A stretch of 64,000 nt of DNA from Chitinophaga sancti. Lineage in GTDB: Bacteria > Bacteroidota > Bacteroidia > Chitinophagales > Chitinophagaceae. Below are positions 1 through 64,000 of the stretch, in pieces (the first letter of the stretch is position 1; each line of letters opens with the position of its first letter). The notes beneath the pieces were generated by a model that worked only from the letters and a program-made list of their open reading frames with translations, was not told where the DNA came from and ran no database searches. The stretch spans positions 1,240,001 to 1,304,000 of the forward strand of contig NZ_CP139247.1 in NCBI RefSeq assembly GCF_034087045.1. The letters run 5' to 3'. The position numbers were made by a program, and so were the translations under genes.

Positions 1-1898
1 GTAGACATCGCGAAGCTGAATGCTTTCACCAGTTCTGCACCTGTAATTTGCCTGTGATCAGATAATAAGCGGGTAGCATATCCACCGATCACCGGCGAAG
101 TGTTATTATTATGTGCGATATAAGATAATGTCTGTTGCCATTGTGTAGTGAGATCATCCTGTTGCAATAGGAGGATCGCATCGTTCATATTGTAGAATAA
201 TTCCAGCAGCTGTGCTGCCGCATCTTCTGCAAGACTTGTACAGGCTGCAGGTAAACTGATGCAGATACGGGTAATCATGCTATTGATGATACCTTCTACC
301 AGTGCAGCATCTGTTTTCCGTACGTTACCATATCTGCTGATCTGTACCAGGTTTGGCAATACCGTCATCAGCTGCATCACATCGCCGGTGGCAGCAGCGA
401 GATTATTGATCTGCCGGATTAATAAATCGACGGCAGCATCCAGTTCTGCAGGTATCGCACTTTCCAGTAAGTCGCATACTTCTTTCAGGGTAGTGGCTTC
501 CTGTGTACGATATTTTACATAACTATTGGTGGCTTCTTCTACTGTGTTGCCCCAGCTACCTCTTTCAATGATATCGATAGATAAAGAGGGATCCCATTGC
601 AAACGCCATTGTTCCTTGAATGTACCTTTACCAGATACATCATAACGATCCCCCCATTTAATACCTAAGAGTTCAAGACGATGCAGGAAGATACTTCGTT
701 CCAGGTCGTTTTCTTTTCTAAGATCTAAAGTGTAATCTTTGAAATCGGCTATCTGTGGTAAGCGAAGTTTCTTTTGCAGTTTTTCGATATCAGTCTGCAA
801 TGGCGGACGAGGTACATCGATGGGTACCTCACCAATCTTATCACTGACGATCAAAGATTTCTCGATCAGTTTGATCAGGATGTCTTCACCATTACAGAGT
901 ACACTAAGTGTCGCTTCATTTAGTTCTTCCAATCCTGGTCTTGGTAAACCACGAAGTGATGCTAATGCTGTGGCAAGGCGAACTGCTTCCATTACATGTG
1001 CGACGGAAATATCTTTTTGTTCTTCCCTGAACAGTCTTGCTACGCGAGCCATCCAGCGGATACCATCGTCAGCGGGGTGATTCCAGATATGCTCATACCA
1101 ACCGGGCGAATTGATGCCTGCACCATAACCACTTTTGTAACTCAAACGGTTGTATGTCCAGGGTACCCATGATACCGCTGTTTTTACTTTTGGTAATCCC
1201 TTGAGCAGTTCATTATCATCCTTTGCTTTAGGCATGTGTGTAAGTGCAGGTGCGTGCCATGCACCACATATCACAGCAATCTCTGTGTACATTTCTTTTT
1301 CTGCCTGGCGGATAGTTTTACGCATCCATGCTTCACGCAATTGTTCTTCCCTGTCGTAGGGGAGAGGAAGATCTGTACGCAGGGCATGCATGCCTTCGGT
1401 GATGGCATCGAATACCTGTTCTTCGTCCTGGCGGTATTCGAATTCATGTTCCCACCAGGTTTCTTCTTCTTCAAAACCAGCAGCAGCGGCCAGCCATGCA
1501 ATGGGATTACGCCGGAGTGTTACTGCATCAGGAACAACTACATTATTATTCAGAGAAGAATCAGCTGTGGGTTGATGCCGCAGTTCAAACTGATTCGCCA
1601 TTGGCAGATCCATGAATTTGACAGGGATCTTATTTTGTCTTGCATACAGGATTGCCTGCCACTCCGGAGAAAATTCCGAGAACGGATAGAACACTGCTTT
1701 CTTTGGGTCATCGGGTTGGAATACGAGAATTGCTACCGGTGGTTTCAATTCATCATGTCCCACCCATTCCAGTATACCATCAGCATCTGGCGGGCCTTCT
1801 ACCAGCACGATGTCCGGTTTGATCTTTTCCAGGGCAGCGCGTACTCTCCTGGCAGAACCGGGGCCATGGTGCCGTATGCCCAGTATATGAATTGGCAT
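1..1898 (-). CDS. DUF5682 family protein (partial, C-terminus beyond the left edge)
   Basis: An open frame of 632 codons starts at ATG 1898 and runs off the left edge without a stop, so the C-terminus is missing. The N-terminus (MPIHILGIRHHGPGSAR) followed by KPDIVLVEGPP, and a second Gly-x-x-His site (ICGAWHAP) about 210 residues in, recall the paired GxxH layout and VE motif of the TraB/PrgY/ChaN/EreA-type superfamily; that link is my inference. The family, DUF5682, has no established reaction. It lies 9 bases after the MoxR ATPase gene and is surely co-transcribed with it. In related loci a VWA-domain gene often follows, and it would lie left of this window. The remaining part of the protein is mostly helical and carries no motif I recognise. 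Confidence 0.8.
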   Translation of the reverse strand, partial: MPIHILGIRHHGPGSARRVRAALEKIKPDIVLVEGPPDADGILEWVGHDELKPPVAILVFQPDDPKKAVFYPFSEFSPEWQAILYARQNKIPVKFMDLPMANQFELRHQPTADSSLNNNVVVPDAVTLRRNPIAWLAAAAGFEEEETWWEHEFEYRQDEEQVFDAITEGMHALRTDLPLPYDREEQLREAWMRKTIRQAEKEMYTEIAVICGAWHAPALTHMPKAKDDNELLKGLPKVKTAVSWVPWTYNRLSYKSGYGAGINSPGWYEHIWNHPADDGIRWMARVARLFREEQKDISVAHVMEAVRLATALASLRGLPRPGLEELNEATLSVLCNGEDILIKLIEKSLIVSDKIGEVPIDVPRPPLQTDIEKLQKKLRLPQIADFKDYTLDLRKENDLERSIFLHRLELLGIKWGDRYDVSGKGTFKEQWRLQWDPSLSIDIIERGSWGNTVEEATNSYVKYRTQEATTLKEVCDLLESAIPAELDAAVDLLIRQINNLAAATGDVMQLMTVLPNLVQISRYGNVRKTDAALVEGIINSMITRICISLPAACTSLAEDAAAQLLELFYNMNDAILLLQQDDLTTQWQQTLSYIAHNNNTSPVIGGYATRLLSDHRQITGAELVKAFSFAMS

Positions 1899-1907
1899 AG
1901 TATATAT

Positions 1908-2984
1908 TTACATGTCCCGGAATGCCCGGTAAATATCCTTCCACTCTTCTCTTGTTTTGATGACAGTCTCAAGGTATTCCTGCCATACAATTTTATCCTG
2001 CACGGGATCTTTGACCACAGCACCAATGATACCTGCTGCGATATCTGCTGCTTTGAGCGAACCATCACCAAAGTAAGCAGCCATGGCCAGGCCATTGTTT
2101 ACTACAGAAATTGCTTCGGCAGTGCTGAGGGTACCACTTGGTATTTTGATTTTGGTCTTACCATCGGCAGTGATACCGCTACGCAGTTCGCGGAAGATGG
2201 TTACGATACGACGGATCTCTGTCAGGGCTGGTTTCTCAGCTGGGAGGTCCATTACCTTCTCATAACTTTCTACTCTTCTCCTCACGATGTCGATCTCTTC
2301 TTCCATGTTGTCAGGAACAGGTAGAATAACGGTATTAAAACGGCGTTTTAAGGCACTGGAAAGGTCGTTTACACCTTTATCCCTATTGTTGGCTGTAGCG
2401 ATGATATTAAATCCTTTTTGGGCCATTACTTCTGTATTCAGCTCAGGTACAGGCAGTGTTTTTTCAGAGAGGATGGTGATGAGGGTATCCTGAACATCTG
2501 CACCGATACGGGTCAGCTCTTCGATACGGGCGATCTTACCATCTTTCATTGCACGCATTACCGGAGTTTCAACAATAGCGCCCATGGTGGGGCCTTCTGC
2601 CAGCAGGCTGGCATAGTTCCAGCCATAACGAATGGCTTCTTCACCAGTGCCGGCGGTACCCTGTACGATCAGGGTAGAGTCACCACTGATAGCAGCTGCA
2701 AGATGTTCACTCACCCAACTCTTGGCGGTACCAGGCAGGCCGTATAACAGCAATGCCCTGTCAGTAGTAAGTGTGGCTACTGCGATCTCCATGAGACGGC
2801 GGTTACCAATGTATTTAGGCTGTATTTCAAATCCATTTTTCAGTGTACCTCCCATAAGGTAAGTAACTACGGCTTGTGGAGATAATTTCCACATATAAGG
2901 ACGCTTTTCAGTATCCTGTTTTTGCAGTTCTTCCAGTTCCTGTGCGAACAGTTGTTCCGCGTGTTGACGTAAAATGTTGGACAT
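1908..2984 (-). CDS. MoxR-type AAA+ ATPase
   Basis: This 358-residue AAA+ ATPase has a Walker A loop GLPGTAKS near residue 80, sensor 1 in the stretch IIATANNRD, and an arginine-finger region SSALKRRF. The Walker B site reads RIEE, so the usual Asp of hhhhDE is a Glu, while the catalytic Glu remains. MoxR ATPases act as chaperone-like remodellers that usually work with a VWA-domain partner. Here the ATPase lies 23 bases after the DUF5691 gene and 9 bases before DUF5682, which points to one complex or pathway. Its substrate cannot be read from the sequence. The ATG start at 2984 fits the family length. Confidence 0.9.
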   Translation of the reverse strand: MSNILRQHAEQLFAQELEELQKQDTEKRPYMWKLSPQAVVTYLMGGTLKNGFEIQPKYIGNRRLMEIAVATLTTDRALLLYGLPGTAKSWVSEHLAAAISGDSTLIVQGTAGTGEEAIRYGWNYASLLAEGPTMGAIVETPVMRAMKDGKIARIEELTRIGADVQDTLITILSEKTLPVPELNTEVMAQKGFNIIATANNRDKGVNDLSSALKRRFNTVILPVPDNMEEEIDIVRRRVESYEKVMDLPAEKPALTEIRRIVTIFRELRSGITADGKTKIKIPSGTLSTAEAISVVNNGLAMAAYFGDGSLKAADIAAGIIGAVVKDPVQDKIVWQEYLETVIKTREEWKDIYRAFRDM

Positions 2985-3007
2985 TTTTTATCTGCTTAAA
3001 AAGGTGA

Positions 3008-4483
3008 TCATTTTTTATTGATGAAAGCTTTATTGATGGCTGCCTTGCAGGTCAATAATCTTTTGATGTGTTCAGTCGTATTGTTCCAGGTAGCCTGATA
3101 GGCAGGCAAGTCAGGTGCGAAACTTTCCAGCTCGCCTGCGATTGACAAGGGTATATTCTGTACCTGTTTGTCAAAGAAATTGCGGTTGTACTGGTAAGGG
3201 TTTTTAGCAATCCATTTGAATAGTTCTCTGGTCAGAGGAAGCCCCCATTCATAATCACGTTCGCTGAGGAAGCGGATCAGAAACTGTGGTTCTTTTTCAA
3301 AGAATCTCAGTGCATAGGCTTCCTGTTCGTGAACGGGTAATGCTTCCAGTGCATCTTTGAAAAACTCTTTGCTTTCTTTCAGTATCAGCTGAAGCCATTC
3401 AAGGTCTTTGAAGCGGATGGCGGCTAAACCCAATGCCTGATTAAATTGCTGTGTAAGCTCAGTATTGTTAAAATAAGTAATGACACCTTTCTTATCTGTT
3501 TGCAGATAATTTTCCCACCATACAGGGGGTACATATGTTGTAAGCTGATAGAGAATGAAAGCATCATCGCTCACGCTTTTAGAACTGCTTAATAACTGGA
3601 TACCTGAATCAGCAATCCGCTTATCAGAAGGTAGTTGCAATTCGATGTCCAGCGACTTCTTATTCATCAATCCTTTTTTGGAAGGTGTGATGCTTTGCTG
3701 CAACAACTGCCAGTAAGCCTGAATGATAGCAGACGTGGGGAGTTGTTTGAGTAATGTCCATGTTTCGTCTTTTACTTTAGAGCTTTTGTCAGTGAGCAGT
3801 GTTTCCAGCCAGGGCACATCTTCTTCACCAGCATTGATCTGCAATACTTTCAGAAGTTCGGCTCGGGTAGCAGCGTTTTCCTGTGACCAGGTTTGTTGCA
3901 GCCATTCTCTGGCTTGTGCAGGGTTTTCCTGTCTGATTGAAGACAGTACCTGTTTGCGTTCTTCCAGTGATCCTGTTTGCCAGCGTTCTTCGTTAGTCTC
4001 TGCTTTTTTGAAAGCCCATGCAGGATTGAGTTGGCCGAGCCATTCCCCTCTCTTGCCACAAACGGTGACAGCGATATTTCTCCATTGTTTTTCCCTGATG
4101 GCCATATCCATCAGGGTAGGAATGAATTCAGGAGGCGCCAGTTGTTGTGCTGAAGCACAGGCTTCCATCCAGTAGAGGATGAGTACCTGTAGTCCCATGT
4201 CGATCGCAGTGTGTAATGCCTGCCATGCAGCAGGACTACAATAGGGCAGTACTTCGGCAGGTGCAGGTTCGAGGGTGACACTGCTGTCTTGTAGTGCAGT
4301 GACGCCACTCTGGCGATAGTTGAGCGCAATAGCGGCGAGGTGCAGAAACTGTGTTTCCACATCCAGCGATTTATTTCCCAATACGGTATCAGCTACGGCA
4401 GATAATGCAGGGGGTAGATCGTCTTTGCGCAGTTGCTTTTTGCCTGTACCTAACAGGACGGTGTTAACAATATTATTCCACAT
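3008..4483 (-). CDS. DUF5691 family protein
   Basis: A 491-residue cytosolic protein beginning MWNNIVNTVLLGTGKK, which I recognise as DUF5691-like. I chose ATG 4483; an in-frame ATG at 4522 would overlap the SWIM gene by 23 bases and adds residues not typical of the family. Residues about 190-290 form repeated amphipathic helix pairs (for example ENAATRAELLKVL and SSKVKDETWTLLKQL) that look like HEAT or ARM repeats, so a scaffold role is plausible but inferred. It has no signal peptide, membrane segment or catalytic motif. It sits between the SWIM protein and the MoxR ATPase in a tight operon, and the four genes probably act together. Confidence 0.8.
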   Translation of the reverse strand: MWNNIVNTVLLGTGKKQLRKDDLPPALSAVADTVLGNKSLDVETQFLHLAAIALNYRQSGVTALQDSSVTLEPAPAEVLPYCSPAAWQALHTAIDMGLQVLILYWMEACASAQQLAPPEFIPTLMDMAIREKQWRNIAVTVCGKRGEWLGQLNPAWAFKKAETNEERWQTGSLEERKQVLSSIRQENPAQAREWLQQTWSQENAATRAELLKVLQINAGEEDVPWLETLLTDKSSKVKDETWTLLKQLPTSAIIQAYWQLLQQSITPSKKGLMNKKSLDIELQLPSDKRIADSGIQLLSSSKSVSDDAFILYQLTTYVPPVWWENYLQTDKKGVITYFNNTELTQQFNQALGLAAIRFKDLEWLQLILKESKEFFKDALEALPVHEQEAYALRFFEKEPQFLIRFLSERDYEWGLPLTRELFKWIAKNPYQYNRNFFDKQVQNIPLSIAGELESFAPDLPAYQATWNNTTEHIKRLLTCKAAINKAFINKK

Positions 4484-4499
4484 AAGTTTTGTCCCGCGA

Positions 4500-5795
4500 T
4501 TACAATAGTTTATAAGAGCCATTATGCCATGCGCCTAAAGGTTCGTATTGTTGTTCTTTGCCCAGCAGCGCCATGTTCAATGGCTGACCGCCACTGAGGG
4601 CGAGTAGTTTCCAGATGTTTGCATAGCCTGCTTTCAGGGGCATCAGCCTTTCTTCCTGGTCTTTTAGCCACCATTGCAGATTGTGCTGAACAGGTGTTAA
4701 TTGTTGTACAATATAAGGTCGTTCACTGCGCACAGGCATCTGTTTGTACAGCAAAGTTTCAGTATCTGTGACCTGTGCCCAGCCTTCCATACCTGATACA
4801 GCTGGCAGCGAAATGTTGGAAACAGGATATTTGATAATGGCTCTGAGTGGCGTAGGCGAAGGAAAGTAAACGAGTTCACCCTGTAGTGCAATACCGGGTG
4901 TAATCAATACTTCAGGACGTGTCTGATTTTTAACATAAAACTGAAGTACCAATGCGGATTGCTTACTATGCTGACCATAGAGCCAGTAGCGTTCTGTGAC
5001 CAGGTTTTCTTCTTCATTGATCTGTTTACTGAGCACCAGCCAGGTGTCTTTGATACCGGGTTGTTGCTTCAGGAATTCCTGGTTTTGGGTAAAACCGATC
5101 AGGGCACGGAGTTCCTGTTGTAAAGGTTCATCCAACTCAGTACTTTGGGTATACCCTTGTACCACAAGATAGATGCGCAGGAGCTGATCGAGAAACGCAT
5201 TTTGCCAGCCTTCGCTATAGAAGTTTGTTTCGCCAAGGGCACGTACCATTCCTGCGAGGCCGGCCGCTTGCGCATCGACCATTCTTCGCGCCATATTTTC
5301 CCAATAGGCGTCTCCTTTTTCAGGTATCTGCAACAGGCCATTGCGTACGATATCTTTCATCCAGAGCATCAGTTCTGTGATGCCATCGGCTACTTTTTGC
5401 TGGCGTGCCTGTAATCTTTTTGCCTGCGCAGTTTCGTCTACGGGCTTATCTGTTTTTTCGACTTTCTTTTCAGAGCGTTTGGATAGCCATTCACTCACCC
5501 AGGCAGGGGGTATATTGTCCGTGAAGGTATCTTTTTGCCGGGCATAGAGGAGCATGAGTCCTATACCATGTTTGCAGGGGAATTTTCGACTGGGGCAGCT
5601 GCATTTGAAAGCTACGTTTACGATGTCTACCTGGGTTTGATACGGCTTGCTGCCGCTACCCTGGCATTCCCCCCATAAGGCGTCAGTGTTGGCGCCTTTG
5701 CTTACCCATTTTCCCGGACCTGCCAATGCGGATCCCGCTTTACGGGAAGCGTCGTCCGGGGCTAAGGCGAGTACATGTTCTTCTGTCAGGAGCAA
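4500..5795 (-). CDS. SWIM zinc-finger protein
   Basis: A 431-residue protein whose residues about 63-75 carry the SWIM zinc signature CxCx6CxH (CSCPSRKFPCKH) followed by GIGLMLLY. SWIM domains chelate zinc and are thought to bind DNA or protein. A charged linker rich in Lys and Glu follows at residues about 105-135, then a long helical region without known motifs. The start must be a non-ATG codon: the frame opens with TTG at 5795, an in-frame stop lies 13 bases upstream, and no early Met exists. It is the first gene of the SWIM-DUF5691-MoxR-DUF5682 set. The gap to the upstream small membrane gene is 15 bases, so transcription may begin further up. Confidence 0.87.
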   Translation of the reverse strand: MLLTEEHVLALAPDDASRKAGSALAGPGKWVSKGANTDALWGECQGSGSKPYQTQVDIVNVAFKCSCPSRKFPCKHGIGLMLLYARQKDTFTDNIPPAWVSEWLSKRSEKKVEKTDKPVDETAQAKRLQARQQKVADGITELMLWMKDIVRNGLLQIPEKGDAYWENMARRMVDAQAAGLAGMVRALGETNFYSEGWQNAFLDQLLRIYLVVQGYTQSTELDEPLQQELRALIGFTQNQEFLKQQPGIKDTWLVLSKQINEEENLVTERYWLYGQHSKQSALVLQFYVKNQTRPEVLITPGIALQGELVYFPSPTPLRAIIKYPVSNISLPAVSGMEGWAQVTDTETLLYKQMPVRSERPYIVQQLTPVQHNLQWWLKDQEERLMPLKAGYANIWKLLALSGGQPLNMALLGKEQQYEPLGAWHNGSYKLL

Positions 5796-5810
5796 TGGAG
5801 TAGATATTTA

Positions 5811-6149
5811 TTATACAAAAATGAGCGAATATAACCGGATGTAAATTATAGTGATATACGCCAGCAGGATGACAGCATTCAGTACCAGCAGCCAGTTGTA
5901 ATCAATAACGGCGTATTTCTTTTTGATGACCAGTATGATCAGGGTGAGCAAGCCCACGAAGAGCAGGGCAGGGGCTATCAGGGTCAGTTTATTTGGGATG
6001 ACGAAGTGTGCACCTTCCAGTCTTTTACTCCAGGGTTGTTCGCCTGTGACAAAAGGGAGTGCCCCTACAAATACGATGATGACAAATAAACGGATGGCCG
6101 ATTTTGCTGCAATTTTGCTGATCTTAAGTGCCCTTGTTTCCTTTTCCAT
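5811..6149 (-). CDS. Small membrane protein, function unknown
   Basis: A 112-residue protein with three hydrophobic segments, near residues 17-34, 55-74 and 83-110, separated by short charged loops. The first loop contains a positively charged KRLEG stretch. I do not recognise a family. It lies 20 bases after the CruF-like gene and 15 bases before the SWIM gene on the same strand, so it is part of the run 7084 to 1. Its position does not prove a link with either neighbour. Confidence 0.6.
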   Translation of the reverse strand: MEKETRALKISKIAAKSAIRLFVIIVFVGALPFVTGEQPWSKRLEGAHFVIPNKLTLIAPALLFVGLLTLIILVIKKKYAVIDYNWLLVLNAVILLAYITIIYIRLYSLIFV

Positions 6150-6169
6150 GATTGATTAATTAGTGGTCA

Positions 6170-7084
6170 CTAAGTTCGGGATTTAGTATTTAAAATCAAT
6201 AGCCAATGGATAAGCGTTCCTACTAATAAGCTTAGTACGCTGAGAATGGTCATCCAGGTATTTTCTGCCGCAAAACCACCTATGAATAACCAGCAGAAAA
6301 AGTATATGTGAAACCATGCCGGTACCAGCCAGGTGATGAAGGGTAAGTTCAGTGGTTGTCGTTTCATTTTAATTATCTCAATTGCTGTTAGTGTTGCAAA
6401 GAAAAGGAGGGTGAATACTAGCTTATCTGCGCTCAGGATATTAAAATGATCTTTTAGAAAAAAAGATATGGGGAAAAGGGTGACGTATAAGGCGATTTGT
6501 GAAATGAGAATGGCTAACAGCGGAATGGCTATTTTCCAGATGCGGGTCTTTTCGAGATAGCGGGAAAAGAGGGAGTAGAAAAATACGACGCATAACCAGC
6601 CGTAGAAATTGCCCCAGGGTACGCCGAAGTATTGAGCACTTAAGGCGACGGATGGATTGATGATCGTTTCCCAGTTCCAGTGCCACATGTGGAGGCGATA
6701 TGCGACTACATCCATGCTCCAGTCGATGCTTAAAGCGAGGAGGGCTTCCATGGCGGCGGCAGGCCAGAGGCGCATGTTCATGCTTTCGGTGATCAGACGG
6801 GAAGTGTACATGATGATACCCCAGCCGGCTCCTATGCCTACGGGGATGTCGCCGATCATGAGGAGGAAGTGGCCGTATCTGTAACCGGCATTGGCTTTTA
6901 CGTTTACGTATTCGAGGAGGAGGCCGAAACCAAAGCCGCCTAATAAATAGGCGAGTTTAGAGATACCTTGTTTCCATGCGTAGTAGAGGCATCCTAAAAA
7001 AAGAATGTACATGCATATTTCGGTGAGGGGATAGCAGATAGCTGGAGGATAGCCGTAAGGCATATCGGCAAATGGACGATTCAT
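6170..7084 (-). CDS. Carotenoid biosynthesis membrane protein (CruF/DUF422-like)
   Basis: This 304-residue integral membrane protein has about eight hydrophobic segments. Residues about 118-165 hold the pattern IDWSMDVVAYRLHMWHW followed by YFGVPWGNFYGW, which matches the carotenoid biosynthesis family that includes the carotenoid hydratase CruF. That family acts on carotenoid end groups in the membrane. No other carotenoid gene (phytoene synthase, desaturase, cyclase) is in the window, so the substrate is unknown. It heads the minus-strand run leading into the SWIM-MoxR genes. The ATG at 7084 is well supported by family length. Confidence 0.72.
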   Translation of the reverse strand: MNRPFADMPYGYPPAICYPLTEICMYILFLGCLYYAWKQGISKLAYLLGGFGFGLLLEYVNVKANAGYRYGHFLLMIGDIPVGIGAGWGIIMYTSRLITESMNMRLWPAAAMEALLALSIDWSMDVVAYRLHMWHWNWETIINPSVALSAQYFGVPWGNFYGWLCVVFFYSLFSRYLEKTRIWKIAIPLLAILISQIALYVTLFPISFFLKDHFNILSADKLVFTLLFFATLTAIEIIKMKRQPLNLPFITWLVPAWFHIYFFCWLFIGGFAAENTWMTILSVLSLLVGTLIHWLLILNTKSRT

Positions 7085-7161
7085 GTATAATTAAGTTTGG
7101 ATTGGTCTGCGGTAGCAGGGAAGATTTTTCGGCTGGATTTGAAATTCCCTGTGGCTGCGTT

Positions 7162-8460
7162 TTATAATTCTTTGTTCATGTAGGATGTCTTTTTTGTATC
7201 GCGGGAAAACACATATACGATCAGGGAGATGAACACACAAATTGTCACATACCAATAATACCAGGGTTCATGACCGATCTTCTTACAATACAGTGCGATG
7301 TATTCAGCAGTACCGCCAAAGATGGCGACTGTCAATGCGTAGGGTAAACCTACACCTAGTGCACGCACCTGAGCAGGGAATAATTCTGCTTTAACCACAG
7401 CATTGATAGAAGTATAGCCACTTACTATTACCAGGGCTGTTAATAATAAAAGGAATGTAGTTGTTTCTGTGCTGGCATGACTTACCGCAGTGAGGATAGG
7501 GACGGTAAATAAGGTACCTGCTACCCCAAATGTGATCAATAAAGGTTTCCTGCCTATCTTATCACTCAGCATACCACAGAGGGGCTGTATGCAGGCATAA
7601 ATGAGCATAAGCCAGAATGTGAGCACAGTAGATCTTTCTTTGGTAAGATGAACGGTATTCACCAGGAACTTCTGCATATAAGTGGTGTAGGTATAAAATG
7701 CCAATGTTCCTCCCATTGTTAATCCTACCACAGTCATAATCGCCCTGGGATGTTCATTGAATAATACTTTCAGGGAACCACGTTTTTCATCGCCTTTTTT
7801 TACAGCAATTGTTTCTTCCATATGGCGGCGGATGATGAGCGCAAAGAGGGAGAGGAAGGCGCCAATTACAAATGGTATACGCCATCCCCAGGCATGCAAT
7901 TGATCGGGGGTGAGAAATACTTTTTGCAATACTAATTGTACCCCGAGTGCGATGAGTTGTCCGCCGATGAGGGTTACGTATTGAAAGCTGGAATAAAAAC
8001 CTCTTTTATCAGGTGTAGATATTTCACTCAGGTAGGTAGCAGAAGTACCATATTCACCACCCACACTCAGACCTTGTAGTAACCGTGCCAGCAATAATAA
8101 TATGGGGGAAAATAAACCAGTAGTCTGATACGTAGGAGCGACTGCAATCATGAGGCTACCCAGTGACATGAGCAATACTGACAATGTCATCGCAGTTTTC
8201 CGACCCGTACGATCAGCAATCGTTCCAAAGAGCCAGCCACCTACCGGGCGCATGAGAAAACCAACTGCGAAGATGGCTGCTGTATCCAGTAGCTGAGCAG
8301 TAGGATTTCCTTTGGGAAAAAAGGACGGAGCAAAGTAAATTGCAAATGCAGCATAGGCATACCAGTCATACCATTCTACGAGGTTGCCGACAGAACCGGT
8401 GAAGATGGCCCTGATACGAAGTAGTGTGGTCATTGATCCTTTGTGCGGGTCGATATTCAT
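7162..8460 (-). CDS. kgtP: MFS transporter of the metabolite:H+ symporter family, KgtP-like
   Basis: A 432-residue, 12-segment transporter closely resembling E. coli KgtP, the alpha-ketoglutarate:H+ symporter. Diagnostic stretches are SVGNLVEWYDWYAYAAFAI near the N-terminus, FLMRPVGGWLFG, the MFS loop DRTGRK, LLQGLSVGGEYGTSATYLSE in the middle, and DKIGRKP in the second half. It probably imports alpha-ketoglutarate or a related dicarboxylate with protons. It is transcribed away from rpiA and separated from it by 78 bases. Substrate assignment is by overall likeness; other symporters of this family carry proline, shikimate or citrate. Confidence 0.83.
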   Translation of the reverse strand: MNIDPHKGSMTTLLRIRAIFTGSVGNLVEWYDWYAYAAFAIYFAPSFFPKGNPTAQLLDTAAIFAVGFLMRPVGGWLFGTIADRTGRKTAMTLSVLLMSLGSLMIAVAPTYQTTGLFSPILLLLARLLQGLSVGGEYGTSATYLSEISTPDKRGFYSSFQYVTLIGGQLIALGVQLVLQKVFLTPDQLHAWGWRIPFVIGAFLSLFALIIRRHMEETIAVKKGDEKRGSLKVLFNEHPRAIMTVVGLTMGGTLAFYTYTTYMQKFLVNTVHLTKERSTVLTFWLMLIYACIQPLCGMLSDKIGRKPLLITFGVAGTLFTVPILTAVSHASTETTTFLLLLTALVIVSGYTSINAVVKAELFPAQVRALGVGLPYALTVAIFGGTAEYIALYCKKIGHEPWYYWYVTICVFISLIVYVFSRDTKKTSYMNKEL

Positions 8461-8538
8461 AATGTGGTGTAAGGTGGATCGTAAAAATAAGGCTTATATT
8501 GCTGTACACTAGCATTAAATTTCAAAAGAGTCATATAC

Positions 8539-9213
8539 ATGGATGCAATCACAAAAGCAAAGAAAGCCGCTGGCGAAAAGGCCGCTGCTTTGGTACAACC
8601 AGGTATGCTGGTAGGCTTGGGTACAGGATCTACTGCATACTGGGCGATTGAAAAGATCGGTCAGATGGTGAAGGAAGGATTGAATATCCAGGCAGTGGCT
8701 ACCTCCATTGCCTCGGAAAAACAGGCCATCAAACTGGGCATACCGATCACTTCATTCAGCGAAATACAGACATTGGATCTGGATATAGATGGGGCAGATG
8801 AAATCAGTGAAGAAGGACAGCTGATAAAAGGTGGCGGTGGTTCCCTGCTCAGAGAAAAGATTGTGGCGCTGGCCAGCAGAAGACGTGTGATCGTAGGTGA
8901 TGAAAGAAAATTTGTAAAGACGCTTGGAAAGTTTCCATTACCAATAGAAGTCGTACCTTTTGGCTGGGAGCTGGTATTCAAAACACTGCAGGCACTGCAG
9001 GGAAATCCATCTCTCAGAACGAAAGACGATCAGCCTTATATTACGGACAACAGTAATTACATCATCGATTGTTCATTTGGCGTAATCCGTGAACCGGAGC
9101 TGCTGCATCAACAATTAAAAGCGCTTACGGGCGTTGTAGAGACAGGCCTGTTCCTGAATCTAAAGCCCACTGTGATAATTGCCTATGAAAACGGAGATGT
9201 AAAAACCATCTAA
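8539..9213 (+). CDS. rpiA: Ribose-5-phosphate isomerase A
   Basis: A 224-residue cytosolic enzyme that interconverts ribose 5-phosphate and ribulose 5-phosphate in the pentose phosphate pathway. The phosphate-binding GLGTGSTA near residue 28, DLDIDGADE near residue 83 and the catalytic loop KGGGGSLLREKI near residue 97 are all present. Length matches the family. It is followed after 41 bases by the ICMT-like gene, and the genes up to 11036 may form a loose operon. No strong Shine-Dalgarno is visible, as is common in this phylum. Confidence 0.97.
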   Translation: MDAITKAKKAAGEKAAALVQPGMLVGLGTGSTAYWAIEKIGQMVKEGLNIQAVATSIASEKQAIKLGIPITSFSEIQTLDLDIDGADEISEEGQLIKGGGGSLLREKIVALASRRRVIVGDERKFVKTLGKFPLPIEVVPFGWELVFKTLQALQGNPSLRTKDDQPYITDNSNYIIDCSFGVIREPELLHQQLKALTGVVETGLFLNLKPTVIIAYENGDVKTI

Positions 9214-9254
9214 AAAGATTGAGCGCCAGACCCTTTTGAAAAACCTGCATCTTT

Positions 9255-9809
9255 ATGTTATACACAACTATTGTCGCTATCTGGCTGGCTTCAGAGATCT
9301 TTCTGAACCGCATTTTCCGTTCCGGTCCTCAGGATAGACAGAAAGCAGACAGAAAATCGTTGCTCTGGATATGGGTGACGATTATGGCTACGTTGCCGCT
9401 GGGATCTTTTGTAGCGGAATATACAGTAGCCCCGATCACGAGCTATCCTTATTTTTCTAAACTTGGTATAGCGGTGATTGTAGTAGGAATGTTATTCCGG
9501 TTCTGGTCGATCTATACGTTAGGTCATTACTTTACGGTAGATGTAGCGATCCGGGATGATCACAGAATAATACAAAATGGTGTGTATAAGTATTTACGTC
9601 ATCCGACGTATCTGGGATCGCTGATATCTTTTGTTGGCAATGGAATTGCGATGAATAACTATATTGCTTTTCTGATCACGGTATTGCCTGTAACCGGTGC
9701 TTTTTTGTATAGAATGCATGTAGAGGAACAGGTATTGATCAATAACTTCGGAGAGGAGTATAAACAGTATAAAAAGAAAACATGGCGGCTCATACCGTTC
9801 GTGTTTTAA
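9255..9809 (+). CDS. Isoprenylcysteine carboxyl methyltransferase-like membrane protein
   Basis: A 184-residue membrane protein with about four to five hydrophobic segments. The C-terminal half has the family signature: GHYFTVDV, then GVYKYLRHPTYLGSLI, and VEEQVLINNFGEEYKQYKKKT. This is the conserved S-adenosylmethionine-binding core of ICMT and phospholipid methyltransferases. The bacterial members act on small or membrane substrates that are mostly unknown. The next gene, a sulfurtransferase, starts 13 bases downstream, suggesting co-transcription. Confidence 0.83.
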   Translation: MLYTTIVAIWLASEIFLNRIFRSGPQDRQKADRKSLLWIWVTIMATLPLGSFVAEYTVAPITSYPYFSKLGIAVIVVGMLFRFWSIYTLGHYFTVDVAIRDDHRIIQNGVYKYLRHPTYLGSLISFVGNGIAMNNYIAFLITVLPVTGAFLYRMHVEEQVLINNFGEEYKQYKKKTWRLIPFVF

Positions 9810-9822
9810 AAAATAAAAGATT

Positions 9823-10656
9823 ATGAGCTATACTACTTTCATTCAGCCGAAAGAGGCCCTTGAAAATTTGCAAGACCCCAATTTTCTGTTTGTTGATTGC
9901 AGCTATTCCCTGGCGGATAAAAAATGGGGGGTAGAAGAATATAAAAAAGCACACATTCCGGGTGCGGTATATGCAGATCTGCATTATGATCTGTCCGGTG
10001 AAATTATAGCTGGTAAAACCAGCCGACATCCATTACCAAGAAAAGAAGCTTTGGTAAAGACGCTTTCCAAACTGGGTATTGATGAAAATGTACAGGTGGT
10101 AGTGTACGATGCGACAGCGGGTTTTATGGCTGCTGCGAGAATGTGGTGGCTACTACGTTGGGCCGGGCATGAGAAGGTAGCAGTATTGAATGGTGGTAAG
10201 GCTGTATGGGCAGCAGCAGGTTATCCTTTGACGGGTGATATCATGCCTTTGCAACCAAAGCAGTTTGTAGGGAATTTTAATGATAGCATGCTGGCATCTG
10301 TGAGTGAAGTAATGGCGTCGATTGAAGCCGGTAATACCTGTTTGATAGATAGCAGAACTGCTGACAGGTATGCGGGGCAGAATGAAACCATTGATCCGGT
10401 AGCTGGTCATATTCCTACGGCGATTTCTAAACCTTTCAATGCACAGATAGGTGCAGAAGGGGTAGCAGCTCCTGCTGTGTATAAAGATCATTTCAAAGAA
10501 GAATTTGCAAAGGGGGATGTTGTATTTTATTGTGGCTCTGGTGTAACGGCGGCATACAATGTATTGCTGTCTGTATACGCCGGGTATCCTTTTCCTAAAC
10601 TGTACGCGGGTTCATGGAGCGAATGGATCACAGATCCTGCACGTCCGGTAGCATAA
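9823..10656 (+). CDS. 3-mercaptopyruvate/thiosulfate sulfurtransferase
   Basis: A 277-residue protein with two rhodanese domains, an inactive N-terminal one (residues about 10-120) and a catalytic C-terminal one (about 150-275). The active loop reads CGSGVTA, the form typical of 3-mercaptopyruvate sulfurtransferases rather than thiosulfate rhodaneses. It should move sulfur from mercaptopyruvate to an acceptor thiol or cyanide. No signal peptide is present, so it is cytosolic. It follows the ICMT-like gene by 13 bases and precedes a DUF1304 gene by 17. Confidence 0.92.
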   Translation: MSYTTFIQPKEALENLQDPNFLFVDCSYSLADKKWGVEEYKKAHIPGAVYADLHYDLSGEIIAGKTSRHPLPRKEALVKTLSKLGIDENVQVVVYDATAGFMAAARMWWLLRWAGHEKVAVLNGGKAVWAAAGYPLTGDIMPLQPKQFVGNFNDSMLASVSEVMASIEAGNTCLIDSRTADRYAGQNETIDPVAGHIPTAISKPFNAQIGAEGVAAPAVYKDHFKEEFAKGDVVFYCGSGVTAAYNVLLSVYAGYPFPKLYAGSWSEWITDPARPVA

Positions 10657-10673
10657 TCAAAACAAACTTATAT

Positions 10674-11036
10674 ATGGTCATTATTGCGAAGATCTTTGTA
10701 GGTCTGGTTGCATTGGAGCATCTGTATATCTTATGGATGGAAATGTTTGCGTGGGAGACTGCGGGCAAACGAACGTTCAAACAGTTGCCAGCTGAAATGT
10801 TTAAACCAACCAAGGGGCTGGCTGCCAACCAGGGATTGTACAATGGTTTTCTGTCAGCAGGGTTGATCTGGTCATTCTTTATCAGTGATCCTGCATGGCA
10901 AAAGAATATAGCTGTATTCTTTTTGAGTTGCGTGGTGATCGCGGGAATCTTTGGCGCCCTGACAGCGGCAAAGAAAATATTCTTTGTACAGGGACTGCCG
11001 GCATTGATTGGGTTGGTGGTAACTTTATTGGCGTAA
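10674..11036 (+). CDS. DUF1304 family membrane protein
   Basis: A 120-residue protein with four predicted membrane segments. I chose ATG 10674 (MVIIAKIFVGLVALEH); an upstream in-frame ATG at 10614 lies inside the sulfurtransferase gene. The motifs HLYILWMEMFAW, NQGLYNGFLSAGL and GIFGALTA fit DUF1304, a small integral membrane family of unknown function. It closes the rpiA-side run and is followed within 10 bases by a strong bidirectional hairpin. Confidence 0.85.
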   Translation: MVIIAKIFVGLVALEHLYILWMEMFAWETAGKRTFKQLPAEMFKPTKGLAANQGLYNGFLSAGLIWSFFISDPAWQKNIAVFFLSCVVIAGIFGALTAAKKIFFVQGLPALIGLVVTLLA

Positions 11037-11045
11037 TAATAAATA

Positions 11046-11084
11046 AAAAGAAGTTGTATCGTAACTTACGATACAACTTCTTTT
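11046..11084. terminator. Bidirectional terminator hairpin
   Basis: A near-perfect inverted repeat of 19 base pairs centred on 11065, with A-rich and T-rich flanks on both sides. It lies between the convergent DUF1304 gene (stop 11036) and FkbM gene (stop 11105), so it can end both transcripts. Confidence 0.85.
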
Positions 11085-11104
11085 ATTATAGATACATCTT
11101 GTTA

Positions 11105-11863
11105 TTATTGCTTTACATACTTACAGAATATATTTAGCTGTACATCCCATCCGTCCTTACTCTCCATATTCAAAAACGGATAAGGCGCCCAGTCATTTGC
11201 CTGCTTAATATAATAATCTATATTAGCCTCCCTGAATATCTCCAGCAGATCTTTCAGTTTCTCCGGCTCATTCACATTGCCATGAAACTCCACAAACATA
11301 TTTTTTACATTGTGCAGCCTATCCTTACAATCCTTTAGCACATCTACTTCCGCCCCTTCAATATCAATCTTCAGCATATCCACCGGCTGATCCAGATAAT
11401 CATATAAACGCGCACTAGGTACACTTACCTCACGCGTGGTTGTGGTATCAATATGGCTGGACATATCCCCAGTAGAGGCAAAAGAAACCCCTTCATTATG
11501 TATCCATATCGCCTTTTTTTCCAGCGTAATATTAGCAAACTGACGACTATTCTCTGTCAATAATTTGAAGTTCTCCTCATCCGGTTCGAAGGCAATCACC
11601 CTGCTGGCAGGAAATAGATCTTTAAAAAAGATCACACTCATTCCGATATGCGCACCACAATCAATGATCAGCGGCTTAGCAGCATCAGAAGCGAAGGTGT
11701 AGATACCATCTCTGAACAGCTCACGGTATCCATGAATCACTTCTTCCCCTTTCTTAAAAGTAATTTTATGCTTGCCAAGGTTCATTGTCTTCAGGCTACT
11801 GCCGTCCGCCTTTCTAGCCTTGTTCTTAAATTGCCAAAACCTGATCCTGTCTTTTATGGACAT
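11105..11863 (-). CDS. FkbM family methyltransferase
   Basis: A 252-residue S-adenosylmethionine-dependent methyltransferase. Residues about 66-80 carry the binding loop PLIIDCGAHIGMSV, followed by VIAFEPDEENF, and later VDMLKIDIEGAEVDVLKD, all typical of FkbM-type O-methyltransferases. Such enzymes often methylate sugars of glycans or natural products; the acceptor here is unknown. It stands alone on the minus strand. A TAnnTTTG box at 11884-11891 lies about 20 bases upstream of the ATG. Confidence 0.88.
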   Translation of the reverse strand: MSIKDRIRFWQFKNKARKADGSSLKTMNLGKHKITFKKGEEVIHGYRELFRDGIYTFASDAAKPLIIDCGAHIGMSVIFFKDLFPASRVIAFEPDEENFKLLTENSRQFANITLEKKAIWIHNEGVSFASTGDMSSHIDTTTTREVSVPSARLYDYLDQPVDMLKIDIEGAEVDVLKDCKDRLHNVKNMFVEFHGNVNEPEKLKDLLEIFREANIDYYIKQANDWAPYPFLNMESKDGWDVQLNIFCKYVKQ

Positions 11864-11883
11864 AATATGTGTGTAATTTTGTA

Positions 11884-11891
11884 CAAATATA
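11884..11891 (-). promoter_or_regulatory. Putative -7 box of the FkbM gene
   Basis: The minus strand reads TATATTTG here, matching TAnnTTTG of Bacteroidota sigma-A-type promoters, 20 bases before the ATG at 11863. No clear -33 TTTG is seen at 19-21 bases. Confidence 0.4.
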
Positions 11892-12091
11892 AAATTGCAT
11901 TGGACTCAACTTGCTGTCATTCTAATGCCTAATTCCAGCCAAATTACTAATAATAGAAATTTTAAATAACAACAACCCTTACCCTGCCAAAATAGCTTTT
12001 TTTCTATCACAATAAAAAAAGAGTGTGTATCAAAAATAAACGAACCTCCTCAGAAATGCTTAAAGTACTACTTATCTCCATTAGGTGCTCG

Positions 12092-12137
12092 AATAAAGCG
12101 AGGCCGTATCTTATTGATGATACGGCCTCGCTTTATT
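12092..12137 (-). terminator. Terminator hairpin of the repeat lipoprotein gene
   Basis: A perfect 19-base-pair stem (12092-12110 with 12119-12137) around an 8-base loop. It sits 67 bases after the stop of the lipoprotein gene at 12205 and has a GC-rich core, so it most likely ends that transcript. Confidence 0.75.
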
Positions 12138-12204
12138 ATTGTGATTGCCAGATGGCTATCGAAATATTGATCTAAGATTTGATTTAAAATGCTTTCTGCA
12201 ATTT

Positions 12205-12996
12205 TTATTGGACCACTGTTAAAGTAAATGTGCCAGAGTCAGCAGCAGGGTATGTTGTTACGTAAGTTCCATTTGTTAAAGTGCCGGTGGTTGCATTATA
12301 TTTTGCAGTCCATGTTTGTTCTGTTCCCTGGAAAATTGAATAACCGTATACAGCTACAGTACTAAACGTTAGGGTGTCATTTTTAAGTGTCCAGGTGCCA
12401 ACAGCAAGTTGACGTGTATCATAAATTGTATTTTCATAAGATGCAGTACCATCCGGTCTGAGGGAAACGCTCCAGGCTTGTCCGGAACCTGCGGCATTCA
12501 CTGAAGAACCTGTCCATAAGCCTTGTATAGCAGGTGTACATGTGTTATTAACCTCTGTTAAAGTAAAAGTTCCTGAGTCAGCACTAGGAGATGTTGTTAC
12601 GTAAGTTCCATTTGATAATGTGCCGGTAGTTGAATCATACTTTGCAGTCCATGTTTGTACCGCGCCCTGGAAAATTGAATAACCGTAAACACCTACAGTC
12701 GTAAAGGTCAGGGTGTCATGCTTAAGCTCCCAGGAACCAACAGCAAGTTGACGTGTATCATGAATTGTATTTTCATAAGATACAGTACCATCAGGTCTGA
12801 TGGACACACTCCAGGCTTGTCCGGAACCTGCTACATTGGTTGACGAGCCTGTCCATAAGCCTACTATAGTATGTTTGCACACTGTACTGGTACTATCTGT
12901 CCGAACGGGGTCACTCTTTGTGCAGCCAGTTTGAGATACCAGGAAAATAAAGGCCAATACTGATAAGGTAATGGATGCAAGAAATAATTTTTTCAT
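12205..12996 (-). CDS. Exported lipoprotein with two near-identical tandem domains
   Basis: A 263-residue protein with an N-terminal signal sequence and a likely lipid-attachment Cys at residue 25 (SQTGC; the lipobox is not ideal). The rest is two copies of one domain of about 102 residues, starting GLWTGSS near residues 46 and 159, with a period of 113 residues. By eye the copies differ at 17 of 102 positions. Each contains WSVS, RPDGT, DTRQLAVG, DTLTF and QTWTAKY, consistent with a small beta-barrel (lipocalin-like or similar) fold; this is inference. No partner is adjacent: tRNA-Phe lies upstream and FkbM downstream. I do not recognise a named family. Confidence 0.8.
   Translation of the reverse strand: MKKLFLASITLSVLAFIFLVSQTGCTKSDPVRTDSTSTVCKHTIVGLWTGSSTNVAGSGQAWSVSIRPDGTVSYENTIHDTRQLAVGSWELKHDTLTFTTVGVYGYSIFQGAVQTWTAKYDSTTGTLSNGTYVTTSPSADSGTFTLTEVNNTCTPAIQGLWTGSSVNAAGSGQAWSVSLRPDGTASYENTIYDTRQLAVGTWTLKNDTLTFSTVAVYGYSIFQGTEQTWTAKYNATTGTLTNGTYVTTYPAADSGTFTLTVVQ
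12217..12522 (-). repeat. Tandem repeat copy 2 (C-terminal domain)
   Basis: Second copy of the internal duplication in the lipoprotein gene, offset by exactly 339 bases from copy 1. The DNA is visibly alike through long blocks, for example around 12261 and 12600. Confidence 0.85.
12556..12861 (-). repeat. Tandem repeat copy 1 (N-terminal domain)
   Basis: First copy of the same duplication. The in-frame offset of 339 bases equals 113 codons. Confidence 0.85.
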
Positions 12997-13017
12997 TTTT
13001 CATTTGTTTGTCCCATT

Positions 13018-13025
13018 CAAATGTA
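13018..13025 (-). promoter_or_regulatory. Putative -7 box of the lipoprotein gene
   Basis: The minus strand reads TACATTTG, matching TAnnTTTG, 21 bases upstream of the ATG at 12996. A -33 TTTG is not evident. Confidence 0.4.
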
Positions 13026-13331
13026 CTTTTCGGATAGGGAGGGTTATTTAATGCTTCAAAGAAACAAAATACATATAAATAATTATACGATTAATATTCA
13101 AAAAAAGCTGACGTTAGATATACGGCTACACGTTATTCGAAAAAGTCATCATCAGAGTTGATGAAAAGATTAAATAAATATATCATTTTCCATGAAAACG
13201 ATAGACGTCAGCAGGTTTTAAAATCGGGGGCAGGTAACGAGGATTGAATGGATGATTTTTTGCAAATGGTTCGGAGAATATCGTTGGCGCTATGAGGATT
13301 AATACACGGCAATAAAACCGGCTAAAAATAA

Positions 13332-13359
13332 GAAAGCCTCAACATTTGTTGAGGCTTTC
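13332..13359 (-). terminator. Terminator of tRNA-Phe
   Basis: A 12-base-pair stem (13332-13343 with 13348-13359) with a 4-base loop lies 5 bases after the 3' end of the tRNA and is followed on the minus strand by a T-rich run. Confidence 0.85.
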
Positions 13360-13364
13360 CTTTG

Positions 13365-13437
13365 TGGTGAGGGCCGGAATCGAACCGGCGACACAAGGAT
13401 TTTCAGTCCTTTGCTCTACCAACTGAGCTACCACACC
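13365..13437 (-). tRNA. tRNA-Phe (GAA)
   Basis: A 73-base cloverleaf on the minus strand. The D arm contains AGCTCAGTTGGTAGAGC, the anticodon stem-loop GGACTGAAAATCC carries GAA, and the T arm contains the invariant GGTTCGATTCC. The acceptor stem GGTGTGG pairs with CCTCACC with one U-U mismatch at the fifth pair. The 3' CCA is not encoded (ACA follows). A canonical promoter lies upstream and a terminator immediately downstream. Confidence 0.97.
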
Positions 13438-13472
13438 ATCTCTTTTCTCACATCCTTCTCTCGAAGGGAGTG

Positions 13473-13505
13473 CAAAGATAACAAAATATGAATTTAAAAT
13501 CCAAA
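13473..13505 (-). promoter_or_regulatory. Promoter of tRNA-Phe
   Basis: On the minus strand TTTG (13502-13505) is followed after 21 bases by TATCTTTG (13473-13480), the -33/-7 arrangement of Bacteroidota housekeeping promoters. It ends 35 bases before the tRNA 5' end. Confidence 0.75.
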
Positions 13506-13512
13506 TATTATT

Positions 13513-14286
13513 CTAAGAAATTGTTGCAGTTGCACGAATTTCCTCCAGAATGCCTGTCCACAGGGCGTTTCGCTGCTCCAATGCTTCGCGACATGCGATA
13601 GCAGCTTCTTCCCACTTGTGTGCATCATTGCCACAAAGCTCTTGTACCATCTCCATGCCAAGGTGACTATGGTGATCACCATCTACTTCAATATGGCGTT
13701 CCAGATAATACTTGAACAGGCTGATCTGTCCGGGGAATTGTTTGTCCAGATCGTTTACCAGCGCTACGAACATATCAGGTATGAGGTCTTCACGGCCAAA
13801 GGTGAAGACAGCTGCCTGCACATGTATCGGAGCTTTTTCGATCAGGTCAAATGTATGTTGCACAAAATTTTTGGCAGCAGGAGGGAAAGTCTTGAAGATA
13901 TCGGCAAGGGCTATATCTTTTTGCAGGGACTGCAGTGCAGTTTCCATTACTGAAGTGTCGGCACCTACCTGTTTCATCGCATCCAGGTATAGTTCGAAAT
14001 GGCTTACACGCTTGCCATCCGGATCGATATCACTCTCTTCGCCCGTTACGATCTCATTGATCAGAAAGCGGGTGGCTGCACTCCCTACAGGTGCCCATGG
14101 CAGGGTCGTGCAGGTGAGGTTTCGTTGCAATGATTTTAAGAGTGACATGAAATCCCATACGGCGAATACATGGTACTGCATGAAAGACCGGATGTCTTCC
14201 ATGCGTTGCATTTCATTGTATAATGAATGTTGAATAATCTTTTCTCTTACAGGCGCAATCGCTGCCCTGATCAAATCCTGTCCCAT
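13513..14286 (-). CDS. DUF3050 family protein, heme-oxygenase-like fold suspected
   Basis: A 257-residue cytosolic protein that I place in DUF3050. It opens with helical text (IIQHSLYNEM, FMQYHVFAVWDFMSLLK), and near residue 200 has YLERHIEVDGDHHSHLG. The spacing of Glu, His and the late ExDxDHHxH cluster resembles heme-oxygenase-like diiron proteins, so a metal-dependent oxidase is possible; this is inference. No function is established for the family to my knowledge. It follows recQ by 10 bases on the same strand, so it is likely co-transcribed. Its stop at 13513 is just upstream of the tRNA promoter. Confidence 0.8.
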   Translation of the reverse strand: MGQDLIRAAIAPVREKIIQHSLYNEMQRMEDIRSFMQYHVFAVWDFMSLLKSLQRNLTCTTLPWAPVGSAATRFLINEIVTGEESDIDPDGKRVSHFELYLDAMKQVGADTSVMETALQSLQKDIALADIFKTFPPAAKNFVQHTFDLIEKAPIHVQAAVFTFGREDLIPDMFVALVNDLDKQFPGQISLFKYYLERHIEVDGDHHSHLGMEMVQELCGNDAHKWEEAAIACREALEQRNALWTGILEEIRATATIS

Positions 14287-14296
14287 AGTTGTTTTT

Positions 14297-16498
14297 TTAG
14301 TTCCCGTATACTACGAGGAACTTAATACGCATCAATTTCAATTGTTCAAGGGTGTAGTCGCTATCGATGAGTTCTTCGCGGGCCAGTGCCAGACTGGAAG
14401 TCTCGCAGCCTTTGAAGTATTCAAGGATCTCGTCCTGGGCATAGTCGTCCAGTTCTTCGTCGATGCAATAATCGAGATTGAGTTTGGTGCCGCTCGCCAC
14501 GATGGTTTCCATTTCGTCCAGCAATTGAGGAATGGTGAGTTCTTTATTGCGGGCGATGGTTTCCAGTGGCATTTTCTTATCAATGTTCTGGATAATGAAC
14601 ACTTTCAGCCCGCTTTTATTCACCACGCTCTTCATGACGAAATCATCCGGTTTTACGATGTCATTTTCCTCTACATATTTAGAGATGACATCCACGAACT
14701 GTTTGCCATAGCGTACAGCTTTCCCCTTGCTCACTCCCTGTATTTTTTCCAATTCCTGTACGGTGGTAGGGTACTGGGTCGCCATATCTTCGAGGGAGGT
14801 TTCGAGGAAGATGACGAATGGGGGCAGGTTTTTTTCTTTTGCTACCTTTTTACGGAGCTCTTTCAGCATTTCGAAGAGAACAGGGTCTGCGGAAGCCTGG
14901 GCTTCTGCAGCTACTTCATCTTCTTCATTGCCTTCTTCTTCAAATTGGTGGTTGAGTGAAACCATGATAGAGTAAGGCGTCCTGAGGAACTTTTTACCCT
15001 TATCAGTGATCTTTAGCAGGCCATATTCTTCGATGTCTTTAGCGATCAGGTCTTCCAGCATCATCTGACGGATGAGGGAGTTCCAGAAGTGTGCATCGAA
15101 TTCTTTACCCTCTCCGAACACTTCCAGCTGGTTGTGCCCATAGGTGGAGATCTGGGGGTTGATCTTGCCAGTGATGATATTGACAACGTAGTCGGTGCCA
15201 AAGCGTTCTTCCAGTGACTGGATGGCTTTGAGTACGATGACTACGCGATTTTTTACTTCAATTTTCTCTTTTGGATTGCGGCAGTTGTCGCAGGCGCCGT
15301 TACACTGACCCTGGTCGTACTTCTCACCGAAGTAGTGGAGGATCACTTTGCGGCGGCAGGCAGAGCTTTCAGCATAGGCGACGGTTTCGTTGATGAGCTG
15401 GGCGCCCATTTCCCTTTCACTGAGTGGCTTGTCGCGCATCAGGTGTTCCAGCTTCTGTACATCCTTGTAGGAGTAGAAGCAGACACAGATACCTTCCAGT
15501 CCATCACGACCGGCACGGCCTGTTTCCTGGTAGTAGTTCTCCAGGCTTTTAGGAATGTTGTAGTGTATAACAAACCGAACGTCCGGCTTATCGATACCCA
15601 TACCGAAGGCGATGGTAGCTACGATGACCTCGCAGTCTTCGTGCAGGAACATGTCCTGACGTTGAGCACGGGTACCGGCATCCAGACCAGCATGGTAAGC
15701 AACAGCCTTAATGTTATTGGCCGTCAGCATATCTGCCAGTTCTTCGGTGGTTTTACGGTTCAGTGTATAGATGATACCGCTTTTACCCTTATGAAGGTGG
15801 ATAAACTTGACGATTTCGCGAATGGTTTGTTCTTTCTTCCTTTTAGGGCGGATCTCATAATAGAGGTTGGGCCTGTTAAAAGAGGAGAGATATACCTCGG
15901 GACTGCGCAGTCCCAGGTTTTTAACGATATCGCTTTGAACTTTTGGAGTCGCGGTGGCCGTGAGGGCAATGATAGGCAGATCGGGATTGATCATATCTGT
16001 CATTTCCTTGAGGCGGCGGTATTCCGGGCGGAAATCGTGTCCCCACTCAGAGATACAGTGCGCTTCGTCCACTGCTATGAAAGAGATTTCCAGTTCCTTG
16101 AAAAACTCAAGATTTTCGGTCTTGGTCAATGTTTCCGGGGCTACGTATAACATTTTAGTCTTTCCGGATAGGAGATCAGTTCTTACTTTCTTGATTTGAG
16201 CTTTAGAAAGGGTAGAATTTAGAAAATGCGCTACATTATCCTTGCTACTGTAGGAGCGTACTAGATCTACCTGGTTTTTCATTAAAGCTATGAGCGGAGA
16301 GACGATCAGAGCACATCCTGGACTCATTAATGCCGGTAGCTGGTAGCAAAGAGACTTTCCACCGCCGGTAGGCATGATGACAAAAGTATCTTTCCGTGCA
16401 AGAATGCTTTTAATTATAATTTCCTGATTCCCTTTGAAAGAATCGAATCCAAAATGTTCCCGTAATGCATCTATCAAACTTACCTTTACAACAGCCAT
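14297..16498 (-). CDS. recQ: ATP-dependent DNA helicase RecQ
   Basis: A 733-residue 3'-5' DNA helicase acting in recombination and fork repair. It has Walker A MPTGGGKS near residue 50, the DEAH box in DEAHCISEWGHDFRPEYRRL, the C-terminal helicase motifs AFGMGIDKPDVRFVIH and YYQETGRAGRDG, and the zinc site with Cys near CRRKVILHYF and CNGACDNC. A winged-helix region and an HRDC domain (residues about 515-600, LEKIQGVSKGKAVRYG) follow. I chose ATG 16498; the frame also extends three codons to a TTG. Length fits the long RecQ class with extra C-terminal helices. Confidence 0.97.
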   Translation of the reverse strand: MAVVKVSLIDALREHFGFDSFKGNQEIIIKSILARKDTFVIMPTGGGKSLCYQLPALMSPGCALIVSPLIALMKNQVDLVRSYSSKDNVAHFLNSTLSKAQIKKVRTDLLSGKTKMLYVAPETLTKTENLEFFKELEISFIAVDEAHCISEWGHDFRPEYRRLKEMTDMINPDLPIIALTATATPKVQSDIVKNLGLRSPEVYLSSFNRPNLYYEIRPKRKKEQTIREIVKFIHLHKGKSGIIYTLNRKTTEELADMLTANNIKAVAYHAGLDAGTRAQRQDMFLHEDCEVIVATIAFGMGIDKPDVRFVIHYNIPKSLENYYQETGRAGRDGLEGICVCFYSYKDVQKLEHLMRDKPLSEREMGAQLINETVAYAESSACRRKVILHYFGEKYDQGQCNGACDNCRNPKEKIEVKNRVVIVLKAIQSLEERFGTDYVVNIITGKINPQISTYGHNQLEVFGEGKEFDAHFWNSLIRQMMLEDLIAKDIEEYGLLKITDKGKKFLRTPYSIMVSLNHQFEEEGNEEDEVAAEAQASADPVLFEMLKELRKKVAKEKNLPPFVIFLETSLEDMATQYPTTVQELEKIQGVSKGKAVRYGKQFVDVISKYVEENDIVKPDDFVMKSVVNKSGLKVFIIQNIDKKMPLETIARNKELTIPQLLDEMETIVASGTKLNLDYCIDEELDDYAQDEILEYFKGCETSSLALAREELIDSDYTLEQLKLMRIKFLVVYGN

Positions 16499-16765
16499 TG
16501 CATTCAAAATTTAAAACAAATAAACTCTAAAGAAAGTAACAAATTATGGATATTGTTTATGTGTTTTTTAGGGGACACGAAGTTAACAAAAATTGCATTG
16601 ACCCCCAATTAAATTTATCTGAAATGAAGTCCAGTATTGCTTTGGCATGCGGTTTAGCGGCAGGGTCAACAGGTGGGGGCTACGGCAGGTAAGTAGTGGG
16701 GTAAGAATAAGGCAACTCATTATAAAATAGGTCCATGCATAGGACTGAATCTCCTGAATACTGGT

Positions 16766-16773
16766 TAACTTTG
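16766..16773 (+). promoter_or_regulatory. -7 box immediately upstream of kdsD
   Basis: TAACTTTG matches TAnnTTTG and ends 8 bases before the ATG at 16782, so the transcript would begin at or within a few bases of the start codon. Confidence 0.5.
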
Positions 16774-16781
16774 CAGTGCTC

Positions 16782-17756
16782 ATGAAAAACAGAACGGATA
16801 TTAATATAGCAGCTATAGCAAGAAAGACGCTTCAGATGGAGGCGGCGGCGATAGACAATCTAACAAAGTTTATCAATGCTGACTTTGAGCAGGCAGTGGA
16901 ACTCATTGCCGGATGTTCCGGCCGGGTAGTGATCACTGGCATCGGCAAGAGCGCTATCATTGGCCAGAAAATTGTGGCTACACTCAATTCCACAGGTACC
17001 CCCGCCCTCTACATGCATGCAGCTGATGCTATTCATGGAGACCTGGGGATGATCAGGGACGAAGATATTATTCTCTGTATTTCGAAAAGCGGCAACTCGT
17101 CGGAGATCAAGGTACTGGTACCATTGATCAGGAGTTTTGGTAACAAGCTGATTGCCATAACGGGCAATGTCGAATCTTATCTGGCCCGGGAAGCTGACCT
17201 CTTATTAAATACCACTGTTAATCAGGAAGCCTGTCCCAACAATCTGGCGCCTACCACGAGCACCACTGCCCAATTGGCAATGGGTGATGCGCTGGCTGTG
17301 TGTTTGATAGAATGGCATGGTTTTACGACAGCTGATTTTGCAAAATTCCATCCGGGGGGTACACTTGGTAAGAAATTGTATCTCAAGGTATTGGATCTAT
17401 GTAGTCAGCACGATGCCCCAAAGGTATACCTGGACAGTTCATTGAAGAATGTAATCGTGGCTATTTCTTCCGGCATGCTGGGAGTTACGGCCGTTTTGGA
17501 TAGCAATGACCAACTTAGCGGGATCATCACAGATGGTGATCTTCGCCGTATGCTGGAAAAGAGCATGTCAACTGACAATGTGACTGCCAGTGATATTATG
17601 TCTCGTCACCCTAAAACGATTCAATGTGATGAATTGGCGGTGAATGCCCTGGAGTTGATGAGAAAACATGATATTACGCAGTTGTTAGTGCTGAACGACA
17701 AGAAGTATATAGGTATTATTCATTTACATGATTTAATCCGGGAAGGAATTATTTGA
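16782..17756 (+). CDS. kdsD: D-arabinose-5-phosphate isomerase (KpsF/GutQ type)
   Basis: A 324-residue enzyme converting ribulose 5-phosphate to arabinose 5-phosphate, the first step toward Kdo for lipopolysaccharide. The N-terminal SIS domain (residues about 35-180) has GIGKSAIIGQKI, HAADAIHGDLGM and SKSGNSSE. Two CBS domains follow (about 205-320), with ITDGDLRRML and IGIIHLHDLIREGII. ATG 16782 is preferred to GTG 16776. It starts a three-gene run with manC (4-base gap) and an aminotransferase. It supplies the pathway completed by kdsB at 39796. Confidence 0.94.
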   Translation: MKNRTDINIAAIARKTLQMEAAAIDNLTKFINADFEQAVELIAGCSGRVVITGIGKSAIIGQKIVATLNSTGTPALYMHAADAIHGDLGMIRDEDIILCISKSGNSSEIKVLVPLIRSFGNKLIAITGNVESYLAREADLLLNTTVNQEACPNNLAPTTSTTAQLAMGDALAVCLIEWHGFTTADFAKFHPGGTLGKKLYLKVLDLCSQHDAPKVYLDSSLKNVIVAISSGMLGVTAVLDSNDQLSGIITDGDLRRMLEKSMSTDNVTASDIMSRHPKTIQCDELAVNALELMRKHDITQLLVLNDKKYIGIIHLHDLIREGII

Positions 17757-17760
17757 CACG

Positions 17761-18852
17761 ATGACTTACGTGAACAGGCATTTTTATGTGGCCATTATGG
17801 CCGGAGGTATAGGTAGCCGGTTCTGGCCCTTTAGCCGTACGGAATACCCAAAGCAGTTCCTCGATATTTTAAATACCGGGAAAAGCCTTCTGCAATGGAC
17901 ATATGAGCGATTCTCCCAGTTTATTCCACGGGAAAACATTTTTGTAGTTACGCACCAGCATTATATTGGTAAGGTGCAGGAACAGCTGCCGGATGTGGTT
18001 GTAGACAATATTGTCGCCGAACCATCCCGTAAGAATACCGCACCCTGCATTGCATATATTTCGCATAAGATCTATGGACAGGATCCAAAGGCAAACATCA
18101 TCTGTGCGCCGGCCGATCACCTGATTATGGATGCGACCGCATTTACCAGTACCTGTCTCAATGCCCTGATGTTTGTACAGAAACACAGCGCACTGGTGAC
18201 CCTGGGCATTAAACCCACCCGCCCTGATACAGGATTTGGGTACATACAGTTTGAAACCCAACAGGTTGCGGATAATGTATACCCTGTGAAGACCTTCACA
18301 GAAAAGCCTGACTTAGAGCTGGCCAGAACATTTATACAAAGTGGAGACTTCCTCTGGAACGCCGGTATCTTTGTTTGGAACGTGAAAACTATTCTCGCCG
18401 CCCTGAAGATTTACCTGCCGGAGGTGGACGAACTATTTCAACAATATAGCGCTGCCCTGAATACCCCTGATGAGAAAAAGGCGATTGAGACCATCTACCC
18501 TCAATGTTCCAATATCTCTATTGATTATGGTATCATGGAAAAGGCGGATAATGTGTACGTGATTCCTGCCAATTTCGGATGGAGCGATCTGGGTACCTGG
18601 GCATCGGCCTACGAGAACCTGGAAAGGGACGACGCAGGTAACGCTATTCAGGGTAAGAATGTGATGATGATAGATACGACGAACTGTATGGTGAAGGCAC
18701 CCAATGATAAGTTGCTGGTATTACAAGGTCTCGATGAGTTCATCGTGGTAGATACTAACGACGTACTGCTGATCTGCCGTAAAGATAATGAGCAGCAAAT
18801 CAAGGAATATGTGGCGGAGGTAAAGCGCAACAAAGGAGAGAAGTACCTTTAA
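17761..18852 (+). CDS. manC: Mannose-1-phosphate guanylyltransferase
   Basis: A 363-residue nucleotidyltransferase forming GDP-mannose from mannose 1-phosphate and GTP. The N-terminal signature GGIGSRFWPFSRTEYPKQFL begins near residue 15, with APADHLI near residue 118, FTEKPD near residue 180 and DYGIMEKA and FGWSDLGTW further on. The protein lacks the C-terminal isomerase domain of bifunctional ManC. It lies 4 bases after kdsD and 3 bases before the next gene. GDP-mannose would feed glycan or fucose-type sugar synthesis. Confidence 0.95.
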   Translation: MTYVNRHFYVAIMAGGIGSRFWPFSRTEYPKQFLDILNTGKSLLQWTYERFSQFIPRENIFVVTHQHYIGKVQEQLPDVVVDNIVAEPSRKNTAPCIAYISHKIYGQDPKANIICAPADHLIMDATAFTSTCLNALMFVQKHSALVTLGIKPTRPDTGFGYIQFETQQVADNVYPVKTFTEKPDLELARTFIQSGDFLWNAGIFVWNVKTILAALKIYLPEVDELFQQYSAALNTPDEKKAIETIYPQCSNISIDYGIMEKADNVYVIPANFGWSDLGTWASAYENLERDDAGNAIQGKNVMMIDTTNCMVKAPNDKLLVLQGLDEFIVVDTNDVLLICRKDNEQQIKEYVAEVKRNKGEKYL

Positions 18853-18855
18853 GAT

Positions 18856-19989
18856 ATGTCCAAATTACCCAATGTAGGAACGACGATCTTCACGGTCATG
18901 TCGGGCCTGGCGGTGCAGCATGCTGCCATCAACCTATCGCAGGGTTTTCCAGATTTTGATTGTAACGAAACCCTGAAGCACCTTGTAAACGAAGCCATGG
19001 AGGCGGGTTATAACCAGTATGCTCCCATGGCGGGTATTCTACCTCTGCGTGAGGCGATTGCCGAAAAGATCCACAAACTGTATGGTCAGACCGTCAATGC
19101 GGATACGGAAATCACCGTGACGCCGGGTGGTACGTATGCCATCTTCACCGCCATTGCCACTGTGATAGGTCCTGGCGATGAGGTGATCATTTTTGAACCT
19201 GCTTACGACAGCTATATTCCCAATGTACTGGTGAATGGTGGCGTACCTGTTCGCATTCCTCTTTCATTTCCTGATTATCATATAGACTGGTCACTGGTAC
19301 GGAGTAAGATTACGTCCCGTACTAAAATGATCATGCTAAATACACCCCACAATCCGACCGGCAGCATTCTCACTGCGAATGACATTGCCGAACTGGAAAA
19401 GCTGGTGGCGGAGCATGATATCTACATCCTTTCTGACGAAGTATATGAGCACCTTGTATACGATGGCAAGGAGCACCTGAGCATGTTGCGCTATCCTTCC
19501 TTACTCAAAAACAGCTTTGTTACTTTTTCTTTCGGAAAGGTATTTCACATCACAGGTTGGAAAATGGGTTATTGTATTGCGCCGGCTCACCTGATGGCGG
19601 AATATAGAAAAGTTCATCAGTACCTCTGTTTCTCTGTGAATACACCTATGCAGTATGGCTTGGCTAAGTTCCTGCAACAGCCGGATCAGTATATGGGGCT
19701 GCCTGCATTCTTCCAGGAAAAGAGGGATCACTTCCTGTCAATAATGAAGGATACCCGGTTTACACCGTTGCATTCCTCCGGCAGTTATTTCCAGCTGATG
19801 AAATATGATCGTATTTCCGATGAAGGGGATAAGGATTTTGCGATCCGGATCACCAAAGAATATGGGGTAGCGAGCATTCCGGTATCTGCTTTTTATGAAG
19901 ATGGCAAGGATGACCATGTAGTCAGGTTCTGTTTTGCCAAAAAGAATGAAACACTCGAAAGGGCCGTAGAGCGCCTGAGAAAGATATAA
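18856..19989 (+). CDS. PLP-dependent aminotransferase, methionine/kynurenine type
   Basis: A 377-residue fold-type I aminotransferase. The N-terminus (IFTVMSGLAVQHAAINLSQG then FPDF) and YNQYAPMAGILPLREAIA match the methionine aminotransferase (YbdL/KAT) group. The PLP lysine lies in SFGKVFHITGWKMGY near residue 232, with NTPHNPTG near residue 170 and DEVYEHL near residue 200. It probably transaminates methionine or aromatic amino acids, perhaps in methionine salvage. It is the last gene of the kdsD-manC run, though its function has no obvious link to them. Confidence 0.88.
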   Translation: MSKLPNVGTTIFTVMSGLAVQHAAINLSQGFPDFDCNETLKHLVNEAMEAGYNQYAPMAGILPLREAIAEKIHKLYGQTVNADTEITVTPGGTYAIFTAIATVIGPGDEVIIFEPAYDSYIPNVLVNGGVPVRIPLSFPDYHIDWSLVRSKITSRTKMIMLNTPHNPTGSILTANDIAELEKLVAEHDIYILSDEVYEHLVYDGKEHLSMLRYPSLLKNSFVTFSFGKVFHITGWKMGYCIAPAHLMAEYRKVHQYLCFSVNTPMQYGLAKFLQQPDQYMGLPAFFQEKRDHFLSIMKDTRFTPLHSSGSYFQLMKYDRISDEGDKDFAIRITKEYGVASIPVSAFYEDGKDDHVVRFCFAKKNETLERAVERLRKI

Positions 19990-19996
19990 AATAAAA

Positions 19997-20022
19997 AAGC
20001 CGCTCTGATTACAGAGCGGCTT
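19997..20022. terminator. Terminator hairpin between convergent genes
   Basis: An 11-base-pair GC-rich stem (19997-20007 with 20012-20022) with loop ATTA, preceded by an A run. It lies between the aminotransferase stop and the carbonic anhydrase stop at 20056. Confidence 0.85.
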
Positions 20023-20055
20023 CTCCTTTGTATATGACTACAAGCAGGGCTTGTC

Positions 20056-20736
20056 TTACACGGTCACAGCTTCCAGTTGCTCTTTCACTACCTCCTCACC
20101 GATAATCAGTGTGTGGTCCAGGAAACTTACTACGCCCGTTTCGACATCATACATGGCTCCGATAATACCTACTTCTCCATTCAGGATCATTTCGCGTAAA
20201 ATGGTACTTTGCTCCATAATCGCCTGTACAGAACGTTCTGTATGGATATGCGTAACTGCATCCACGAAAGCAGGGTTATGAGAGGTTCTATCTTCTTTGA
20301 TAGTTTTTTCTGCATACACAGCAGGGGTGATCCTACCGAGCAGCGCAGTCAGGTTACCCATTTCTACTTTGTCACAGGCACCTTTGATCGCACCGCATTT
20401 GCTATGGCCCAGTACAACGATGAATTTGGAACCGGCTACTTTACAAGCATATTCCAGGCTACCCAGTACGTTTTCCGAGATAACGGCACCAGCCAGACGG
20501 ATACTGAAGATATCGCCCAGACCCTGGTCGAAGATCAGTTCTGCAGATGTACGGGAGTCCATACAACTCACGATAGCAGCCATTGGCCATTGACCATCGC
20601 GGGTTTCGTTGATCTGATCCAGATGGTCGCGGTGCAGGCGGAGATTTTCCACGAAGCGCGCGTTACCATTTTTCAGCAGTTCCAGGGTAGAAGCTGGAGT
20701 CAGTTTGTCTTGCAGAGATTTATTTAATGTTTTCAT
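20056..20736 (-). CDS. Beta-class carbonic anhydrase
   Basis: A 226-residue zinc enzyme interconverting CO2 and bicarbonate. Zinc ligands are visible in CMDSRTSAEL and in GHSKCGAIKGAC, with the intervening DIFSIRLAGAVISENVLGSLEYA block typical of the beta class. I chose ATG 20736 over GTG 20745. It lies 48 bases after a SulP transporter gene on the same strand. Together they look like a bicarbonate uptake and hydration unit. No signal peptide is seen, so it is cytosolic. Confidence 0.95.
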   Translation of the reverse strand: MKTLNKSLQDKLTPASTLELLKNGNARFVENLRLHRDHLDQINETRDGQWPMAAIVSCMDSRTSAELIFDQGLGDIFSIRLAGAVISENVLGSLEYACKVAGSKFIVVLGHSKCGAIKGACDKVEMGNLTALLGRITPAVYAEKTIKEDRTSHNPAFVDAVTHIHTERSVQAIMEQSTILREMILNGEVGIIGAMYDVETGVVSFLDHTLIIGEEVVKEQLEAVTV

Positions 20737-20784
20737 TTTTTTCACTTGTTTTATTGGTTTTTAAATGGCGGGTTAACAATAAGA

Positions 20785-22434
20785 TTAATTCAGCTGCAAT
20801 TCCTTCAGTAATTGTTCATGATTACCGGTGGATATTGTATGTACGTGTCCGGAGGTAATATTGGCTTGGTAATCTGCCGGAATATTTTCCGAATTCTGTA
20901 TTTTATATACGTCTTTAAACCCCGTCAGCACCACATTAATATTCTTTTGAGCCGCTTTTACATCTTTAAATTCCCTGATAGATTCCAGGACATCGAAATC
21001 TATATAGGTTGTATTGCTCGCATCGATGACCACGGTAGTATTTTCCGGCATGTGATCGAGCGTGAGCAGGATGCTGGCTTTGTTCAGGAAAGATACTTCC
21101 TGTGCCAGTTCCAGCTTGATGCTGTCACCATTGTGGTATTTTTCCTTACGGAAGTAGTAGGAGCTACGCATGTTACCCCTGAGGATGGCAATTACACTCA
21201 CCGCCATACCAAGTGTGATGCCAATCAGGAGATCAGTAAATACGATAGCTAGTACAGTTACCACGAAAGGCACCCATTGATACTTACCATTTTTGAACAT
21301 TTCTTTGAATATGGAGATCTTGCAGAGCTTATAACCGGTCACCAGTAGTACGGCAGCCAGGGTAGCCAGCGGAATCTTGTTCAGGATGGTAGGTATCAGG
21401 GCAGCACATACCAGGAGCAGTGTACCATGAGCAATAGTAGCGAGTTTGGTACGGCCACCTGCATTGATATTAGCAGATGAACGTACGATCACTGATGTGA
21501 TAGGAAGACCGCCGATCATACCACTTATAATGTTACCAATACCCTGTGCCTGCAGTTCACGATTAGGAGGTGTATGTCTTTTCAGCGGATCCAGTTTATC
21601 AGTCGCTTCTACATTGAGTAGTGTTTCTACAGAAGCGACGATTGCGATGGTAGTGCCTACGATCCAGACTTCCTTGTTGGTAATGGCACTGAAATCAGGT
21701 GTGGTAAACTGTCCGATAAAATCTCCAAAGCTCTTAGGTACCGGAAGGCTCACCAGGTGAGAGGGAGCGATGGCCAGTTTGCTTCCTAAAGCAATGAAAA
21801 TTCCATTTAGTACGACAGCGGTAATTACGGCTACCAGCGCCGCTGGGATCACACCTACTTTAGGAATTTTGTTCCAGTAGAGGATGATCAGCACGGAAAT
21901 AATACAAATCAAAGTCGCACCCAGGTGAATGTGGTTGATAGTGGACAGCAAAGCAGAGATGCTATTATGGCCGTCTACCTGGATAAAGGTAAAGTCTCCT
22001 TCAGAGTCAGCATCATAGCCAAAGGCATGTGGAAGTTGCTTGAGTATAATGATAATACCGATGGCAGTGAGCATCCCTTTGATCACATTTGACGGGAAGT
22101 AGTTGGCTACGGAACCGGCCTTGAGAAGGCCCAGCGCCAGTTGAATCACACCACCGATCACAACTGCCATGAGAAATACGTCGAATACGCCAAATTTGGT
22201 GATGGCAGAAAGCACTACAGCAGTAAGACCGGCAGCAGGACCGCTTACACTCAGCTGTGCGCCGCTGAGGGAGCCAATCACCAGGCCCCCGATAATGCCG
22301 GCGATCATACCTGAGAACAGGGGTGCTCCGGATGCCAGTGCAATACCAAGACATAAAGGCACCGCAATCAGGAATACAACAAGACCGGAAGAGAGGTCGC
22401 CTTTGACGTTCGAAAATATATTTTGCCTGCTCAT
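20785..22434 (-). CDS. SulP family anion transporter with STAS domain
   Basis: A 549-residue transporter with 10-12 membrane segments followed by a cytosolic STAS domain from about residue 435. The SulP core text VFLIAVPLCLGIALASGAPL and GLVIGSLSGAQLSVSGPAAG is present near the N-terminus. I chose ATG 22434; the frame opens two codons earlier with TTG. Some SulP members carry sulfate and others bicarbonate; the carbonic anhydrase gene just downstream favours bicarbonate, but this is inference. The leader region contains an extended palindrome at 22561-22588. Confidence 0.92.
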   Translation of the reverse strand: MSRQNIFSNVKGDLSSGLVVFLIAVPLCLGIALASGAPLFSGMIAGIIGGLVIGSLSGAQLSVSGPAAGLTAVVLSAITKFGVFDVFLMAVVIGGVIQLALGLLKAGSVANYFPSNVIKGMLTAIGIIIILKQLPHAFGYDADSEGDFTFIQVDGHNSISALLSTINHIHLGATLICIISVLIILYWNKIPKVGVIPAALVAVITAVVLNGIFIALGSKLAIAPSHLVSLPVPKSFGDFIGQFTTPDFSAITNKEVWIVGTTIAIVASVETLLNVEATDKLDPLKRHTPPNRELQAQGIGNIISGMIGGLPITSVIVRSSANINAGGRTKLATIAHGTLLLVCAALIPTILNKIPLATLAAVLLVTGYKLCKISIFKEMFKNGKYQWVPFVVTVLAIVFTDLLIGITLGMAVSVIAILRGNMRSSYYFRKEKYHNGDSIKLELAQEVSFLNKASILLTLDHMPENTTVVIDASNTTYIDFDVLESIREFKDVKAAQKNINVVLTGFKDVYKIQNSENIPADYQANITSGHVHTISTGNHEQLLKELQLN

Positions 22435-22560
22435 AGTCAATAGGATTTAAATACGCTTGCGCGTGGTTGGTCACAGGAATAGCAATACCTGTGCGCCTTG
22501 TGGCGTGGGCATAGCATTCCTGTTGGAATTTTGTGTTTGAGTAGTAAATGTGTAAAAGCG

Positions 22561-22588
22561 GCATCGAAAGGCATACTATGCCTGATGC
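22561..22588. repeat. Extended palindrome upstream of the SulP gene
   Basis: The core GGCATA-C-TATGCC (22570-22582) is flanked by GCATC and GATGC (22561-22565 and 22584-22588). It lies about 125 bases upstream of the SulP ATG and could be an operator or a stem-loop after the small gene. Function unknown. Confidence 0.35.
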
Positions 22589-22612
22589 AAAAGAATTAAA
22601 GAAAATGAGCAG

Positions 22613-22903
22613 TTAGCAGTTTGGAGGGGGGCAGTGTATTTCCCGGGCGGGTCCCTGGGGAACAGCTTCCATTAATGTATAATGGATCTTGCTGAGATAA
22701 AGGGAAGGTTCGTTAAGAGAGTGATCATGGTGTTTCAGCCATTTTAATTCTTTGGCGATCTTAACTCCATCGTCACCCGAGCAACCATCTGTGGGGTGTT
22801 CCTCCACAATCTGATTATTAAACAGTAACCTTCCCATCTCCTTTATTGGAAGGAGCTGGATACACATCAGTGTAAGAAGGAATATGCCGATAATCTTTTT
22901 CAT
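22613..22903 (-). CDS. Small exported protein, function unknown
   Basis: A 96-residue protein beginning MKKIIGIFLLTLMCIQLLPI, a clear signal sequence, with no lipobox. The mature part holds three Cys (DGCSGD and two near the C-terminus, CPPPNC) and two His pairs. Cys residues could form disulfides in the periplasm. I do not recognise a family. A TAnnTTTG box on the minus strand at 22913-22920 (TATTTTTG) lies 9 bases before the ATG. Confidence 0.6.
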   Translation of the reverse strand: MKKIIGIFLLTLMCIQLLPIKEMGRLLFNNQIVEEHPTDGCSGDDGVKIAKELKWLKHHDHSLNEPSLYLSKIHYTLMEAVPQGPAREIHCPPPNC

Positions 22904-22912
22904 GTGTCTTTA

Positions 22913-22920
22913 CAAAAATA
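22913..22920 (-). promoter_or_regulatory. Putative -7 box of the small exported protein gene
   Basis: The minus strand reads TATTTTTG and ends 9 bases before ATG 22903. No -33 box is evident. Confidence 0.35.
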
Positions 22921-23097
22921 ACAAAAGCTGAGACGTATCGTAAATATACGATTTAAAAATATGTTAAAGATGGTTTTTCTTACCATTCATCATTATTTTT
23001 TATTAGCCCTAAAACATTAATTAATTGAATATTAACTGTTTATCATTTTTTGGGTAATAAACAAAGCAAAATAATTTGCTTAAAAAGGTATTGTGTA

Positions 23098-23128
23098 TTG
23101 CATAGTAGTATAAAACTCCTTATCTTTG
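23098..23128 (+). promoter_or_regulatory. Promoter of the padR-pspC operon
   Basis: TTG (23098-23100), 20 bases, then TATCTTTG (23121-23128) give the -33/-7 spacing of Bacteroidota promoters. The ATG of the PadR gene is 64 bases further on. Confidence 0.65.
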
Positions 23129-23192
23129 AATTGTAAATATCAAAAACCAATCATAATGCAAATAAGAAGACAATTAATAAAGCTCACTTGCC

Positions 23193-23522
23193 ATGAACAT
23201 AGATAACACACAATCACAGATGCGAAAGGGCGTGCTGGAATTCTGCATCCTAAGCATCATCAAGCAAGGAGAAGCTTACCCTTCAGATATCATAGAAAAG
23301 ATGAAAGAAGCGAAGCTGGATATCCTGGAGGGCACTCTTTATCCTTTATTAACACGGTTGAAGAACGCAGAATTACTGAAGTACAGATGGGAAGAAAGTA
23401 TGTCGGGACCTCCAAGGAAATATTTCTCCATGACCGACAAAGGAGAGGCCTTTTATCTGGACCTGGAAAAGACCTGGAATGAACTGGCAAATGCGGTACA
23501 TCAGCTAACAAGTAAACAATAA
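23193..23522 (+). CDS. PadR family transcriptional regulator
   Basis: A 109-residue winged-helix regulator. The motifs KGVLEFCILSIIKQGEAYPSD, LEGTLYPLLTRLKNAELL and PPRKYFSMTDKG are the PadR hallmark. In this phylum PadR genes often precede a PspC-domain membrane protein, as here (gap 41 bases), and the regulator probably controls its own operon in response to envelope stress or a ligand. No other domain is present. Confidence 0.93.
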   Translation: MNIDNTQSQMRKGVLEFCILSIIKQGEAYPSDIIEKMKEAKLDILEGTLYPLLTRLKNAELLKYRWEESMSGPPRKYFSMTDKGEAFYLDLEKTWNELANAVHQLTSKQ

Positions 23523-23563
23523 CAAAATCATCCAAACTAAAACCTATTAAATAGCAATCAGCA

Positions 23564-25345
23564 ATGAAAAAGATTATTAACATAAACCTGGCCAGCCGCC
23601 TTATTCCCATAGAGGATAGCGCATATGAGATATTGCGGCAATACCTGGACAGTTTGAAAAAATACTTTGCAAGGGAGGAAGGTGCGGATGAGATTGTGAG
23701 TGACATTGAAGGCCGAATTGCAGAGATCTTTCTGGATAAAATAAAGAAGGGTGCTCATTGCATCACTGATGAAGACGTAGTAGGCGTGAAAGCAGTGATG
23801 GGTACACCTGACCAGTTTGAAGAAAGCAACGATACAAATACCAAACAACAGCAGTCCGCTGCTTCCGACGACCCTATCTACGATAGTTTCCGCACCCGCA
23901 AGCGTTTATTCCGTGATCCGGATGCGAAAGTACTGGGCGGTGTGTGCGGTGGTCTGGGTGCTTACCTGAATGTAGACCCGGTTGTCTTCCGTATCATCTT
24001 TGCTTTGCTGGCGATTGGTGGTTTCGGTTCCGGCATACTGGTATACTTTATTCTCTGGGTTGTAACTCCCGAAGCAAATACTGCCGCTGAAAAGCTGCAG
24101 ATGAGAGGGGAGCGTGTAGATGTGAACAACATCAGAACTGCTGTACAGGATGAAATTAACGCTACCAGGGCTCACTTAAAGAACATTAAATATGAAGTGC
24201 GAAATTTTTCTCAGGGCCGGGGAAGACAAGTTGGAAATGATATAGAACGCTTTGGCCGTAGCTTATTTGATGTGTTAGGCCGCATTCTTATCGTACTGAC
24301 TAAGGGTTTCTTTTTCTTCCTGGCTGTAGTCATTCTCCTCATCCTGCTGTTTGTAGGTGTAATGATCACAGTTGCTTCTCCGGTCCTTCTGCCATTCAAA
24401 GCCCTGCTGCTGGCAGGCACACTGCAAAATCTGCTCTTCTGGCCAGCTGTATTCCTCTTGCTCGGTGTACCGATTGTTGGGATTATCATATTCATCATTC
24501 GCAAGCTCACAGGAGTAAAACAGACTAACCGCTATGTGGGTTATACCCTCAGCTTCCTCTGGTTCACCGGTCTGGTATGTGCTATACTGGTAGGGGTGTC
24601 TGTGGCCAAAGATTTCAGATTACGTAATACCGTAAAAGAAAATTTTGCCCTTGTGCAACCTTCTAAGGGGAAGATCGTCTTTAAAGAGGCAGAGAACCTG
24701 GTTCAGGTAGAAGAAACTTTCTTCGACGATGACCTGAAGCTCGCTGACGATACCGTTATCATTAATAACTATCGTTTGAGTGTCGAGAAAAGCAAGAATG
24801 ACAGTTTCTATATTGAAGTGCAACGTAGCTCCCGGGGACGCAGCATTGCACAGGCAAGAACGCTGGCAAAAGAGATCTCTTATCCGATCACACAGCAGGA
24901 CAGCGTGATTTACCTGCCAGCAGGTATCTCTATCCCAAGAGACAGTAAGTTCCGTGACCAACGCGTACGTATCATTGTACGGGTACCGGTTAACAAACAG
25001 GTGGAAATGGACAGCAAAGTACGTGACCACTACCATAACTGGAACTGGGATTGGGACAATGATTGGGATGATCATCACCGTTGGGATGATAATGACGACA
25101 ACGATGATGACAGTGACCACGGCGTGCATGTACTGAAAATGACTCCTGACGGGATCGATAAGAAGGACAACAACCGTGTAACAGACAAAGATTCTTTAGA
25201 AAATAATTACCGCTACAAAGGAAAACAGGAGCGTAACGCGACGCCGGAAGAAGATACCAGTAAGTCAGCGAACGCTACCAGCAAAGGAAAAGTAGCCTTT
25301 GAAGGAGATGCCATCAGCTACAGCCTTTTCAATCTTTTGAGCTAA
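23564..25345 (+). CDS. PspC domain membrane protein
   Basis: A 593-residue protein. Residues about 1-90 form a conserved N-terminal domain (DIEGRIAEIFLDKI, VMGTPDQFE). A PspC domain follows at about 108-165 (DPDAKVLGGVCGGLGAYLNV and YFILWVVTPEA). About three further membrane segments occur at 235-345. The C-terminal half is an extracytoplasmic beta-rich region ending in a stretch dense in Asp, His and Trp (about 490-520) that could bind metal. It is probably an envelope stress sensor acting with the PadR regulator upstream. A terminator follows at 25389. Confidence 0.9.
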   Translation: MKKIININLASRLIPIEDSAYEILRQYLDSLKKYFAREEGADEIVSDIEGRIAEIFLDKIKKGAHCITDEDVVGVKAVMGTPDQFEESNDTNTKQQQSAASDDPIYDSFRTRKRLFRDPDAKVLGGVCGGLGAYLNVDPVVFRIIFALLAIGGFGSGILVYFILWVVTPEANTAAEKLQMRGERVDVNNIRTAVQDEINATRAHLKNIKYEVRNFSQGRGRQVGNDIERFGRSLFDVLGRILIVLTKGFFFFLAVVILLILLFVGVMITVASPVLLPFKALLLAGTLQNLLFWPAVFLLLGVPIVGIIIFIIRKLTGVKQTNRYVGYTLSFLWFTGLVCAILVGVSVAKDFRLRNTVKENFALVQPSKGKIVFKEAENLVQVEETFFDDDLKLADDTVIINNYRLSVEKSKNDSFYIEVQRSSRGRSIAQARTLAKEISYPITQQDSVIYLPAGISIPRDSKFRDQRVRIIVRVPVNKQVEMDSKVRDHYHNWNWDWDNDWDDHHRWDDNDDNDDDSDHGVHVLKMTPDGIDKKDNNRVTDKDSLENNYRYKGKQERNATPEEDTSKSANATSKGKVAFEGDAISYSLFNLLS

Positions 25346-25388
25346 ATTTTTCATCACAATAAGTTCAATAGTTAAAGAAATGAAAATT

Positions 25389-25414
25389 ACCACGGTATTT
25401 ACCGTGGTTTTTTA
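25389..25414 (+). terminator. Terminator after the PspC gene
   Basis: A stem of seven to nine base pairs (ACCACGG with CCGTGGT) followed by a run of T, 44 bases after the stop at 25345. Confidence 0.8.
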
Positions 25415-25463
25415 TTTAACGATCTTTTTCCCGAATTGATCAAACAGCTGACATTTAAATGCC

Positions 25464-25471
25464 TAGTTTTG
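25464..25471 (+). promoter_or_regulatory. Putative -7 box of feoB
   Basis: TAGTTTTG matches TAnnTTTG and ends 25 bases before the ATG. A TTG lies 24 bases upstream, slightly further than usual. Confidence 0.4.
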
Positions 25472-25496
25472 CTTTTTTAACCGTCGATGACAAGGA

Positions 25497-27632
25497 ATGC
25501 AGGCTACAAAAACTGGAAAGATCAATATTGCGCTGGTAGGGAATCCGAATAGTGGCAAAAGCTCGTTATTTAATGCTTTGACAGGACTGAACCAGAAGGT
25601 TGGTAATTTCCCGGGGGTTACTGTTGACAAGAAAACGGGTGCGGCCAACATCTCTGCCACCCTTCAGGCCAACATCATTGACCTGCCCGGTACCTATAGC
25701 CTTTATCCCAAAAGTGCAGATGAATTAGTAACGTACGATGTACTGGTAAATCCTCAGGGAGAGGAAATTCCGGACATTATCCTCATTATTGCCGATGCTT
25801 CCAATCTGAAACGTAACCTCCTCTTTTGTTCACAGATTATAGACCTGAAGATCCCCGTTATTATTGGCCTTACCATGATGGACATTGCCCGTAAGAAGGG
25901 TGTGGAAATCGATGAAGCTGGCCTGGAAAGAGAATTGGGGGTTCCAGTGGTATCTATCAACCCCCGCAAGAACAAGGGGATCCCGGAACTTAAAAAGATT
26001 ATAGAACTCGTAACCCGGGAAAAACAGACTGTTCCTCCCCGGGATTTTATAGATAGCCGTGCCCTGGCTCCTGAGCTGATTACCGATATCAAAAAGGTAG
26101 TACCGGTGAAGAGTGATTATGCTGCTATGCATATTGCCGTGAATCACAACGAACTGCACTTCCTGAACAAGGCACAAAAAGAAACCATTACCCAGGCTAT
26201 TCAGACCCATCAGTTTAATAAGACCAAGGTACAGGCGGATGAGATCATGCAACGCTATGCGCGTATCAAGCATATCATGCGCAACTCGGTAGTAGAGGCC
26301 GATCCTTTGCAAAAACAGTTACAAACAGAGAAGATCGACGATCTGCTCCTGCACCGTTTCTGGGGGTATGTGATCCTGCTTGGGATCATGGCCATCATGT
26401 TCCAGAGCATTTTCTGGCTGGCATCTTTTCCAATGGACTGGATTGAAGCTGGATTTGGCGCACTGAGTGGTTGGCTTTCTGACGTACTGCCACAGAATCA
26501 AATTTCCGACATCTTTATTAATGGTATCATCGCCGGTTTGGGTGGGATTGCGGTATTCGTACCACAGATCATGATCCTCTTTGGGTTCATCACCATTCTG
26601 GAAGATACCGGTTATATGGCCAGAATCAGCTTCCTCACCGATCGCCTGATGCGTCAGGTAGGTTTGAATGGAAAGTCTGTAATGCCGCTGATCAGTGGGG
26701 TGGCTTGTGCCGTACCTGCTATCATGGCAACCCGTAATATTGAAAACAGGAAAGAAAGGCTGATTACAATTCTGATCACACCACTCATGAGTTGCTCTGC
26801 CCGTCTGCCTATCTATACTGTGATGATTGCCCTTGTAATTCCTAACAAACCTGTACTAGGCATCCTCAATTTGCAGGGTGTGGTGATGATGGGGTTATAC
26901 CTGTTGGGCTTTGTAATGGCATTGATCATTGCAGCGATCCTGAAACTGTTTGTCAGGATAAAGGAAAAGAGCTACTTCATCATGGAACTGCCGGTATACC
27001 GTGCTCCCCGCTGGATGAATGTAGGAACGACTATGCTTCAGAAGGCAAAGATCTTTATTATGGATGCCGGTAAGGTGATCATGGTTATCTCCATTATCCT
27101 CTGGTTCCTGGCATCGTATGGACCTTCGAAAAAGATGGAGGCGGTCGCTACCAAATACGAACAACTAAAAGCAGCACAACCTGATAAAATTGAAGACCTG
27201 GATAGGGAAGAGGCCATGGAAAAACTGGCGAATTCCTATGCAGGAGGATTGGGCCATGCGATAGAACCTGCTATCCGTCCACTGGGTTTTGACTGGAAGA
27301 TCGGTATTGCATTGATCACTTCCTTTGCCGCCCGTGAGGTCTTTGTTGGTACTATGGCCACGTTGTATAGTGTGGGTGAATCAGAAGAAGACAATGATGC
27401 AACTTTAAGACAAAAGATGAGCGGTGCTACCTGGATAGATGGGCGACCAGTGTACACACTGGCGAGTGGTGTATCGCTGATGCTGTTCTATGCCTTTGCC
27501 ATGCAGTGTATGAGTACACTGGCGATTGTGAAGAGAGAAACCAAGTCGTGGAAGTTGCCCGCCATTCAGTTTGTATATATGACAGCGTTGGCTTACCTGA
27601 GTAGTTTGCTGGCATTCCAGCTGTTGAGTTAA
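25497..27632 (+). CDS. feoB: Ferrous iron transport protein B
   Basis: A 711-residue transporter with an N-terminal G domain and a C-terminal membrane core. G1 is GNPNSGKSS near residue 16, switch I text FPGVTVDKK follows, and G3 is DLPGTYS. The expected G4 NxxD is replaced by TMMD near residue 124. The membrane part holds two conserved Gate blocks, including GGIAVFVPQIMILFGFI and FAAREVFVGTMATLYSVG. A sequence AAGGA lies just upstream of the ATG. FeoA and FeoC are not adjacent. It moves Fe2+ across the inner membrane. Confidence 0.96.
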   Translation: MQATKTGKINIALVGNPNSGKSSLFNALTGLNQKVGNFPGVTVDKKTGAANISATLQANIIDLPGTYSLYPKSADELVTYDVLVNPQGEEIPDIILIIADASNLKRNLLFCSQIIDLKIPVIIGLTMMDIARKKGVEIDEAGLERELGVPVVSINPRKNKGIPELKKIIELVTREKQTVPPRDFIDSRALAPELITDIKKVVPVKSDYAAMHIAVNHNELHFLNKAQKETITQAIQTHQFNKTKVQADEIMQRYARIKHIMRNSVVEADPLQKQLQTEKIDDLLLHRFWGYVILLGIMAIMFQSIFWLASFPMDWIEAGFGALSGWLSDVLPQNQISDIFINGIIAGLGGIAVFVPQIMILFGFITILEDTGYMARISFLTDRLMRQVGLNGKSVMPLISGVACAVPAIMATRNIENRKERLITILITPLMSCSARLPIYTVMIALVIPNKPVLGILNLQGVVMMGLYLLGFVMALIIAAILKLFVRIKEKSYFIMELPVYRAPRWMNVGTTMLQKAKIFIMDAGKVIMVISIILWFLASYGPSKKMEAVATKYEQLKAAQPDKIEDLDREEAMEKLANSYAGGLGHAIEPAIRPLGFDWKIGIALITSFAAREVFVGTMATLYSVGESEEDNDATLRQKMSGATWIDGRPVYTLASGVSLMLFYAFAMQCMSTLAIVKRETKSWKLPAIQFVYMTALAYLSSLLAFQLLS

Positions 27633-27701
27633 TACTTTTTTCCGGCAGGGTGATAGCACGCAGTGAAATAGTTTATATTGCGAACTATCATCCAGCTGAT
27701 T

Positions 27702-28604
27702 ATGAAAACAACCATACTGTGTGCCCTGTTACTGACAGGTGTATTTGCAAAAGCGCAGACCAATATCGATTCTGTTCAACTCATTAAAGACATCCGTACT
27801 TTATCGTCCGATAAATTTGAAGGCCGCCGCACTGGCACCAGAGGCAGCCGGATGGCCCAGTTCTATCTCTTAGATCGTTTCAAACAATCTGGTTTACAAC
27901 CTTTTAATAAGACCTACGAGTATCCTTTTTATTTCAGAGAGGCAGACAAGCAGGTAATGGGTACCAATCTGTACGGCTATATCAAAGGCAAGTCAGATTC
28001 AATCATCGTCATCACCGCGCACTACGATCACTTAGGTATAAAGAAAGAGCAGGCAGGAAAAGACAGCATCTACAACGGTGCAGATGATAATGCTTCCGGA
28101 GTAGGTAGTTTGCTGGCGGTGCTGGGATATTTTAAAAAACATACGCCGCAGCATACGCTTATCTTTGCCGCTTTTGATGGTGAGGAAGAAGGGCTGAAAG
28201 GTGCAGCAGCTTTTCTGAAACAACCTCCTGTAGCAGCTAACCGCTTTATCCTGAATATAAATCTGGATATGGTAAGCCGGAATGATAAAAACGAACTGTA
28301 TGTATGTGGTGTGACGCCGTATCCTTTTTTGAAGACGTTTGTGGATGCAGCTGCAGCAAAATCCAGTGTTGTAAAACTAATAGCAGGGCACGATCATAAA
28401 GAAGATGGCGGTCAAAACTGGATCAGCCAGAGTGATCAATATGAATTCCATAAACAGAAGATCCCATTTTTATATTTCGGGGTAGAAGATCATCCTGACT
28501 ATCACCAGCCTGGTGATGAATTTGAGCATATTCAACCATCCTTTTATTATCAGGCTACAAATCACATCCTGAATGTGGTGTTGGCTGCAGACAAGGGGCT
28601 ATAA
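27702..28604 (+). CDS. Exported M28 family metallopeptidase
   Basis: A 300-residue protein with a signal sequence (MKTTILCALLLTGVFAKAQ) and an M28 aminopeptidase domain. Zinc-site motifs are ITAHYDHLG, GADDNASGVG and FAAFDGEEEGLKG; the last zinc ligand is probably in GVEDHPDYHQPGD. I chose ATG 27702, because the upstream ATG at 27678 adds residues before a good signal peptide. It follows feoB by 69 bases on the same strand. It likely degrades peptides in the periplasm or outside. Confidence 0.92.
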   Translation: MKTTILCALLLTGVFAKAQTNIDSVQLIKDIRTLSSDKFEGRRTGTRGSRMAQFYLLDRFKQSGLQPFNKTYEYPFYFREADKQVMGTNLYGYIKGKSDSIIVITAHYDHLGIKKEQAGKDSIYNGADDNASGVGSLLAVLGYFKKHTPQHTLIFAAFDGEEEGLKGAAAFLKQPPVAANRFILNINLDMVSRNDKNELYVCGVTPYPFLKTFVDAAAAKSSVVKLIAGHDHKEDGGQNWISQSDQYEFHKQKIPFLYFGVEDHPDYHQPGDEFEHIQPSFYYQATNHILNVVLAADKGL

Positions 28605-29189
28605 GTCTTTGAGCGAATCGGTGATGGCCTGTCGCCACCGATACTGTGCGGTATAGTTTTGTCCATGGCGGGTTTCATTGTCATAAGCTTTCTGTAACCG
28701 GTTCATTTCCCTGAAGAATTCGATGTATTCGTATTGGATCATGCTGTCGTAGTCATCGGCAGTGAGTGCCATATGTGTGACCTTTTTCCTGAACCGCATG
28801 GCCACCAGCCAGGTAATGTCGAAGTGCAGTTGTTCGTGTGCCAGGCTGTAATCATCTCTCACACCAGGAGTTACCCAGGAAGCACTTTTGATATGAAATG
28901 TCTGTAGCGTGAGGTTGATGTAGAGGGTATCTTTTTTTCGGATACTGCCTCCTTCGTAGGCAAAGCTGCTGTAGGATACGGCGCCGTTTTTTGGATGGGC
29001 GGGGGGAGTAGCCTGAAAATCGGCCCATTGCAACTTTCTATCAGATTGATAAAAGAGTGTATCAGATTGAGAATTCTCTGGCCTGCTGTCGGGTACAAAG
29101 ACAACTTTTATGATGGGGTTGGCACTCATCAGCGATCCCCAAAGGCAACAGGTACATATGATTTTACTGAGCACACAATAAAGGTACAT
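28599..29189 (-). CDS. Exported DUF922-like putative metalloprotease
   Basis: A 196-residue protein opening with a hydrophobic leader (MYLYCVLSKIICTCCLWGS). The middle has LQWADFQ then SYSSFAY, and a zinc signature HEQLHFDITWLVAMR, giving HExxH. This layout recalls the DUF922 group of secreted zinc-dependent proteins. The frame is open upstream to 29966, but that extension runs through paaA antisense, so I start at ATG 29189. The gene overlaps the M28 stop by 6 bases and is divergent from paaA with 36 bases between them. Confidence 0.75.
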   Translation of the reverse strand: MYLYCVLSKIICTCCLWGSLMSANPIIKVVFVPDSRPENSQSDTLFYQSDRKLQWADFQATPPAHPKNGAVSYSSFAYEGGSIRKKDTLYINLTLQTFHIKSASWVTPGVRDDYSLAHEQLHFDITWLVAMRFRKKVTHMALTADDYDSMIQYEYIEFFREMNRLQKAYDNETRHGQNYTAQYRWRQAITDSLKDL

Positions 29190-29225
29190 TTTTCGTAACT
29201 TACAGGTTACCAAAACAATCACACT

Positions 29226-30227
29226 ATGTACGGTGGTGGATACATCTTTGAAGAGCCGAAACGGCAACCCCAGTCTACCCAAGACCAGGACGACCCCGAA
29301 AAACTGGCCGCTTTTGAAAAGCGCATTGCTAACGGGGAAAAAATTGAACCCGGCGACTGGATGCCGGCCGAATATCGCAAGCAACTGATCCGGCTCATAG
29401 AACAGCACGCTCATTCCGAAATCATCGGCGCTCTGCCAGAAGGCACCTGGATCACCCGTGCTCCCGGTTTCAAGCGCAAACTCGCGCTCATCGCCAAGGT
29501 ACAGGATGAAATTGGCCATGGCCAATTGCTCTACAATGCAGCAGAGACCCTGGGCAAATCGAGGGAAGCGATGATCAACGACCTGCTCAGTGGCAAGTCT
29601 AAATACTCCAATGTATTTAATTATCCTGCTAAGACCTGGGCAGATGTGACTGTGATCGGTTTCCTGATCGATGCTGCGGCTATTGTGAACCAGGTGGCGA
29701 ATGCCAAAGGATCTTACGGCCCTTACTGCCGGGCACTGGAACGCATTTGTTATGAAGAGAGTTTTCACCTCAAGCAGGGACATGATGCTTTCATAGAACT
29801 GGCGACGGGTACCCCTGCGCAGAAAGCCATGCTGCAGGATGCGCTGAACCGCTGGTGGCAACCGATCATGCACTTTTTTGGCCCTCCGGACAAAGCTTCT
29901 AACCACAGTGAAAAGCTGATGCAATGGAAGGTAAAGATGGCCAGCAATGATGATATGCGTAATCAATTCCTGGATGCTTATGTTCCGAAGATATTAGAGT
30001 TGGGGATGACCCTGCCTGATCCATTATTGAAGAAGAACCCGGATACCGGCAAATGGGAGTATTCTGACCCGGACTGGGACCTGTTTTTCGAAGTGATCAA
30101 AGGGAATGGCCCTTGCAATAAAGAAAGACTGGACGTAAGAAAATGGGCGGAAGAAAATGGCCGCTGGATAAGAAAAGCCCTGATGCGACCAGAAGAAATG
30201 AAACGACAAACAGCCCCCGTAGCTTAA
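29226..30227 (+). CDS. paaA: 1,2-phenylacetyl-CoA epoxidase, catalytic subunit A
   Basis: A 333-residue ferritin-like diiron subunit. Metal-site helices include [30 protein letters not shown] and [15 protein letters not shown]. PaaA with PaaC and PaaB epoxidises phenylacetyl-CoA during aerobic phenylacetate breakdown. It begins the paaABCD operon; the next gene starts 21 bases later. An N-terminal extension relative to E. coli PaaA is visible. A weak -7 element (TACATTTT) lies about 35 bases before the ATG. Confidence 0.96.
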
Positions 30228-30248
30228 CAAGTATTTTTTTTCACGATT

Positions 30249-30614
30249 ATGACTGACTCACTAGATCCACGTGTCAACCGGCTCCGGTTGAATAATATTG
30301 ACGCCCCCTTTACCATAGAAGAAGGAGAAAACTGGCTGGCCTATGAAGTATTTCATCAGGAAAAACGTGGTGCGCACCACGAACATGTTGGGTGTGTACA
30401 TGCGCCAGATCCGCAGATGGCTCTCATCTTCGCCAAAGAACAGTTTGGCAGAAGGAAGAAATGCGTGAACCTATGGGTGGTACGCAGTGCCGACATCCTG
30501 GCTTTCGACCTGGAAGACGAAGACATGTTTGCCAACAATATGGAAAAGACCTACCGCGACGCCAGCGGATTCAAGGTGATGGAAAAGATCAATAAGTTCA
30601 AAGGTAAGCCCTGA
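30249..30614 (+). CDS. paaB: 1,2-phenylacetyl-CoA epoxidase subunit B
   Basis: A 121-residue small subunit of the epoxidase. Conserved text includes YEVFHQEKRGAHHEHVGCVH and ALIFAKEQFGRRKKCVNLWVV. It bridges the PaaA-PaaC oligomer and has no known catalytic residues. It is followed after 5 bases by paaC. Confidence 0.96.
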   Translation: MTDSLDPRVNRLRLNNIDAPFTIEEGENWLAYEVFHQEKRGAHHEHVGCVHAPDPQMALIFAKEQFGRRKKCVNLWVVRSADILAFDLEDEDMFANNMEKTYRDASGFKVMEKINKFKGKP

Positions 30615-30619
30615 CAATA

Positions 30620-31363
30620 ATGGAACACTTAATAAAAGAATTCGTCACCAAAATGGCTGACGACGCCCTGATACTGGGCCACCGTAACTCAGAATGGACG
30701 GGGCTGGGTCCTGTAATGGAAGAAGATATTGCCTTCTCTTCTATGGCACAGGATAAGATCGGACATGCCTGGGCGCTTTATCGCATCCTGCAGGACATGC
30801 CGGGAGGTCAGGATCCGGACCAGTTTGCATTTCTCCGGCGGGAGAATGAGTACAAATGCTGCCATCTCACAGAAATGCCAATCGGCACATATGAATTCAG
30901 TCTGGTGCGGCATTTTCTTTTCGACCATGCAGAAACAGTGCGATACAATAGTTTGCTGGAAAGCAAATTTGTACCCTTGCAACAGCTGGCTAAAAAGGTA
31001 AGAGGAGAACTGAAATACCATACCCTGCACGCAGATGCCTGGATGCTACAGCTTGGCAGAGGAGGTCAGGAAAGTCATGGGAAAATGCAGGCGGCGCTGG
31101 ATAATTGTTTTCCGCTGGCCTGTGGCATTTTTGAACCAGGACCGGATGATGCACAATTGAGTGACATATATCCTGGCGAGCAGGCTCTTTATGACCGTTG
31201 GTTAGATAATATTTACCCAATCCTTACAAAAGCAGCCCTGAATCTACCAGAAAAAGTAACACCAGCTTATGGAGGCAGATATGGTGAGCATACAACACAT
31301 CTTCACTCCTTACTGGAAGAGATGGGCGAAGTATTCAGACAGGATCCCGCAGCTGCCTGGTGA
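30620..31363 (+). CDS. paaC: 1,2-phenylacetyl-CoA epoxidase subunit C
   Basis: A 247-residue structural ferritin-like subunit that pairs with PaaA. Motifs are DDALILGHRNSEWTG, GPVMEEDIAFSSMAQDKIGH and RGELKYHTLHADAW. It aids CoA binding and lacks the full diiron site. paaD follows 13 bases after its stop. Confidence 0.95.
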   Translation: MEHLIKEFVTKMADDALILGHRNSEWTGLGPVMEEDIAFSSMAQDKIGHAWALYRILQDMPGGQDPDQFAFLRRENEYKCCHLTEMPIGTYEFSLVRHFLFDHAETVRYNSLLESKFVPLQQLAKKVRGELKYHTLHADAWMLQLGRGGQESHGKMQAALDNCFPLACGIFEPGPDDAQLSDIYPGEQALYDRWLDNIYPILTKAALNLPEKVTPAYGGRYGEHTTHLHSLLEEMGEVFRQDPAAAW

Positions 31364-31376
31364 CCTTTTTAACCTG

Positions 31377-31865
31377 ATGTATATGGATATGATCAAGATC
31401 ATTTATAAATCTTTGGAGAAGGTCATGGACCCGGAAATCCCTGTATTGAATGTATTGGAAATGGGAATGATCACAGATGTACAACAGGACGAAACAGGAA
31501 TTCATATAAAAATGATCCCTACTTTTTCTGCCTGTCCGGCTATATCTGTGATCAAGCAAACGATCAGCGATACAGTGAGTAAGGATTTGCAACTGCCGGT
31601 AGAAGTCACCGTAGATCCTGCTATACAATGGAATAGCAACAGACTGACCGAGACGGCGAAGGAAAAACTACGTGGATTTGGCATAGCGGCACCGCCTGTA
31701 CATAAGGGTGAAATAGAATCCGATATGCTGCTGCATGTAACCTGTCCTCACTGTGGAAGTGAGAATACATTCATGCGTTCTCCCTTCGGAGCGACCCTGT
31801 GCAGGGCCATGCATTTCTGCCGTCAATGTGGGATGATGTTTGAACAGTTTAAGCCCCTTACCTGA
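31377..31865 (+). CDS. paaD: Phenylacetate-CoA epoxidase maturation protein
   Basis: A 162-residue protein with an N-terminal MIP18/DUF59-type domain (KVMDPEIPVLNVLEMGMI) and a C-terminal zinc-type pair of CxxC (CPHCGS and CRQCG). It is thought to mature the Fe-S part of the epoxidase system. I chose ATG 31377; an earlier ATG lies inside paaC, and 31383 is nearly as good. The usual next gene paaE, encoding the reductase, is absent; nadD follows instead. Confidence 0.9.
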   Translation: MYMDMIKIIYKSLEKVMDPEIPVLNVLEMGMITDVQQDETGIHIKMIPTFSACPAISVIKQTISDTVSKDLQLPVEVTVDPAIQWNSNRLTETAKEKLRGFGIAAPPVHKGEIESDMLLHVTCPHCGSENTFMRSPFGATLCRAMHFCRQCGMMFEQFKPLT

Positions 31866-31911
31866 TTTTTCCTCATATTTATTTACTTTCACGCTTCAAA
31901 AAGCAAGGGGC

Positions 31912-32481
31912 ATGAAGATAGGCTTGTATTTTGGATCCTTTAATCCTATACATACCGGTCATATGATCATCGCGAATTTCGTGGCATATCATACGGATCT
32001 GGACAAAGTGTGGCTAGTCGTTTCTCCACAAAATCCATTAAAACCATCGGCATCATTACTCAATGAACATAACCGTTTTCATCTGGTAGAACTGGCCATA
32101 CAGGATGAGCCAAAGCTCAGGGCCAGTAACATAGAATTCTCATTGCCAAGACCATCATTTACTGTTGATACATTAGCATACCTGACTGAGAAGTTTCCGA
32201 CACAGGAGTTTGCGATCATTATGGGAAGTGACAGTTTTCAGAACATTTCCCGCTGGCGCAACTATCAGCACATAGTGAGGAACTATCCAATCTATGTGTA
32301 CAAACGGCCCGGGCATGAGGTGACAGAGACACATGGCGCCACAGTAAAAATACTGGAAGCGCCTATGCTGGATATATCAGCCACTGATATCAGGAATTGG
32401 ATAAAAGAAGGAAAATCAATCCGCTACATGGTACCAGACAACGTAGCGGCATATATTGCAGCCAATAACTACTACAAGTAA
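31912..32481 (+). CDS. nadD: Nicotinate-nucleotide adenylyltransferase
   Basis: A 189-residue nucleotidyltransferase making deamido-NAD. The N-terminus MKIGLYFGSFNPIHTGHM holds the HxGH site, and the C-terminal ISATDIRNWIKEGKSIRYMVPD holds the ISxTxxR site. A good ribosome site (AGGGG) precedes ATG 31912. It stands 46 bases after paaD and converges with the AI-2E-type permease gene. Confidence 0.97.
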   Translation: MKIGLYFGSFNPIHTGHMIIANFVAYHTDLDKVWLVVSPQNPLKPSASLLNEHNRFHLVELAIQDEPKLRASNIEFSLPRPSFTVDTLAYLTEKFPTQEFAIIMGSDSFQNISRWRNYQHIVRNYPIYVYKRPGHEVTETHGATVKILEAPMLDISATDIRNWIKEGKSIRYMVPDNVAAYIAANNYYK

Positions 32482-33516
32482 TTACTTTTCTATCCTTACT
32501 TCCCGCTTCTTTACGAGGAATTCATTTGAATAGATCTCCAGCAGCAGGATGAACATAGATATCAACAGTGGTCCGAAGATCAGTCCTATAAACCCGAAGA
32601 GGTTCACGCCAACCAGCACACCGAATATGGTAATCATAGGGTGTACATCACCAATCTTTTTAGCCAGTACAAATCTGAAGATATTATCTGACGTACCTAC
32701 TACGGCAAATCCGTAGGCGAGTACGGCAATTCCCTGCCAGGTACTGCCTATGCCCAGGAGGTATATGCCCATGGGAACATATACGGCAGCGGCGCCTACT
32801 ACAGGCAGCATAGAAGTACAACAGGTGACAGCAAACCAAAATATTGGTTCGGGTACCTGGAAAATAAAGTAGCCGATCAGGGAGACGATACCCTGTATGA
32901 TAGCAATGAGGGGAATTCCCACCGCATTGGCAATCACCAGTTTGCGGAATTCTGAGCCCAGTCGGAGTACGTTTTCATCTTTTAGCGGAATATATTCGTA
33001 GAGGTACGCTTCCATTTCCCTGCCGGATACCAGCATGAAATATAAAATAAAATACAGGATAGCGATCGTTGTAAGCGTATTGAAGGTGGCGCCCAGCAGG
33101 CGGGGGAGAACAGCGGTCAAATAGCCCTGCAGTTGTTCCAGTTTTACCTGCGAAAGCACATCTATTTTGGTAGCACCATTTATTCGTTCATTGAGCGATT
33201 TGAGGCCAGCGATGAGTTCTGATGTGTGTTCAATGGCATAGGTTACTTTGTCAGTGAGCATGTTGATCATCAGCCCTACTGGCAGTAAGAAGATGATAAA
33301 GGAAAGGATCATTAACATGGCAGCGGCCAGCGGTTTTTTCCAGTGGCGCTTTTCAACCAGTCTGAACATGTAATTGCGGGAGATCACATAGAGTGTGATG
33401 GCGCCAAGGAAGCCGGGGAAAAATGAATACAGCTCCATAAAAAGGAGGGAAGCCAGCAAAACGATGATAAGCAGGAAACAGATCTGTTTCAGGCGTTCGT
33501 TGTCAATGACGCTCAT
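32482..33516 (-). CDS. AI-2E family permease
   Basis: A 344-residue membrane protein with seven to eight hydrophobic segments, ending in FGVLVGVNLFGFIGLIFGPLL, the conserved C-terminus of the AI-2E/PerM family. Members export autoinducer-2 or exchange ions such as Na+/H+; the role here is unknown. Its stop abuts that of nadD. Confidence 0.88.
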   Translation of the reverse strand: MSVIDNERLKQICFLLIIVLLASLLFMELYSFFPGFLGAITLYVISRNYMFRLVEKRHWKKPLAAAMLMILSFIIFLLPVGLMINMLTDKVTYAIEHTSELIAGLKSLNERINGATKIDVLSQVKLEQLQGYLTAVLPRLLGATFNTLTTIAILYFILYFMLVSGREMEAYLYEYIPLKDENVLRLGSEFRKLVIANAVGIPLIAIIQGIVSLIGYFIFQVPEPIFWFAVTCCTSMLPVVGAAAVYVPMGIYLLGIGSTWQGIAVLAYGFAVVGTSDNIFRFVLAKKIGDVHPMITIFGVLVGVNLFGFIGLIFGPLLISMFILLLEIYSNEFLVKKREVRIEK

Positions 33517-33742
33517 AAGGTTGATAAGTTAAATGTAATAGAAGGTGATACAAAAAGAATACCGTTCGCAACCATTTTGTTCATTTAGAAACATGTGGTT
33601 TTAGCAATAGCCGATCAACCATCCCCGCAGCATTATTTTTTTAACATGTATTTTTCCTTAATTTTTAATTCTTGGAATAGTGTTTGTACCTGTCATATTC
33701 CAAATATGTTAATCTAATTACTCACCTTAAAAACCAAAAATT

Positions 33743-33940
33743 ATGGCAAGCAACGGATCAAAAGCAGTTGTATCATTCATTGTTGGCGCAGCAGTAGGTG
33801 TTGCGGTTGGTTATTTTCTGAATTCTGACAAGAAAGATGAAATAGTAGACAAGCTGAAATATCAGGCAGACAAACTGAAAGATAAACTGAAGAAGAAAAA
33901 GGAGCAATATGAGGATGCCCTTGAAAATGAGCTGGCTTAA
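33743..33940 (+). CDS. YtxH-like small membrane-anchored protein
   Basis: A 65-residue protein with one membrane segment containing a Gly/Val-rich stretch (GAAVGVAVGYFL), then a Lys- and Glu-rich coiled coil. This is the YtxH layout, seen in stress-induced envelope proteins. It starts a three-gene run with 26- and 28-base gaps to the next two genes. Confidence 0.85.
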   Translation: MASNGSKAVVSFIVGAAVGVAVGYFLNSDKKDEIVDKLKYQADKLKDKLKKKKEQYEDALENELA

Positions 33941-33966
33941 TCCCTTATTGCACTAAAATCATTTGC

Positions 33967-34398
33967 ATGGAAGATAATTTCAGCAACTATTTTAACCAGA
34001 CAGGCAAGGTTGCCAAAGAATATCTGGAAACCCGTCTGGACCTCATTAAGCTCCAGGCAGCAGGAAAGCTATCAAAGGCCCTCGGGCTTTTTTTCTCTTT
34101 GATACTGGCTTTCCTGCTGTTCTTTTTTGTTGTCGTATTTCTTGGAATGGTACTGGGCTTCTGGATAGGAGAATTGACCAATAGTTATACAATTGGATTT
34201 TCTTGTTCCGCAGGGCTTTTCATCTTTTTACTCCTGATCCTCTTATGGTTTCGCGTACCGCTTATTCAGCGTCCGCTTTCTAATATGCTGATCAAAGAAT
34301 TAGTGAGTGAAATGGAGATGGATGGCAAAGAAGAGGCAGAACTGGAAAAGGAATTGGACAAAATGGAGGAGGAAGATGAATATCATGAGCAGTTATAA
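33967..34398 (+). CDS. Phage holin superfamily (DUF1469-like) membrane protein
   Basis: A 143-residue protein with two hydrophobic segments at about residues 43-65 and 77-98 and an acidic coiled C-terminus. The N-terminal ETRLDLIKLQAAGKLSKALG fits PF07332-type proteins, often found next to YtxH. A true holin role is not implied. It is probably an inner-membrane stress protein. Confidence 0.82.
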   Translation: MEDNFSNYFNQTGKVAKEYLETRLDLIKLQAAGKLSKALGLFFSLILAFLLFFFVVVFLGMVLGFWIGELTNSYTIGFSCSAGLFIFLLLILLWFRVPLIQRPLSNMLIKELVSEMEMDGKEEAELEKELDKMEEEDEYHEQL

Positions 34399-34426
34399 TT
34401 TAACCATCATGAAAAAATAATTACAC

Positions 34427-34798
34427 ATGCCCAAGGTGAAGATCACCAACTCAACCACACTACAAAGTGAGATCCTGAGATTAAGAAGAAAATCCCGTGC
34501 GCTGGAAAATGAGCTGGGAGACCGCGTAGAATATTTCAAAGGCAATTATGGCAAGATGGCCCTCAATTCAGTCATTCCCGGTAGTGCGAAGCATTCGGGT
34601 TGGATGGGTATTGCAGGCAAGGTAGCGAAATTAGCCTGGCAAAGTAGCAATGCCAAATCATTCGCTACCAATGCCCTGATGACTGCATTAGAATTTATTG
34701 GTGTCAGATTGGGTATCAATCTCTTTGATAAATTCCGTAAGAGCAGAAGTAAAAAGAAGAAAGCCAAGATGGCGGCTACACCTTCCGAAGAAGATTAG
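34427..34798 (+). CDS. Conserved protein of the YtxH island, function unknown
   Basis: A 123-residue basic protein with an N-terminal coiled-coil (EILRLRRKSRALENEL), a hydrophobic middle stretch near residues 75-100 and a Lys-rich tail (KSRSKKKKAK). It is the third gene of the YtxH/holin-like run and likely works with these at the membrane. It overlaps the radical SAM gene stop by 4 bases. I do not recognise a family. Confidence 0.7.
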   Translation: MPKVKITNSTTLQSEILRLRRKSRALENELGDRVEYFKGNYGKMALNSVIPGSAKHSGWMGIAGKVAKLAWQSSNAKSFATNALMTALEFIGVRLGINLFDKFRKSRSKKKKAKMAATPSEED

Positions 34799-35820
34799 CC
34801 CCATACTTTGGTACCTTCGCTACAGTTTGCACAAATATCGATATTGGCCCGGCCCTTCATCAATTGAGTGCGGAAACCAACATACTTTTCATTGTGCCAC
34901 AGTTCCTTCATGGTCTGTTGCTTCAAATCGCCCAGTTTATGCTGGGCGTCCTTGTCAAAACAACAAGGTACTACCAGACCATCCCAGGTGATAACAGGTG
35001 CATGCCACAGGCGCCAGCAATGATTCCCCATTTTATTCTTGATCTTATAGGTACCATCTTCGTTGCGCTTGTAACGGCTAAATTTATCAATAGTAGGAAT
35101 CAATCGGTTTCCTTCCTCATAATCATACACTTGCGCTGTCTTGAAGCGAACCTGGTCCACACCTATTTCCTTTGCCAGCAATTTGATATCCTCAATCTGG
35201 TGCTCGTTAGGTTTTACAACGAGGAACTGGAAGAATACAAACGGCTTTTTAGAATTTAGTTCTTTTTTCCACTTCACGATATTTTTAGCCCCCTGAATTA
35301 CCTTTTCCAGGTTACCGCCTACGCGGTATTGGGTATATACATCCTGTGTGGTACCATCTATAGATATGATCAGGCGGTCCAGACCACTTTCTACCGTTTT
35401 GCGGGCGTTTTCGTCCGTGAGGTAGTGAGCGTTCGTGGAGGTAGCTGTATACAAACCTTTGCTGGTGGCATATTTTACCATGTCCAGAAATCCTGTATTC
35501 AGGTATGGTTCTCCCTGAAAATAAAATATAAGGTAGAAGAGATCTTTGGAGATCTCATCAATCGTTTTTTTGAAAAAATCCTGATTCAGCATCCCTGTAG
35601 GACGGGTAAAAGCACGTAAGCCACTGGGACATTCCGGGCAACGAAGGTTACAGGAAGTAGTTGGTTCGAAGGAAACGGAGATTGGTAAGCCCCATTGTAC
35701 TGGTTTCCGAGACCATTTACTCACAAAATAACTGCTCAGTACTTTTCCAGCATTCCAACCACGACGCAGGGTAAACTTAGAAAGCAGGTTCAACGAATCA
35801 TTCCAATTAAAATCCGGCAT
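34795..35820 (-). CDS. Radical SAM protein with SPASM-type C-terminus
   Basis: A 341-residue protein. The cluster motif CNLRCPEC (CxxxCxxC) begins near residue 58, after FEPTTS. The C-terminal part has CWRLWHAPVITWDGLVVPCCFD and ICANCSEG, extra Cys of a SPASM-like auxiliary cluster. It therefore belongs to the enzymes that modify peptides, proteins or sugars, or mature other enzymes. No precursor peptide is visible nearby. It is transcribed away from the GH25 gene. Confidence 0.88.
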   Translation of the reverse strand: MPDFNWNDSLNLLSKFTLRRGWNAGKVLSSYFVSKWSRKPVQWGLPISVSFEPTTSCNLRCPECPSGLRAFTRPTGMLNQDFFKKTIDEISKDLFYLIFYFQGEPYLNTGFLDMVKYATSKGLYTATSTNAHYLTDENARKTVESGLDRLIISIDGTTQDVYTQYRVGGNLEKVIQGAKNIVKWKKELNSKKPFVFFQFLVVKPNEHQIEDIKLLAKEIGVDQVRFKTAQVYDYEEGNRLIPTIDKFSRYKRNEDGTYKIKNKMGNHCWRLWHAPVITWDGLVVPCCFDKDAQHKLGDLKQQTMKELWHNEKYVGFRTQLMKGRANIDICANCSEGTKVWG

Positions 35821-35892
35821 AACACAAACACTTTGGATATTGTAAAAATAAGATAACTATATCGGTTATGGATAATAATATTATACTTGCTA

Positions 35893-35900
35893 TAAATTTG
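35893..35900 (+). promoter_or_regulatory. Putative -7 box of the GH25 gene
   Basis: TAAATTTG matches TAnnTTTG, 66 bases upstream of the GTG start at 35967. No clear -33 partner. Confidence 0.35.
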
Positions 35901-35966
35901 ACATAGTCAAAACGTATCGGATACTCCAAAAGCAAAGGCTATGCTAAAAGCAGAATTATTACTATC

Positions 35967-36746
35967 GTGACAAAGTCCAGAGAAAAAAAAAGGTGGCGCC
36001 TGGTTGTCTTCATCTTTCAATTAATAGTGATTATCACCGCCGGTCTGGTATATTACCAACTAAAAACAGGGAGACTCAATTTTGTAAGATATGAGGAGTT
36101 TGGTATTGATATGCCTGTAGACTATGAAATACATGGGATTGATGTTTCCAAGTTTCAAAAGAATATAAACTGGGAAGCGGTTCAGCAGATGCAGGTGGAA
36201 AATATCCACATTTCATTTGCCTTTATCAAAGCTACGGAGGGTATTACCCGCCAGGATGGCAATTTCAGGCAGAACTGGTCCCGGGCCAAGCGGGCAGGGG
36301 TGGTGCGGGGGGCCTATCACTTTTTTTATGCTACCCGTGATCCGCTCAAGCAGGCCATCAATTTTCAGAATGTAGTACAGCTTGAGTCGGGGGATCTGCC
36401 ACCCGTATTGGATATTGAAGTGAGCAACGGCCAGCCACCAGCGGTGATCAGGAGTACTGCCCGGGTATGGCTGGAAGAAATGAAGAAAGCATATGGCGTA
36501 AAACCCATCATTTATACCAACGTACATTTTTACGAAACCTATCTGGGCGATGAATTTGATGACTATCCACTGTGGGTAGCTCATTATTACCAGAAAAAGA
36601 AACCGGCATCAGCCAGGAACTGGCTCTTCTGGCAACACAATGATGGGGGTAGGGTGAACGGTATATCAACTACGGTAGACTTCAATGTATTCAGAGGAGA
36701 TAGCCTGGCATTCAGTAAGTTATTAATTCGCGCAAAAAAGCACTAA
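35967..36746 (+). CDS. GH25 family lysozyme, membrane-anchored
   Basis: A 259-residue peptidoglycan hydrolase. An N-terminal hydrophobic segment (about residues 12-32) anchors or exports it. The GH25 core begins with IHGIDVSKFQ, has AFIKATEG, GAYHFF, the catalytic PPVLDIEV and ends with DFNVFRGD. It cleaves between N-acetylmuramic acid and N-acetylglucosamine. The start is GTG 35967 because no in-frame ATG lies nearby upstream. The next gene begins in its stop codon. Confidence 0.93.
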   Translation: MTKSREKKRWRLVVFIFQLIVIITAGLVYYQLKTGRLNFVRYEEFGIDMPVDYEIHGIDVSKFQKNINWEAVQQMQVENIHISFAFIKATEGITRQDGNFRQNWSRAKRAGVVRGAYHFFYATRDPLKQAINFQNVVQLESGDLPPVLDIEVSNGQPPAVIRSTARVWLEEMKKAYGVKPIIYTNVHFYETYLGDEFDDYPLWVAHYYQKKKPASARNWLFWQHNDGGRVNGISTTVDFNVFRGDSLAFSKLLIRAKKH

Positions 36747-37027
36747 TGGAAAATCAGGAAACTCCCCAACGGGAAGAAGAGAAGGCGCCAATGGATATGA
36801 GGATCGTATATTATTTTGTACGCATCATCCGCACAGTCTTTTTGTTTTTATTTTGGGGCATTATCAATGTTTTTCTGGGATTATATCTTGGATTTGCCGT
36901 GCCGGAAGAATCTACACCCGGCCGCATGATCTTCTTTTATAGCTTCGCTTTCATTACACTTGTGGCATACCTCTTCATTGTGTGGAAAACGTGGAGCAAA
37001 CAAAACCACACTACAGACAATTATTAA
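36746..37027 (+). CDS. Small two-segment membrane protein
   Basis: A 93-residue protein with two hydrophobic segments (about residues 24-52 and 63-82) and a charged N-terminus. Its ATG overlaps the TAA of the lysozyme gene by one base, so the two are translationally coupled. I do not recognise a family. It may assist the lysozyme at the membrane. Confidence 0.65.
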   Translation: MENQETPQREEEKAPMDMRIVYYFVRIIRTVFLFLFWGIINVFLGLYLGFAVPEESTPGRMIFFYSFAFITLVAYLFIVWKTWSKQNHTTDNY

Positions 37028-37032
37028 AAGAA

Positions 37033-37067
37033 AAATGGCGAACAACGTTTTCCGTCATTCGCCATTT
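37033..37067. terminator. Terminator between convergent genes
   Basis: A 10-base-pair stem (37033-37042 with 37058-37067) flanked by A and T runs, between the small membrane gene stop and the CsbD-like gene stop. Confidence 0.75.
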
Positions 37068-37089
37068 ATTGATGGTAAGATTAAGTGAA

Positions 37090-37299
37090 TTAGAGGAGGG
37101 CTTGTTGCAGATATGCCTGCTGCATCCCTTTGATAATGCGTGCTACGTCTTCCTGAGGTTTGCCTATTTTACGTTCCAACCGTACAAACAGCTCTTTCTC
37201 TTTGCCAGTTTCAAATACCAGATCCTCATCTGACAACTCTGTGAAACGTTGTTTAAGCAATTTCTTCAGTACCGACCACTGGTAACTACGGATGTTCAT
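37090..37299 (-). CDS. CsbD-like stress protein
   Basis: A 69-residue helical protein. LKKLLKQRFTELSDEDLVFETGKEKELFVRLERKIG is laid out like the CsbD family (KGKWKQ...LTDDDL...GK.DEL..RL..R.G). CsbD proteins are abundant under stress, with no known activity. Weak similarity, so the call is moderate. Confidence 0.68.
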   Translation of the reverse strand: MNIRSYQWSVLKKLLKQRFTELSDEDLVFETGKEKELFVRLERKIGKPQEDVARIIKGMQQAYLQQALL

Positions 37300-37789
37300 A
37301 GTAAGCTTAATTTTTATAGTTATAAATATGTGACGTGTTTATCCATCGTTCCAGGGTAACAGGGGTCCCTCCATTGAGGTCTAAATCAAATAGTTATCTT
37401 AAGAACGTAATACTAGAATATTCAACTTTTGTGCCATTTGGTAGCATTCCGGGGTGAAAAAGTATGCCGCATTGATCAATTCTATCCCTTTATAACAAAT
37501 AGTTTGCGAGGTACCTATTACTGAATATAGGAATTAAAATTATGCTAAAATCCTGAAATTATCATTTTAGCATTTGAAATGCAATCTATTGCACTAGATG
37601 CTTCCTGGTATGATATGTGGAGACTTGGGAGGCACCTGTGTTGTCGCATTACGCAATGTGTGGAGGCATTTACTCATCCAGGCACTACGAAATGCCCTAT
37701 TGACAAGTATTTCGGGATGGTACATACTTTGCAAAGGTATAATTGTATTGAATGATAACAGGAACTGTTCACAAGTAAAACGGAAATTC
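37300..37789. other. Gene-poor stretch of 490 bases
   Basis: This region carries a perfect 10-base inverted repeat (37542-37573), a short open frame at 37578-37754 that I cannot support, and a TACTTTG sequence at 37728-37734 that resembles a -7 box for the small gene at 37790. I see no RNA gene. Confidence 0.5.
37542..37573. repeat. Inverted repeat of 10 bases with 12-base loop
   Basis: ATGCTAAAAT at 37542-37551 is the reverse complement of 37564-37573. It is AT-rich and not followed by a U run, so an operator or regulatory hairpin is as likely as a terminator. Confidence 0.5.
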
Positions 37790-37975
37790 ATGCTACATGA
37801 TGATAAACAGCTTCCCAGTGAAGAGCATAAACAACCTTTACAACACAAGGTTGAAATTTTAAAAACCGATAAAGCCGATACGAAGACCAATCCGCTTCAT
37901 GGTGAGCTTTCCGAGGAACCGGAAGACGAAAACCTGGCGGCGAGGGATCAGGATCGTTCAAATAATAAAAGCTAA
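37790..37975 (+). CDS. Small hydrophilic protein, function unknown
   Basis: A 61-residue highly charged protein (MLHDDKQLPSEEHKQ...), rich in Glu, Asp and Lys with no hydrophobic segment. I start at ATG 37790; the frame is open further up to 37598 but that text does not look coding. A terminator-like hairpin follows at 38062. Likely disordered; no family recognised. Confidence 0.5.
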   Translation: MLHDDKQLPSEEHKQPLQHKVEILKTDKADTKTNPLHGELSEEPEDENLAARDQDRSNNKS

Positions 37976-38061
37976 TTCGTTTGCCATAGTTTATTGATTA
38001 ACCTATTATGGACATCAAACGATTAGTAACATTCTTCTTTAATGTTGTGGTGTATAGCAGG

Positions 38062-38091
38062 CCGTCCCATTCATGGGATGGTTTTCTTTTT
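38062..38091 (+). terminator. Terminator hairpin
   Basis: An 8-base-pair stem (38062-38069 with 38074-38081, one G-U pair), loop TTCA, followed by TTTTCTTTTT. It ends the small hydrophilic gene transcript and lies just before the stop of the convergent NTF2-like gene. Confidence 0.75.
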
Positions 38092-38101
38092 ATAGCCATT
38101 G

Positions 38102-38524
38102 CTAACTACTATGATCAGCAATAATCTTCCATTGCCCCTTGATTTTCTTTATCAATAGCGTATAAGCCCCTTGCATATCTCCTGCGCTTCTCTGTAAATG
38201 CCATTTTCCTACTACAAAGTATAGCTCCTTTGCCAATGGTCTGATTTCCAGGATCTTAAAATCCAGTTTGCCCATAGCGGCGGTATCCGGGTAAGATTTC
38301 TTGTATCTGTCCAGGGTTGCCTGCCAGCCATAAGTGGGGCCATGGCTGCCGACGAACAATAATGAATCTGATTGCCAGTACGTTTGCATAAAACCTTCTA
38401 TATTCCCCTGGTTCCAGGTACTGGTTTGTACCGCCAGCAGCTGCCGGATCTCACTGTCCGGATGTTGCGCCAGTGCTGCTATAGACGGGGTTGTCAACAG
38501 GATAAGATACAGGATAAAACGCAT
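38102..38524 (-). CDS. Exported NTF2-like (DUF4440/SnoaL) protein
   Basis: A 140-residue protein with signal sequence MRFILYLILLTTPSIAALAQ. The mature part follows the NTF2-like cone fold: EIRQLLAVQTSTWNQGNIEGFMQTYW, LLFVGSHGPTYGW, WHLQRSAGDMQGAYTLLIKKI and WKIIADHSS. Binding or enzymatic role unknown. A longer frame to 39055 is an antisense shadow of kdnA; I start at ATG 38524. It is divergent from kdnA. Confidence 0.85.
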   Translation of the reverse strand: MRFILYLILLTTPSIAALAQHPDSEIRQLLAVQTSTWNQGNIEGFMQTYWQSDSLLFVGSHGPTYGWQATLDRYKKSYPDTAAMGKLDFKILEIRPLAKELYFVVGKWHLQRSAGDMQGAYTLLIKKIKGQWKIIADHSS

Positions 38525-38580
38525 GGTAATTTTTAGTAAAAGATAAACAGTTTTTCCGAGCGCTGAGTACTTGATTATAC

Positions 38581-38588
38581 TACCTTTG
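38581..38588 (+). promoter_or_regulatory. -7 box of the kdnA-kdsB-kdnB operon
   Basis: TACCTTTG matches TAnnTTTG and lies 17 bases before ATG 38606, giving a short leader. The -33 region has only a T run. Confidence 0.5.
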
Positions 38589-38605
38589 CAAAAAATCAAC
38601 AACTT

Positions 38606-39796
38606 ATGCCCGGATATGAATTTTTTGGACCGGAAGAACGCAAGGAAGTAAATGACGTGCTGGAAACCGGCATCTTTATGCGCTATGGGTTTGATGGCCC
38701 ACGCAAAGGCATCTGGAAAGCAAAGGAGCTGGAACAAGCCATCTCCGAAAAACTGAATGTTGGGTACACACAGATCGTATCCAGCGGTACGGCAGCCCTC
38801 ACCGTAGCAATGCAGGCGTTGGGCATAGGTGCAGGAGACGAAGTGATCATGCCGACCTTCACATTTGTGGCGAGTTTTGAGTGTATCTTCTCGGTAGGCG
38901 CCACTCCGGTGCTGGTAGACGTAGATGATACCCTGACCCTGGACCCTAAAGCGGTTGAGGCAGCAATCACCCCACGTACCAAGGCGGTTATGCCTGTACA
39001 CATGTGTGGTTCTATGGCAGACCTTGATGCGCTGAAGGCCATCTGCGACAAACACAATCTGATCTTACTTGAAGACGCCTGTCAATCATTTGGCGCAACT
39101 TATAAAGGTAAAGCTGTCGGTTCTATCGGCCACGCTGGCGCCTTCTCCTTTGACTTTGTAAAGACCATCACCTGTGCTGAAGGTGGTGCTATCGTTACTA
39201 ACGACAAGGATATTTATGTAAAAGCGGACGGTTACTCTGATCATGGCCACGACCACCTGGGCGTAGACCGTGGTGCAGATCTGCACCCATTCATCGGGTA
39301 CAACTTCCGCATTTCTGAACTACATGCAGCTGTAGGTCTCGCGCAGGTTAGAAAACTGGATACTTTCCTGAGCATCCAGCGCAAAACCAAAAAGATATTT
39401 AAAGATGCATTGTCTGCCATTCCTGAGGTGAGCTTTCGCCGCCTGCCGGATGCAGAAGGAGATAGTGCCACTTTCCTCGCCTTCTTCCTGCCGGAAGAAT
39501 CTCAGGCCAGAGCGGCTGCCGCAGCTATGAAAGCTGCCGGTCTGCCTGCTTTTTATTGGTTCGATAACAACTGGCATTATATCCGTAACTGGGAACACTT
39601 TAAACAAAGCACGGTGCTGAGCCGTTTTGCACCCGGCCTGCAACAGGCAATGGAGCTGTACAAAGTGAAACAATTCCCAGCTTCTGATGCGATCATGAGC
39701 CGTTGCATCTGCACTCCTATCAATTTAGGCTGGAGCGATGCTGAGGTGGCTGAGCGTGCTGAGAAACTGGTAAATGCAGTAAAAAGCGCCCTGTAA
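38606..39796 (+). CDS. kdnA: 8-amino-3,8-dideoxy-manno-octulosonate aminotransferase
   Basis: A 396-residue DegT/DnrJ/EryC1/StrS-type PLP aminotransferase. The PLP lysine is in FSFDFVKTITCAEGGAIVTN near residue 180, with DEVIMPTFTFVAS near residue 85 and EDACQSFGATYKGK near residue 155. KdnA transfers an amino group to the 8-keto derivative of Kdo that KdnB makes. The family call rests on context: kdsB overlaps by one base (TAATG) and kdnB follows. It resembles KdnA of Shewanella in layout. Alone, other sugar aminotransferases would be possible. Confidence 0.88.
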   Translation: MPGYEFFGPEERKEVNDVLETGIFMRYGFDGPRKGIWKAKELEQAISEKLNVGYTQIVSSGTAALTVAMQALGIGAGDEVIMPTFTFVASFECIFSVGATPVLVDVDDTLTLDPKAVEAAITPRTKAVMPVHMCGSMADLDALKAICDKHNLILLEDACQSFGATYKGKAVGSIGHAGAFSFDFVKTITCAEGGAIVTNDKDIYVKADGYSDHGHDHLGVDRGADLHPFIGYNFRISELHAAVGLAQVRKLDTFLSIQRKTKKIFKDALSAIPEVSFRRLPDAEGDSATFLAFFLPEESQARAAAAAMKAAGLPAFYWFDNNWHYIRNWEHFKQSTVLSRFAPGLQQAMELYKVKQFPASDAIMSRCICTPINLGWSDAEVAERAEKLVNAVKSAL

Positions 39797-40524
39797 TGAA
39801 AAAAGTAGCCTTAATACCTGCCCGCTATGGCGCTACCCGTTTCCCGGGCAAGCTGATGGCTAAACTAGGCGGTAAGTCAGTGATCCTGCGCACGTATGAA
39901 AGCACTGTGAAAACAGGTGTGTTCGACGAAGTAATGGTCGTAACTGACTCCGATGTAATCTACCAGGAGATCATTAGCAATGGTGGTAAAGCAGTCATGA
40001 GCCAAAAGGAGCATGAGTGTGGTACCGACCGTATTGCCGAAGCGATCGCTGACAGGGAAGATGTAGAGATCATCGTAAATGTTCAGGGAGACGAACCTTT
40101 CACCCAGAAAGAGCCGCTGGAAAAACTGCTTCAGGTGTTCGAAGGCGAAGCTGGTCAGAAAGTACAGGTAGCCTCCCTGATGCAGGAGCTGAAAGAGTGG
40201 TCATCCATCGAAGATCCTAATTATGTAAAGGTGGCCGTGGATAAACAGTTCAACGCACTTTTCTTCTCCCGTTCCGTCATTCCTTATCCCCGCGATAAAC
40301 AGGTGAAATCCGTTTATTATGAGCACATTGGTATCTATGCATTCCGCCGCAAAACCCTGCTGGACTTTACCCAAATGCCGGTAAGCCCACTGGAAGCCGC
40401 GGAGAAAATAGAATGCCTGCGCTACCTGGAAAATGGCATTTCCATGAAAATGGTGGTGACTGAGTACATGGGTGTGGAAATCGATACACCGGAAGACCTG
40501 GTGAAAGCAGAAAAATTATTATAA
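39796..40524 (+). CDS. kdsB: 3-deoxy-manno-octulosonate cytidylyltransferase (Kdo or Kdo8N)
   Basis: A 242-residue CMP-sugar synthetase. The signature ALIPARYGATRFPGKLM is at the N-terminus, with ECGTDRIAEA near residue 75, VNVQGDEPF near residue 95 and YEHIGIYAFRR near residue 175. It activates Kdo, or in this operon the 8-amino form, with CTP for lipid A core assembly. Its ATG overlaps the kdnA stop, so translation is coupled. Confidence 0.95.
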   Translation: MKKVALIPARYGATRFPGKLMAKLGGKSVILRTYESTVKTGVFDEVMVVTDSDVIYQEIISNGGKAVMSQKEHECGTDRIAEAIADREDVEIIVNVQGDEPFTQKEPLEKLLQVFEGEAGQKVQVASLMQELKEWSSIEDPNYVKVAVDKQFNALFFSRSVIPYPRDKQVKSVYYEHIGIYAFRRKTLLDFTQMPVSPLEAAEKIECLRYLENGISMKMVVTEYMGVEIDTPEDLVKAEKLL

Positions 40525-40542
40525 CAATATTAATAGACCGAG

Positions 40543-41619
40543 ATGAAATTCAGGAACTTTAAGATGGTTGACTACGTGGTATATGGCCGCGGATGCTTTG
40601 ACCAACTGGATGAAATATTGGCTCCCCACCGTAAAGGAGATGCACCCATGATATTTTTCGTGGATCATTTCTTCCAGGGAAACGAGGCTTTTGCTAAGCG
40701 TATTCCAGTGAGAGGCAAGGACAAGATTATATTTATTGATGTAACTGACGAACCTAAAACCAAATACGTAGACAAAGTCAGAGATGACCTGAAAGCTGAA
40801 TTTGGTGAGGTGAGCGGTATCATCGGTATCGGTGGCGGGTCTGTAATGGACATGGCCAAAGCGGTATCGCTGATGATGACCAACCCGGGGTCTTCTGCTG
40901 ACTACCAGGGCTGGGACCTGGTAAAGTATCCTGGTGTATACAAGGCAGGTATTCCAACCATCTCCGGTACCGGGGCTGAAGTAAGCCGTACCTGTGTACT
41001 GACAGGTCCTACCCGTAAGCTGGGTATGAACTCTGACTTTACACCGTTCGACCAGATCGTACTGGATCCTGAATTGATCAGGGGCGTACCTAAGAACCAG
41101 ATGTTCTATACTGCGATGGATTGTTATATCCACTGTATAGAGTCACTGACGGGTACTTACCTGAATGCTTTCAGCCGTTCTTACGGTGAAGAATCATTGC
41201 GCCTGTGCCAGGAAATCTTCCTGCATAAGCCTGAATGGGATGACGATGCTGATGAGAAACTAATGATGGCATCTTATGCCGGTGGTATGAGTATCGCTTA
41301 TTCTCAGGTGGGTGTGGCACACGCTGTGAGCTACGGTCTGGCTTACCTGCTGGGTACCAAGCACGGTATTGGTAACTGTATTGTATTCGACAAACTGGAA
41401 GAGTTCTATCCTGAAGGCGTAGCTGAGTTCAAAGAAATGGTGAAGAAACACATCATCGACATTCCACAGGGCATCACCAAAGGACTGACAGATGAGCAAT
41501 TCAACATCATGATCGATGTATCCCTGGGTATGGCTCCGCTGTGGGAAAATGCATTGGGTAAAGATTGGAAAGAGCAAATGACTAGAGAAAGACTGAGAGC
41601 GCTGTACGAACGGCTGTAA
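40543..41619 (+). CDS. kdnB: 3-deoxy-manno-octulosonate 8-oxidase, iron-dependent dehydrogenase family
   Basis: A 358-residue iron-type alcohol dehydrogenase family protein. The NAD-binding GIGGGSVMDMAKAVSLM is near residue 98, and metal-binding His occur in HCIESLTGT and in GVAHAVSYGLAYLLGTKHG. KdnB oxidises Kdo at C8 for transamination by KdnA. It lies 18 bases after kdsB and ends the operon at a strong terminator. The start MKFRNFKMVDYVVYG matches the family. Confidence 0.9.
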   Translation: MKFRNFKMVDYVVYGRGCFDQLDEILAPHRKGDAPMIFFVDHFFQGNEAFAKRIPVRGKDKIIFIDVTDEPKTKYVDKVRDDLKAEFGEVSGIIGIGGGSVMDMAKAVSLMMTNPGSSADYQGWDLVKYPGVYKAGIPTISGTGAEVSRTCVLTGPTRKLGMNSDFTPFDQIVLDPELIRGVPKNQMFYTAMDCYIHCIESLTGTYLNAFSRSYGEESLRLCQEIFLHKPEWDDDADEKLMMASYAGGMSIAYSQVGVAHAVSYGLAYLLGTKHGIGNCIVFDKLEEFYPEGVAEFKEMVKKHIIDIPQGITKGLTDEQFNIMIDVSLGMAPLWENALGKDWKEQMTRERLRALYERL

Positions 41620-41640
41620 TCAGACCCGATATTAAAAGAT

Positions 41641-41677
41641 AAATCCCGGTCGCCTTGCAGTGCCGGGATTTTTTATT
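41641..41677 (+). terminator. Terminator of the kdnA-kdsB-kdnB operon
   Basis: A 9-base-pair stem (AAATCCCGG 41641-41649 with CCGGGATTT 41663-41671) followed by a T run, 22 bases after the kdnB stop. Confidence 0.85.
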
Positions 41678-41691
41678 TTACTAAGCATGAA

Positions 41692-42918
41692 TTATCGTTG
41701 AAACCACTTGCCTGGTGAAAATACAAATTGTTTTACAGTTTGCATACGGCGATTTTGATAAATAAAGATCAAATAGACCGTAGCAGCAAGGGTCACTATT
41801 GCGGTAGAGTAGAAGGTGAGGGGAAAGAACCTGGAATCGTTGTGATATACAAAGGCTGACAGGTAAGCGCCAATACCAATACCCGCTTCCTGAGCAATGT
41901 ACATGGAAGCCAGTGCCCGTCCTTTGTGTTCTGGTCTGCCCAGATCAATGGTCCAGGCTGTCACGGCAGGAGAATTCAATCCTACAGATACACCATAGAT
42001 CACAGCGGCCGTGAGCATCATAGCGGGGGAGTGGGCCACGCCTAGAGTAAATACCCCAACTGCCATAATCACCGTCGCGATCTTCAACACCGGCAATCTG
42101 CCATACCGGTCAGAGACCTTACCAGCTAACAACCGGATGCTGATAGAGCTGGCGGTAAAAAATGTATAAAACAGGCCTTTGCTAGCTGGCGGCAGACCTA
42201 CGTAAGCACTGAAATCAGGAATAATAGTGAACAGTACCCCATAGCTGTAATAAGTGATGAAAGTAACGATCACCGGCGCCAGTACCAATGGCTCAAAGAT
42301 CTCTGATTTAGAGATCCTGAGTGTGGAGAGGCGGAAGCCTTGTTTATTCGGCAGCGTTTCTTTCATACTACCTACCAGTATCACTACTGATAATAAGGCG
42401 AACACTGCCGATAACTGGAACATTACATGTATATCCCAGATAGAAGTAACATATCCTCCTATGGCTGGGCCCAGTGCCATACCAATGGTGCTGAAGAGTC
42501 CGACCATACCCATCGCTTCTGCTCTGCGGGTATTGGGTACGATATCGGCCACATAAGCAGCGGTACCGGTAGGCTTGAAGCCTGTAGAGAAGCCGTGAAA
42601 GAAGCGGAGTAATAAGAAGGCGGCTACTGTGCTGACCAGGGGATAAAGCAGGCTACAGATCACACAGATCACAGAGCCGAAAATCATTACCGGAACGCGG
42701 CCAACAGTGTCAGTGAGTTTACCGCTAAAGGGCCGTGATAGCCCTGCCATGAGTGTAAACAAAGCAAGAATGTAGCCTTTGTATTGTTCGCCGCCCATGC
42801 TGCTGAGGTAAGCAGGCAAGTCTGGTAGCATCATGTTGTAGCTGGCGGAAAACAGTGCATTGCTAAGGCATAGCATGATAAAGTGGAAGGTATAGATACT
42901 CCCGTGCGACTGATCCAT
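41692..42918 (-). CDS. MFS transporter (drug/sugar exporter type)
   Basis: A 408-residue 12-segment major facilitator. The loop motif GKLTDTVGRVPVM and its second-half copy GKVSDRYGRLPVL are visible, with ATAYVADIVPN-like central text (GTAAYVADIVPN). Substrate unknown; related proteins export drugs or sugars. It converges on the kdn operon. A -7 box (TAACTTTG) lies only 4 bases before the ATG. Confidence 0.88.
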   Translation of the reverse strand: MDQSHGSIYTFHFIMLCLSNALFSASYNMMLPDLPAYLSSMGGEQYKGYILALFTLMAGLSRPFSGKLTDTVGRVPVMIFGSVICVICSLLYPLVSTVAAFLLLRFFHGFSTGFKPTGTAAYVADIVPNTRRAEAMGMVGLFSTIGMALGPAIGGYVTSIWDIHVMFQLSAVFALLSVVILVGSMKETLPNKQGFRLSTLRISKSEIFEPLVLAPVIVTFITYYSYGVLFTIIPDFSAYVGLPPASKGLFYTFFTASSISIRLLAGKVSDRYGRLPVLKIATVIMAVGVFTLGVAHSPAMMLTAAVIYGVSVGLNSPAVTAWTIDLGRPEHKGRALASMYIAQEAGIGIGAYLSAFVYHNDSRFFPLTFYSTAIVTLAATVYLIFIYQNRRMQTVKQFVFSPGKWFQR

Positions 42919-42922
42919 GATG

Positions 42923-42930
42923 CAAAGTTA
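42923..42930 (-). promoter_or_regulatory. -7 box immediately upstream of the MFS gene
   Basis: The minus strand reads TAACTTTG here, 4 bases before ATG 42918. Transcription from it would give a leaderless mRNA. Confidence 0.5.
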
Positions 42931-42945
42931 GTAAAGGGCAATAAA

Positions 42946-42977
42946 AAAGCCGTCTTAATTATTTAAGACAGCTCTTT
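42946..42977 (-). terminator. Terminator of the 47-residue membrane protein gene
   Basis: An imperfect stem of about 12 base pairs (GCTGTCTTAA with TTAAGACGGC on the minus strand) followed by a T run, 22 bases after the small gene stop at 43000. Confidence 0.7.
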
Positions 42978-42999
42978 AATATCATGAAGAAGTTGATTA

Positions 43000-43143
43000 T
43001 TAGCGTTTTACGTACTTAAACGCAGCAACCAGGAACATTGCAGTGAATAAACCGATTACTACGAATGTAGCATAATGTGCAAATGCATCTCCAGCTCTGA
43101 AAAAATCTGTGGTTTCTACGTTATTAACTACGGCAAGCAACAT
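43000..43143 (-). CDS. 47-residue small membrane protein
   Basis: A short open frame (MLLAVVNNVETTDFFRAG... to KYVKR) with one hydrophobic segment of about 18 residues (YATFVVIGLFTAMFLVAAF). It has a clean ATG, a stop, a hairpin terminator 22 bases downstream and a TAACTTGC sequence upstream at a promoter-like distance, close to TAnnTTTG. These signals, plus the typical charged C-terminus after the hydrophobic segment, support a real gene. I do not recognise a family. Confidence 0.65.
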   Translation of the reverse strand: MLLAVVNNVETTDFFRAGDAFAHYATFVVIGLFTAMFLVAAFKYVKR

Positions 43144-43216
43144 AAAAAAAGTGTTTAATGATCCGGGGTGCAAGTTAGCACATTCATTTTAGAAAAAGGA
43201 GGAAAATTTCCGAAGC

Positions 43217-45178
43217 TTAATATTGCAATAATGTTTGTACGCATTCATGCAGGCGTGCCTTCGCAAGGAAATTTGCTTCCAGCTCTGCTGCAAAAGGGAC
43301 AGGGGTATCCAGGGATGCACAGCGCATAACGGGGGCATCCAATTGCCGGAAGCAGTGCTCGCCAATCCAGGCGGCAATCTCGCCCCCAAACCCTCCCGTT
43401 AAGGTCGCTTCGTGCAATATCAACACTTTTCCGGTGGTAAAAACGGCTTGTTGAATGGCTGTATAATCTAGTGGTTGCAGTGACCTCAGATCCAGAATAT
43501 GGATAGATAATTCAGCATGCAGCCGCGCATATTCCAGCGCCCAATGTACGCCTGCTCCATAAGTAATGATACTAACATCATCTCCATCCTGTACCACCTT
43601 TGCTTTTCCTATTTCAATAGTATAAGGTGCATCCGGCACAGGGCCACTGATACTCCTGTACAGAGCTTTGTGCTCAAAGTACAATACAGGGTTTGGATCT
43701 GCCAGTGCTGCCAGTAATAATCCTTTCGCATCTTCCGGGGTAGCCGGGTACACCACTTTCAAGCCCGGTGTATGTGTAAACCAGGCCTCATTACTTTGTG
43801 AATGAAAGGGACCTGCCCCTACGCCTGCTCCTGCCGGGAGCCGAATGACCACATTGGCATTTTGCCCCCAACGGTAATGAATCTTGGCGAGATTGTTTAC
43901 AATCTGGTTAAACCCACAGGAAACAAAGTCGGCAAACTGCATCTCTACCATACTTTTGTAGCCCATCACTGATAAGCCCAGTCCTGCACCAAGTACGGCA
44001 CTCTCACACAATGGCGTATTGCGTACCCGCTCCTTGCCATACCGGCCTACCAATCCTTCTGTGATCTTAAATGCACCACCATATTCGGCTATATCCTGAC
44101 CCATCAGGATAAGGTCAGGGTGCAGATCCATCGCCTGATGCAGGGCATCGGCTATTGCATTAATAAACCGTTTTTCTGAAACAGCGCCTGTGGGAGCTAC
44201 AGGTACCGGTGCTGGCGCATAGATATCGCGCAGCTCCTCCTCTAAATTGAAAGCATGCACCGTTTCGTGCAATGCCGCTTGTATATCGTGATCAATTTCC
44301 TGTTTCAGCGATTCCCGGATGGAATCATCTGCCAGATTCAAAAACTGTAAGAATTTTTCGAAATGTAGTATCGGGTCCTGCTTTGCCCATTCTTCCAGCA
44401 GGGCAGGGGGTACGTATTTTGTGCCACTGGCTTCTTCATGCCCCCGCATTCTGAAGGTCATGGCCTCTATCAATACCGGTTGTCGTTCCTGCATGGCATG
44501 GCGTTTTGCCTCCTTCACTGCATGGTATACCTCTAAGATATTATTGCCATTGATGTGCATACCTCGCATGCCATAGCCGGCTGCCCGATCTGCCAGCTGT
44601 TCACAGCGATATTGTTCTGCTACCGGGGTACTCAACCCATAGCCATTATTCTCTATCAGGAAGATCACTGGTAAACCCCATACAGCAGCTACATTCAGGG
44701 CTTCATGGAATTCCCCTTCGCTGGTACCGCCTTCGCCTGTAAAGGTAAGCGTTACTTTGCCTGAGGATTCCAGCTGCTGCGCCAGTGCGATACCATCCGC
44801 TACAGACAACTGTGGGCCAAGATGAGAGATCATCCCAAAGATGTGATGGGCTGTGCTGCCAAAATGAAAAGATCGTTCCCTGCCTTTACTATATCCCTGC
44901 GGACTTCCCTGCCACTGGTGAAACAACTGTTGCAAAGGCATCTGCCTTGTTGTAAATACACCAAGGTTACGATGCAGCGGCAATATCCATTCATGTTCAT
45001 CCAGGGCTAAAGTAGCGCCTACGGCAATCGCTTCCTGCCCTATACCTGAAAACCATTTACTTACTTTTCCCTGCCTCAGTAGCAATAACATTTTCTCCTC
45101 TACCAACCGGGGGTAAAGTAAGGCTTTGTAAAAGCGCAGCAACTGGTCGTCACTGATATGTGTGCGGTCGAAGTACAT
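43217..45178 (-). CDS. 2-oxoacid dehydrogenase E1, alpha and beta fused
   Basis: A 653-residue fusion of the two E1 chains that decarboxylate 2-oxoacids with thiamine diphosphate. The alpha half (residues about 1-310) has GEGGTSEGEFHEALN and ENNGYGLSTP, the ThDP-Mg site, near residue 155. The beta half (about 335-653) has GQDIAEYGGAFKIT, NTPLCESAVLGAGLGLSVMG and EMQFADFV. This single-chain form is common in Bacteroidota and matches branched-chain or pyruvate enzymes. E2 and E3 are not nearby. Its ATG overlaps the upstream gene stop (ATGA). Confidence 0.93.
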   Translation of the reverse strand: MYFDRTHISDDQLLRFYKALLYPRLVEEKMLLLLRQGKVSKWFSGIGQEAIAVGATLALDEHEWILPLHRNLGVFTTRQMPLQQLFHQWQGSPQGYSKGRERSFHFGSTAHHIFGMISHLGPQLSVADGIALAQQLESSGKVTLTFTGEGGTSEGEFHEALNVAAVWGLPVIFLIENNGYGLSTPVAEQYRCEQLADRAAGYGMRGMHINGNNILEVYHAVKEAKRHAMQERQPVLIEAMTFRMRGHEEASGTKYVPPALLEEWAKQDPILHFEKFLQFLNLADDSIRESLKQEIDHDIQAALHETVHAFNLEEELRDIYAPAPVPVAPTGAVSEKRFINAIADALHQAMDLHPDLILMGQDIAEYGGAFKITEGLVGRYGKERVRNTPLCESAVLGAGLGLSVMGYKSMVEMQFADFVSCGFNQIVNNLAKIHYRWGQNANVVIRLPAGAGVGAGPFHSQSNEAWFTHTPGLKVVYPATPEDAKGLLLAALADPNPVLYFEHKALYRSISGPVPDAPYTIEIGKAKVVQDGDDVSIITYGAGVHWALEYARLHAELSIHILDLRSLQPLDYTAIQQAVFTTGKVLILHEATLTGGFGGEIAAWIGEHCFRQLDAPVMRCASLDTPVPFAAELEANFLAKARLHECVQTLLQY

Positions 45179-45528
45179 CAGTCATCGCGCCTGGTACCAG
45201 CCAGGCTATTCATAATGCCAGAAACCACTGTCAGCACAAGGCTGAACAGCAATGCCCATATAAATCCATCCACCTTGAATCCGGACACCAGCGAACTGGC
45301 CATCATAATAATGATCGCATTGATAACCAATAGGAATAGCCCTAATGTAATGATGGTAACAGGTAATGTCAACAGTACTAAAATAGGTTTTACCAGCAGG
45401 TTCAGTATTGCCAATACAATAGCCAGTACCAGGGCGGTAATGAAGCTGTTAATATACACACCGGGCAATACATAAGCTGTAACCATGGCTGCGATGGCGC
45501 TAATTAACAGGCGGATCAGGAAATTCAT
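45178..45528 (-). CDS. Phage holin family (PF04020-like) membrane protein
   Basis: A 116-residue protein with four hydrophobic segments. NLLVKPILVLLTLPVTIITLGLF is the diagnostic core of the YvlD/PF04020 membrane family. The true role is unknown and unlikely to be phage lysis. Its TGA overlaps the ATG of the E1 gene downstream, so the pair is co-translated. Confidence 0.87.
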   Translation of the reverse strand: MNFLIRLLISAIAAMVTAYVLPGVYINSFITALVLAIVLAILNLLVKPILVLLTLPVTIITLGLFLLVINAIIIMMASSLVSGFKVDGFIWALLFSLVLTVVSGIMNSLAGTRRDD

Positions 45529-45558
45529 ACAGATAAATTTGAATGAAAGGTAACGAAA

Positions 45559-46485
45559 TTACAGAAATGCATCGCTTTCCCTGTAAGCCTTTATCAGTGC
45601 TACCTCACCTTCTTTTCCGGGGTTGGCATTGCCGTGCTCCATACCGAGTACGCCCTTATATCCCTTTGTGTGTAAATGTTTGAAGATGTTCTTGTAATTG
45701 ATCTCGCCGGTAGTGGGTTCTTTTCTACCAGGGTTGTCTCCGATCTGAATATAGGCGATTTCGTCCCAGCACAGGTCCATGGTAGGTATCAGGTTGCCGG
45801 TATTGCGCTGCATGTGGTAGATATCGTAAAGTATTTTGCAACTGGGGCTATTTACTGCTTTGCATACCATATAGCTTTGTTCTGCTGTACGGAGAAAGAG
45901 GTCTGCATTGTCGCTCAGGGGCTCCAGCACCATCACGAGGCCCTGTGGTTCAAGAATGGCGGTACCGAGGCGAAGTGCTTCGATGACATTGCCGGTTTGT
46001 ACGCCCATAGGTAGGTTGCGTTCAAAGTAGCCTGGTACGAAGGTGGCCCATTTGGCATTTACACGTTTGGCAGTTTCAAGTGCCTTGCGACATATTTTTA
46101 CAAAGGTGTCCTTGAATTCCTGTTTGCCGGTGGTGAGGGAGGTTTTCCAGTTGTCTCCGCCGTCTATCACAAAAACGCCCATTTGCATACCCAGTTTCGC
46201 CAGCAGATTTCCGATCTTTTCCTGTTCTGCAACATCGCGGTTCATGAGACCATTGTCTTCAAAGGAACGGAAGCCCTGGTCGTACATAAATTGAATCTGG
46301 TCCAATACGTTGTTGCCCGCGCTGTTTTTAAACATGCCATCATGGGGCGCATAGTTCAGGTTAAAGGGTTTGCCTGCCTCCGGAGCCAGGGGGGCCGGGG
46401 CAATTGCGGCGGCGGTAGCAGCATTGAAAGCAAGGGTTGACAAACCTGCCAGGGTGCCCTGCTGCAAGAATTTTCTTCTTTCCAT
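45559..46485 (-). CDS. Exported TIM-barrel protein, hydroxypyruvate isomerase-like
   Basis: A 308-residue sugar phosphate isomerase/epimerase-type TIM barrel. It begins MERRKFLQQGTLAGLSTLAF, a twin-arginine-like signal. Core text LEPLSDNADLFLRTAEQSYMV, CKILYDIYHMQRNTGNLI, YIQIGDNPGRKEPTTGEINY and GVLGMEHGN supplies the acidic and His metal ligands. Periplasmic aldose isomerase or epimerase is likely. I chose ATG 46485; the frame opens at 46530. It is divergent from the SUMF1-like gene, with 99 bases between them. Confidence 0.87.
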   Translation of the reverse strand: MERRKFLQQGTLAGLSTLAFNAATAAAIAPAPLAPEAGKPFNLNYAPHDGMFKNSAGNNVLDQIQFMYDQGFRSFEDNGLMNRDVAEQEKIGNLLAKLGMQMGVFVIDGGDNWKTSLTTGKQEFKDTFVKICRKALETAKRVNAKWATFVPGYFERNLPMGVQTGNVIEALRLGTAILEPQGLVMVLEPLSDNADLFLRTAEQSYMVCKAVNSPSCKILYDIYHMQRNTGNLIPTMDLCWDEIAYIQIGDNPGRKEPTTGEINYKNIFKHLHTKGYKGVLGMEHGNANPGKEGEVALIKAYRESDAFL

Positions 46486-46584
46486 AACGTAATATTTATT
46501 GCATGAGATTACTAAATGTATAAAAAACATTGCTTTACCGCAATCGATTTAATAAATTCACTATCGATTCTTTAAACCGGTGTT

Positions 46585-47553
46585 ATGAAAAACAAATTGC
46601 TTGTACTGTCTCTAGGCTGTATGATCACCCAAAGTGTGTCCGGCCAGGACAATAGTCCTCCCAACCAGTCCTATACGGCCACCCTTCCTGGTACGACTGT
46701 TTCTTTCAGGATGGTGGCCATTCCTGCTGGCTCGTTCAGCTGGGGGAGCCCTGTCTCGGAAAAAGGCAGGAAGGATGATGAAGGTCCCCGCCAGCAGGTA
46801 CAAATCGGAGCATTCTGGATGGGCGCACATGAAGTGACCTTCGATGAATACGATGTGTACTCGGATGCAGAAAAGGACAAAACCCCCATTCCTGATGGTA
46901 TGACCCGGCCCAGTCCGCCATATATTGACCTGACCCTGGGTATGGGCAAGCAGGGTGGCTTTCCGGCAAACAGCATGAGCCAATACGGTGCATTGAGCTA
47001 CTGTCGCTGGTTGTATGTTAAAACCGGGATCTTCTACCGCCTGCCTACAGAAGCAGAATGGGAATATGCCTGTCGTGCAGGAGCTGCTACAGCTTATCCT
47101 TTTGGTAAGGATAGCAGCAGTTTAAAACAGTACGCCTGGTATGCTGACAACAGTGGTGGCAAGTACCACAAGGTAGGAGAGTTGCAACCCAATGCCTGGG
47201 GGTTGTACGACATGCTGGGCAATGTAGCAGAATGGACCCTGGACCAGTATGATGTACATTACCTGGAACAGGCGCCTGACAAAGATCCATGGAAGCAACC
47301 TACTTCCAGAACACCCCGTAGCATCAAAGGGGGCAATTACCAGGATAATGCGACACAACTGCGTAGTGCGGCCCGCCTGAAATCTGATCCGGATTGGAAC
47401 AGACGTGACCCTCAGATACCCAAAAGCAAGTGGTGGAATGCCGATGCGCCTTTTATCGGATTTCGCATTATCCGCCCTGTAAAGCAACCTACGAAAGAAG
47501 AAGCCGAGCAGTTCTTTGCTGACGTGCTGGATAAATATATTGGTTCCAGATAA
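46585..47553 (+). CDS. Exported SUMF1/formylglycine-enzyme-like protein without catalytic Cys
   Basis: A 322-residue protein with a signal sequence (MKNKLLVLSLGCMITQSVSG) and an FGE-sulfatase type domain. MVAIPAGSFSWGSP, FYRLPTEAEWEYACRAG, NAWGLYDMLGNVAEW and FIGFRI are present. The C-terminal Cys pair of true formylglycine-generating enzymes is missing (SAARLKSDPDW there), so oxidation of sulfatase Cys is unlikely. It runs with the Gfo/Idh/MocA gene 21 bases downstream. Confidence 0.88.
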   Translation: MKNKLLVLSLGCMITQSVSGQDNSPPNQSYTATLPGTTVSFRMVAIPAGSFSWGSPVSEKGRKDDEGPRQQVQIGAFWMGAHEVTFDEYDVYSDAEKDKTPIPDGMTRPSPPYIDLTLGMGKQGGFPANSMSQYGALSYCRWLYVKTGIFYRLPTEAEWEYACRAGAATAYPFGKDSSSLKQYAWYADNSGGKYHKVGELQPNAWGLYDMLGNVAEWTLDQYDVHYLEQAPDKDPWKQPTSRTPRSIKGGNYQDNATQLRSAARLKSDPDWNRRDPQIPKSKWWNADAPFIGFRIIRPVKQPTKEEAEQFFADVLDKYIGSR

Positions 47554-47574
47554 CATGCTAAAACACTCACTATC

Positions 47575-48897
47575 ATGCAAAAAAAAGAATTCCACTCAGG
47601 TCGTCGTGACTTTGTCAAACAATCCTCGCTTTTGGCAGGAGGACTATTAACCCTGCCTTTAATCAGTCAGGCCAATTTTTTCTCAGGCGCCAATGACGTC
47701 ATTAAGATCGCTATGATTGGCTGCGGAGGCCGTGGCACAGGTGCTGCGGTACAGGCACTGAGCACAAAACAGAATGTACAACTGGTGGCAATGGCCGACG
47801 CTTTTGCTGACAGGTTGAACGAAAGCTATGAAAATATAAAAGGGGAGGTGGGTGATAAACCTGGCCGATTGAATGTAAAAGAGGAACATAAGTTCGTCGG
47901 CTTCGATGCTTACCTGAAAGCGATTCCACTGGCTGATGTGGTGATACTCGCCACCCCTCCGGGTTTCAGACCTATTCACTTTGAAGAAGCGGTAAAGCAG
48001 GGCAAGCATATCTTCATGGAAAAGCCTGTAGCTACTGATCCTGCAGGTATCAGGAGAGTATTGGCCGCTGCAGAAATAGCGAAGGCAAAGAAACTGAATG
48101 TGGTAGTCGGGTTACAACGCCGCTATCAGAACTCTTACAGAGAGTTGTATAAACGTGCGCAGGACGGTATCATCGGGGATATTACTTCGATGAATGTGTG
48201 GTGGAACCAGGGAGCACTGTGGGTAAAACCCCGCAAACCGGAATATACAGAAATGGAGTACCAGATGCGCAACTGGTATTATTTCAATTGGCTCTGTGGC
48301 GATCATATCGTAGAGCAACATATTCACAATATAGATGTGGGCAACTGGTTTATGAATGATTACCCGGTTACCGCCGTAGGTATGGGTGGGCGCCAGGTAC
48401 GCACAGGCAAAGAGTATGGTGAAATATACGATCACCATGCAGTAGAGTATCGCTTTGCAAATGGCGTAGCGATGAATAGCCAGTGCCGTCACTGGAAAGA
48501 TAGCGCCAGTCGTGTAGATGAAGAGATCACAGGTACCAAAGGCCGCATCATCTGCGACAGGGCGGTGATACAGGATCACAAAGGAAAGGTGCTGTACCAG
48601 TTCGATAAGAAACAGGAGAACCAGCCATACCAGACAGAGCATGATGAACTCTTTGATGCAGTGGCACGCGGTGTATACAAGTACCAGGATGCAGAGCGGT
48701 CTGCAAAGACAACGCTCACGGCTATCATTGGCAGACTGGCTACTTACTCCGGGCAGATCATTCCTTTTGACCAGGCATTGAAGCTGGACCTGAACTTACA
48801 ACCAGCCACCTATGCATTTGATGCAAAACCGCAATTACTGCCGGATACAGACGGAAATTATCCTGTAGCGAAACCTGGAGCTACCAGGTACGTTTAA
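47575..48897 (+). CDS. Exported Gfo/Idh/MocA family oxidoreductase
   Basis: A 440-residue sugar oxidoreductase with a twin-arginine-type leader (GRRDFVKQSSLLAGGLL). The NAD-binding GCGGRGTGAAVQAL lies near residue 45, EKPVATD near residue 145 and HIHNIDV near residue 255. It likely oxidises a sugar or cyclitol in the periplasm. It follows the SUMF1-like gene by 21 bases and probably shares its transcript. Confidence 0.9.
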   Translation: MQKKEFHSGRRDFVKQSSLLAGGLLTLPLISQANFFSGANDVIKIAMIGCGGRGTGAAVQALSTKQNVQLVAMADAFADRLNESYENIKGEVGDKPGRLNVKEEHKFVGFDAYLKAIPLADVVILATPPGFRPIHFEEAVKQGKHIFMEKPVATDPAGIRRVLAAAEIAKAKKLNVVVGLQRRYQNSYRELYKRAQDGIIGDITSMNVWWNQGALWVKPRKPEYTEMEYQMRNWYYFNWLCGDHIVEQHIHNIDVGNWFMNDYPVTAVGMGGRQVRTGKEYGEIYDHHAVEYRFANGVAMNSQCRHWKDSASRVDEEITGTKGRIICDRAVIQDHKGKVLYQFDKKQENQPYQTEHDELFDAVARGVYKYQDAERSAKTTLTAIIGRLATYSGQIIPFDQALKLDLNLQPATYAFDAKPQLLPDTDGNYPVAKPGATRYV

Positions 48898-48906
48898 CTT
48901 TTTCGC

Positions 48907-48936
48907 ATAGTCCGGGCCTTTAAAAGCCCGGACTAT
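48907..48936 (+). terminator. Terminator after the Gfo/Idh/MocA gene
   Basis: An 11-base-pair GC-rich stem (48907-48917 with 48926-48936), 10 bases after the stop and followed by a T-rich stretch, 16 bases before the next ATG. Confidence 0.8.
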
Positions 48937-48951
48937 TTATTATATTGAAGC

Positions 48952-50250
48952 ATGAGGAATTGCAGAATCTTATTTGTTGTCATGTTGCTGTTCTATTTGC
49001 AACACCCCGTATTTTCGCAGTACACTAAAATTCAAACCTGGTCGAAAAAAGAATTGCTAGCCAGCAAGGCGTTGAGACAGGCGAATGTAGGCATCAGCAT
49101 CTATGAACCGGCTACTAATAAATACTGGTACAACTACCAGGAAGATCACTTCTTCACGCCGGCTTCCAACATGAAAATATTTTCCCTGTATACTGGTATG
49201 TTACTGCTGGGAGATTCTCTGCCTGCTATCAAATACCTGGATACTGATTCTGTGTTGTATGTACAGGGCACCGGGGATCCTGCCTTTTTGCATCCTGACT
49301 ACACGTGGCAACCGGTCTTCCATTTGCTGCAGCAAACCAATAAGAAAATAAAAATTGTTCCGGCCATCAACGAAAATGCCCGCTATGGTTATGGCTGGTC
49401 ATGGAATGATTATGCAGATTACTATCAGTCAGAACTAAATGAATGGCCGATGTATGGCAACGTAGCCAGACTACGTCATCATGGAGATAGCTTATACATT
49501 GTTCCCAAAATGTATGAGCTCAGCACCCTGAAGGATAATAACCTCACCAAGCTGGATGTAAAAAGAGATGAGCTTAGCAACCGTTTTTCCATGGGCTACA
49601 ACAGTACTATATATAAAGCGGAAGAAGAAGAAGTTCCTTTCATCACCGGTGGGGTGGAAGACCTTGCAGCCCGCCTGGAGGATACCCTGCACAAACCTGT
49701 ATACATCGCAGCTCAGGCTCCTGCGGGTTTGCAACTCCTGCGCGGAATTCCGGCTGACTCGCTCTTCCTGCCTATGATGCATAGAAGTGATAACTTCTTT
49801 GCAGAGCAAACACTGATGATGTGTGCAAATAAACTCTTTGACACCATCAGCACAAAGCGCATGATCAGCTTTATGCTTGATCACTATTTAAAAGAATTGC
49901 CTGATACCCCTAACTGGGCGGATGGCAGTGGCTTATCACGCTACAACCTGTTCTCTCCGAGAGACTTCGTGTATGTACTTTCCAACATGTACAAAACATA
50001 TCCTACCGCACGTCTTTACAGCCTGTTTGCAACAGGAGGAAAAGGTACGTTGAAGAACTATTATAAAGAGCAGTTTGTACATGCAAAAACAGGTACGCTG
50101 ACAGGCGTTGTAGCACTGAGTGGATACCTCGTAACTAAGAAAAATAAGACACTGGTATTCAGTGTGCTTGTCAACAATCACAACAACAGCGCCACTGCCG
50201 TACGACGGGAAGTAGAACATTTCCTGACGCAGGTATATGAGAGCTATTGA
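48952..50250 (+). CDS. dacB: D-alanyl-D-alanine carboxypeptidase, PBP4 (S13) type
   Basis: A 432-residue class C penicillin-binding protein with signal sequence. The active motifs are SNMK (SxxK) near residue 70, SDN (SxN) near residue 282 and KTG in HAKTGTLTG near residue 383. It trims D-Ala from peptidoglycan peptides in the periplasm. It overlaps the downstream convergent lipoprotein by 7 bases. The family call is firm; the symbol is by analogy. Confidence 0.92.
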   Translation: MRNCRILFVVMLLFYLQHPVFSQYTKIQTWSKKELLASKALRQANVGISIYEPATNKYWYNYQEDHFFTPASNMKIFSLYTGMLLLGDSLPAIKYLDTDSVLYVQGTGDPAFLHPDYTWQPVFHLLQQTNKKIKIVPAINENARYGYGWSWNDYADYYQSELNEWPMYGNVARLRHHGDSLYIVPKMYELSTLKDNNLTKLDVKRDELSNRFSMGYNSTIYKAEEEEVPFITGGVEDLAARLEDTLHKPVYIAAQAPAGLQLLRGIPADSLFLPMMHRSDNFFAEQTLMMCANKLFDTISTKRMISFMLDHYLKELPDTPNWADGSGLSRYNLFSPRDFVYVLSNMYKTYPTARLYSLFATGGKGTLKNYYKEQFVHAKTGTLTGVVALSGYLVTKKNKTLVFSVLVNNHNNSATAVRREVEHFLTQVYESY

Positions 50251-50921
50251 TTTTTTAATGAATAGCTGATCAGGCGAATGGTATCCGTGGCGGCATCTTT
50301 TTCAATGAATCCTACACTATCTGCATAGAAGTAATTGCCCACGGTACCGAGGCTATATGCTTTCCCTTCAATAATCAGGTAGCTGTCCTGCTGGATGCCT
50401 ATAACTTTTGAGTAGGTATTACCCAGAACGGTTTTAGGGGTGGCTTTTTGGATGATGTGATAATCCAGTAGTCCGGTTTCCGGGTTCCCGGAAAAGGTTG
50501 TGGCTTTCACTGTATCGGACCATTGACCGTTTAGCGGCAGATAGTCATACAATACCGGGCGAACAGCTGCCGGGTGATAGGAGGTGGCGGAAGTGTAAGC
50601 TGGTTCATAATAATAGAAAATACCCTGGCTATAACGCATATATTGTTTGTTATAACCATCACTCTGAATGAGATAGGTATTACCCTGGATAAGGGTATCG
50701 CCAATGACGGTCAGGGAATAATAAAATGTATCTGTCGCTGTATTGTACATGTAATTGTAAACAGCCCCTTTTGTATAGGGAGCATAATTGATCACTTCCG
50801 GCTCGCTTACAGAATCTACAGGTACTTCAGGCATTCCCTCCAGGCTATACTCTTTTTTACACGCTACAGTAAGGCACAGCACGATGATAACGGGTATAAA
50901 AACCCTAATAAGAGATGGCAT
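50244..50921 (-). CDS. Lipoprotein of unknown function
   Basis: A 225-residue protein with signal and lipobox (LCLTVAC, Cys at residue 21). The mature part is beta-rich, with many Tyr and Ser, and no motif I recognise. It converges on the PBP4 gene, sharing 7 bases. Confidence 0.75.
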   Translation of the reverse strand: MPSLIRVFIPVIIVLCLTVACKKEYSLEGMPEVPVDSVSEPEVINYAPYTKGAVYNYMYNTATDTFYYSLTVIGDTLIQGNTYLIQSDGYNKQYMRYSQGIFYYYEPAYTSATSYHPAAVRPVLYDYLPLNGQWSDTVKATTFSGNPETGLLDYHIIQKATPKTVLGNTYSKVIGIQQDSYLIIEGKAYSLGTVGNYFYADSVGFIEKDAATDTIRLISYSLKNQ

Positions 50922-51004
50922 AGATTATCAATCTTTTTATAGTTGGCAATCGGTCGCAGAGGATAGTTATCCTAACTAACGTAAATAAATAGCAGGTAGA
51001 TTTT

Positions 51005-52108
51005 TTAAGGAGTACAAATATCCAGATTCCCTGATATTATATCGGCACTGGTATACCCACTATAGGGACCAATTTCTTTCTGAAAAACGAGGTTACCACA
51101 AGGGTCGGTGAGGATGAGAATTAATGGTTGATTGGCGGCTACTCTGCCCAGGTAGCGGCCATCGGAGTTGGTATAACTATAAGTAGGATAGAAGTCAATT
51201 TTGGTTGAAATGGTCGTGAGCAGTTTACCGGCTGGTGCACCCACCTGTTTCAGGATATTAGCATCCAGCGTCACCAGAGAATAGGTCGTGGCAAATAGCC
51301 ATCGGGTGCCTTTCCGGATATTGCCGGTATAGTCATTTCCTTGTTTATACCCCAGTGTTTCCTGTTTCCAGTATCCGCTGATGGTGTCAAGGTAGAAGAG
51401 ACCAATTTGTGCAGGAGCGCTTGCCCGGTAAGGACCTGGAATGGCCATGGTAATATTCACAAGGTGCTCACCATCCGGATGCAACGCCACATTGTTGGTA
51501 TCAAGCAGATCGACTGCCGCCTGACCATAAGAAATCAAACCAACTTCATTGCCGTTGTTATCAATTCCTCTCAGATCGCCAGCCATGCGGGTAGGCTGGT
51601 CCGGGTCCAATGGAGTGATATAATCTACGGCTACAGATACGGTCCCCGTATAGACCTGGTTATTGGAATTTTGAATCTGGTTGGGAGAGAACACGAGGTT
51701 CACACCTGTAAAACCAATATTCCCTACCGCACTACCGGAAAAGGAAGTTTTGAGATCCTTTGGCATCATTGTCAACTCCAGGTATTGCTGGCCGTAGGCA
51801 TGCGCCATCAGGGTACGAAATCCGTTGATATAGCCATGTTTTTTGACGGAGATAATAGCAGCATTCGTATCGACCATAACATTGGACAGCGAAAAGTGGC
51901 CACTGGAATCAGATGTTGTGCTTAGATCACCACAGTATACCATTGCATTGGGAATGGGTTGCTGTGCATCATCTACTATCAGACCCTGAAATGAGGAAGG
52001 GGCAGTAGGCGGCACTTCTTGTGGATTGACTGCTTCGGAATGAATGGTCTTTTTACATGCAGCTGCGACCAACAGTAACAAAAAGGGGGACAATCGTAAC
52101 CAGTACAT
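51005..52108 (-). CDS. Lipoprotein with carboxypeptidase-regulatory-like domain
   Basis: A 367-residue protein with lipobox (VAAAC, Cys at residue 18). Residues about 40-115 fit a CarboxypepD_reg-like beta sandwich (FQGLIVDDAQQPIPNAMVYCG, SDSSGHFSLSNV). The middle and C-terminal parts are beta-rich and have repeated Gly and Asn, consistent with an extracellular protein. A surface or binding role is possible. It is followed by a neighbouring lipoprotein gene on the same strand after 83 bases. Confidence 0.8.
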   Translation of the reverse strand: MYWLRLSPFLLLLVAAACKKTIHSEAVNPQEVPPTAPSSFQGLIVDDAQQPIPNAMVYCGDLSTTSDSSGHFSLSNVMVDTNAAIISVKKHGYINGFRTLMAHAYGQQYLELTMMPKDLKTSFSGSAVGNIGFTGVNLVFSPNQIQNSNNQVYTGTVSVAVDYITPLDPDQPTRMAGDLRGIDNNGNEVGLISYGQAAVDLLDTNNVALHPDGEHLVNITMAIPGPYRASAPAQIGLFYLDTISGYWKQETLGYKQGNDYTGNIRKGTRWLFATTYSLVTLDANILKQVGAPAGKLLTTISTKIDFYPTYSYTNSDGRYLGRVAANQPLILILTDPCGNLVFQKEIGPYSGYTSADIISGNLDICTP

Positions 52109-52202
52109 ATTATCAGTGGGAAAAGCGGGATTAGCTCTTCTTATAAAGTTATAGTAAATAATTGATTAACAATACATGAGGTTGACTAAGACCATATTAA
52201 GC

Positions 52203-52239
52203 AAAAAACCACTTCTGCCGTAGGCAGAAGTGGTTTTTT
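52203..52239. terminator. Terminator hairpin
   Basis: A perfect 17-base-pair stem (52203-52219 with 52223-52239) around GTA, with A and T runs. It follows the Gfo/Idh/MocA gene stop (52266) on the minus strand. Confidence 0.85.
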
Positions 52240-52265
52240 CGTGAAGTAGATAAACAAAAATCCCT

Positions 52266-53714
52266 TTATACTCCCAGGCTCCATCCCTGACGATAAGTTC
52301 TTTTTACGAACTGATTTGCCTCGTCAAAGTTGGTCACCTTCATATTTTTATTATCCCAGAGCAGTTTTACATAGCGGCCGGGATAGGTGGTTTTCCCATT
52401 TGCTTCCTTGCGGATGTCAAAGCTTCTGATTGCCAGGTTGGCCATCAGCAATGCTTCCGTGAGCGGCCCTGCAATGGAGAAAGGAGAGGAGATCGCCTTG
52501 TCCTTATCACTGTTATAACCAGCGATAGCAGCATTTACCCACTGTACATAGTGACCTTCCGGTACGCGTGCATATTTCTGTGGTACCTTTACCTGTTCTG
52601 TGCGGCTGGTAGGCAGCAATTTGGGATCGCGGCCATAAGTACCACACATCATTTTACCTTTCGTACCGATGAAGATAGCGCCATTACCACCGTCGCCCAT
52701 AATTTCATTAGGTCCCAGTTCTTCCGGTCTTTCAGGCTGGATACCACCGTCCATCCAGTGGAGGGTTACTTCCTTGCCTTTGTGATTTTCAAATTTCAGG
52801 ATCACGTGAGATGATGGAGGGCAGCTCTCAGGGAAATAGCCTCTCTTGAATTCATCAACATATACGCTACCTACACTACATTCTACTGACTTGGGAGACC
52901 CCAGGCCCAGTATACGGAATGGAGGTTCGATGATGTGGCAACCCATATCGCCGAGGGCTCCGGTACCATAATCCCACCAGCCACGCCAGTTGAACGGAAC
53001 GAGTTTATCAATGTAATCTTTGTAAGGAGCAGTACCTAGCCATAGGTCCCAATCCAGTTCTGCCGGAACGGGTGCTTTCATATCTGACCAGGGAATGCCT
53101 TGTGGCCATACAGGTCTGTCGGTATAGCAATATACGGTGTGTACATCGCCAATAGTGCCGGCATCGTACCATTCACGCAGTTGGCGTACGCCATCGCCGC
53201 TGGAACCCTGATTTCCCATCTGGGTAACCACCTTGTACTTTTTAGCAGCTTCGGCAAGCATGCGTGCTTCGTAGATGTCGTGGGTGAGGGGCTTTTGCAC
53301 GTAAACGTGTTTGCCCAGCTGCATGGCAGCCATAGCAGCAACAGCATGCTGGTGATCTGGTGTGGATACCGTCACAGCATCTATGTTCTTATGCTCCTTA
53401 TCGAGCATCTCTCTGAAGTCTTTGTAAAACTTAGCCTTTGGAAAGCGCTTTACACTATTTGCTGCACGACGGGTGTCTACATCGCAGAGATAGGCAATGT
53501 CAGAAGGGCCTTTTGCTATTTCCTCCAGATCGCTTTCTCCTTTTCCGCCAACACCAATACCGGCAACACGCAGGCGGTCACTAGGTGCAATGAAGCCTTT
53601 TCCACCTAATACATGACGAGGCACGATCATAAATCCAGCAGCGGCAAGTGCGCCATCTTTCAGAAACGATCGGCGGGAGACCTGACTTCCCGGGGTGTTT
53701 TTTTCGTGGACCAT
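52266..53714 (-). CDS. Exported Gfo/Idh/MocA family oxidoreductase
   Basis: A 482-residue protein with a twin-arginine-type leader (SRRSFLKDGALAAAGFM). The NAD-binding region is GIGVGGKGESDLEEIAKGP near residue 55, with QKPLTHD near residue 140 and a large C-terminal domain (GDMGCHIIEPPFRIL). It is a second exported sugar oxidoreductase of this window and differs clearly from that at 47575. It is divergent from the FGGY kinase gene. Confidence 0.9.
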   Translation of the reverse strand: MVHEKNTPGSQVSRRSFLKDGALAAAGFMIVPRHVLGGKGFIAPSDRLRVAGIGVGGKGESDLEEIAKGPSDIAYLCDVDTRRAANSVKRFPKAKFYKDFREMLDKEHKNIDAVTVSTPDHQHAVAAMAAMQLGKHVYVQKPLTHDIYEARMLAEAAKKYKVVTQMGNQGSSGDGVRQLREWYDAGTIGDVHTVYCYTDRPVWPQGIPWSDMKAPVPAELDWDLWLGTAPYKDYIDKLVPFNWRGWWDYGTGALGDMGCHIIEPPFRILGLGSPKSVECSVGSVYVDEFKRGYFPESCPPSSHVILKFENHKGKEVTLHWMDGGIQPERPEELGPNEIMGDGGNGAIFIGTKGKMMCGTYGRDPKLLPTSRTEQVKVPQKYARVPEGHYVQWVNAAIAGYNSDKDKAISSPFSIAGPLTEALLMANLAIRSFDIRKEANGKTTYPGRYVKLLWDNKNMKVTNFDEANQFVKRTYRQGWSLGV

Positions 53715-53832
53715 ATTAACAATGTTTAGTTAGTTGAGACTGATTTTATTACCATATCGTGGATCGCTATTTGCGTCTTATACGGATTTAAATTATAAAT
53801 TTATTTTTAAAGAAAGAAGGTAAAATATAGCA

Positions 53833-55290
53833 ATGGCATACATCATCGGAGTAGATATAGGAACCAGCAGTGCCAAAGTGATTGCAGTAAAGGAAGACGG
53901 GAGCGTAAAGGCGCACTGCCAGCAGGAATACACTATCCGGCAATCCAGGCCTGGATATAGTGAACAGGACCCGGCTTTTATTCTGGCTGCTGTGAAAAGT
54001 GGGATCAGAAGCGTAGCGACTATAATGAAGGCAGCGCCGGCTGCTATATCTTTCAGTAGTGCCATGCACAGCGTGATGATCATGTCGGAACAGGGTGAAG
54101 CCCTGACCCCACTAATCATCTGGGCCGACAACAGGAGTGAGCAGGTGGCAGACAAGCTGAGAGGCACCGTGCAGGGGAAGAAAATTTATGAACAGACGGG
54201 TACGCCTATCCATGCTATGAGTCCACTCTGCAAGATCATATGGTGGAAGGAAAATGAACCGGAATTATACAAACAGGCAGCCTGTTTTGTCGGCATCAAA
54301 GAGTACATCTTCTATCATTTCTTTGGCAGGTACATCACCGATCATTCCATTGCCTCTGCTACGGGGCTTTTTAATATTCACGAATTGTGCTGGAATACGG
54401 ATTCGCTGACACTGGCCGGCATCACAGCACAGCAACTGCCGGAAGCGGTGAGCAGCGATACCATCATCACTGGCTTAGACCCTGTCATTGCAGCAGAGCT
54501 GAATATCCCAGTGGATACACAGTTCATAGCCGGCGCCAGTGATGGCTGTCTGGCACAGCTGGGCAGTAATGCCCTCGATGCGGGCCATGCCTCACTGACA
54601 ATCGGCACCAGTGGCGCCGTGAGAATGGCTATACCCAATGCCATGACGGATCAGTATAACCGGTTGTTTACTTACATTCTGACCCCGGGGCATTTTGTAA
54701 TAGGAGGTGCTATTAATAATGGAGGTGTATTGCTTCAATGGTACCTGGATAAATTTCTGCAGACAGGTATGCAAATAGACGCCGGTTTACAACAGGCTTT
54801 CGCAACTCCTGCGGGTGCAGCAGGTGTGATCTGTCTGCCATATCTGCATGGTGAACGGGCGCCTGTATGGGATGGACATGCAAAGGGGGCTTTTATTGGG
54901 ATACAACCGCAGCATACCCAATGGCATTTTATGAGAGCGATACTGGAAGGGATGGCTTATGGTTTACTAAGTATTACCAAAGCTTTGGAAGAAACGACCG
55001 GGGAGGTAAAGAAGATCTCTGTGAGCGGAGGGTTTACCGCCTCAAAGGAATGGGTGCAACTGCTGGCAGATATATTTCAGCAACCTATGTATATGACGAA
55101 GGAGAGTGATGCATCTGCGATGGGAGCTGTGATTCTGGCAGCGGGGGCAATAAAATTAAAGATTACCCTTACAGCTCAGGAGGAAATCGTCTTTGAGCCG
55201 GATACGAACAAAGCGGAGCTATATCAAAAAGCTTATGACGTCTATATAAAATTATACGAGGCATTAAAGCCGGTATTCCCTATAATGTAA
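53833..55290 (+). CDS. FGGY family carbohydrate kinase, gluconokinase-like
   Basis: A 485-residue kinase with both actin-like domains. N-terminal GVDIGTSSAKVI and C-terminal ISVSGGFTASKEWVQLLADIF and DASAMGAVILA are diagnostic of FGGY. HSVMIMSEQGEALTPLIIWADNR and LHGERAPVWD fit gluconate or xylulose kinases; gluconate is my best guess. No sugar-acid transporter is adjacent. It ends in a strong terminator. Confidence 0.88.
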   Translation: MAYIIGVDIGTSSAKVIAVKEDGSVKAHCQQEYTIRQSRPGYSEQDPAFILAAVKSGIRSVATIMKAAPAAISFSSAMHSVMIMSEQGEALTPLIIWADNRSEQVADKLRGTVQGKKIYEQTGTPIHAMSPLCKIIWWKENEPELYKQAACFVGIKEYIFYHFFGRYITDHSIASATGLFNIHELCWNTDSLTLAGITAQQLPEAVSSDTIITGLDPVIAAELNIPVDTQFIAGASDGCLAQLGSNALDAGHASLTIGTSGAVRMAIPNAMTDQYNRLFTYILTPGHFVIGGAINNGGVLLQWYLDKFLQTGMQIDAGLQQAFATPAGAAGVICLPYLHGERAPVWDGHAKGAFIGIQPQHTQWHFMRAILEGMAYGLLSITKALEETTGEVKKISVSGGFTASKEWVQLLADIFQQPMYMTKESDASAMGAVILAAGAIKLKITLTAQEEIVFEPDTNKAELYQKAYDVYIKLYEALKPVFPIM

Positions 55291-55319
55291 AACGTCATGC
55301 CGGAAGGCATGACGTTTTT
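55289..55319. terminator. Terminator between convergent genes
   Basis: A 13-base-pair stem (55289-55301 with 55306-55318) around loop GGAA, flanked by A and T runs, between the FGGY kinase stop and the mutL stop at 55330. Confidence 0.85.
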
Positions 55320-55329
55320 AGTTTTCTTC

Positions 55330-57216
55330 TCAACCGCCGAACATCTTAGCGAGGTCCGTTAGTTTAAATGATATATAAGTGTACTTCCCGCCGGGTGCTG
55401 CATTTGGCATAGCGCAGGCAAAAAGCTCATCTATAATATTCTGCATTTCTTTTGTGGTCAATGATTTGCCGGAAGGTATCGCATTGTTTCTCGCCATCGA
55501 TCTCACGAGTTGTTCCCGTTTGTTGACCTTCAGCTCACTGCTATAGTGTTTGAATTGTTCCAGCAGCCCTTCGATACTAGCCTGTTCGTTACCGCTCTGG
55601 ATATCGGCAGGGGTACCTCTTACTACAAAGGTATTGTTGCCAAATGGTTCCAGGTCGTATCCCAGTACCTGCAGGTCAGGGAGCATTTCGCTGATCAGGG
55701 CAGCATCGGCAGGGGGCAGTTGCAAGGTCTGTGGGAACAGGCTTTGCTGGGCTGGCATCGGCGTTTCCTGCAATGCACGGAGGTAGCGTTCATAGAGAAT
55801 GCGCTCATGTGCAGCCTGCTGATCGATCAGGATAAAACCTGACTTGATCTGCGAGAGGATGAACTGCTGATGTACCTGTACGGGTACCTTTTGATCGATG
55901 GTATTGTCCTGCCAGCGTTCGTCAATTACAGAGGCGGTAGAAGACCTGCTTTCGAAGCCCACAGCTGGTAAAGGCTGTGTCAGGGTGTCTTCATCACGCT
56001 CTTCTCTGCTATAGGAATCGGAGGATTTGCCAATATCGTAGAGGTCTTTCCAGTGCTTCAGGTTACTGCTGCTCTTATCGATCACATGTGCCTGATTGGC
56101 CTGGGTAAACGTTTTGTAGAGTGAGGAGGTTGCGGACTGTTCCTGGCGCTCAGCAGTAAACGGCTGGCTCACGGCATCCAGGTGCTGTATTTCGGGATCC
56201 AGTTCGAAGTTGAGGGTAGGCATCACATTGAATTGTGCCAGTGCGTGCTTGACAGCTGACTGTACAAATGCATACATCACCTTCTCGTCATCGAACTTGA
56301 TTTCCTGTTTGGTTGGATGTACGTTGATATCCACATGCCCCGGATCGAGGTCTATAAACACAACGTACAATGGAAAGCTATCTGCCGGGATCATATCGGC
56401 AAAGGCCGTCATGATCGCATGGTTTAGGTAAGGGCTCTTGATAAAGCGGTTGTTGACAAAGAAGAACTGGTCGCCCCTGGTCTTCTTGGCTGCATCCGGT
56501 TTACCTACAAACCCGTGAACGTCCATGTAATCGGTACTTTCCTTTACACTCACCAGCTTTGAATTGTAGTGCTGGCCGAGGATGGCAATGACACGCTGCT
56601 TCAGGGATCCTTTTTCAAGGTAGAAGAGCTGTTGTGTATTGTTCAGGAGTGTAAACTGGATTTGTGGGAAAGCCATGGCTACACGGATGAACTCATCTAC
56701 GATGTGTCTCATCTCGGCGGCATTGCTTTTCAGGAAGTTACGTCGGGCTGGTACGTTGAAGAACAGGTTCTTCATTGCAATAGAGGTCCCTTCCGCCGTT
56801 TGGCAGGGTTCCTGTTTCCTGACGGCACTATTGTCGATCTCGATATAAGTACCTATGTCTGTACCGCGCATACGGGTCTTTAATTCGACCTGCGATACGG
56901 CAGCAATTGAAGCCAGTGCTTCACCCCGGAAACCCATCGTCCTGATCTGGAACAAGTCTTCAATGGTCTGGATTTTAGAGGTGGCATGCCTCTCGAAACA
57001 CATGCGGGCATCTGCTTCACTCATTCCTTTACCATTATCAATTACCTGTACCAGTTCCTTTCCGGCATCCCGGATGATTAGTTGAATTTCCGTTGCACCA
57101 GCGTCCACCGCATTTTCCAGCAGTTCTTTAACTGCTGAAGCTGGCCGTTGGATCACCTCACCTGCTGCGATTTGATTGGCTATGTTGTCTGGTAATAGAT
57201 TGATAATGTTCGCCAC
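55330..57216 (-). CDS. mutL: DNA mismatch repair protein MutL
   Basis: A 628-residue mismatch repair ATPase. GHKL motifs are ELLENAVDAGATEIQ, DNGKGM and MGFRGEALASIAAVS in residues about 30-110. The C-terminal domain has IDQQAAHERILYERYL where endonuclease MutL has DQHAxxExxxxE, so the His is a Gln. The start is GTG 57216 (MANIINLLPDNIANQIAAGEV by translation). It is a lone gene on the minus strand. Confidence 0.95.
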   Translation of the reverse strand: MANIINLLPDNIANQIAAGEVIQRPASAVKELLENAVDAGATEIQLIIRDAGKELVQVIDNGKGMSEADARMCFERHATSKIQTIEDLFQIRTMGFRGEALASIAAVSQVELKTRMRGTDIGTYIEIDNSAVRKQEPCQTAEGTSIAMKNLFFNVPARRNFLKSNAAEMRHIVDEFIRVAMAFPQIQFTLLNNTQQLFYLEKGSLKQRVIAILGQHYNSKLVSVKESTDYMDVHGFVGKPDAAKKTRGDQFFFVNNRFIKSPYLNHAIMTAFADMIPADSFPLYVVFIDLDPGHVDINVHPTKQEIKFDDEKVMYAFVQSAVKHALAQFNVMPTLNFELDPEIQHLDAVSQPFTAERQEQSATSSLYKTFTQANQAHVIDKSSSNLKHWKDLYDIGKSSDSYSREERDEDTLTQPLPAVGFESRSSTASVIDERWQDNTIDQKVPVQVHQQFILSQIKSGFILIDQQAAHERILYERYLRALQETPMPAQQSLFPQTLQLPPADAALISEMLPDLQVLGYDLEPFGNNTFVVRGTPADIQSGNEQASIEGLLEQFKHYSSELKVNKREQLVRSMARNNAIPSGKSLTTKEMQNIIDELFACAMPNAAPGGKYTYISFKLTDLAKMFGG

Positions 57217-57496
57217 GTATAATGTGCCTTTATGCTGTAAAGTTAGGAAAGTTTACTGTTGATTCCGGAGGCGGGGATAAGATGCTGGCAAAATGTGAAC
57301 TAGCGTTTTGCCATTCCCCCAAGGTGCTGTATTGACGGGTGTTTCAGCGCTTTGTGGATAGTGTGGATATGTTATTAACATTTCTACCTTGTTAACAAGA
57401 CGTTAATCGCCGTGATTTTCAGCCATCTACTGAGGGAATCTGATAATTTTGATCCTCGCAGTATAAAAAGTATTGAATAAGGGAAAAAACCTGCAT

Positions 57497-57937
57497 ATGG
57501 AAGACGAAAAAAAGAGTGATGTATATTCCCGGACGGCTACCAACAAGGTGAGTCTGACTAACGAAGAATGGCAAAAGCGCTTAACTCCCGAAGTGTACCA
57601 CATCGCAAGAGAGAAAGGCACAGAATGGGCTTTTACAGGAAAATACTGGAATTCAAAAGATAATGGCGCTTACTATTGTGCCGCCTGCGGCAACCCTTTG
57701 TTCATATCCGATGCTAAGTTTGAGAGCAGCTGCGGCTGGCCCAGCTTTTTTGAACCGGTAACTAAAGGCAGCGTAATCTATGCCCCGGACAACTCTCACG
57801 GTATGCACCGGACAGAAGTCATGTGTGGCCGCTGCAAAGCTCACCTTGGACACGTATTTGACGATGGTCCTCCACCAACAGGCTTACGCTATTGCATTAA
57901 TTCTGTCATCCTCGACTTCGAAGACGACAAGCAGTAA
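57497..57937 (+). CDS. msrB: Methionine-R-sulfoxide reductase B
   Basis: A 146-residue enzyme reducing methionine-R-sulfoxide. Zinc Cys pairs are in YYCAACGNPL and CGRCKAHLGHVFDDG, the substrate motif is SSCGWPSFFEP, and the catalytic Cys is in GLRYCINSV. I chose ATG 57497; the frame opens eight codons earlier at TTG. No signal peptide, so it is cytosolic. Confidence 0.96.
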   Translation: MEDEKKSDVYSRTATNKVSLTNEEWQKRLTPEVYHIAREKGTEWAFTGKYWNSKDNGAYYCAACGNPLFISDAKFESSCGWPSFFEPVTKGSVIYAPDNSHGMHRTEVMCGRCKAHLGHVFDDGPPPTGLRYCINSVILDFEDDKQ

Positions 57938-57957
57938 ATATTTACATACAGGGAAAG

Positions 57958-57990
57958 GACTGACTGAAGAACCTTTGGTCAGTCTTTTTT
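57958..57990. terminator. Terminator after msrB
   Basis: A 7-base-pair stem (GACTGAC 57958-57964 with GTCAGTC 57978-57984) followed by six T, 20 bases after the msrB stop and 16 before the YCII stop. Confidence 0.75.
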
Positions 57991-58005
57991 GTTGGCATAA
58001 TTCAA

Positions 58006-58293
58006 CTACGACAGATAAGGCTGCAACTCGTTGACATAAGATGTAGGTTCGAACTCGATGATTTCATACAGCGCCAGCTGGAATTTATCCAATGGATCTT
58101 CGCTCATGATTTCTTCCACTTCTTTGCGGCTCCCGGCTTTACATATGATCAGGCCACCGGATTTAGGTTTCCTGCGACCTGCCAAAATGAATTTACCACT
58201 CTTGTAGTATTTGTCTAGAAATGCTCTATGCTGCTCCATATAGTGTTCTATGGCAGCGACAGGTCTGATATATTGTAACAGGATGAGGTACAT
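58006..58293 (-). CDS. YCII-related protein
   Basis: A 95-residue protein with the YCII fold text: VAAIEHYMEQHRAFLDKYYKSGKFILAG and GGLIICKAGSRKEVEEIM, then DPLDKFQLALYEIIEF. YCII proteins are ferredoxin-like and may be enzymes with His-Asp; His is present in HYMEQHRAFL. Role unknown. A -7 box TACCTTTG lies at 58344-58351 on the minus strand. Confidence 0.87.
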   Translation of the reverse strand: MYLILLQYIRPVAAIEHYMEQHRAFLDKYYKSGKFILAGRRKPKSGGLIICKAGSRKEVEEIMSEDPLDKFQLALYEIIEFEPTSYVNELQPYLS

Positions 58294-58343
58294 GATAGCG
58301 TGTCAATAATAGGATTTAGTGATCATGATTGGAAACCTTTGTG

Positions 58344-58351
58344 CAAAGGTA
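58344..58351 (-). promoter_or_regulatory. Putative -7 box of the YCII gene
   Basis: The minus strand reads TACCTTTG, matching TAnnTTTG, 50 bases before the ATG at 58293. No -33 box found. Confidence 0.4.
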
Positions 58352-58533
58352 TAAAACTATTGCAGCATTTAATTTTATAATACTCAATATAAATGAATGG
58401 ATTGTGATATCCCTGAAAACAGCCACATATCTCGAAAAGCTGTAACTTAATATTATCCCCTCATAGCTTTACTAACGAAAAACAAAGTATTTTAGCGTCC
58501 AGTATATCATTATTAATTTCAGATCCCCTTTTT

Positions 58534-60282
58534 ATGACAAAGATGTTTTCCAAAGTTTTGTTAACTGCTGTAACAGCGGCAGTTATGTTGTCTGCATGTT
58601 CGAAGGTTCCTGATCAAAGCAAATATATCCCCAAAACCGCAGGCGTGGTGTTGAGCATCAATAGCAAGCAGATCACTAATAAACTAGTGACCAATGGTCT
58701 TACTATGGAGAAAATGTTTTCCGCATTGCAGGACCAGGATACCAGCAATCCTGCTATGAAAGCATGGAAAGATGCAGAAAACTCGGGTGTAGACCTGCAG
58801 AATAATTTCTTCGTATCGGTTGTATTCAACAATAGCCAACAGTCTTACGTAACCCTCACCGGGGGGCTGAAAGACGCTGGCAAGTTCGAAGCTTACCTGA
58901 AAAAGAACCTGCCAAACTTCACCATGAAAAAGAAAGATGACTTCCAGTACGTTTGGGAAGCTGATCAGGATGCTGTGATCGGCTGGACCAAAGAAACTGT
59001 GATCTACATCCGTGGTGTAGATGCCAATAAGCTGAAGAATGGCGGTCTTCCGGGTGGTATGCCAGGTGGCATTCCAGGCGGTGGTTTCGATGAGGATGAG
59101 GACGACAGCAGTGCTGTAGACAGCGCTGTAGCGACTCAGGTTCGTTTCCAGACACCTGATGCCGAAGCAACCTGGGTAGCAGAAGCTGATCACCTCTTCC
59201 ACCTGAAGAAAGATGAATCGGCAGCAGACATCACTGCATTCCATGACCTGCTCAAGAACAATGCTGACCTAAGCGTATATGTAAATCCAGAACCCATGTA
59301 TGCTTCACAGGGTGCAGCGATTCCTGCAAACCTGAAAAAGCTGCTGGAAGGTAGCTACTATACCGGTGGTGTAAACTTCGAGAAAGGTAAAGTAGTGATG
59401 GAAGGTGTATCATATGCAGGCAAAGACCTGTCTGATATCTACAAGAAATATGGTAAAACAGAAGCAGACGTGAAGCTGTTGGAACAATATCCTTCTGACA
59501 ATATCCTTGGCTTTATGGTATATGGTTTCGACTTCCGTATGCTGGGCGATATCGTAAAGGCAACAGGTCTGGATGGTATGGCGAATATCAGTCTCCGTAT
59601 GTACTCCGGCAATCAGAACCTGACACTGGATGATATCCTGAATGCTTTCAACGGCCAGATGTTCTTTGCAGCTTCTGACCTGAATGTCAGAAAAGCACCA
59701 AGCACCATAGTAACAGGTGATTCTGTAACCAGAACTGATCTGAAATGGGTGTTTGCGATGAAAGTTGGAGATAAGGCTGCTTTTGACAAAGTAATCAGCA
59801 CACCAGCCCTGCAGACATTCGTGACCAAAAAAGGTGATAAATATGTACTGGCAGACATGATGCAGCAACCAGGTATGCCTGCCCTGTCTATCGACGATAA
59901 ACTGATTGCTGTGGCTAACGACCAGCCTACACTTGATGCTTACCTGGGTGGTAAAGGCAAGGTCGGTGGTCTGGACAATAGCTTCGTAAGCAAGATCAAA
60001 GGCAACCCAATGGGTGCTTATATCAACTTCGAAAAGATTGCAGCTGCGATTCCTGTAAACGATATTCCTGCAAATGGTCAGGCAATCGCCGGTCAGGTAA
60101 AAGATCTGCTGAAAGATGCGACTGCTGTTACCCATCCTTTCGATGGTAAGTCACAGCGTTCTGAAGTAGTACTGAATTTCAAGAAGGATGAGAATAGCCT
60201 GGTTCAACTGGTGAATCTTGGTACTAATGTAGCCCGGATTGTACATGAAGAAAAGAAGGCAGATACATCTGTAGTATACTAA
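58534..60282 (+). CDS. DUF4836 family lipoprotein
   Basis: A 582-residue lipoprotein: signal with lipobox LSAC (Cys at residue 22), then KYIPKTAGVVLSINSKQI. A flexible Gly-Pro-Met stretch (about residue 170-185) followed by an acidic run separates two halves. The layout is that of DUF4836, a Bacteroidota outer-membrane or periplasmic family of unknown function. Terminator at 60299 separates it from the ABC genes. Confidence 0.88.
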   Translation: MTKMFSKVLLTAVTAAVMLSACSKVPDQSKYIPKTAGVVLSINSKQITNKLVTNGLTMEKMFSALQDQDTSNPAMKAWKDAENSGVDLQNNFFVSVVFNNSQQSYVTLTGGLKDAGKFEAYLKKNLPNFTMKKKDDFQYVWEADQDAVIGWTKETVIYIRGVDANKLKNGGLPGGMPGGIPGGGFDEDEDDSSAVDSAVATQVRFQTPDAEATWVAEADHLFHLKKDESAADITAFHDLLKNNADLSVYVNPEPMYASQGAAIPANLKKLLEGSYYTGGVNFEKGKVVMEGVSYAGKDLSDIYKKYGKTEADVKLLEQYPSDNILGFMVYGFDFRMLGDIVKATGLDGMANISLRMYSGNQNLTLDDILNAFNGQMFFAASDLNVRKAPSTIVTGDSVTRTDLKWVFAMKVGDKAAFDKVISTPALQTFVTKKGDKYVLADMMQQPGMPALSIDDKLIAVANDQPTLDAYLGGKGKVGGLDNSFVSKIKGNPMGAYINFEKIAAAIPVNDIPANGQAIAGQVKDLLKDATAVTHPFDGKSQRSEVVLNFKKDENSLVQLVNLGTNVARIVHEEKKADTSVVY

Positions 60283-60298
60283 ACGGCACAGAAATTTT

Positions 60299-60347
60299 AA
60301 ACCAAAAGATCATCCTGTTCCGAAGAAGCAGGATGATCTTTTGGTTT
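60299..60347 (+). terminator. Terminator after the DUF4836 gene
   Basis: A perfect 19-base-pair stem (60299-60317 with 60329-60347) with an 11-base loop, 16 bases after the stop. The stem ends in a T-rich arm. Confidence 0.8.
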
Positions 60348-60367
60348 AATAAATATTTAATCGCAAC

Positions 60368-61018
60368 ATGCAGTTACAATTAGAAAATCTGGTTCCCATT
60401 CCTCTCAGGGATAAAATCCTGCAGCGCAATTCGGACATTTGGAATCAGGCCGTTACATTCACTCCTGGTAGTTTTGCCAAAATCAAGGCACCATCGGGCA
60501 CAGGCAAAACCACGCTGGTCCACTACCTGTACAACATCCGGAACGACTATAGCGGCAGGGTGCTGGTAGATGGTCAATCCTGGGATGCCTACAAGAAAGA
60601 CCAGATAGCCCGTATGCGGCAGCAGCAGATCAGCGTCGTCTTCCAGGATCTCCGCATCTTTGAACAACTCACCGCACAGGAAAATATAGAGCTCAAAAGA
60701 GTGATGCTACCCAATCCATACTGTACCGCCGAAAAGGTGGCAGAAATGGCAGCCCGCCTGAGCGTATCCCATATCCTGAACCAAAGCGGCAAAACACTTT
60801 CTTACGGAGAACGTCAGCGTATCGCCATCATCCGTGCACTGGTACAACCATTTGAATGGCTCATTATGGATGAACCCTTCAGCCACCTGGACGATGCGAA
60901 TGCACAAAAGGCTGCTGATCTGATCGCAGAAGAATGCCGCGCCCGCAATGCCGGATTTATTTTAACAGACCTGGACAATGACAACAGGTTTGCCTACGAC
61001 ATACATTTCAATCTATGA
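60368..61018 (+). CDS. ABC transporter ATPase (MacB/LolD-like) lacking the H-loop His
   Basis: A 216-residue nucleotide-binding subunit. Walker A APSGTGKTT is near residue 42, the Q-loop VFQDLRIFEQLTAQEN near residue 95, the signature LSYGERQRIAIIRAL near residue 139, and Walker B WLIMDEPFSHLDDA near residue 160. Where the switch His is expected, the text is FILTDLDND, so the His is replaced by Asp. Its stop overlaps the FtsX-like gene by 4 bases, so the two form one transporter. Confidence 0.9.
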   Translation: MQLQLENLVPIPLRDKILQRNSDIWNQAVTFTPGSFAKIKAPSGTGKTTLVHYLYNIRNDYSGRVLVDGQSWDAYKKDQIARMRQQQISVVFQDLRIFEQLTAQENIELKRVMLPNPYCTAEKVAEMAARLSVSHILNQSGKTLSYGERQRIAIIRALVQPFEWLIMDEPFSHLDDANAQKAADLIAEECRARNAGFILTDLDNDNRFAYDIHFNL

Positions 61019-62214
61019 AGCAATCGTTTTTTGGCTTACTCAAAAAGATCATTCAGACGGGCATAGGCAAGGGCCGCCTGATTATGGCTACTACCGGTCT
61101 GGGTATCGCCATGTTACTGTTGTTGCTGGCCATACAGATGCATACAGACTTTGATCAGTTGCTCTACAACCAGCAAAATCAGAATGAAAGCGTAGACTTC
61201 CTCGTCATCAACAAAAAGATCACGAACGATATGATGGGGCAGTCGGAAAAAAGTGAGTTCACCCCACAGGAAATAGCCGATATCAAAAAGCAGCCATTCA
61301 CTGCTGCCTTTGGCTTTATTACTTCTAATCAGTACAAGGTTTCCGCCGCTGCTCCCGGGGATCTGCACTTCTATACCGAAATGTTTTTCGAGGCCGTACC
61401 AGATACCTTCATCGATGTAAAGAGTGAAGACTGGAAATGGCAGCCAGGTGATAATACCATTCCCATCATCCTGCCAAACGACTTCCTCAATTTATACAAC
61501 TTCGGCTTTGCTCTGAGCCAGGGATTACCACAAATTTCCCCTGAAACCATCAAAGCACTCCCGATGAAAATCACGATTTCAAAAGGGCTGCTTACGCAGG
61601 AATTTACAGGTAGGATCGTTGGCTTTTCAGATAGAATTTCTTCCTTCCTCGTTCCCGGTAGTTTCATGGATTGGGCGAATGGAAAGTTTGGCAATGGACA
61701 GACGGCTTCTCCCAGCCGTGTGATCATTAAAACAAAAGATCCTTCCAATCCAGTACTGGTCAAATACCTGGAAGATAAAGGATATAGCACCAACCAGGAT
61801 AAACTCAAATACAGCAAAACCAAAGTGATCCTGCAAACCATTGTATCTGTAATTGGGTTTTTTGGTTTGATATTACTGCTCTTTGCACTGTTAGTGTTCA
61901 GTATGTTTATACAGGTAGTGATTGCGAGCTGCAAGAGAGAGATACAACTGCTGGTAACCTTAGGTACTGCACCACGACAACTGCAGCGATACCTGATGCG
62001 ACAATTCGTGCCTTTGTATATATTTACAGCGATCATTGCGCTCGTATTGATTACGGTATTGCAATGGAAAGCAGCTGGTATACTTGCGGGTATGAAGCTA
62101 TTTGTATCTTCATGGATCAGCCCAGGCACCGCTGGTGCAGCTGTACTTGTGATCATACTTGTTTACATTGTGAACCTGTGGAGTGTGAAGCGATATATCA
62201 ACGAGATCAGTTAA
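61015..62214 (+). CDS. FtsX-like ABC permease
   Basis: A 399-residue permease with a first membrane segment at about residues 24-42, a large extracytoplasmic domain (about 45-270), and three segments in the C-terminal part, the MacB/FtsX layout. ASCKREIQLLVTLGTAPRQLQRYLMRQF is the conserved coupling-helix text. With the ATPase it probably forms a lipoprotein- or peptide-handling transporter. Substrate unknown. Confidence 0.87.
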   Translation: MKQSFFGLLKKIIQTGIGKGRLIMATTGLGIAMLLLLLAIQMHTDFDQLLYNQQNQNESVDFLVINKKITNDMMGQSEKSEFTPQEIADIKKQPFTAAFGFITSNQYKVSAAAPGDLHFYTEMFFEAVPDTFIDVKSEDWKWQPGDNTIPIILPNDFLNLYNFGFALSQGLPQISPETIKALPMKITISKGLLTQEFTGRIVGFSDRISSFLVPGSFMDWANGKFGNGQTASPSRVIIKTKDPSNPVLVKYLEDKGYSTNQDKLKYSKTKVILQTIVSVIGFFGLILLLFALLVFSMFIQVVIASCKREIQLLVTLGTAPRQLQRYLMRQFVPLYIFTAIIALVLITVLQWKAAGILAGMKLFVSSWISPGTAGAAVLVIILVYIVNLWSVKRYINEIS

Positions 62215-62253
62215 TTCAATTTATTCTTCTAACACATAAAATGCAAGTTGAAC

Positions 62254-62556
62254 ATGTTTGTACACGTTGTAAATTTTTATCTGAAAGCAGATCTTTCGGC
62301 AGCTGATATCAAAACATTTGAAGAAGGTGTAAAATCCCTCAGTGCTGTGGAAACCCTCGTGACGTACAATGTAGGAAAACCTGCAGATACTGACAGACCA
62401 GTGATCGTTAAGGATTACAGTTATTGTCTGCTCACCGTGTTCAATGACGAGGCAGGGCACGACACCTATCAGGTACATCCTGTACACCTGGCATTCGTAG
62501 AAAACTGCAAACACCTGTGGGAAAAGGTAGTGATCTTCGATTCAGTATCTTTCTAA
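62254..62556 (+). CDS. Dabb (stress-responsive alpha/beta barrel) protein
   Basis: A 100-residue protein of the Dabb fold: MFVHVVNFYLKADLSAADIKTFEEGVKSL, YSYCLLTVFNDEAGHDTYQVHPVHLAFVENC and WEKVVIFDSV. I chose ATG 62254; the frame opens two codons earlier. Dabb proteins dimerise and may be enzymes or stress proteins. It lies 39 bases after the permease gene. Confidence 0.88.
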   Translation: MFVHVVNFYLKADLSAADIKTFEEGVKSLSAVETLVTYNVGKPADTDRPVIVKDYSYCLLTVFNDEAGHDTYQVHPVHLAFVENCKHLWEKVVIFDSVSF

Positions 62557-62600
62557 AAACAGCGCCAGCTACATCATTTAAAAGGGTATTGATCTTTGTA

Positions 62601-64000
62601 TCAGTACCCTTTTTCTTTGCTGATCACCGAACGGTGTGGCATAATAAAAGTTTCTTTCACCTGCTGTGATTGTAGCAGGTAAGGGGTGAACAATAAGCCT
62701 CTTACAAAAATGTATATAATGCCTCCCAGTTCCGCCGTTTCCCAGCTTGTTTTGTATAGATAATGTGATAACCCTGTATCTATCACATTGAAAAGGAGGG
62801 TACTCACCATAAAATACACCATTGCATTCGGAAATGTATCCCTTCGATTGAGGAATAATGCAATCAGCAGTACGCTATATACAAAGAAGAATAATGCTGC
62901 TACCATCCGGAGTATAAACCAAAACTCCAGGAAGGAGGTGTTGCTGATGATATTGGTAGCCTTGCTAAGCTGCACCCATGCTTTAAAACTAAAAAAGTCA
63001 TTGTTGAAAATGGCCTGCAACATGGCCAGTGGTGTGAAGAATACAAAGAAGGCAATGATAAACAGGAACCCTCTTAGTTCAGCTGGTATCAGCACATCCT
63101 GCACCGGATAGATCGTATATTGGTTATACTTCCATGCCAGCCGTGCAAAGAAGGCGAGGAAGAAAATAGCGAGTGTCAGTGTCACCCAGTTCAGCGTATT
63201 ATCAGTGGGTGTCGTTGTCGATATTGGATCATCCGGAGACCAGAAAAGACTGAAAGAAATAACATCATCCATTTTATTCCTGTCGCTTTCATACTGCGCT
63301 AAGTAATCGACTGGAATATTGTCCTGAAAAGTTTTGAATGTATAATGCAATGTCACATGCCTGCCTTCTACTGTAGGTGTAAATGAAAAGGCATAATAAG
63401 CATTACTGATCCTGACTTGTTCATTGCTTAAATACCATTCTATCGGCATATCCATATCAATAGTATAATCCAGTGAATAAGGATAACGCATAGACAATGG
63501 TGAATGCGATTTACTATTTTTCTTTTTGCTTAGCTTCGGTAATGCTTCCTGTAGAATACCCGCTGTCACAGGAATTTCGAGTTGTCCCGGTTCTTCTGTA
63601 TCATTCTTCCAGGGTTCTTCCAGTTGATACTGTTCTATTACACTGAATTGATTCCTGATAGGGTTATCGATCGTTTTCAGTGCAGAATCAGTGTGTAATT
63701 CTCCATAAATATTCTTGTAGTAATCGAGATAGGATTTTTCCTGATCTTTCATACTGTTGTTGGCAAATACATCGCGTTGCTGATCGGCAAATCGCAGGGT
63801 GTATACACTGTGAACAGTGAGGGTTCCTTTTTTGCTTTTGGAATCAGGTAGTGTAAAGTGCTCTTTAATTGTCTGCGTGCCTATGTTATACTGTGGTATA
63901 TTGGTGAGTTTATCACTGCCATCAGTTTTGATAATCAATGCCTGTTGATAATCAGGTATTGAATGCTCACTCAATGGTCCGCGCTGATAACTAATAGTAG
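62601..64000 (-). CDS. Probable DUF3857/DUF2569-type membrane protein (partial, N-terminus beyond the right edge)
   Basis: The frame runs without a stop from its TAA at 62601 to the right edge, giving at least 466 codons, so the N-terminus is missing. A TTG at 63974 inside the frame is unlikely to be the start, since coding text (SYQRGPL before SEHSIP) continues upstream. The visible part has an extracytoplasmic beta-rich region (PDYQQALIIKTDGSDKL, HVTLHYTFKTF), then five or six membrane segments near the C-terminus like DUF2569. The text before the membrane part resembles the C-terminal side of DUF3857-transglutaminase proteins. Function unknown. Confidence 0.6.
   Translation of the reverse strand, partial: TISYQRGPLSEHSIPDYQQALIIKTDGSDKLTNIPQYNIGTQTIKEHFTLPDSKSKKGTLTVHSVYTLRFADQQRDVFANNSMKDQEKSYLDYYKNIYGELHTDSALKTIDNPIRNQFSVIEQYQLEEPWKNDTEEPGQLEIPVTAGILQEALPKLSKKKNSKSHSPLSMRYPYSLDYTIDMDMPIEWYLSNEQVRISNAYYAFSFTPTVEGRHVTLHYTFKTFQDNIPVDYLAQYESDRNKMDDVISFSLFWSPDDPISTTTPTDNTLNWVTLTLAIFFLAFFARLAWKYNQYTIYPVQDVLIPAELRGFLFIIAFFVFFTPLAMLQAIFNNDFFSFKAWVQLSKATNIISNTSFLEFWFILRMVAALFFFVYSVLLIALFLNRRDTFPNAMVYFMVSTLLFNVIDTGLSHYLYKTSWETAELGGIIYIFVRGLLFTPYLLQSQQVKETFIMPHRSVISKEKGY

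What the first reader, a model, noticed from the sequence alone, without database searches (positions are those of the whole stretch)
1..5795. Four-gene SWIM / DUF5691 / MoxR AAA+ / DUF5682 operon, a candidate uncharacterised ATPase system
Seen: four genes in one direction with gaps of 16, 24 and 9 bases, encoding a zinc-binding SWIM protein, a HEAT-like scaffold, a MoxR ATPase and a large DUF5682 protein. Known: MoxR ATPases usually work with VWA-domain proteins, and several MoxR-VWA sets are suspected conflict or quality-control systems. Inference: DUF5691 and SWIM would select a substrate or nucleic acid, the ATPase would remodel it, and DUF5682 would be the effector. No function is established for this combination to my knowledge. 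The VWA partner should lie left of position 1.
Basis: partly seen in the sequence, partly recalled or inferred. Interest (0 to 1): 0.75.

Follow-up and report, generated by a model that had tools for sequence, protein, structure and literature searches.

The report
Five-gene MoxR–VWA ATPase operon
Five neighbouring genes encode a widespread but almost unstudied ATPase machine, related to E. coli yehLMPQ and apparently to a radiation-induced Deinococcus operon, which gives an uncharacterised bacterial gene set a testable link to the response to DNA damage.

Summary
The four genes exist, and the predicted VWA gene lies directly left of position 1, making a five-gene operon: SWIM, DUF5691, MoxR, DUF5682, VWA. 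All five stand in that order in 61 of 88 loci from seven phyla, and in Deinococcus and Nonomuraea records. It is not a new kind of system: MoxR, DUF5682 and VWA are homologues of E. coli YehL, YehM and YehP, and the MoxR groups with YehL. The same order stands behind a clear RDR motif in D. taeanensis and fits the radiation-induced D. deserti operon ddrTUVWX, 'of unknown function' (PMC5552922). Apparently new: the link between these names, a possible EreA/ChaN/TraB-like domain in DUF5682 (weak to moderate), a DUF5682–VWA fusion in Streptomyces, and DUF4132 as recurrent partner. An anti-phage role is not supported. Best reading: a damage- or stress-linked protein-remodelling machine with unknown client. 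Main rival: cofactor insertion, helped by Fe–S assembly genes near some copies.

The parts
4500..5795 (-). SWIM zinc-finger protein, 431 aa, first of the five genes; C65-x-C67 ... C74-x-H76
   Evidence: Pfam PF04434 E 1.1e-4, above cut-off; the four ligands in 61 of 61 rows aligned at those columns, of 62
3008..4483 (-). DUF5691 protein, 491 aa, HEAT-like
   Evidence: Pfam PF18944 E 4.9e-96; relatives of 491 aa, three with precomputed HEAT_2
1908..2984 (-). MoxR AAA+ ATPase of the YehL subfamily, 358 aa; P-loop GxPGTAK
   Evidence: Pfam AAA_5 7.6e-36; 38% identical to E. coli YehL over 360 positions; groups with YehL in the tree; K88, E155, E156, N199, R214, R215 in 75 of 75
1..1898 (-). DUF5682 protein, first 632 of 740 aa inside the window (it ends outside, at L002:11676, 324 bases before position 0 on the window scale); N-terminal about 220 aa possibly EreA/ChaN/TraB-like. 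The fifth gene of the operon, a CoxE-type VWA protein of 388 aa, lies wholly outside the window at L002:10475-11641 (- strand; window coordinate = L002 coordinate - 12000) and so has no row of its own
   Evidence: DUF5682: Pfam PF18934 1.2e-238, 4.8e-275 whole; 29% identical to E. coli YehM over 518 positions; profile comparison. VWA: Pfam PF05762 1.7e-44; 35% identical to E. coli YehP over 365 positions; MIDAS residues D216 74/74, S218 74/74, S220 75/75, D301 74/74

Best explanation
It is a YehL-subfamily MoxR–VWA remodelling machine with three dedicated partners, of the ddrTUVWX type. Shown: a five-gene operon conserved in order across phyla; homology to YehL, YehM and YehP; conserved ATPase, MIDAS and zinc-ligand residues; a DUF5682–VWA fusion in two Streptomyces records; an RDR motif in front of the D. 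taeanensis copy; and, in print, IrrE-dependent radiation induction of the D. deserti operon. Inferred: the VWA protein couples the MoxR ring to its client; the SWIM and HEAT-like proteins choose the client, perhaps a nucleoprotein or a protein stalled at damaged DNA; ATP hydrolysis remodels or extracts it; the possible EreA/ChaN/TraB-like domain of DUF5682 hydrolyses or holds it. The machine is made under damage-type stress at least in Deinococcus. In the window's own bacterium (Chitinophaga or a close relative) no damage-type box was found, so induction there is unproven.
For: Order conserved in 61 of 88 loci: by record title 37 Bacteroidota, 8 Pseudomonadota, 6 Cyanobacteriota incl. Melainabacteria, 5 Chloroflexota, 3 Verrucomicrobiota, 1 Acidobacteriota, 1 Thermodesulfobacteriota (some lineages shown). 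To D. taeanensis: MoxR 70%, VWA 51%, DUF5682 37%, SWIM 35% identical; DUF5691 aligns over 69 residues only. RDR motif 18 bases before SWIM in L098: 26.4 bits, next independent site 9.0, ten mononucleotide shuffles at most 16.4. PMC5552922: Deide_18730 (SWIM) over 10-fold, 18720, 18710 and 18690 (VWA CoxE-like) over 5-fold induced, IrrE-dependent; named ddrTUVWX, gene and motif in four of seven species. PMC8533742: DUF4132 protein DRA0166 is DdrO-controlled and rises with mitomycin C; DUF4132 accompanies this module in 13 of 88 loci. Fusion: one ORF matches both DUF5682 and VWA in L102 and L165.
Against: No LexA-type or RDR pattern in 26.9 kb upstream of the 88 modules, E. coli included, nor in window 5796-8700, so damage control is seen in Deinococcus only. 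Three of seven Deinococcus species in PMC5552922 Table 4, D. radiodurans among them, lack the operon, so it is not needed for radiation resistance as such. D. deserti sequence was not read here: that Deide_18720-18700 are DUF5691, MoxR and DUF5682 is inferred from order and from D. taeanensis. Deide_18700 is not in the printed table of the 35 most induced genes. The fold assignment of DUF5682 rests on weak scores (HHalign probability under 1%), and an unrelated control family scored as high. Fe–S assembly genes near several copies point to the rival of cofactor insertion. No client, phenotype or biochemistry is known to me.
Confidence: 0.5

Rival explanations
1. Assembly or metal/cofactor-insertion chaperone: like CoxD–CoxE or MoxR, the ATPase and CoxE-type VWA mature one dedicated enzyme, perhaps an Fe–S or molybdoenzyme; DUF5682, DUF5691 and SWIM are client-specific adaptors.
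For: The VWA is CoxE-type. PMC3893208 (introduction passages): MoxR proteins mature specific complexes, CoxD in CO dehydrogenase. Fe–S assembly genes lie near some copies: sufC, sufD, sufS and a SufE-like gene upstream of SWIM on the same strand in L019 (NCBIfam), the homologous set in L020 and L025 and a SufE-like gene in L030 (clusters, layout), a SufT-like gene in L027, divergent sufC and sufD in L052, a NifS gene in L084. The E. coli operon lies beside yehF, yehH and yehI, and PMC8533742 mentions a molybdate link for MolR.
Against: These Fe–S neighbours were seen in 7 of 88 loci, five of them Chitinophagaceae by record title, so shared synteny is likely; none was seen near the window operon in the 19 kb read. 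Radiation induction in Deinococcus does not fit a housekeeping maturation role. PMC8533742 reports that moeA and moeB were not changed on DdrO depletion.
Confidence: 0.28
2. General protein quality-control or envelope-stress chaperone, not tied to DNA; damage induction in Deinococcus is a local wiring.
For: No damage-type box outside Deinococcus; near-universal presence in E. coli; other MoxR proteins have stress-tolerance roles (PMC11432383 and PMC11834572, titles and abstract openings in the listing).
Against: The SWIM finger and the accompanying DUF4132/WGR proteins point to nucleic acid (functions of SWIM and WGR recalled, not tested).
Confidence: 0.3
3. Conflict or abortive-infection system: the MoxR–VWA switch is triggered by invasion and releases a DUF5682 hydrolase that harms the cell or the invader.
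For: MoxR–VWA ternary conflict systems exist (PMC7159879, passages); patchy presence in Bacteroidota (7 of 296 including this genome); 36 plasmid-collection records hold a relative, three of those opened being typed conjugative; accessory genes, once a C5 DNA methylase, stand inside the operon; the window copy lies beside a helicase–nuclease of the PADLOC PDC-S37/Hhe type.
Against: No credible PADLOC match of the five proteins; the only one is a weak IetA hit (4e-4) of the MoxR. Of 114 flanking ORFs scanned (of 181 eligible; 36 loci, all but one Bacteroidota), 16 models matched, each in one to four ORFs; the PDC-S37/Hhe hits are one syntenic Chitinophaga neighbourhood; no background was scanned. 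yehM in 5284 of 5426 E. coli genomes. No relative in two scans of viral contigs. PMC7159879 main text holds no YehL, SWIM or DUF56.
Confidence: 0.12

Closest known systems
Deinococcus deserti ddrTUVWX (Deide_18730-18690), RDR regulon
   Same: Five-gene operon, SWIM first and CoxE-like VWA last (PMC5552922); the D. taeanensis operon has the same five in order, with one extra small ORF, behind an RDR motif
   Different: Deinococcus copies are DdrO/IrrE-controlled; no such motif before the window operon or its other relatives. DUF5691 is very diverged
Escherichia coli yehLMPQ (YehL subfamily of MoxR)
   Same: YehL 38%, YehM 29% (DUF5682 by Pfam), YehP 35% identical to the window proteins; SWIM protein YehQ
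   Different: Order MoxR-DUF5682-VWA-SWIM; longer SWIM protein (614 aa) matching only at the finger; no DUF5691 found; DUF4132 gene yehI beside it
RavA–ViaA
   Same: MoxR ATPase with a VWA partner (PMC3893208, passages)
   Different: RavA falls outside the group in the tree; no SWIM, DUF5691 or DUF5682 annotated within the 12 kb read around ravA
CoxD–CoxE
   Same: MoxR ATPase with a CoxE-type VWA (PF05762)
   Different: Three extra dedicated partners; no CO-dehydrogenase gene among the neighbours scanned
MoxR–vWA ternary conflict systems (VMAP, iSTAND, beta-propeller)
   Same: MoxR plus VWA plus further components (PMC7159879, passages)
   Different: bpMoxR model matches below its cut-off (21 of 27 bits); the third components differ
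EreA/ChaN/TraB-TIKI-like hydrolase superfamily
   Same: DUF5682 N-terminus shares the late REAxM...GxxH region in register with all three families, and the first motif with ChaN
   Different: Not significant by HHalign's own statistics; no structure available

Membership tests
YehL subfamily of MoxR | ATPase groups with YehL rather than RavA or MoxR proper | tested here: met
   32 system MoxRs incl. YehL (chosen from 86 found) form one side of a branch (100/99) against RavA and four other AAA_3/AAA_5 ATPases of this genome; the outgroup branches are long and the tool warns of that
YehL subfamily of MoxR | Linked DUF5682, VWA and SWIM genes, as in E. coli | tested here: met
ddrTUVWX (RDR regulon operon) | Five genes, SWIM to VWA, same order | tested here: met
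   window operon, D. taeanensis L098, printed D. deserti operon; D. deserti sequence not read
ddrTUVWX (RDR regulon operon) | RDR motif upstream | tested here: not met
   present in D. taeanensis; none in up to 300 bases upstream of any of 88 modules incl. the window's, nor in window 5796-8700. The window copy is a homologue, not an RDR-regulon member
EreA/ChaN/TraB-like superfamily (DUF5682 N-terminus) | Profile similarity beyond chance | tested here: inconclusive
   Score reached by 1 of 200 (TraB), 11 of 200 (ChaN), 0 of 198 (Ere) column shuffles, all three at the GxxH region; HHalign P 0.096, 0.11, 0.074. Against: the unrelated VWA control scored 21.3, and with the first, narrower alignment only TraB hit that region
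EreA/ChaN/TraB-like superfamily (DUF5682 N-terminus) | Conserved His/Glu set | tested here: met
   H10 87/87, H11 86/87, E34 87/87, R188 and E189 88/88, H215 88/88; equivalence to Ere catalytic residues is recalled, not tested
EreA/ChaN/TraB-like superfamily (DUF5682 N-terminus) | Same fold | not testable with these tools
   structure prediction switched off; no PDB sequence relative
Anti-phage defence system | Known defence component | tested here: not met
Anti-phage defence system | Defence-island context | tested here: inconclusive
   scattered models in 114 of 181 flanking ORFs, no background scanned
MoxR–vWA–beta-propeller ternary system | bpMoxR domain above cut-off | tested here: not met
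   21 of 27 bits

The most novel reading that the evidence does not exclude
A DNA-damage- or stress-induced ATPase machine that feeds clients to an EreA/ChaN/TraB-like hydrolase (DUF5682), with two interchangeable builds: SWIM–DUF5691–MoxR–DUF5682–VWA, and DUF4132–MoxR–DUF5682–VWA–SWIM as in E. coli yehI/LMPQ. It would be a general, unrecognised branch of bacterial damage response or protein quality control, hidden in the E. coli core genome.
Probability: 0.22. Interest if true: 0.8.

Novelty: new member of a known kind. Interest (0 to 1): 0.56.

Why it matters
One machine appears to be catalogued under three unconnected names (DUF5691/DUF5682 families, E. coli yehLMPQ, Deinococcus ddrTUVWX). 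Joining them gives an uncharacterised, near-universal E. coli operon a testable function, and gives ddrTUVWX a biochemical identity: a MoxR–VWA ATPase with a possible hydrolase-fold partner. The link rests. No paper making it was seen in the listings; these cover open-licence PMC papers, and where more papers matched than were listed only the listed ones were seen.

Tried and rejected
Sequence search of solved structures gave only chance-level hits (E 0.92 and 1.2). Pfam at loose threshold showed no second family above its cut-off in seven DUF5682 proteins.

Defence idea: rejected as the leading reading (91 without a background). The DUF4011 helicase–nuclease to the left (PDC-S37/Hhe-like) was considered as a sixth component and rejected: it is convergent, on the other strand, and among the clustered neighbours seen only in L002, L017, L018 and L024.

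Generality of damage control: tested with four LexA-type patterns and an RDR pattern upstream of 88 modules, 0 matches (motifs of LexA types are recalled), and again over window 5796-8700, because a gene 15 bases upstream of SWIM may move the promoter, 0 matches.

A regular-expression count of Walker A (60 of 75) was discarded: the family P-loop reads GxPGTAK with Ala before Lys, so the canonical pattern must match elsewhere; the conserved-column list of the same call was used.

The phage-collection hit (MT835988, 'UNVERIFIED', 14 kb) was not taken as a phage gene: it carries adjacent MoxR, DUF5682 and VWA and looks like a bacterial contig.

Full report
OBSERVATION. The DUF5691 start was placed at the second start because its close relatives have 491 residues. 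The window lies in an 8.3 Mb one-contig genome; the named nearest relatives of its DUF5682 are from Chitinophaga. Reading left of position 1 (L002) completes DUF5682 to 740 residues and shows, 34 bases on, a 388-residue CoxE-type VWA protein with DQSGS. On the right, a 112-residue protein without a Pfam family ends 15 bases upstream of SWIM on the same strand, preceded by a Caroten_synth-like gene and an MFS transporter; homologues of the 112-residue protein clustered only from L017, L018 and L024, so the transcript may start further upstream in this genus.

CONSERVATION. DUF5682 is in 7 of 296 Bacteroidota genomes sampled, this one included, so it is patchy there. With L002, L004 (E. coli) and six Bacteroidota regions (L011-L016) that makes 88 loci. 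All five families in the order SWIM-DUF5691-MoxR-DUF5682-VWA on one strand occur in 61 of 88 (L067 has DUF5691, and L070 SWIM and VWA, as two ORFs). By record titles these are 37 Bacteroidota, 8 Pseudomonadota, 6 Cyanobacteriota including Melainabacteria, 5 Chloroflexota, 3 Verrucomicrobiota, 1 Acidobacteriota and 1 Thermodesulfobacteriota. The 27 others: 8 with DUF5682 alone (L013, L046, L048, L055, L059, L062, L071, L083), L015 with a VWA on the other strand, E. coli with its own order, and 17 partial sets, some of them cut by contig ends. In the plasmid collection (36 records with a relative) Deinococcus taeanensis (L098), Rhizobium sophoriradicis (L099) and Nonomuraea (L100; its 'plasmid' is 11.9 Mb, so chromosome-like) have all five; Methylosinus (L167) has four and a partial VWA; Fusobacterium (L162) has SWIM, MoxR, DUF5682 and VWA with no DUF5691 detected.

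TWO BUILDS. E. coli K-12 yehL-yehM-yehP-yehQ is MoxR-DUF5682-VWA-SWIM: YehL 38% over 360 positions, YehM 29% over 518, YehP 35% over 365. YehQ matches only at the zinc finger and not DUF5691. The same build, with DUF4132 inside or beside, is in Sinorhizobium (L101), Allorhizobium (L163) and Iodobacter (L164) plasmids. In two Streptomyces records one ORF matches both DUF5682 and VWA, a fusion (L102, L165; L102 annotation). A tree of 37 proteins puts all 32 chosen system MoxRs on one side of a branch (100/99) against RavA and four other AAA_3/AAA_5 ATPases of this genome; the six E. coli-type members form a subgroup (92/100); the window copy lies with other Bacteroidota copies. The window's type is not a clean clade: L016, whose locus shows no SWIM or VWA, branches first and Fusobacterium L162 goes with the E. 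coli type. The tool warns of long outgroup branches. DUF4132 proteins sit beside the module in 13 of 88 loci, including E. coli (Pfam confirmed for four Bacteroidota copies and YehI). In the window's genome the only DUF4132 hit is about 0.9 Mb away.

RESIDUES. MoxR: Lys88 of the P-loop, Glu155-Glu156, Asn199 and Arg214-Arg215 in 75 of 75. VWA: Asp216 74/74, Ser218 74/74, Ser220 75/75, Asp301 74/74. SWIM: Cys65, Cys67, Cys74, His76 in 61 of 61. DUF5682: His10 87/87, His11 86/87, Glu34 87/87, Arg188 and Glu189 88/88, His215 88/88. DUF5691 has four columns at 97% or more, as expected of a scaffold.

DUF5682 FOLD. The N-terminal motifs (GIRHHGPGSA ... VLVEGP ... REAWM ... GAWHAPAL) resemble the EreA/ChaN/TraB-TIKI superfamily; that superfamily and its motifs are recalled. 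Alignments of TraB (21), Ere (8) and ChaN (22) proteins were built. With the first DUF5682 alignment (57 sequences) TraB matched the expected region, Ere and ChaN matched elsewhere. With 69 more diverse sequences, residues 1-240, all three best alignments end at or just beyond the same GxxH; the ChaN one is collinear over 185 columns and also pairs the first motif. HHalign's own P values are 0.096 (TraB), 0.074 (Ere) and 0.11 (ChaN); column-shuffled versions reach the score in 1 of 200, 0 of 198 and 11 of 200. Reversed alignments scored lower in all three, for Ere only slightly (19.8 against 22.1). Of four unrelated controls, MoxR, DUF5691 and SWIM scored lower, but the VWA family scored 21.3, above TraB (19.8) and ChaN (19.4), at neighbouring columns 418-445. 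I take this as weak to moderate support, about 0.6, for an EreA/ChaN-like domain.

FUNCTION IN PRINT. PMC3893208 (introduction passages) lists YehL as one of seven MoxR subfamilies, generally with a VWA cofactor. PMC5552922 (section 17 in full, other passages) reports that the D. deserti operon Deide_18730 to 18690 has an RDR motif, that four of its five genes are among the 35 most radiation-induced in an IrrE-dependent way, that it begins with a SWIM protein and ends with a CoxE-like VWA protein, is of unknown function, and is named ddrTUVWX; four of seven Deinococcus species have it, all with the motif. I checked this in another species: in D. taeanensis the five families stand in order with one extra small ORF, MoxR 70% and VWA 51% identical to the window's, and the best RDR match in the 18.2 kb locus, 26.4 bits, lies 18 bases before the annotated SWIM start, against 9.0 for the next independent site and at most 16.4 in ten shuffles. 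PMC8533742 (passages) reports that a DUF4132 protein and a WGR protein of D. radiodurans are DdrO-controlled and rise with mitomycin C, and mentions a LexA link for MolR. Against a general rule, no RDR or LexA-type pattern precedes any of the 88 modules within 300 bases of the longest ORF, nor lies in window 5796-8700.

FE–S NEIGHBOURS. That is 7 of 88 loci, five of them Chitinophagaceae, so local synteny is likely, but it favours the cofactor rival.

DEFENCE. None of the five proteins gives a credible PADLOC match. I scanned 114 of 181 eligible flanking ORFs (36 of 59 loci, all but one Bacteroidota): 16 models matched, PDC-S37, Hhe, MkoA, MkoC and DrmC in four ORFs each, one MkoA model in three, mad3 in two, the other nine in one each. 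The helicase–nuclease hits belong to a conserved Chitinophaga neighbourhood; the DrmC hits include a phospholipase-D-like protein. No background set was scanned, so this is a description, not an enrichment test. yehM is in 5284 of 5426 E. coli genomes, unlike a typical defence gene. Two scans of viral contigs found no relative.

VERDICT. The finding is real and better than its author could know, but it is a homologue of named, unsolved operons. The best-supported mechanism is a MoxR–VWA remodelling machine, damage-induced at least in Deinococcus, with a client-selecting SWIM/HEAT pair and a possible hydrolase-fold partner. Client, chemistry and role in the window's own bacterium are inferred; cofactor insertion remains a serious rival.

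Noticed in passing
L002:5593-10362 (+), left of the window (window coordinate = L002 coordinate - 12000): Large DUF4011–SF1 helicase–MTES_1575 nuclease–DUF3320 protein, convergent with the operon; strong match to PADLOC PDC-S37 (2049 bits) and Hhe. Same neighbour in L017, L018, L024.
   Followed up: partly
L019, L020, L023, L025, L027, L030, L032, L036 (after VWA); L038, L051, L052 (between DUF5682 and VWA); L085; E. coli L004; plasmids L101, L163, L164: DUF4132 proteins recur beside the module on either side, also in E. coli (yehI), suggesting a sixth, optional component with HEAT-like repeats.
   Followed up: partly
L019, L020, L025, L027, L030, L052, L084, upstream of SWIM: Fe–S cluster assembly genes (SUF set or parts of it; NifS in L084) near the operon.
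   Followed up: partly
L012, L035, L076, L079, L089, L090, L092, L098 (between MoxR and DUF5682); L074 (before MoxR): Extra unrelated genes stand at this junction: a C5 DNA methylase with a neighbour, a cytidylyltransferase-like, DUF6688_C, two-component-like genes (by eye), unknowns; a weak kinase-like match in L074, as if it accepts insertions.
   Followed up: partly
L102:7944-11711 and L165:7908-11717: DUF5682 and VWA appear as one fused ORF in two Streptomyces records.
   Followed up: partly
L169:7986-10278: Hymenobacter radiodurans plasmid copy has DUF5682 annotated as three overlapping pieces, with no VWA gene annotated near it; error or decay not resolved.
   Followed up: no
window 5811-7084: A 112-residue protein without Pfam family and a Caroten_synth-like protein directly upstream on the same strand, close enough to be co-transcribed.
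   Followed up: no
window 1908-2984 and 3008-4483: MoxR is 70% identical between the window's genome and D. taeanensis while DUF5691 aligns over only 69 residues: strongly uneven divergence within one operon.
   Followed up: no
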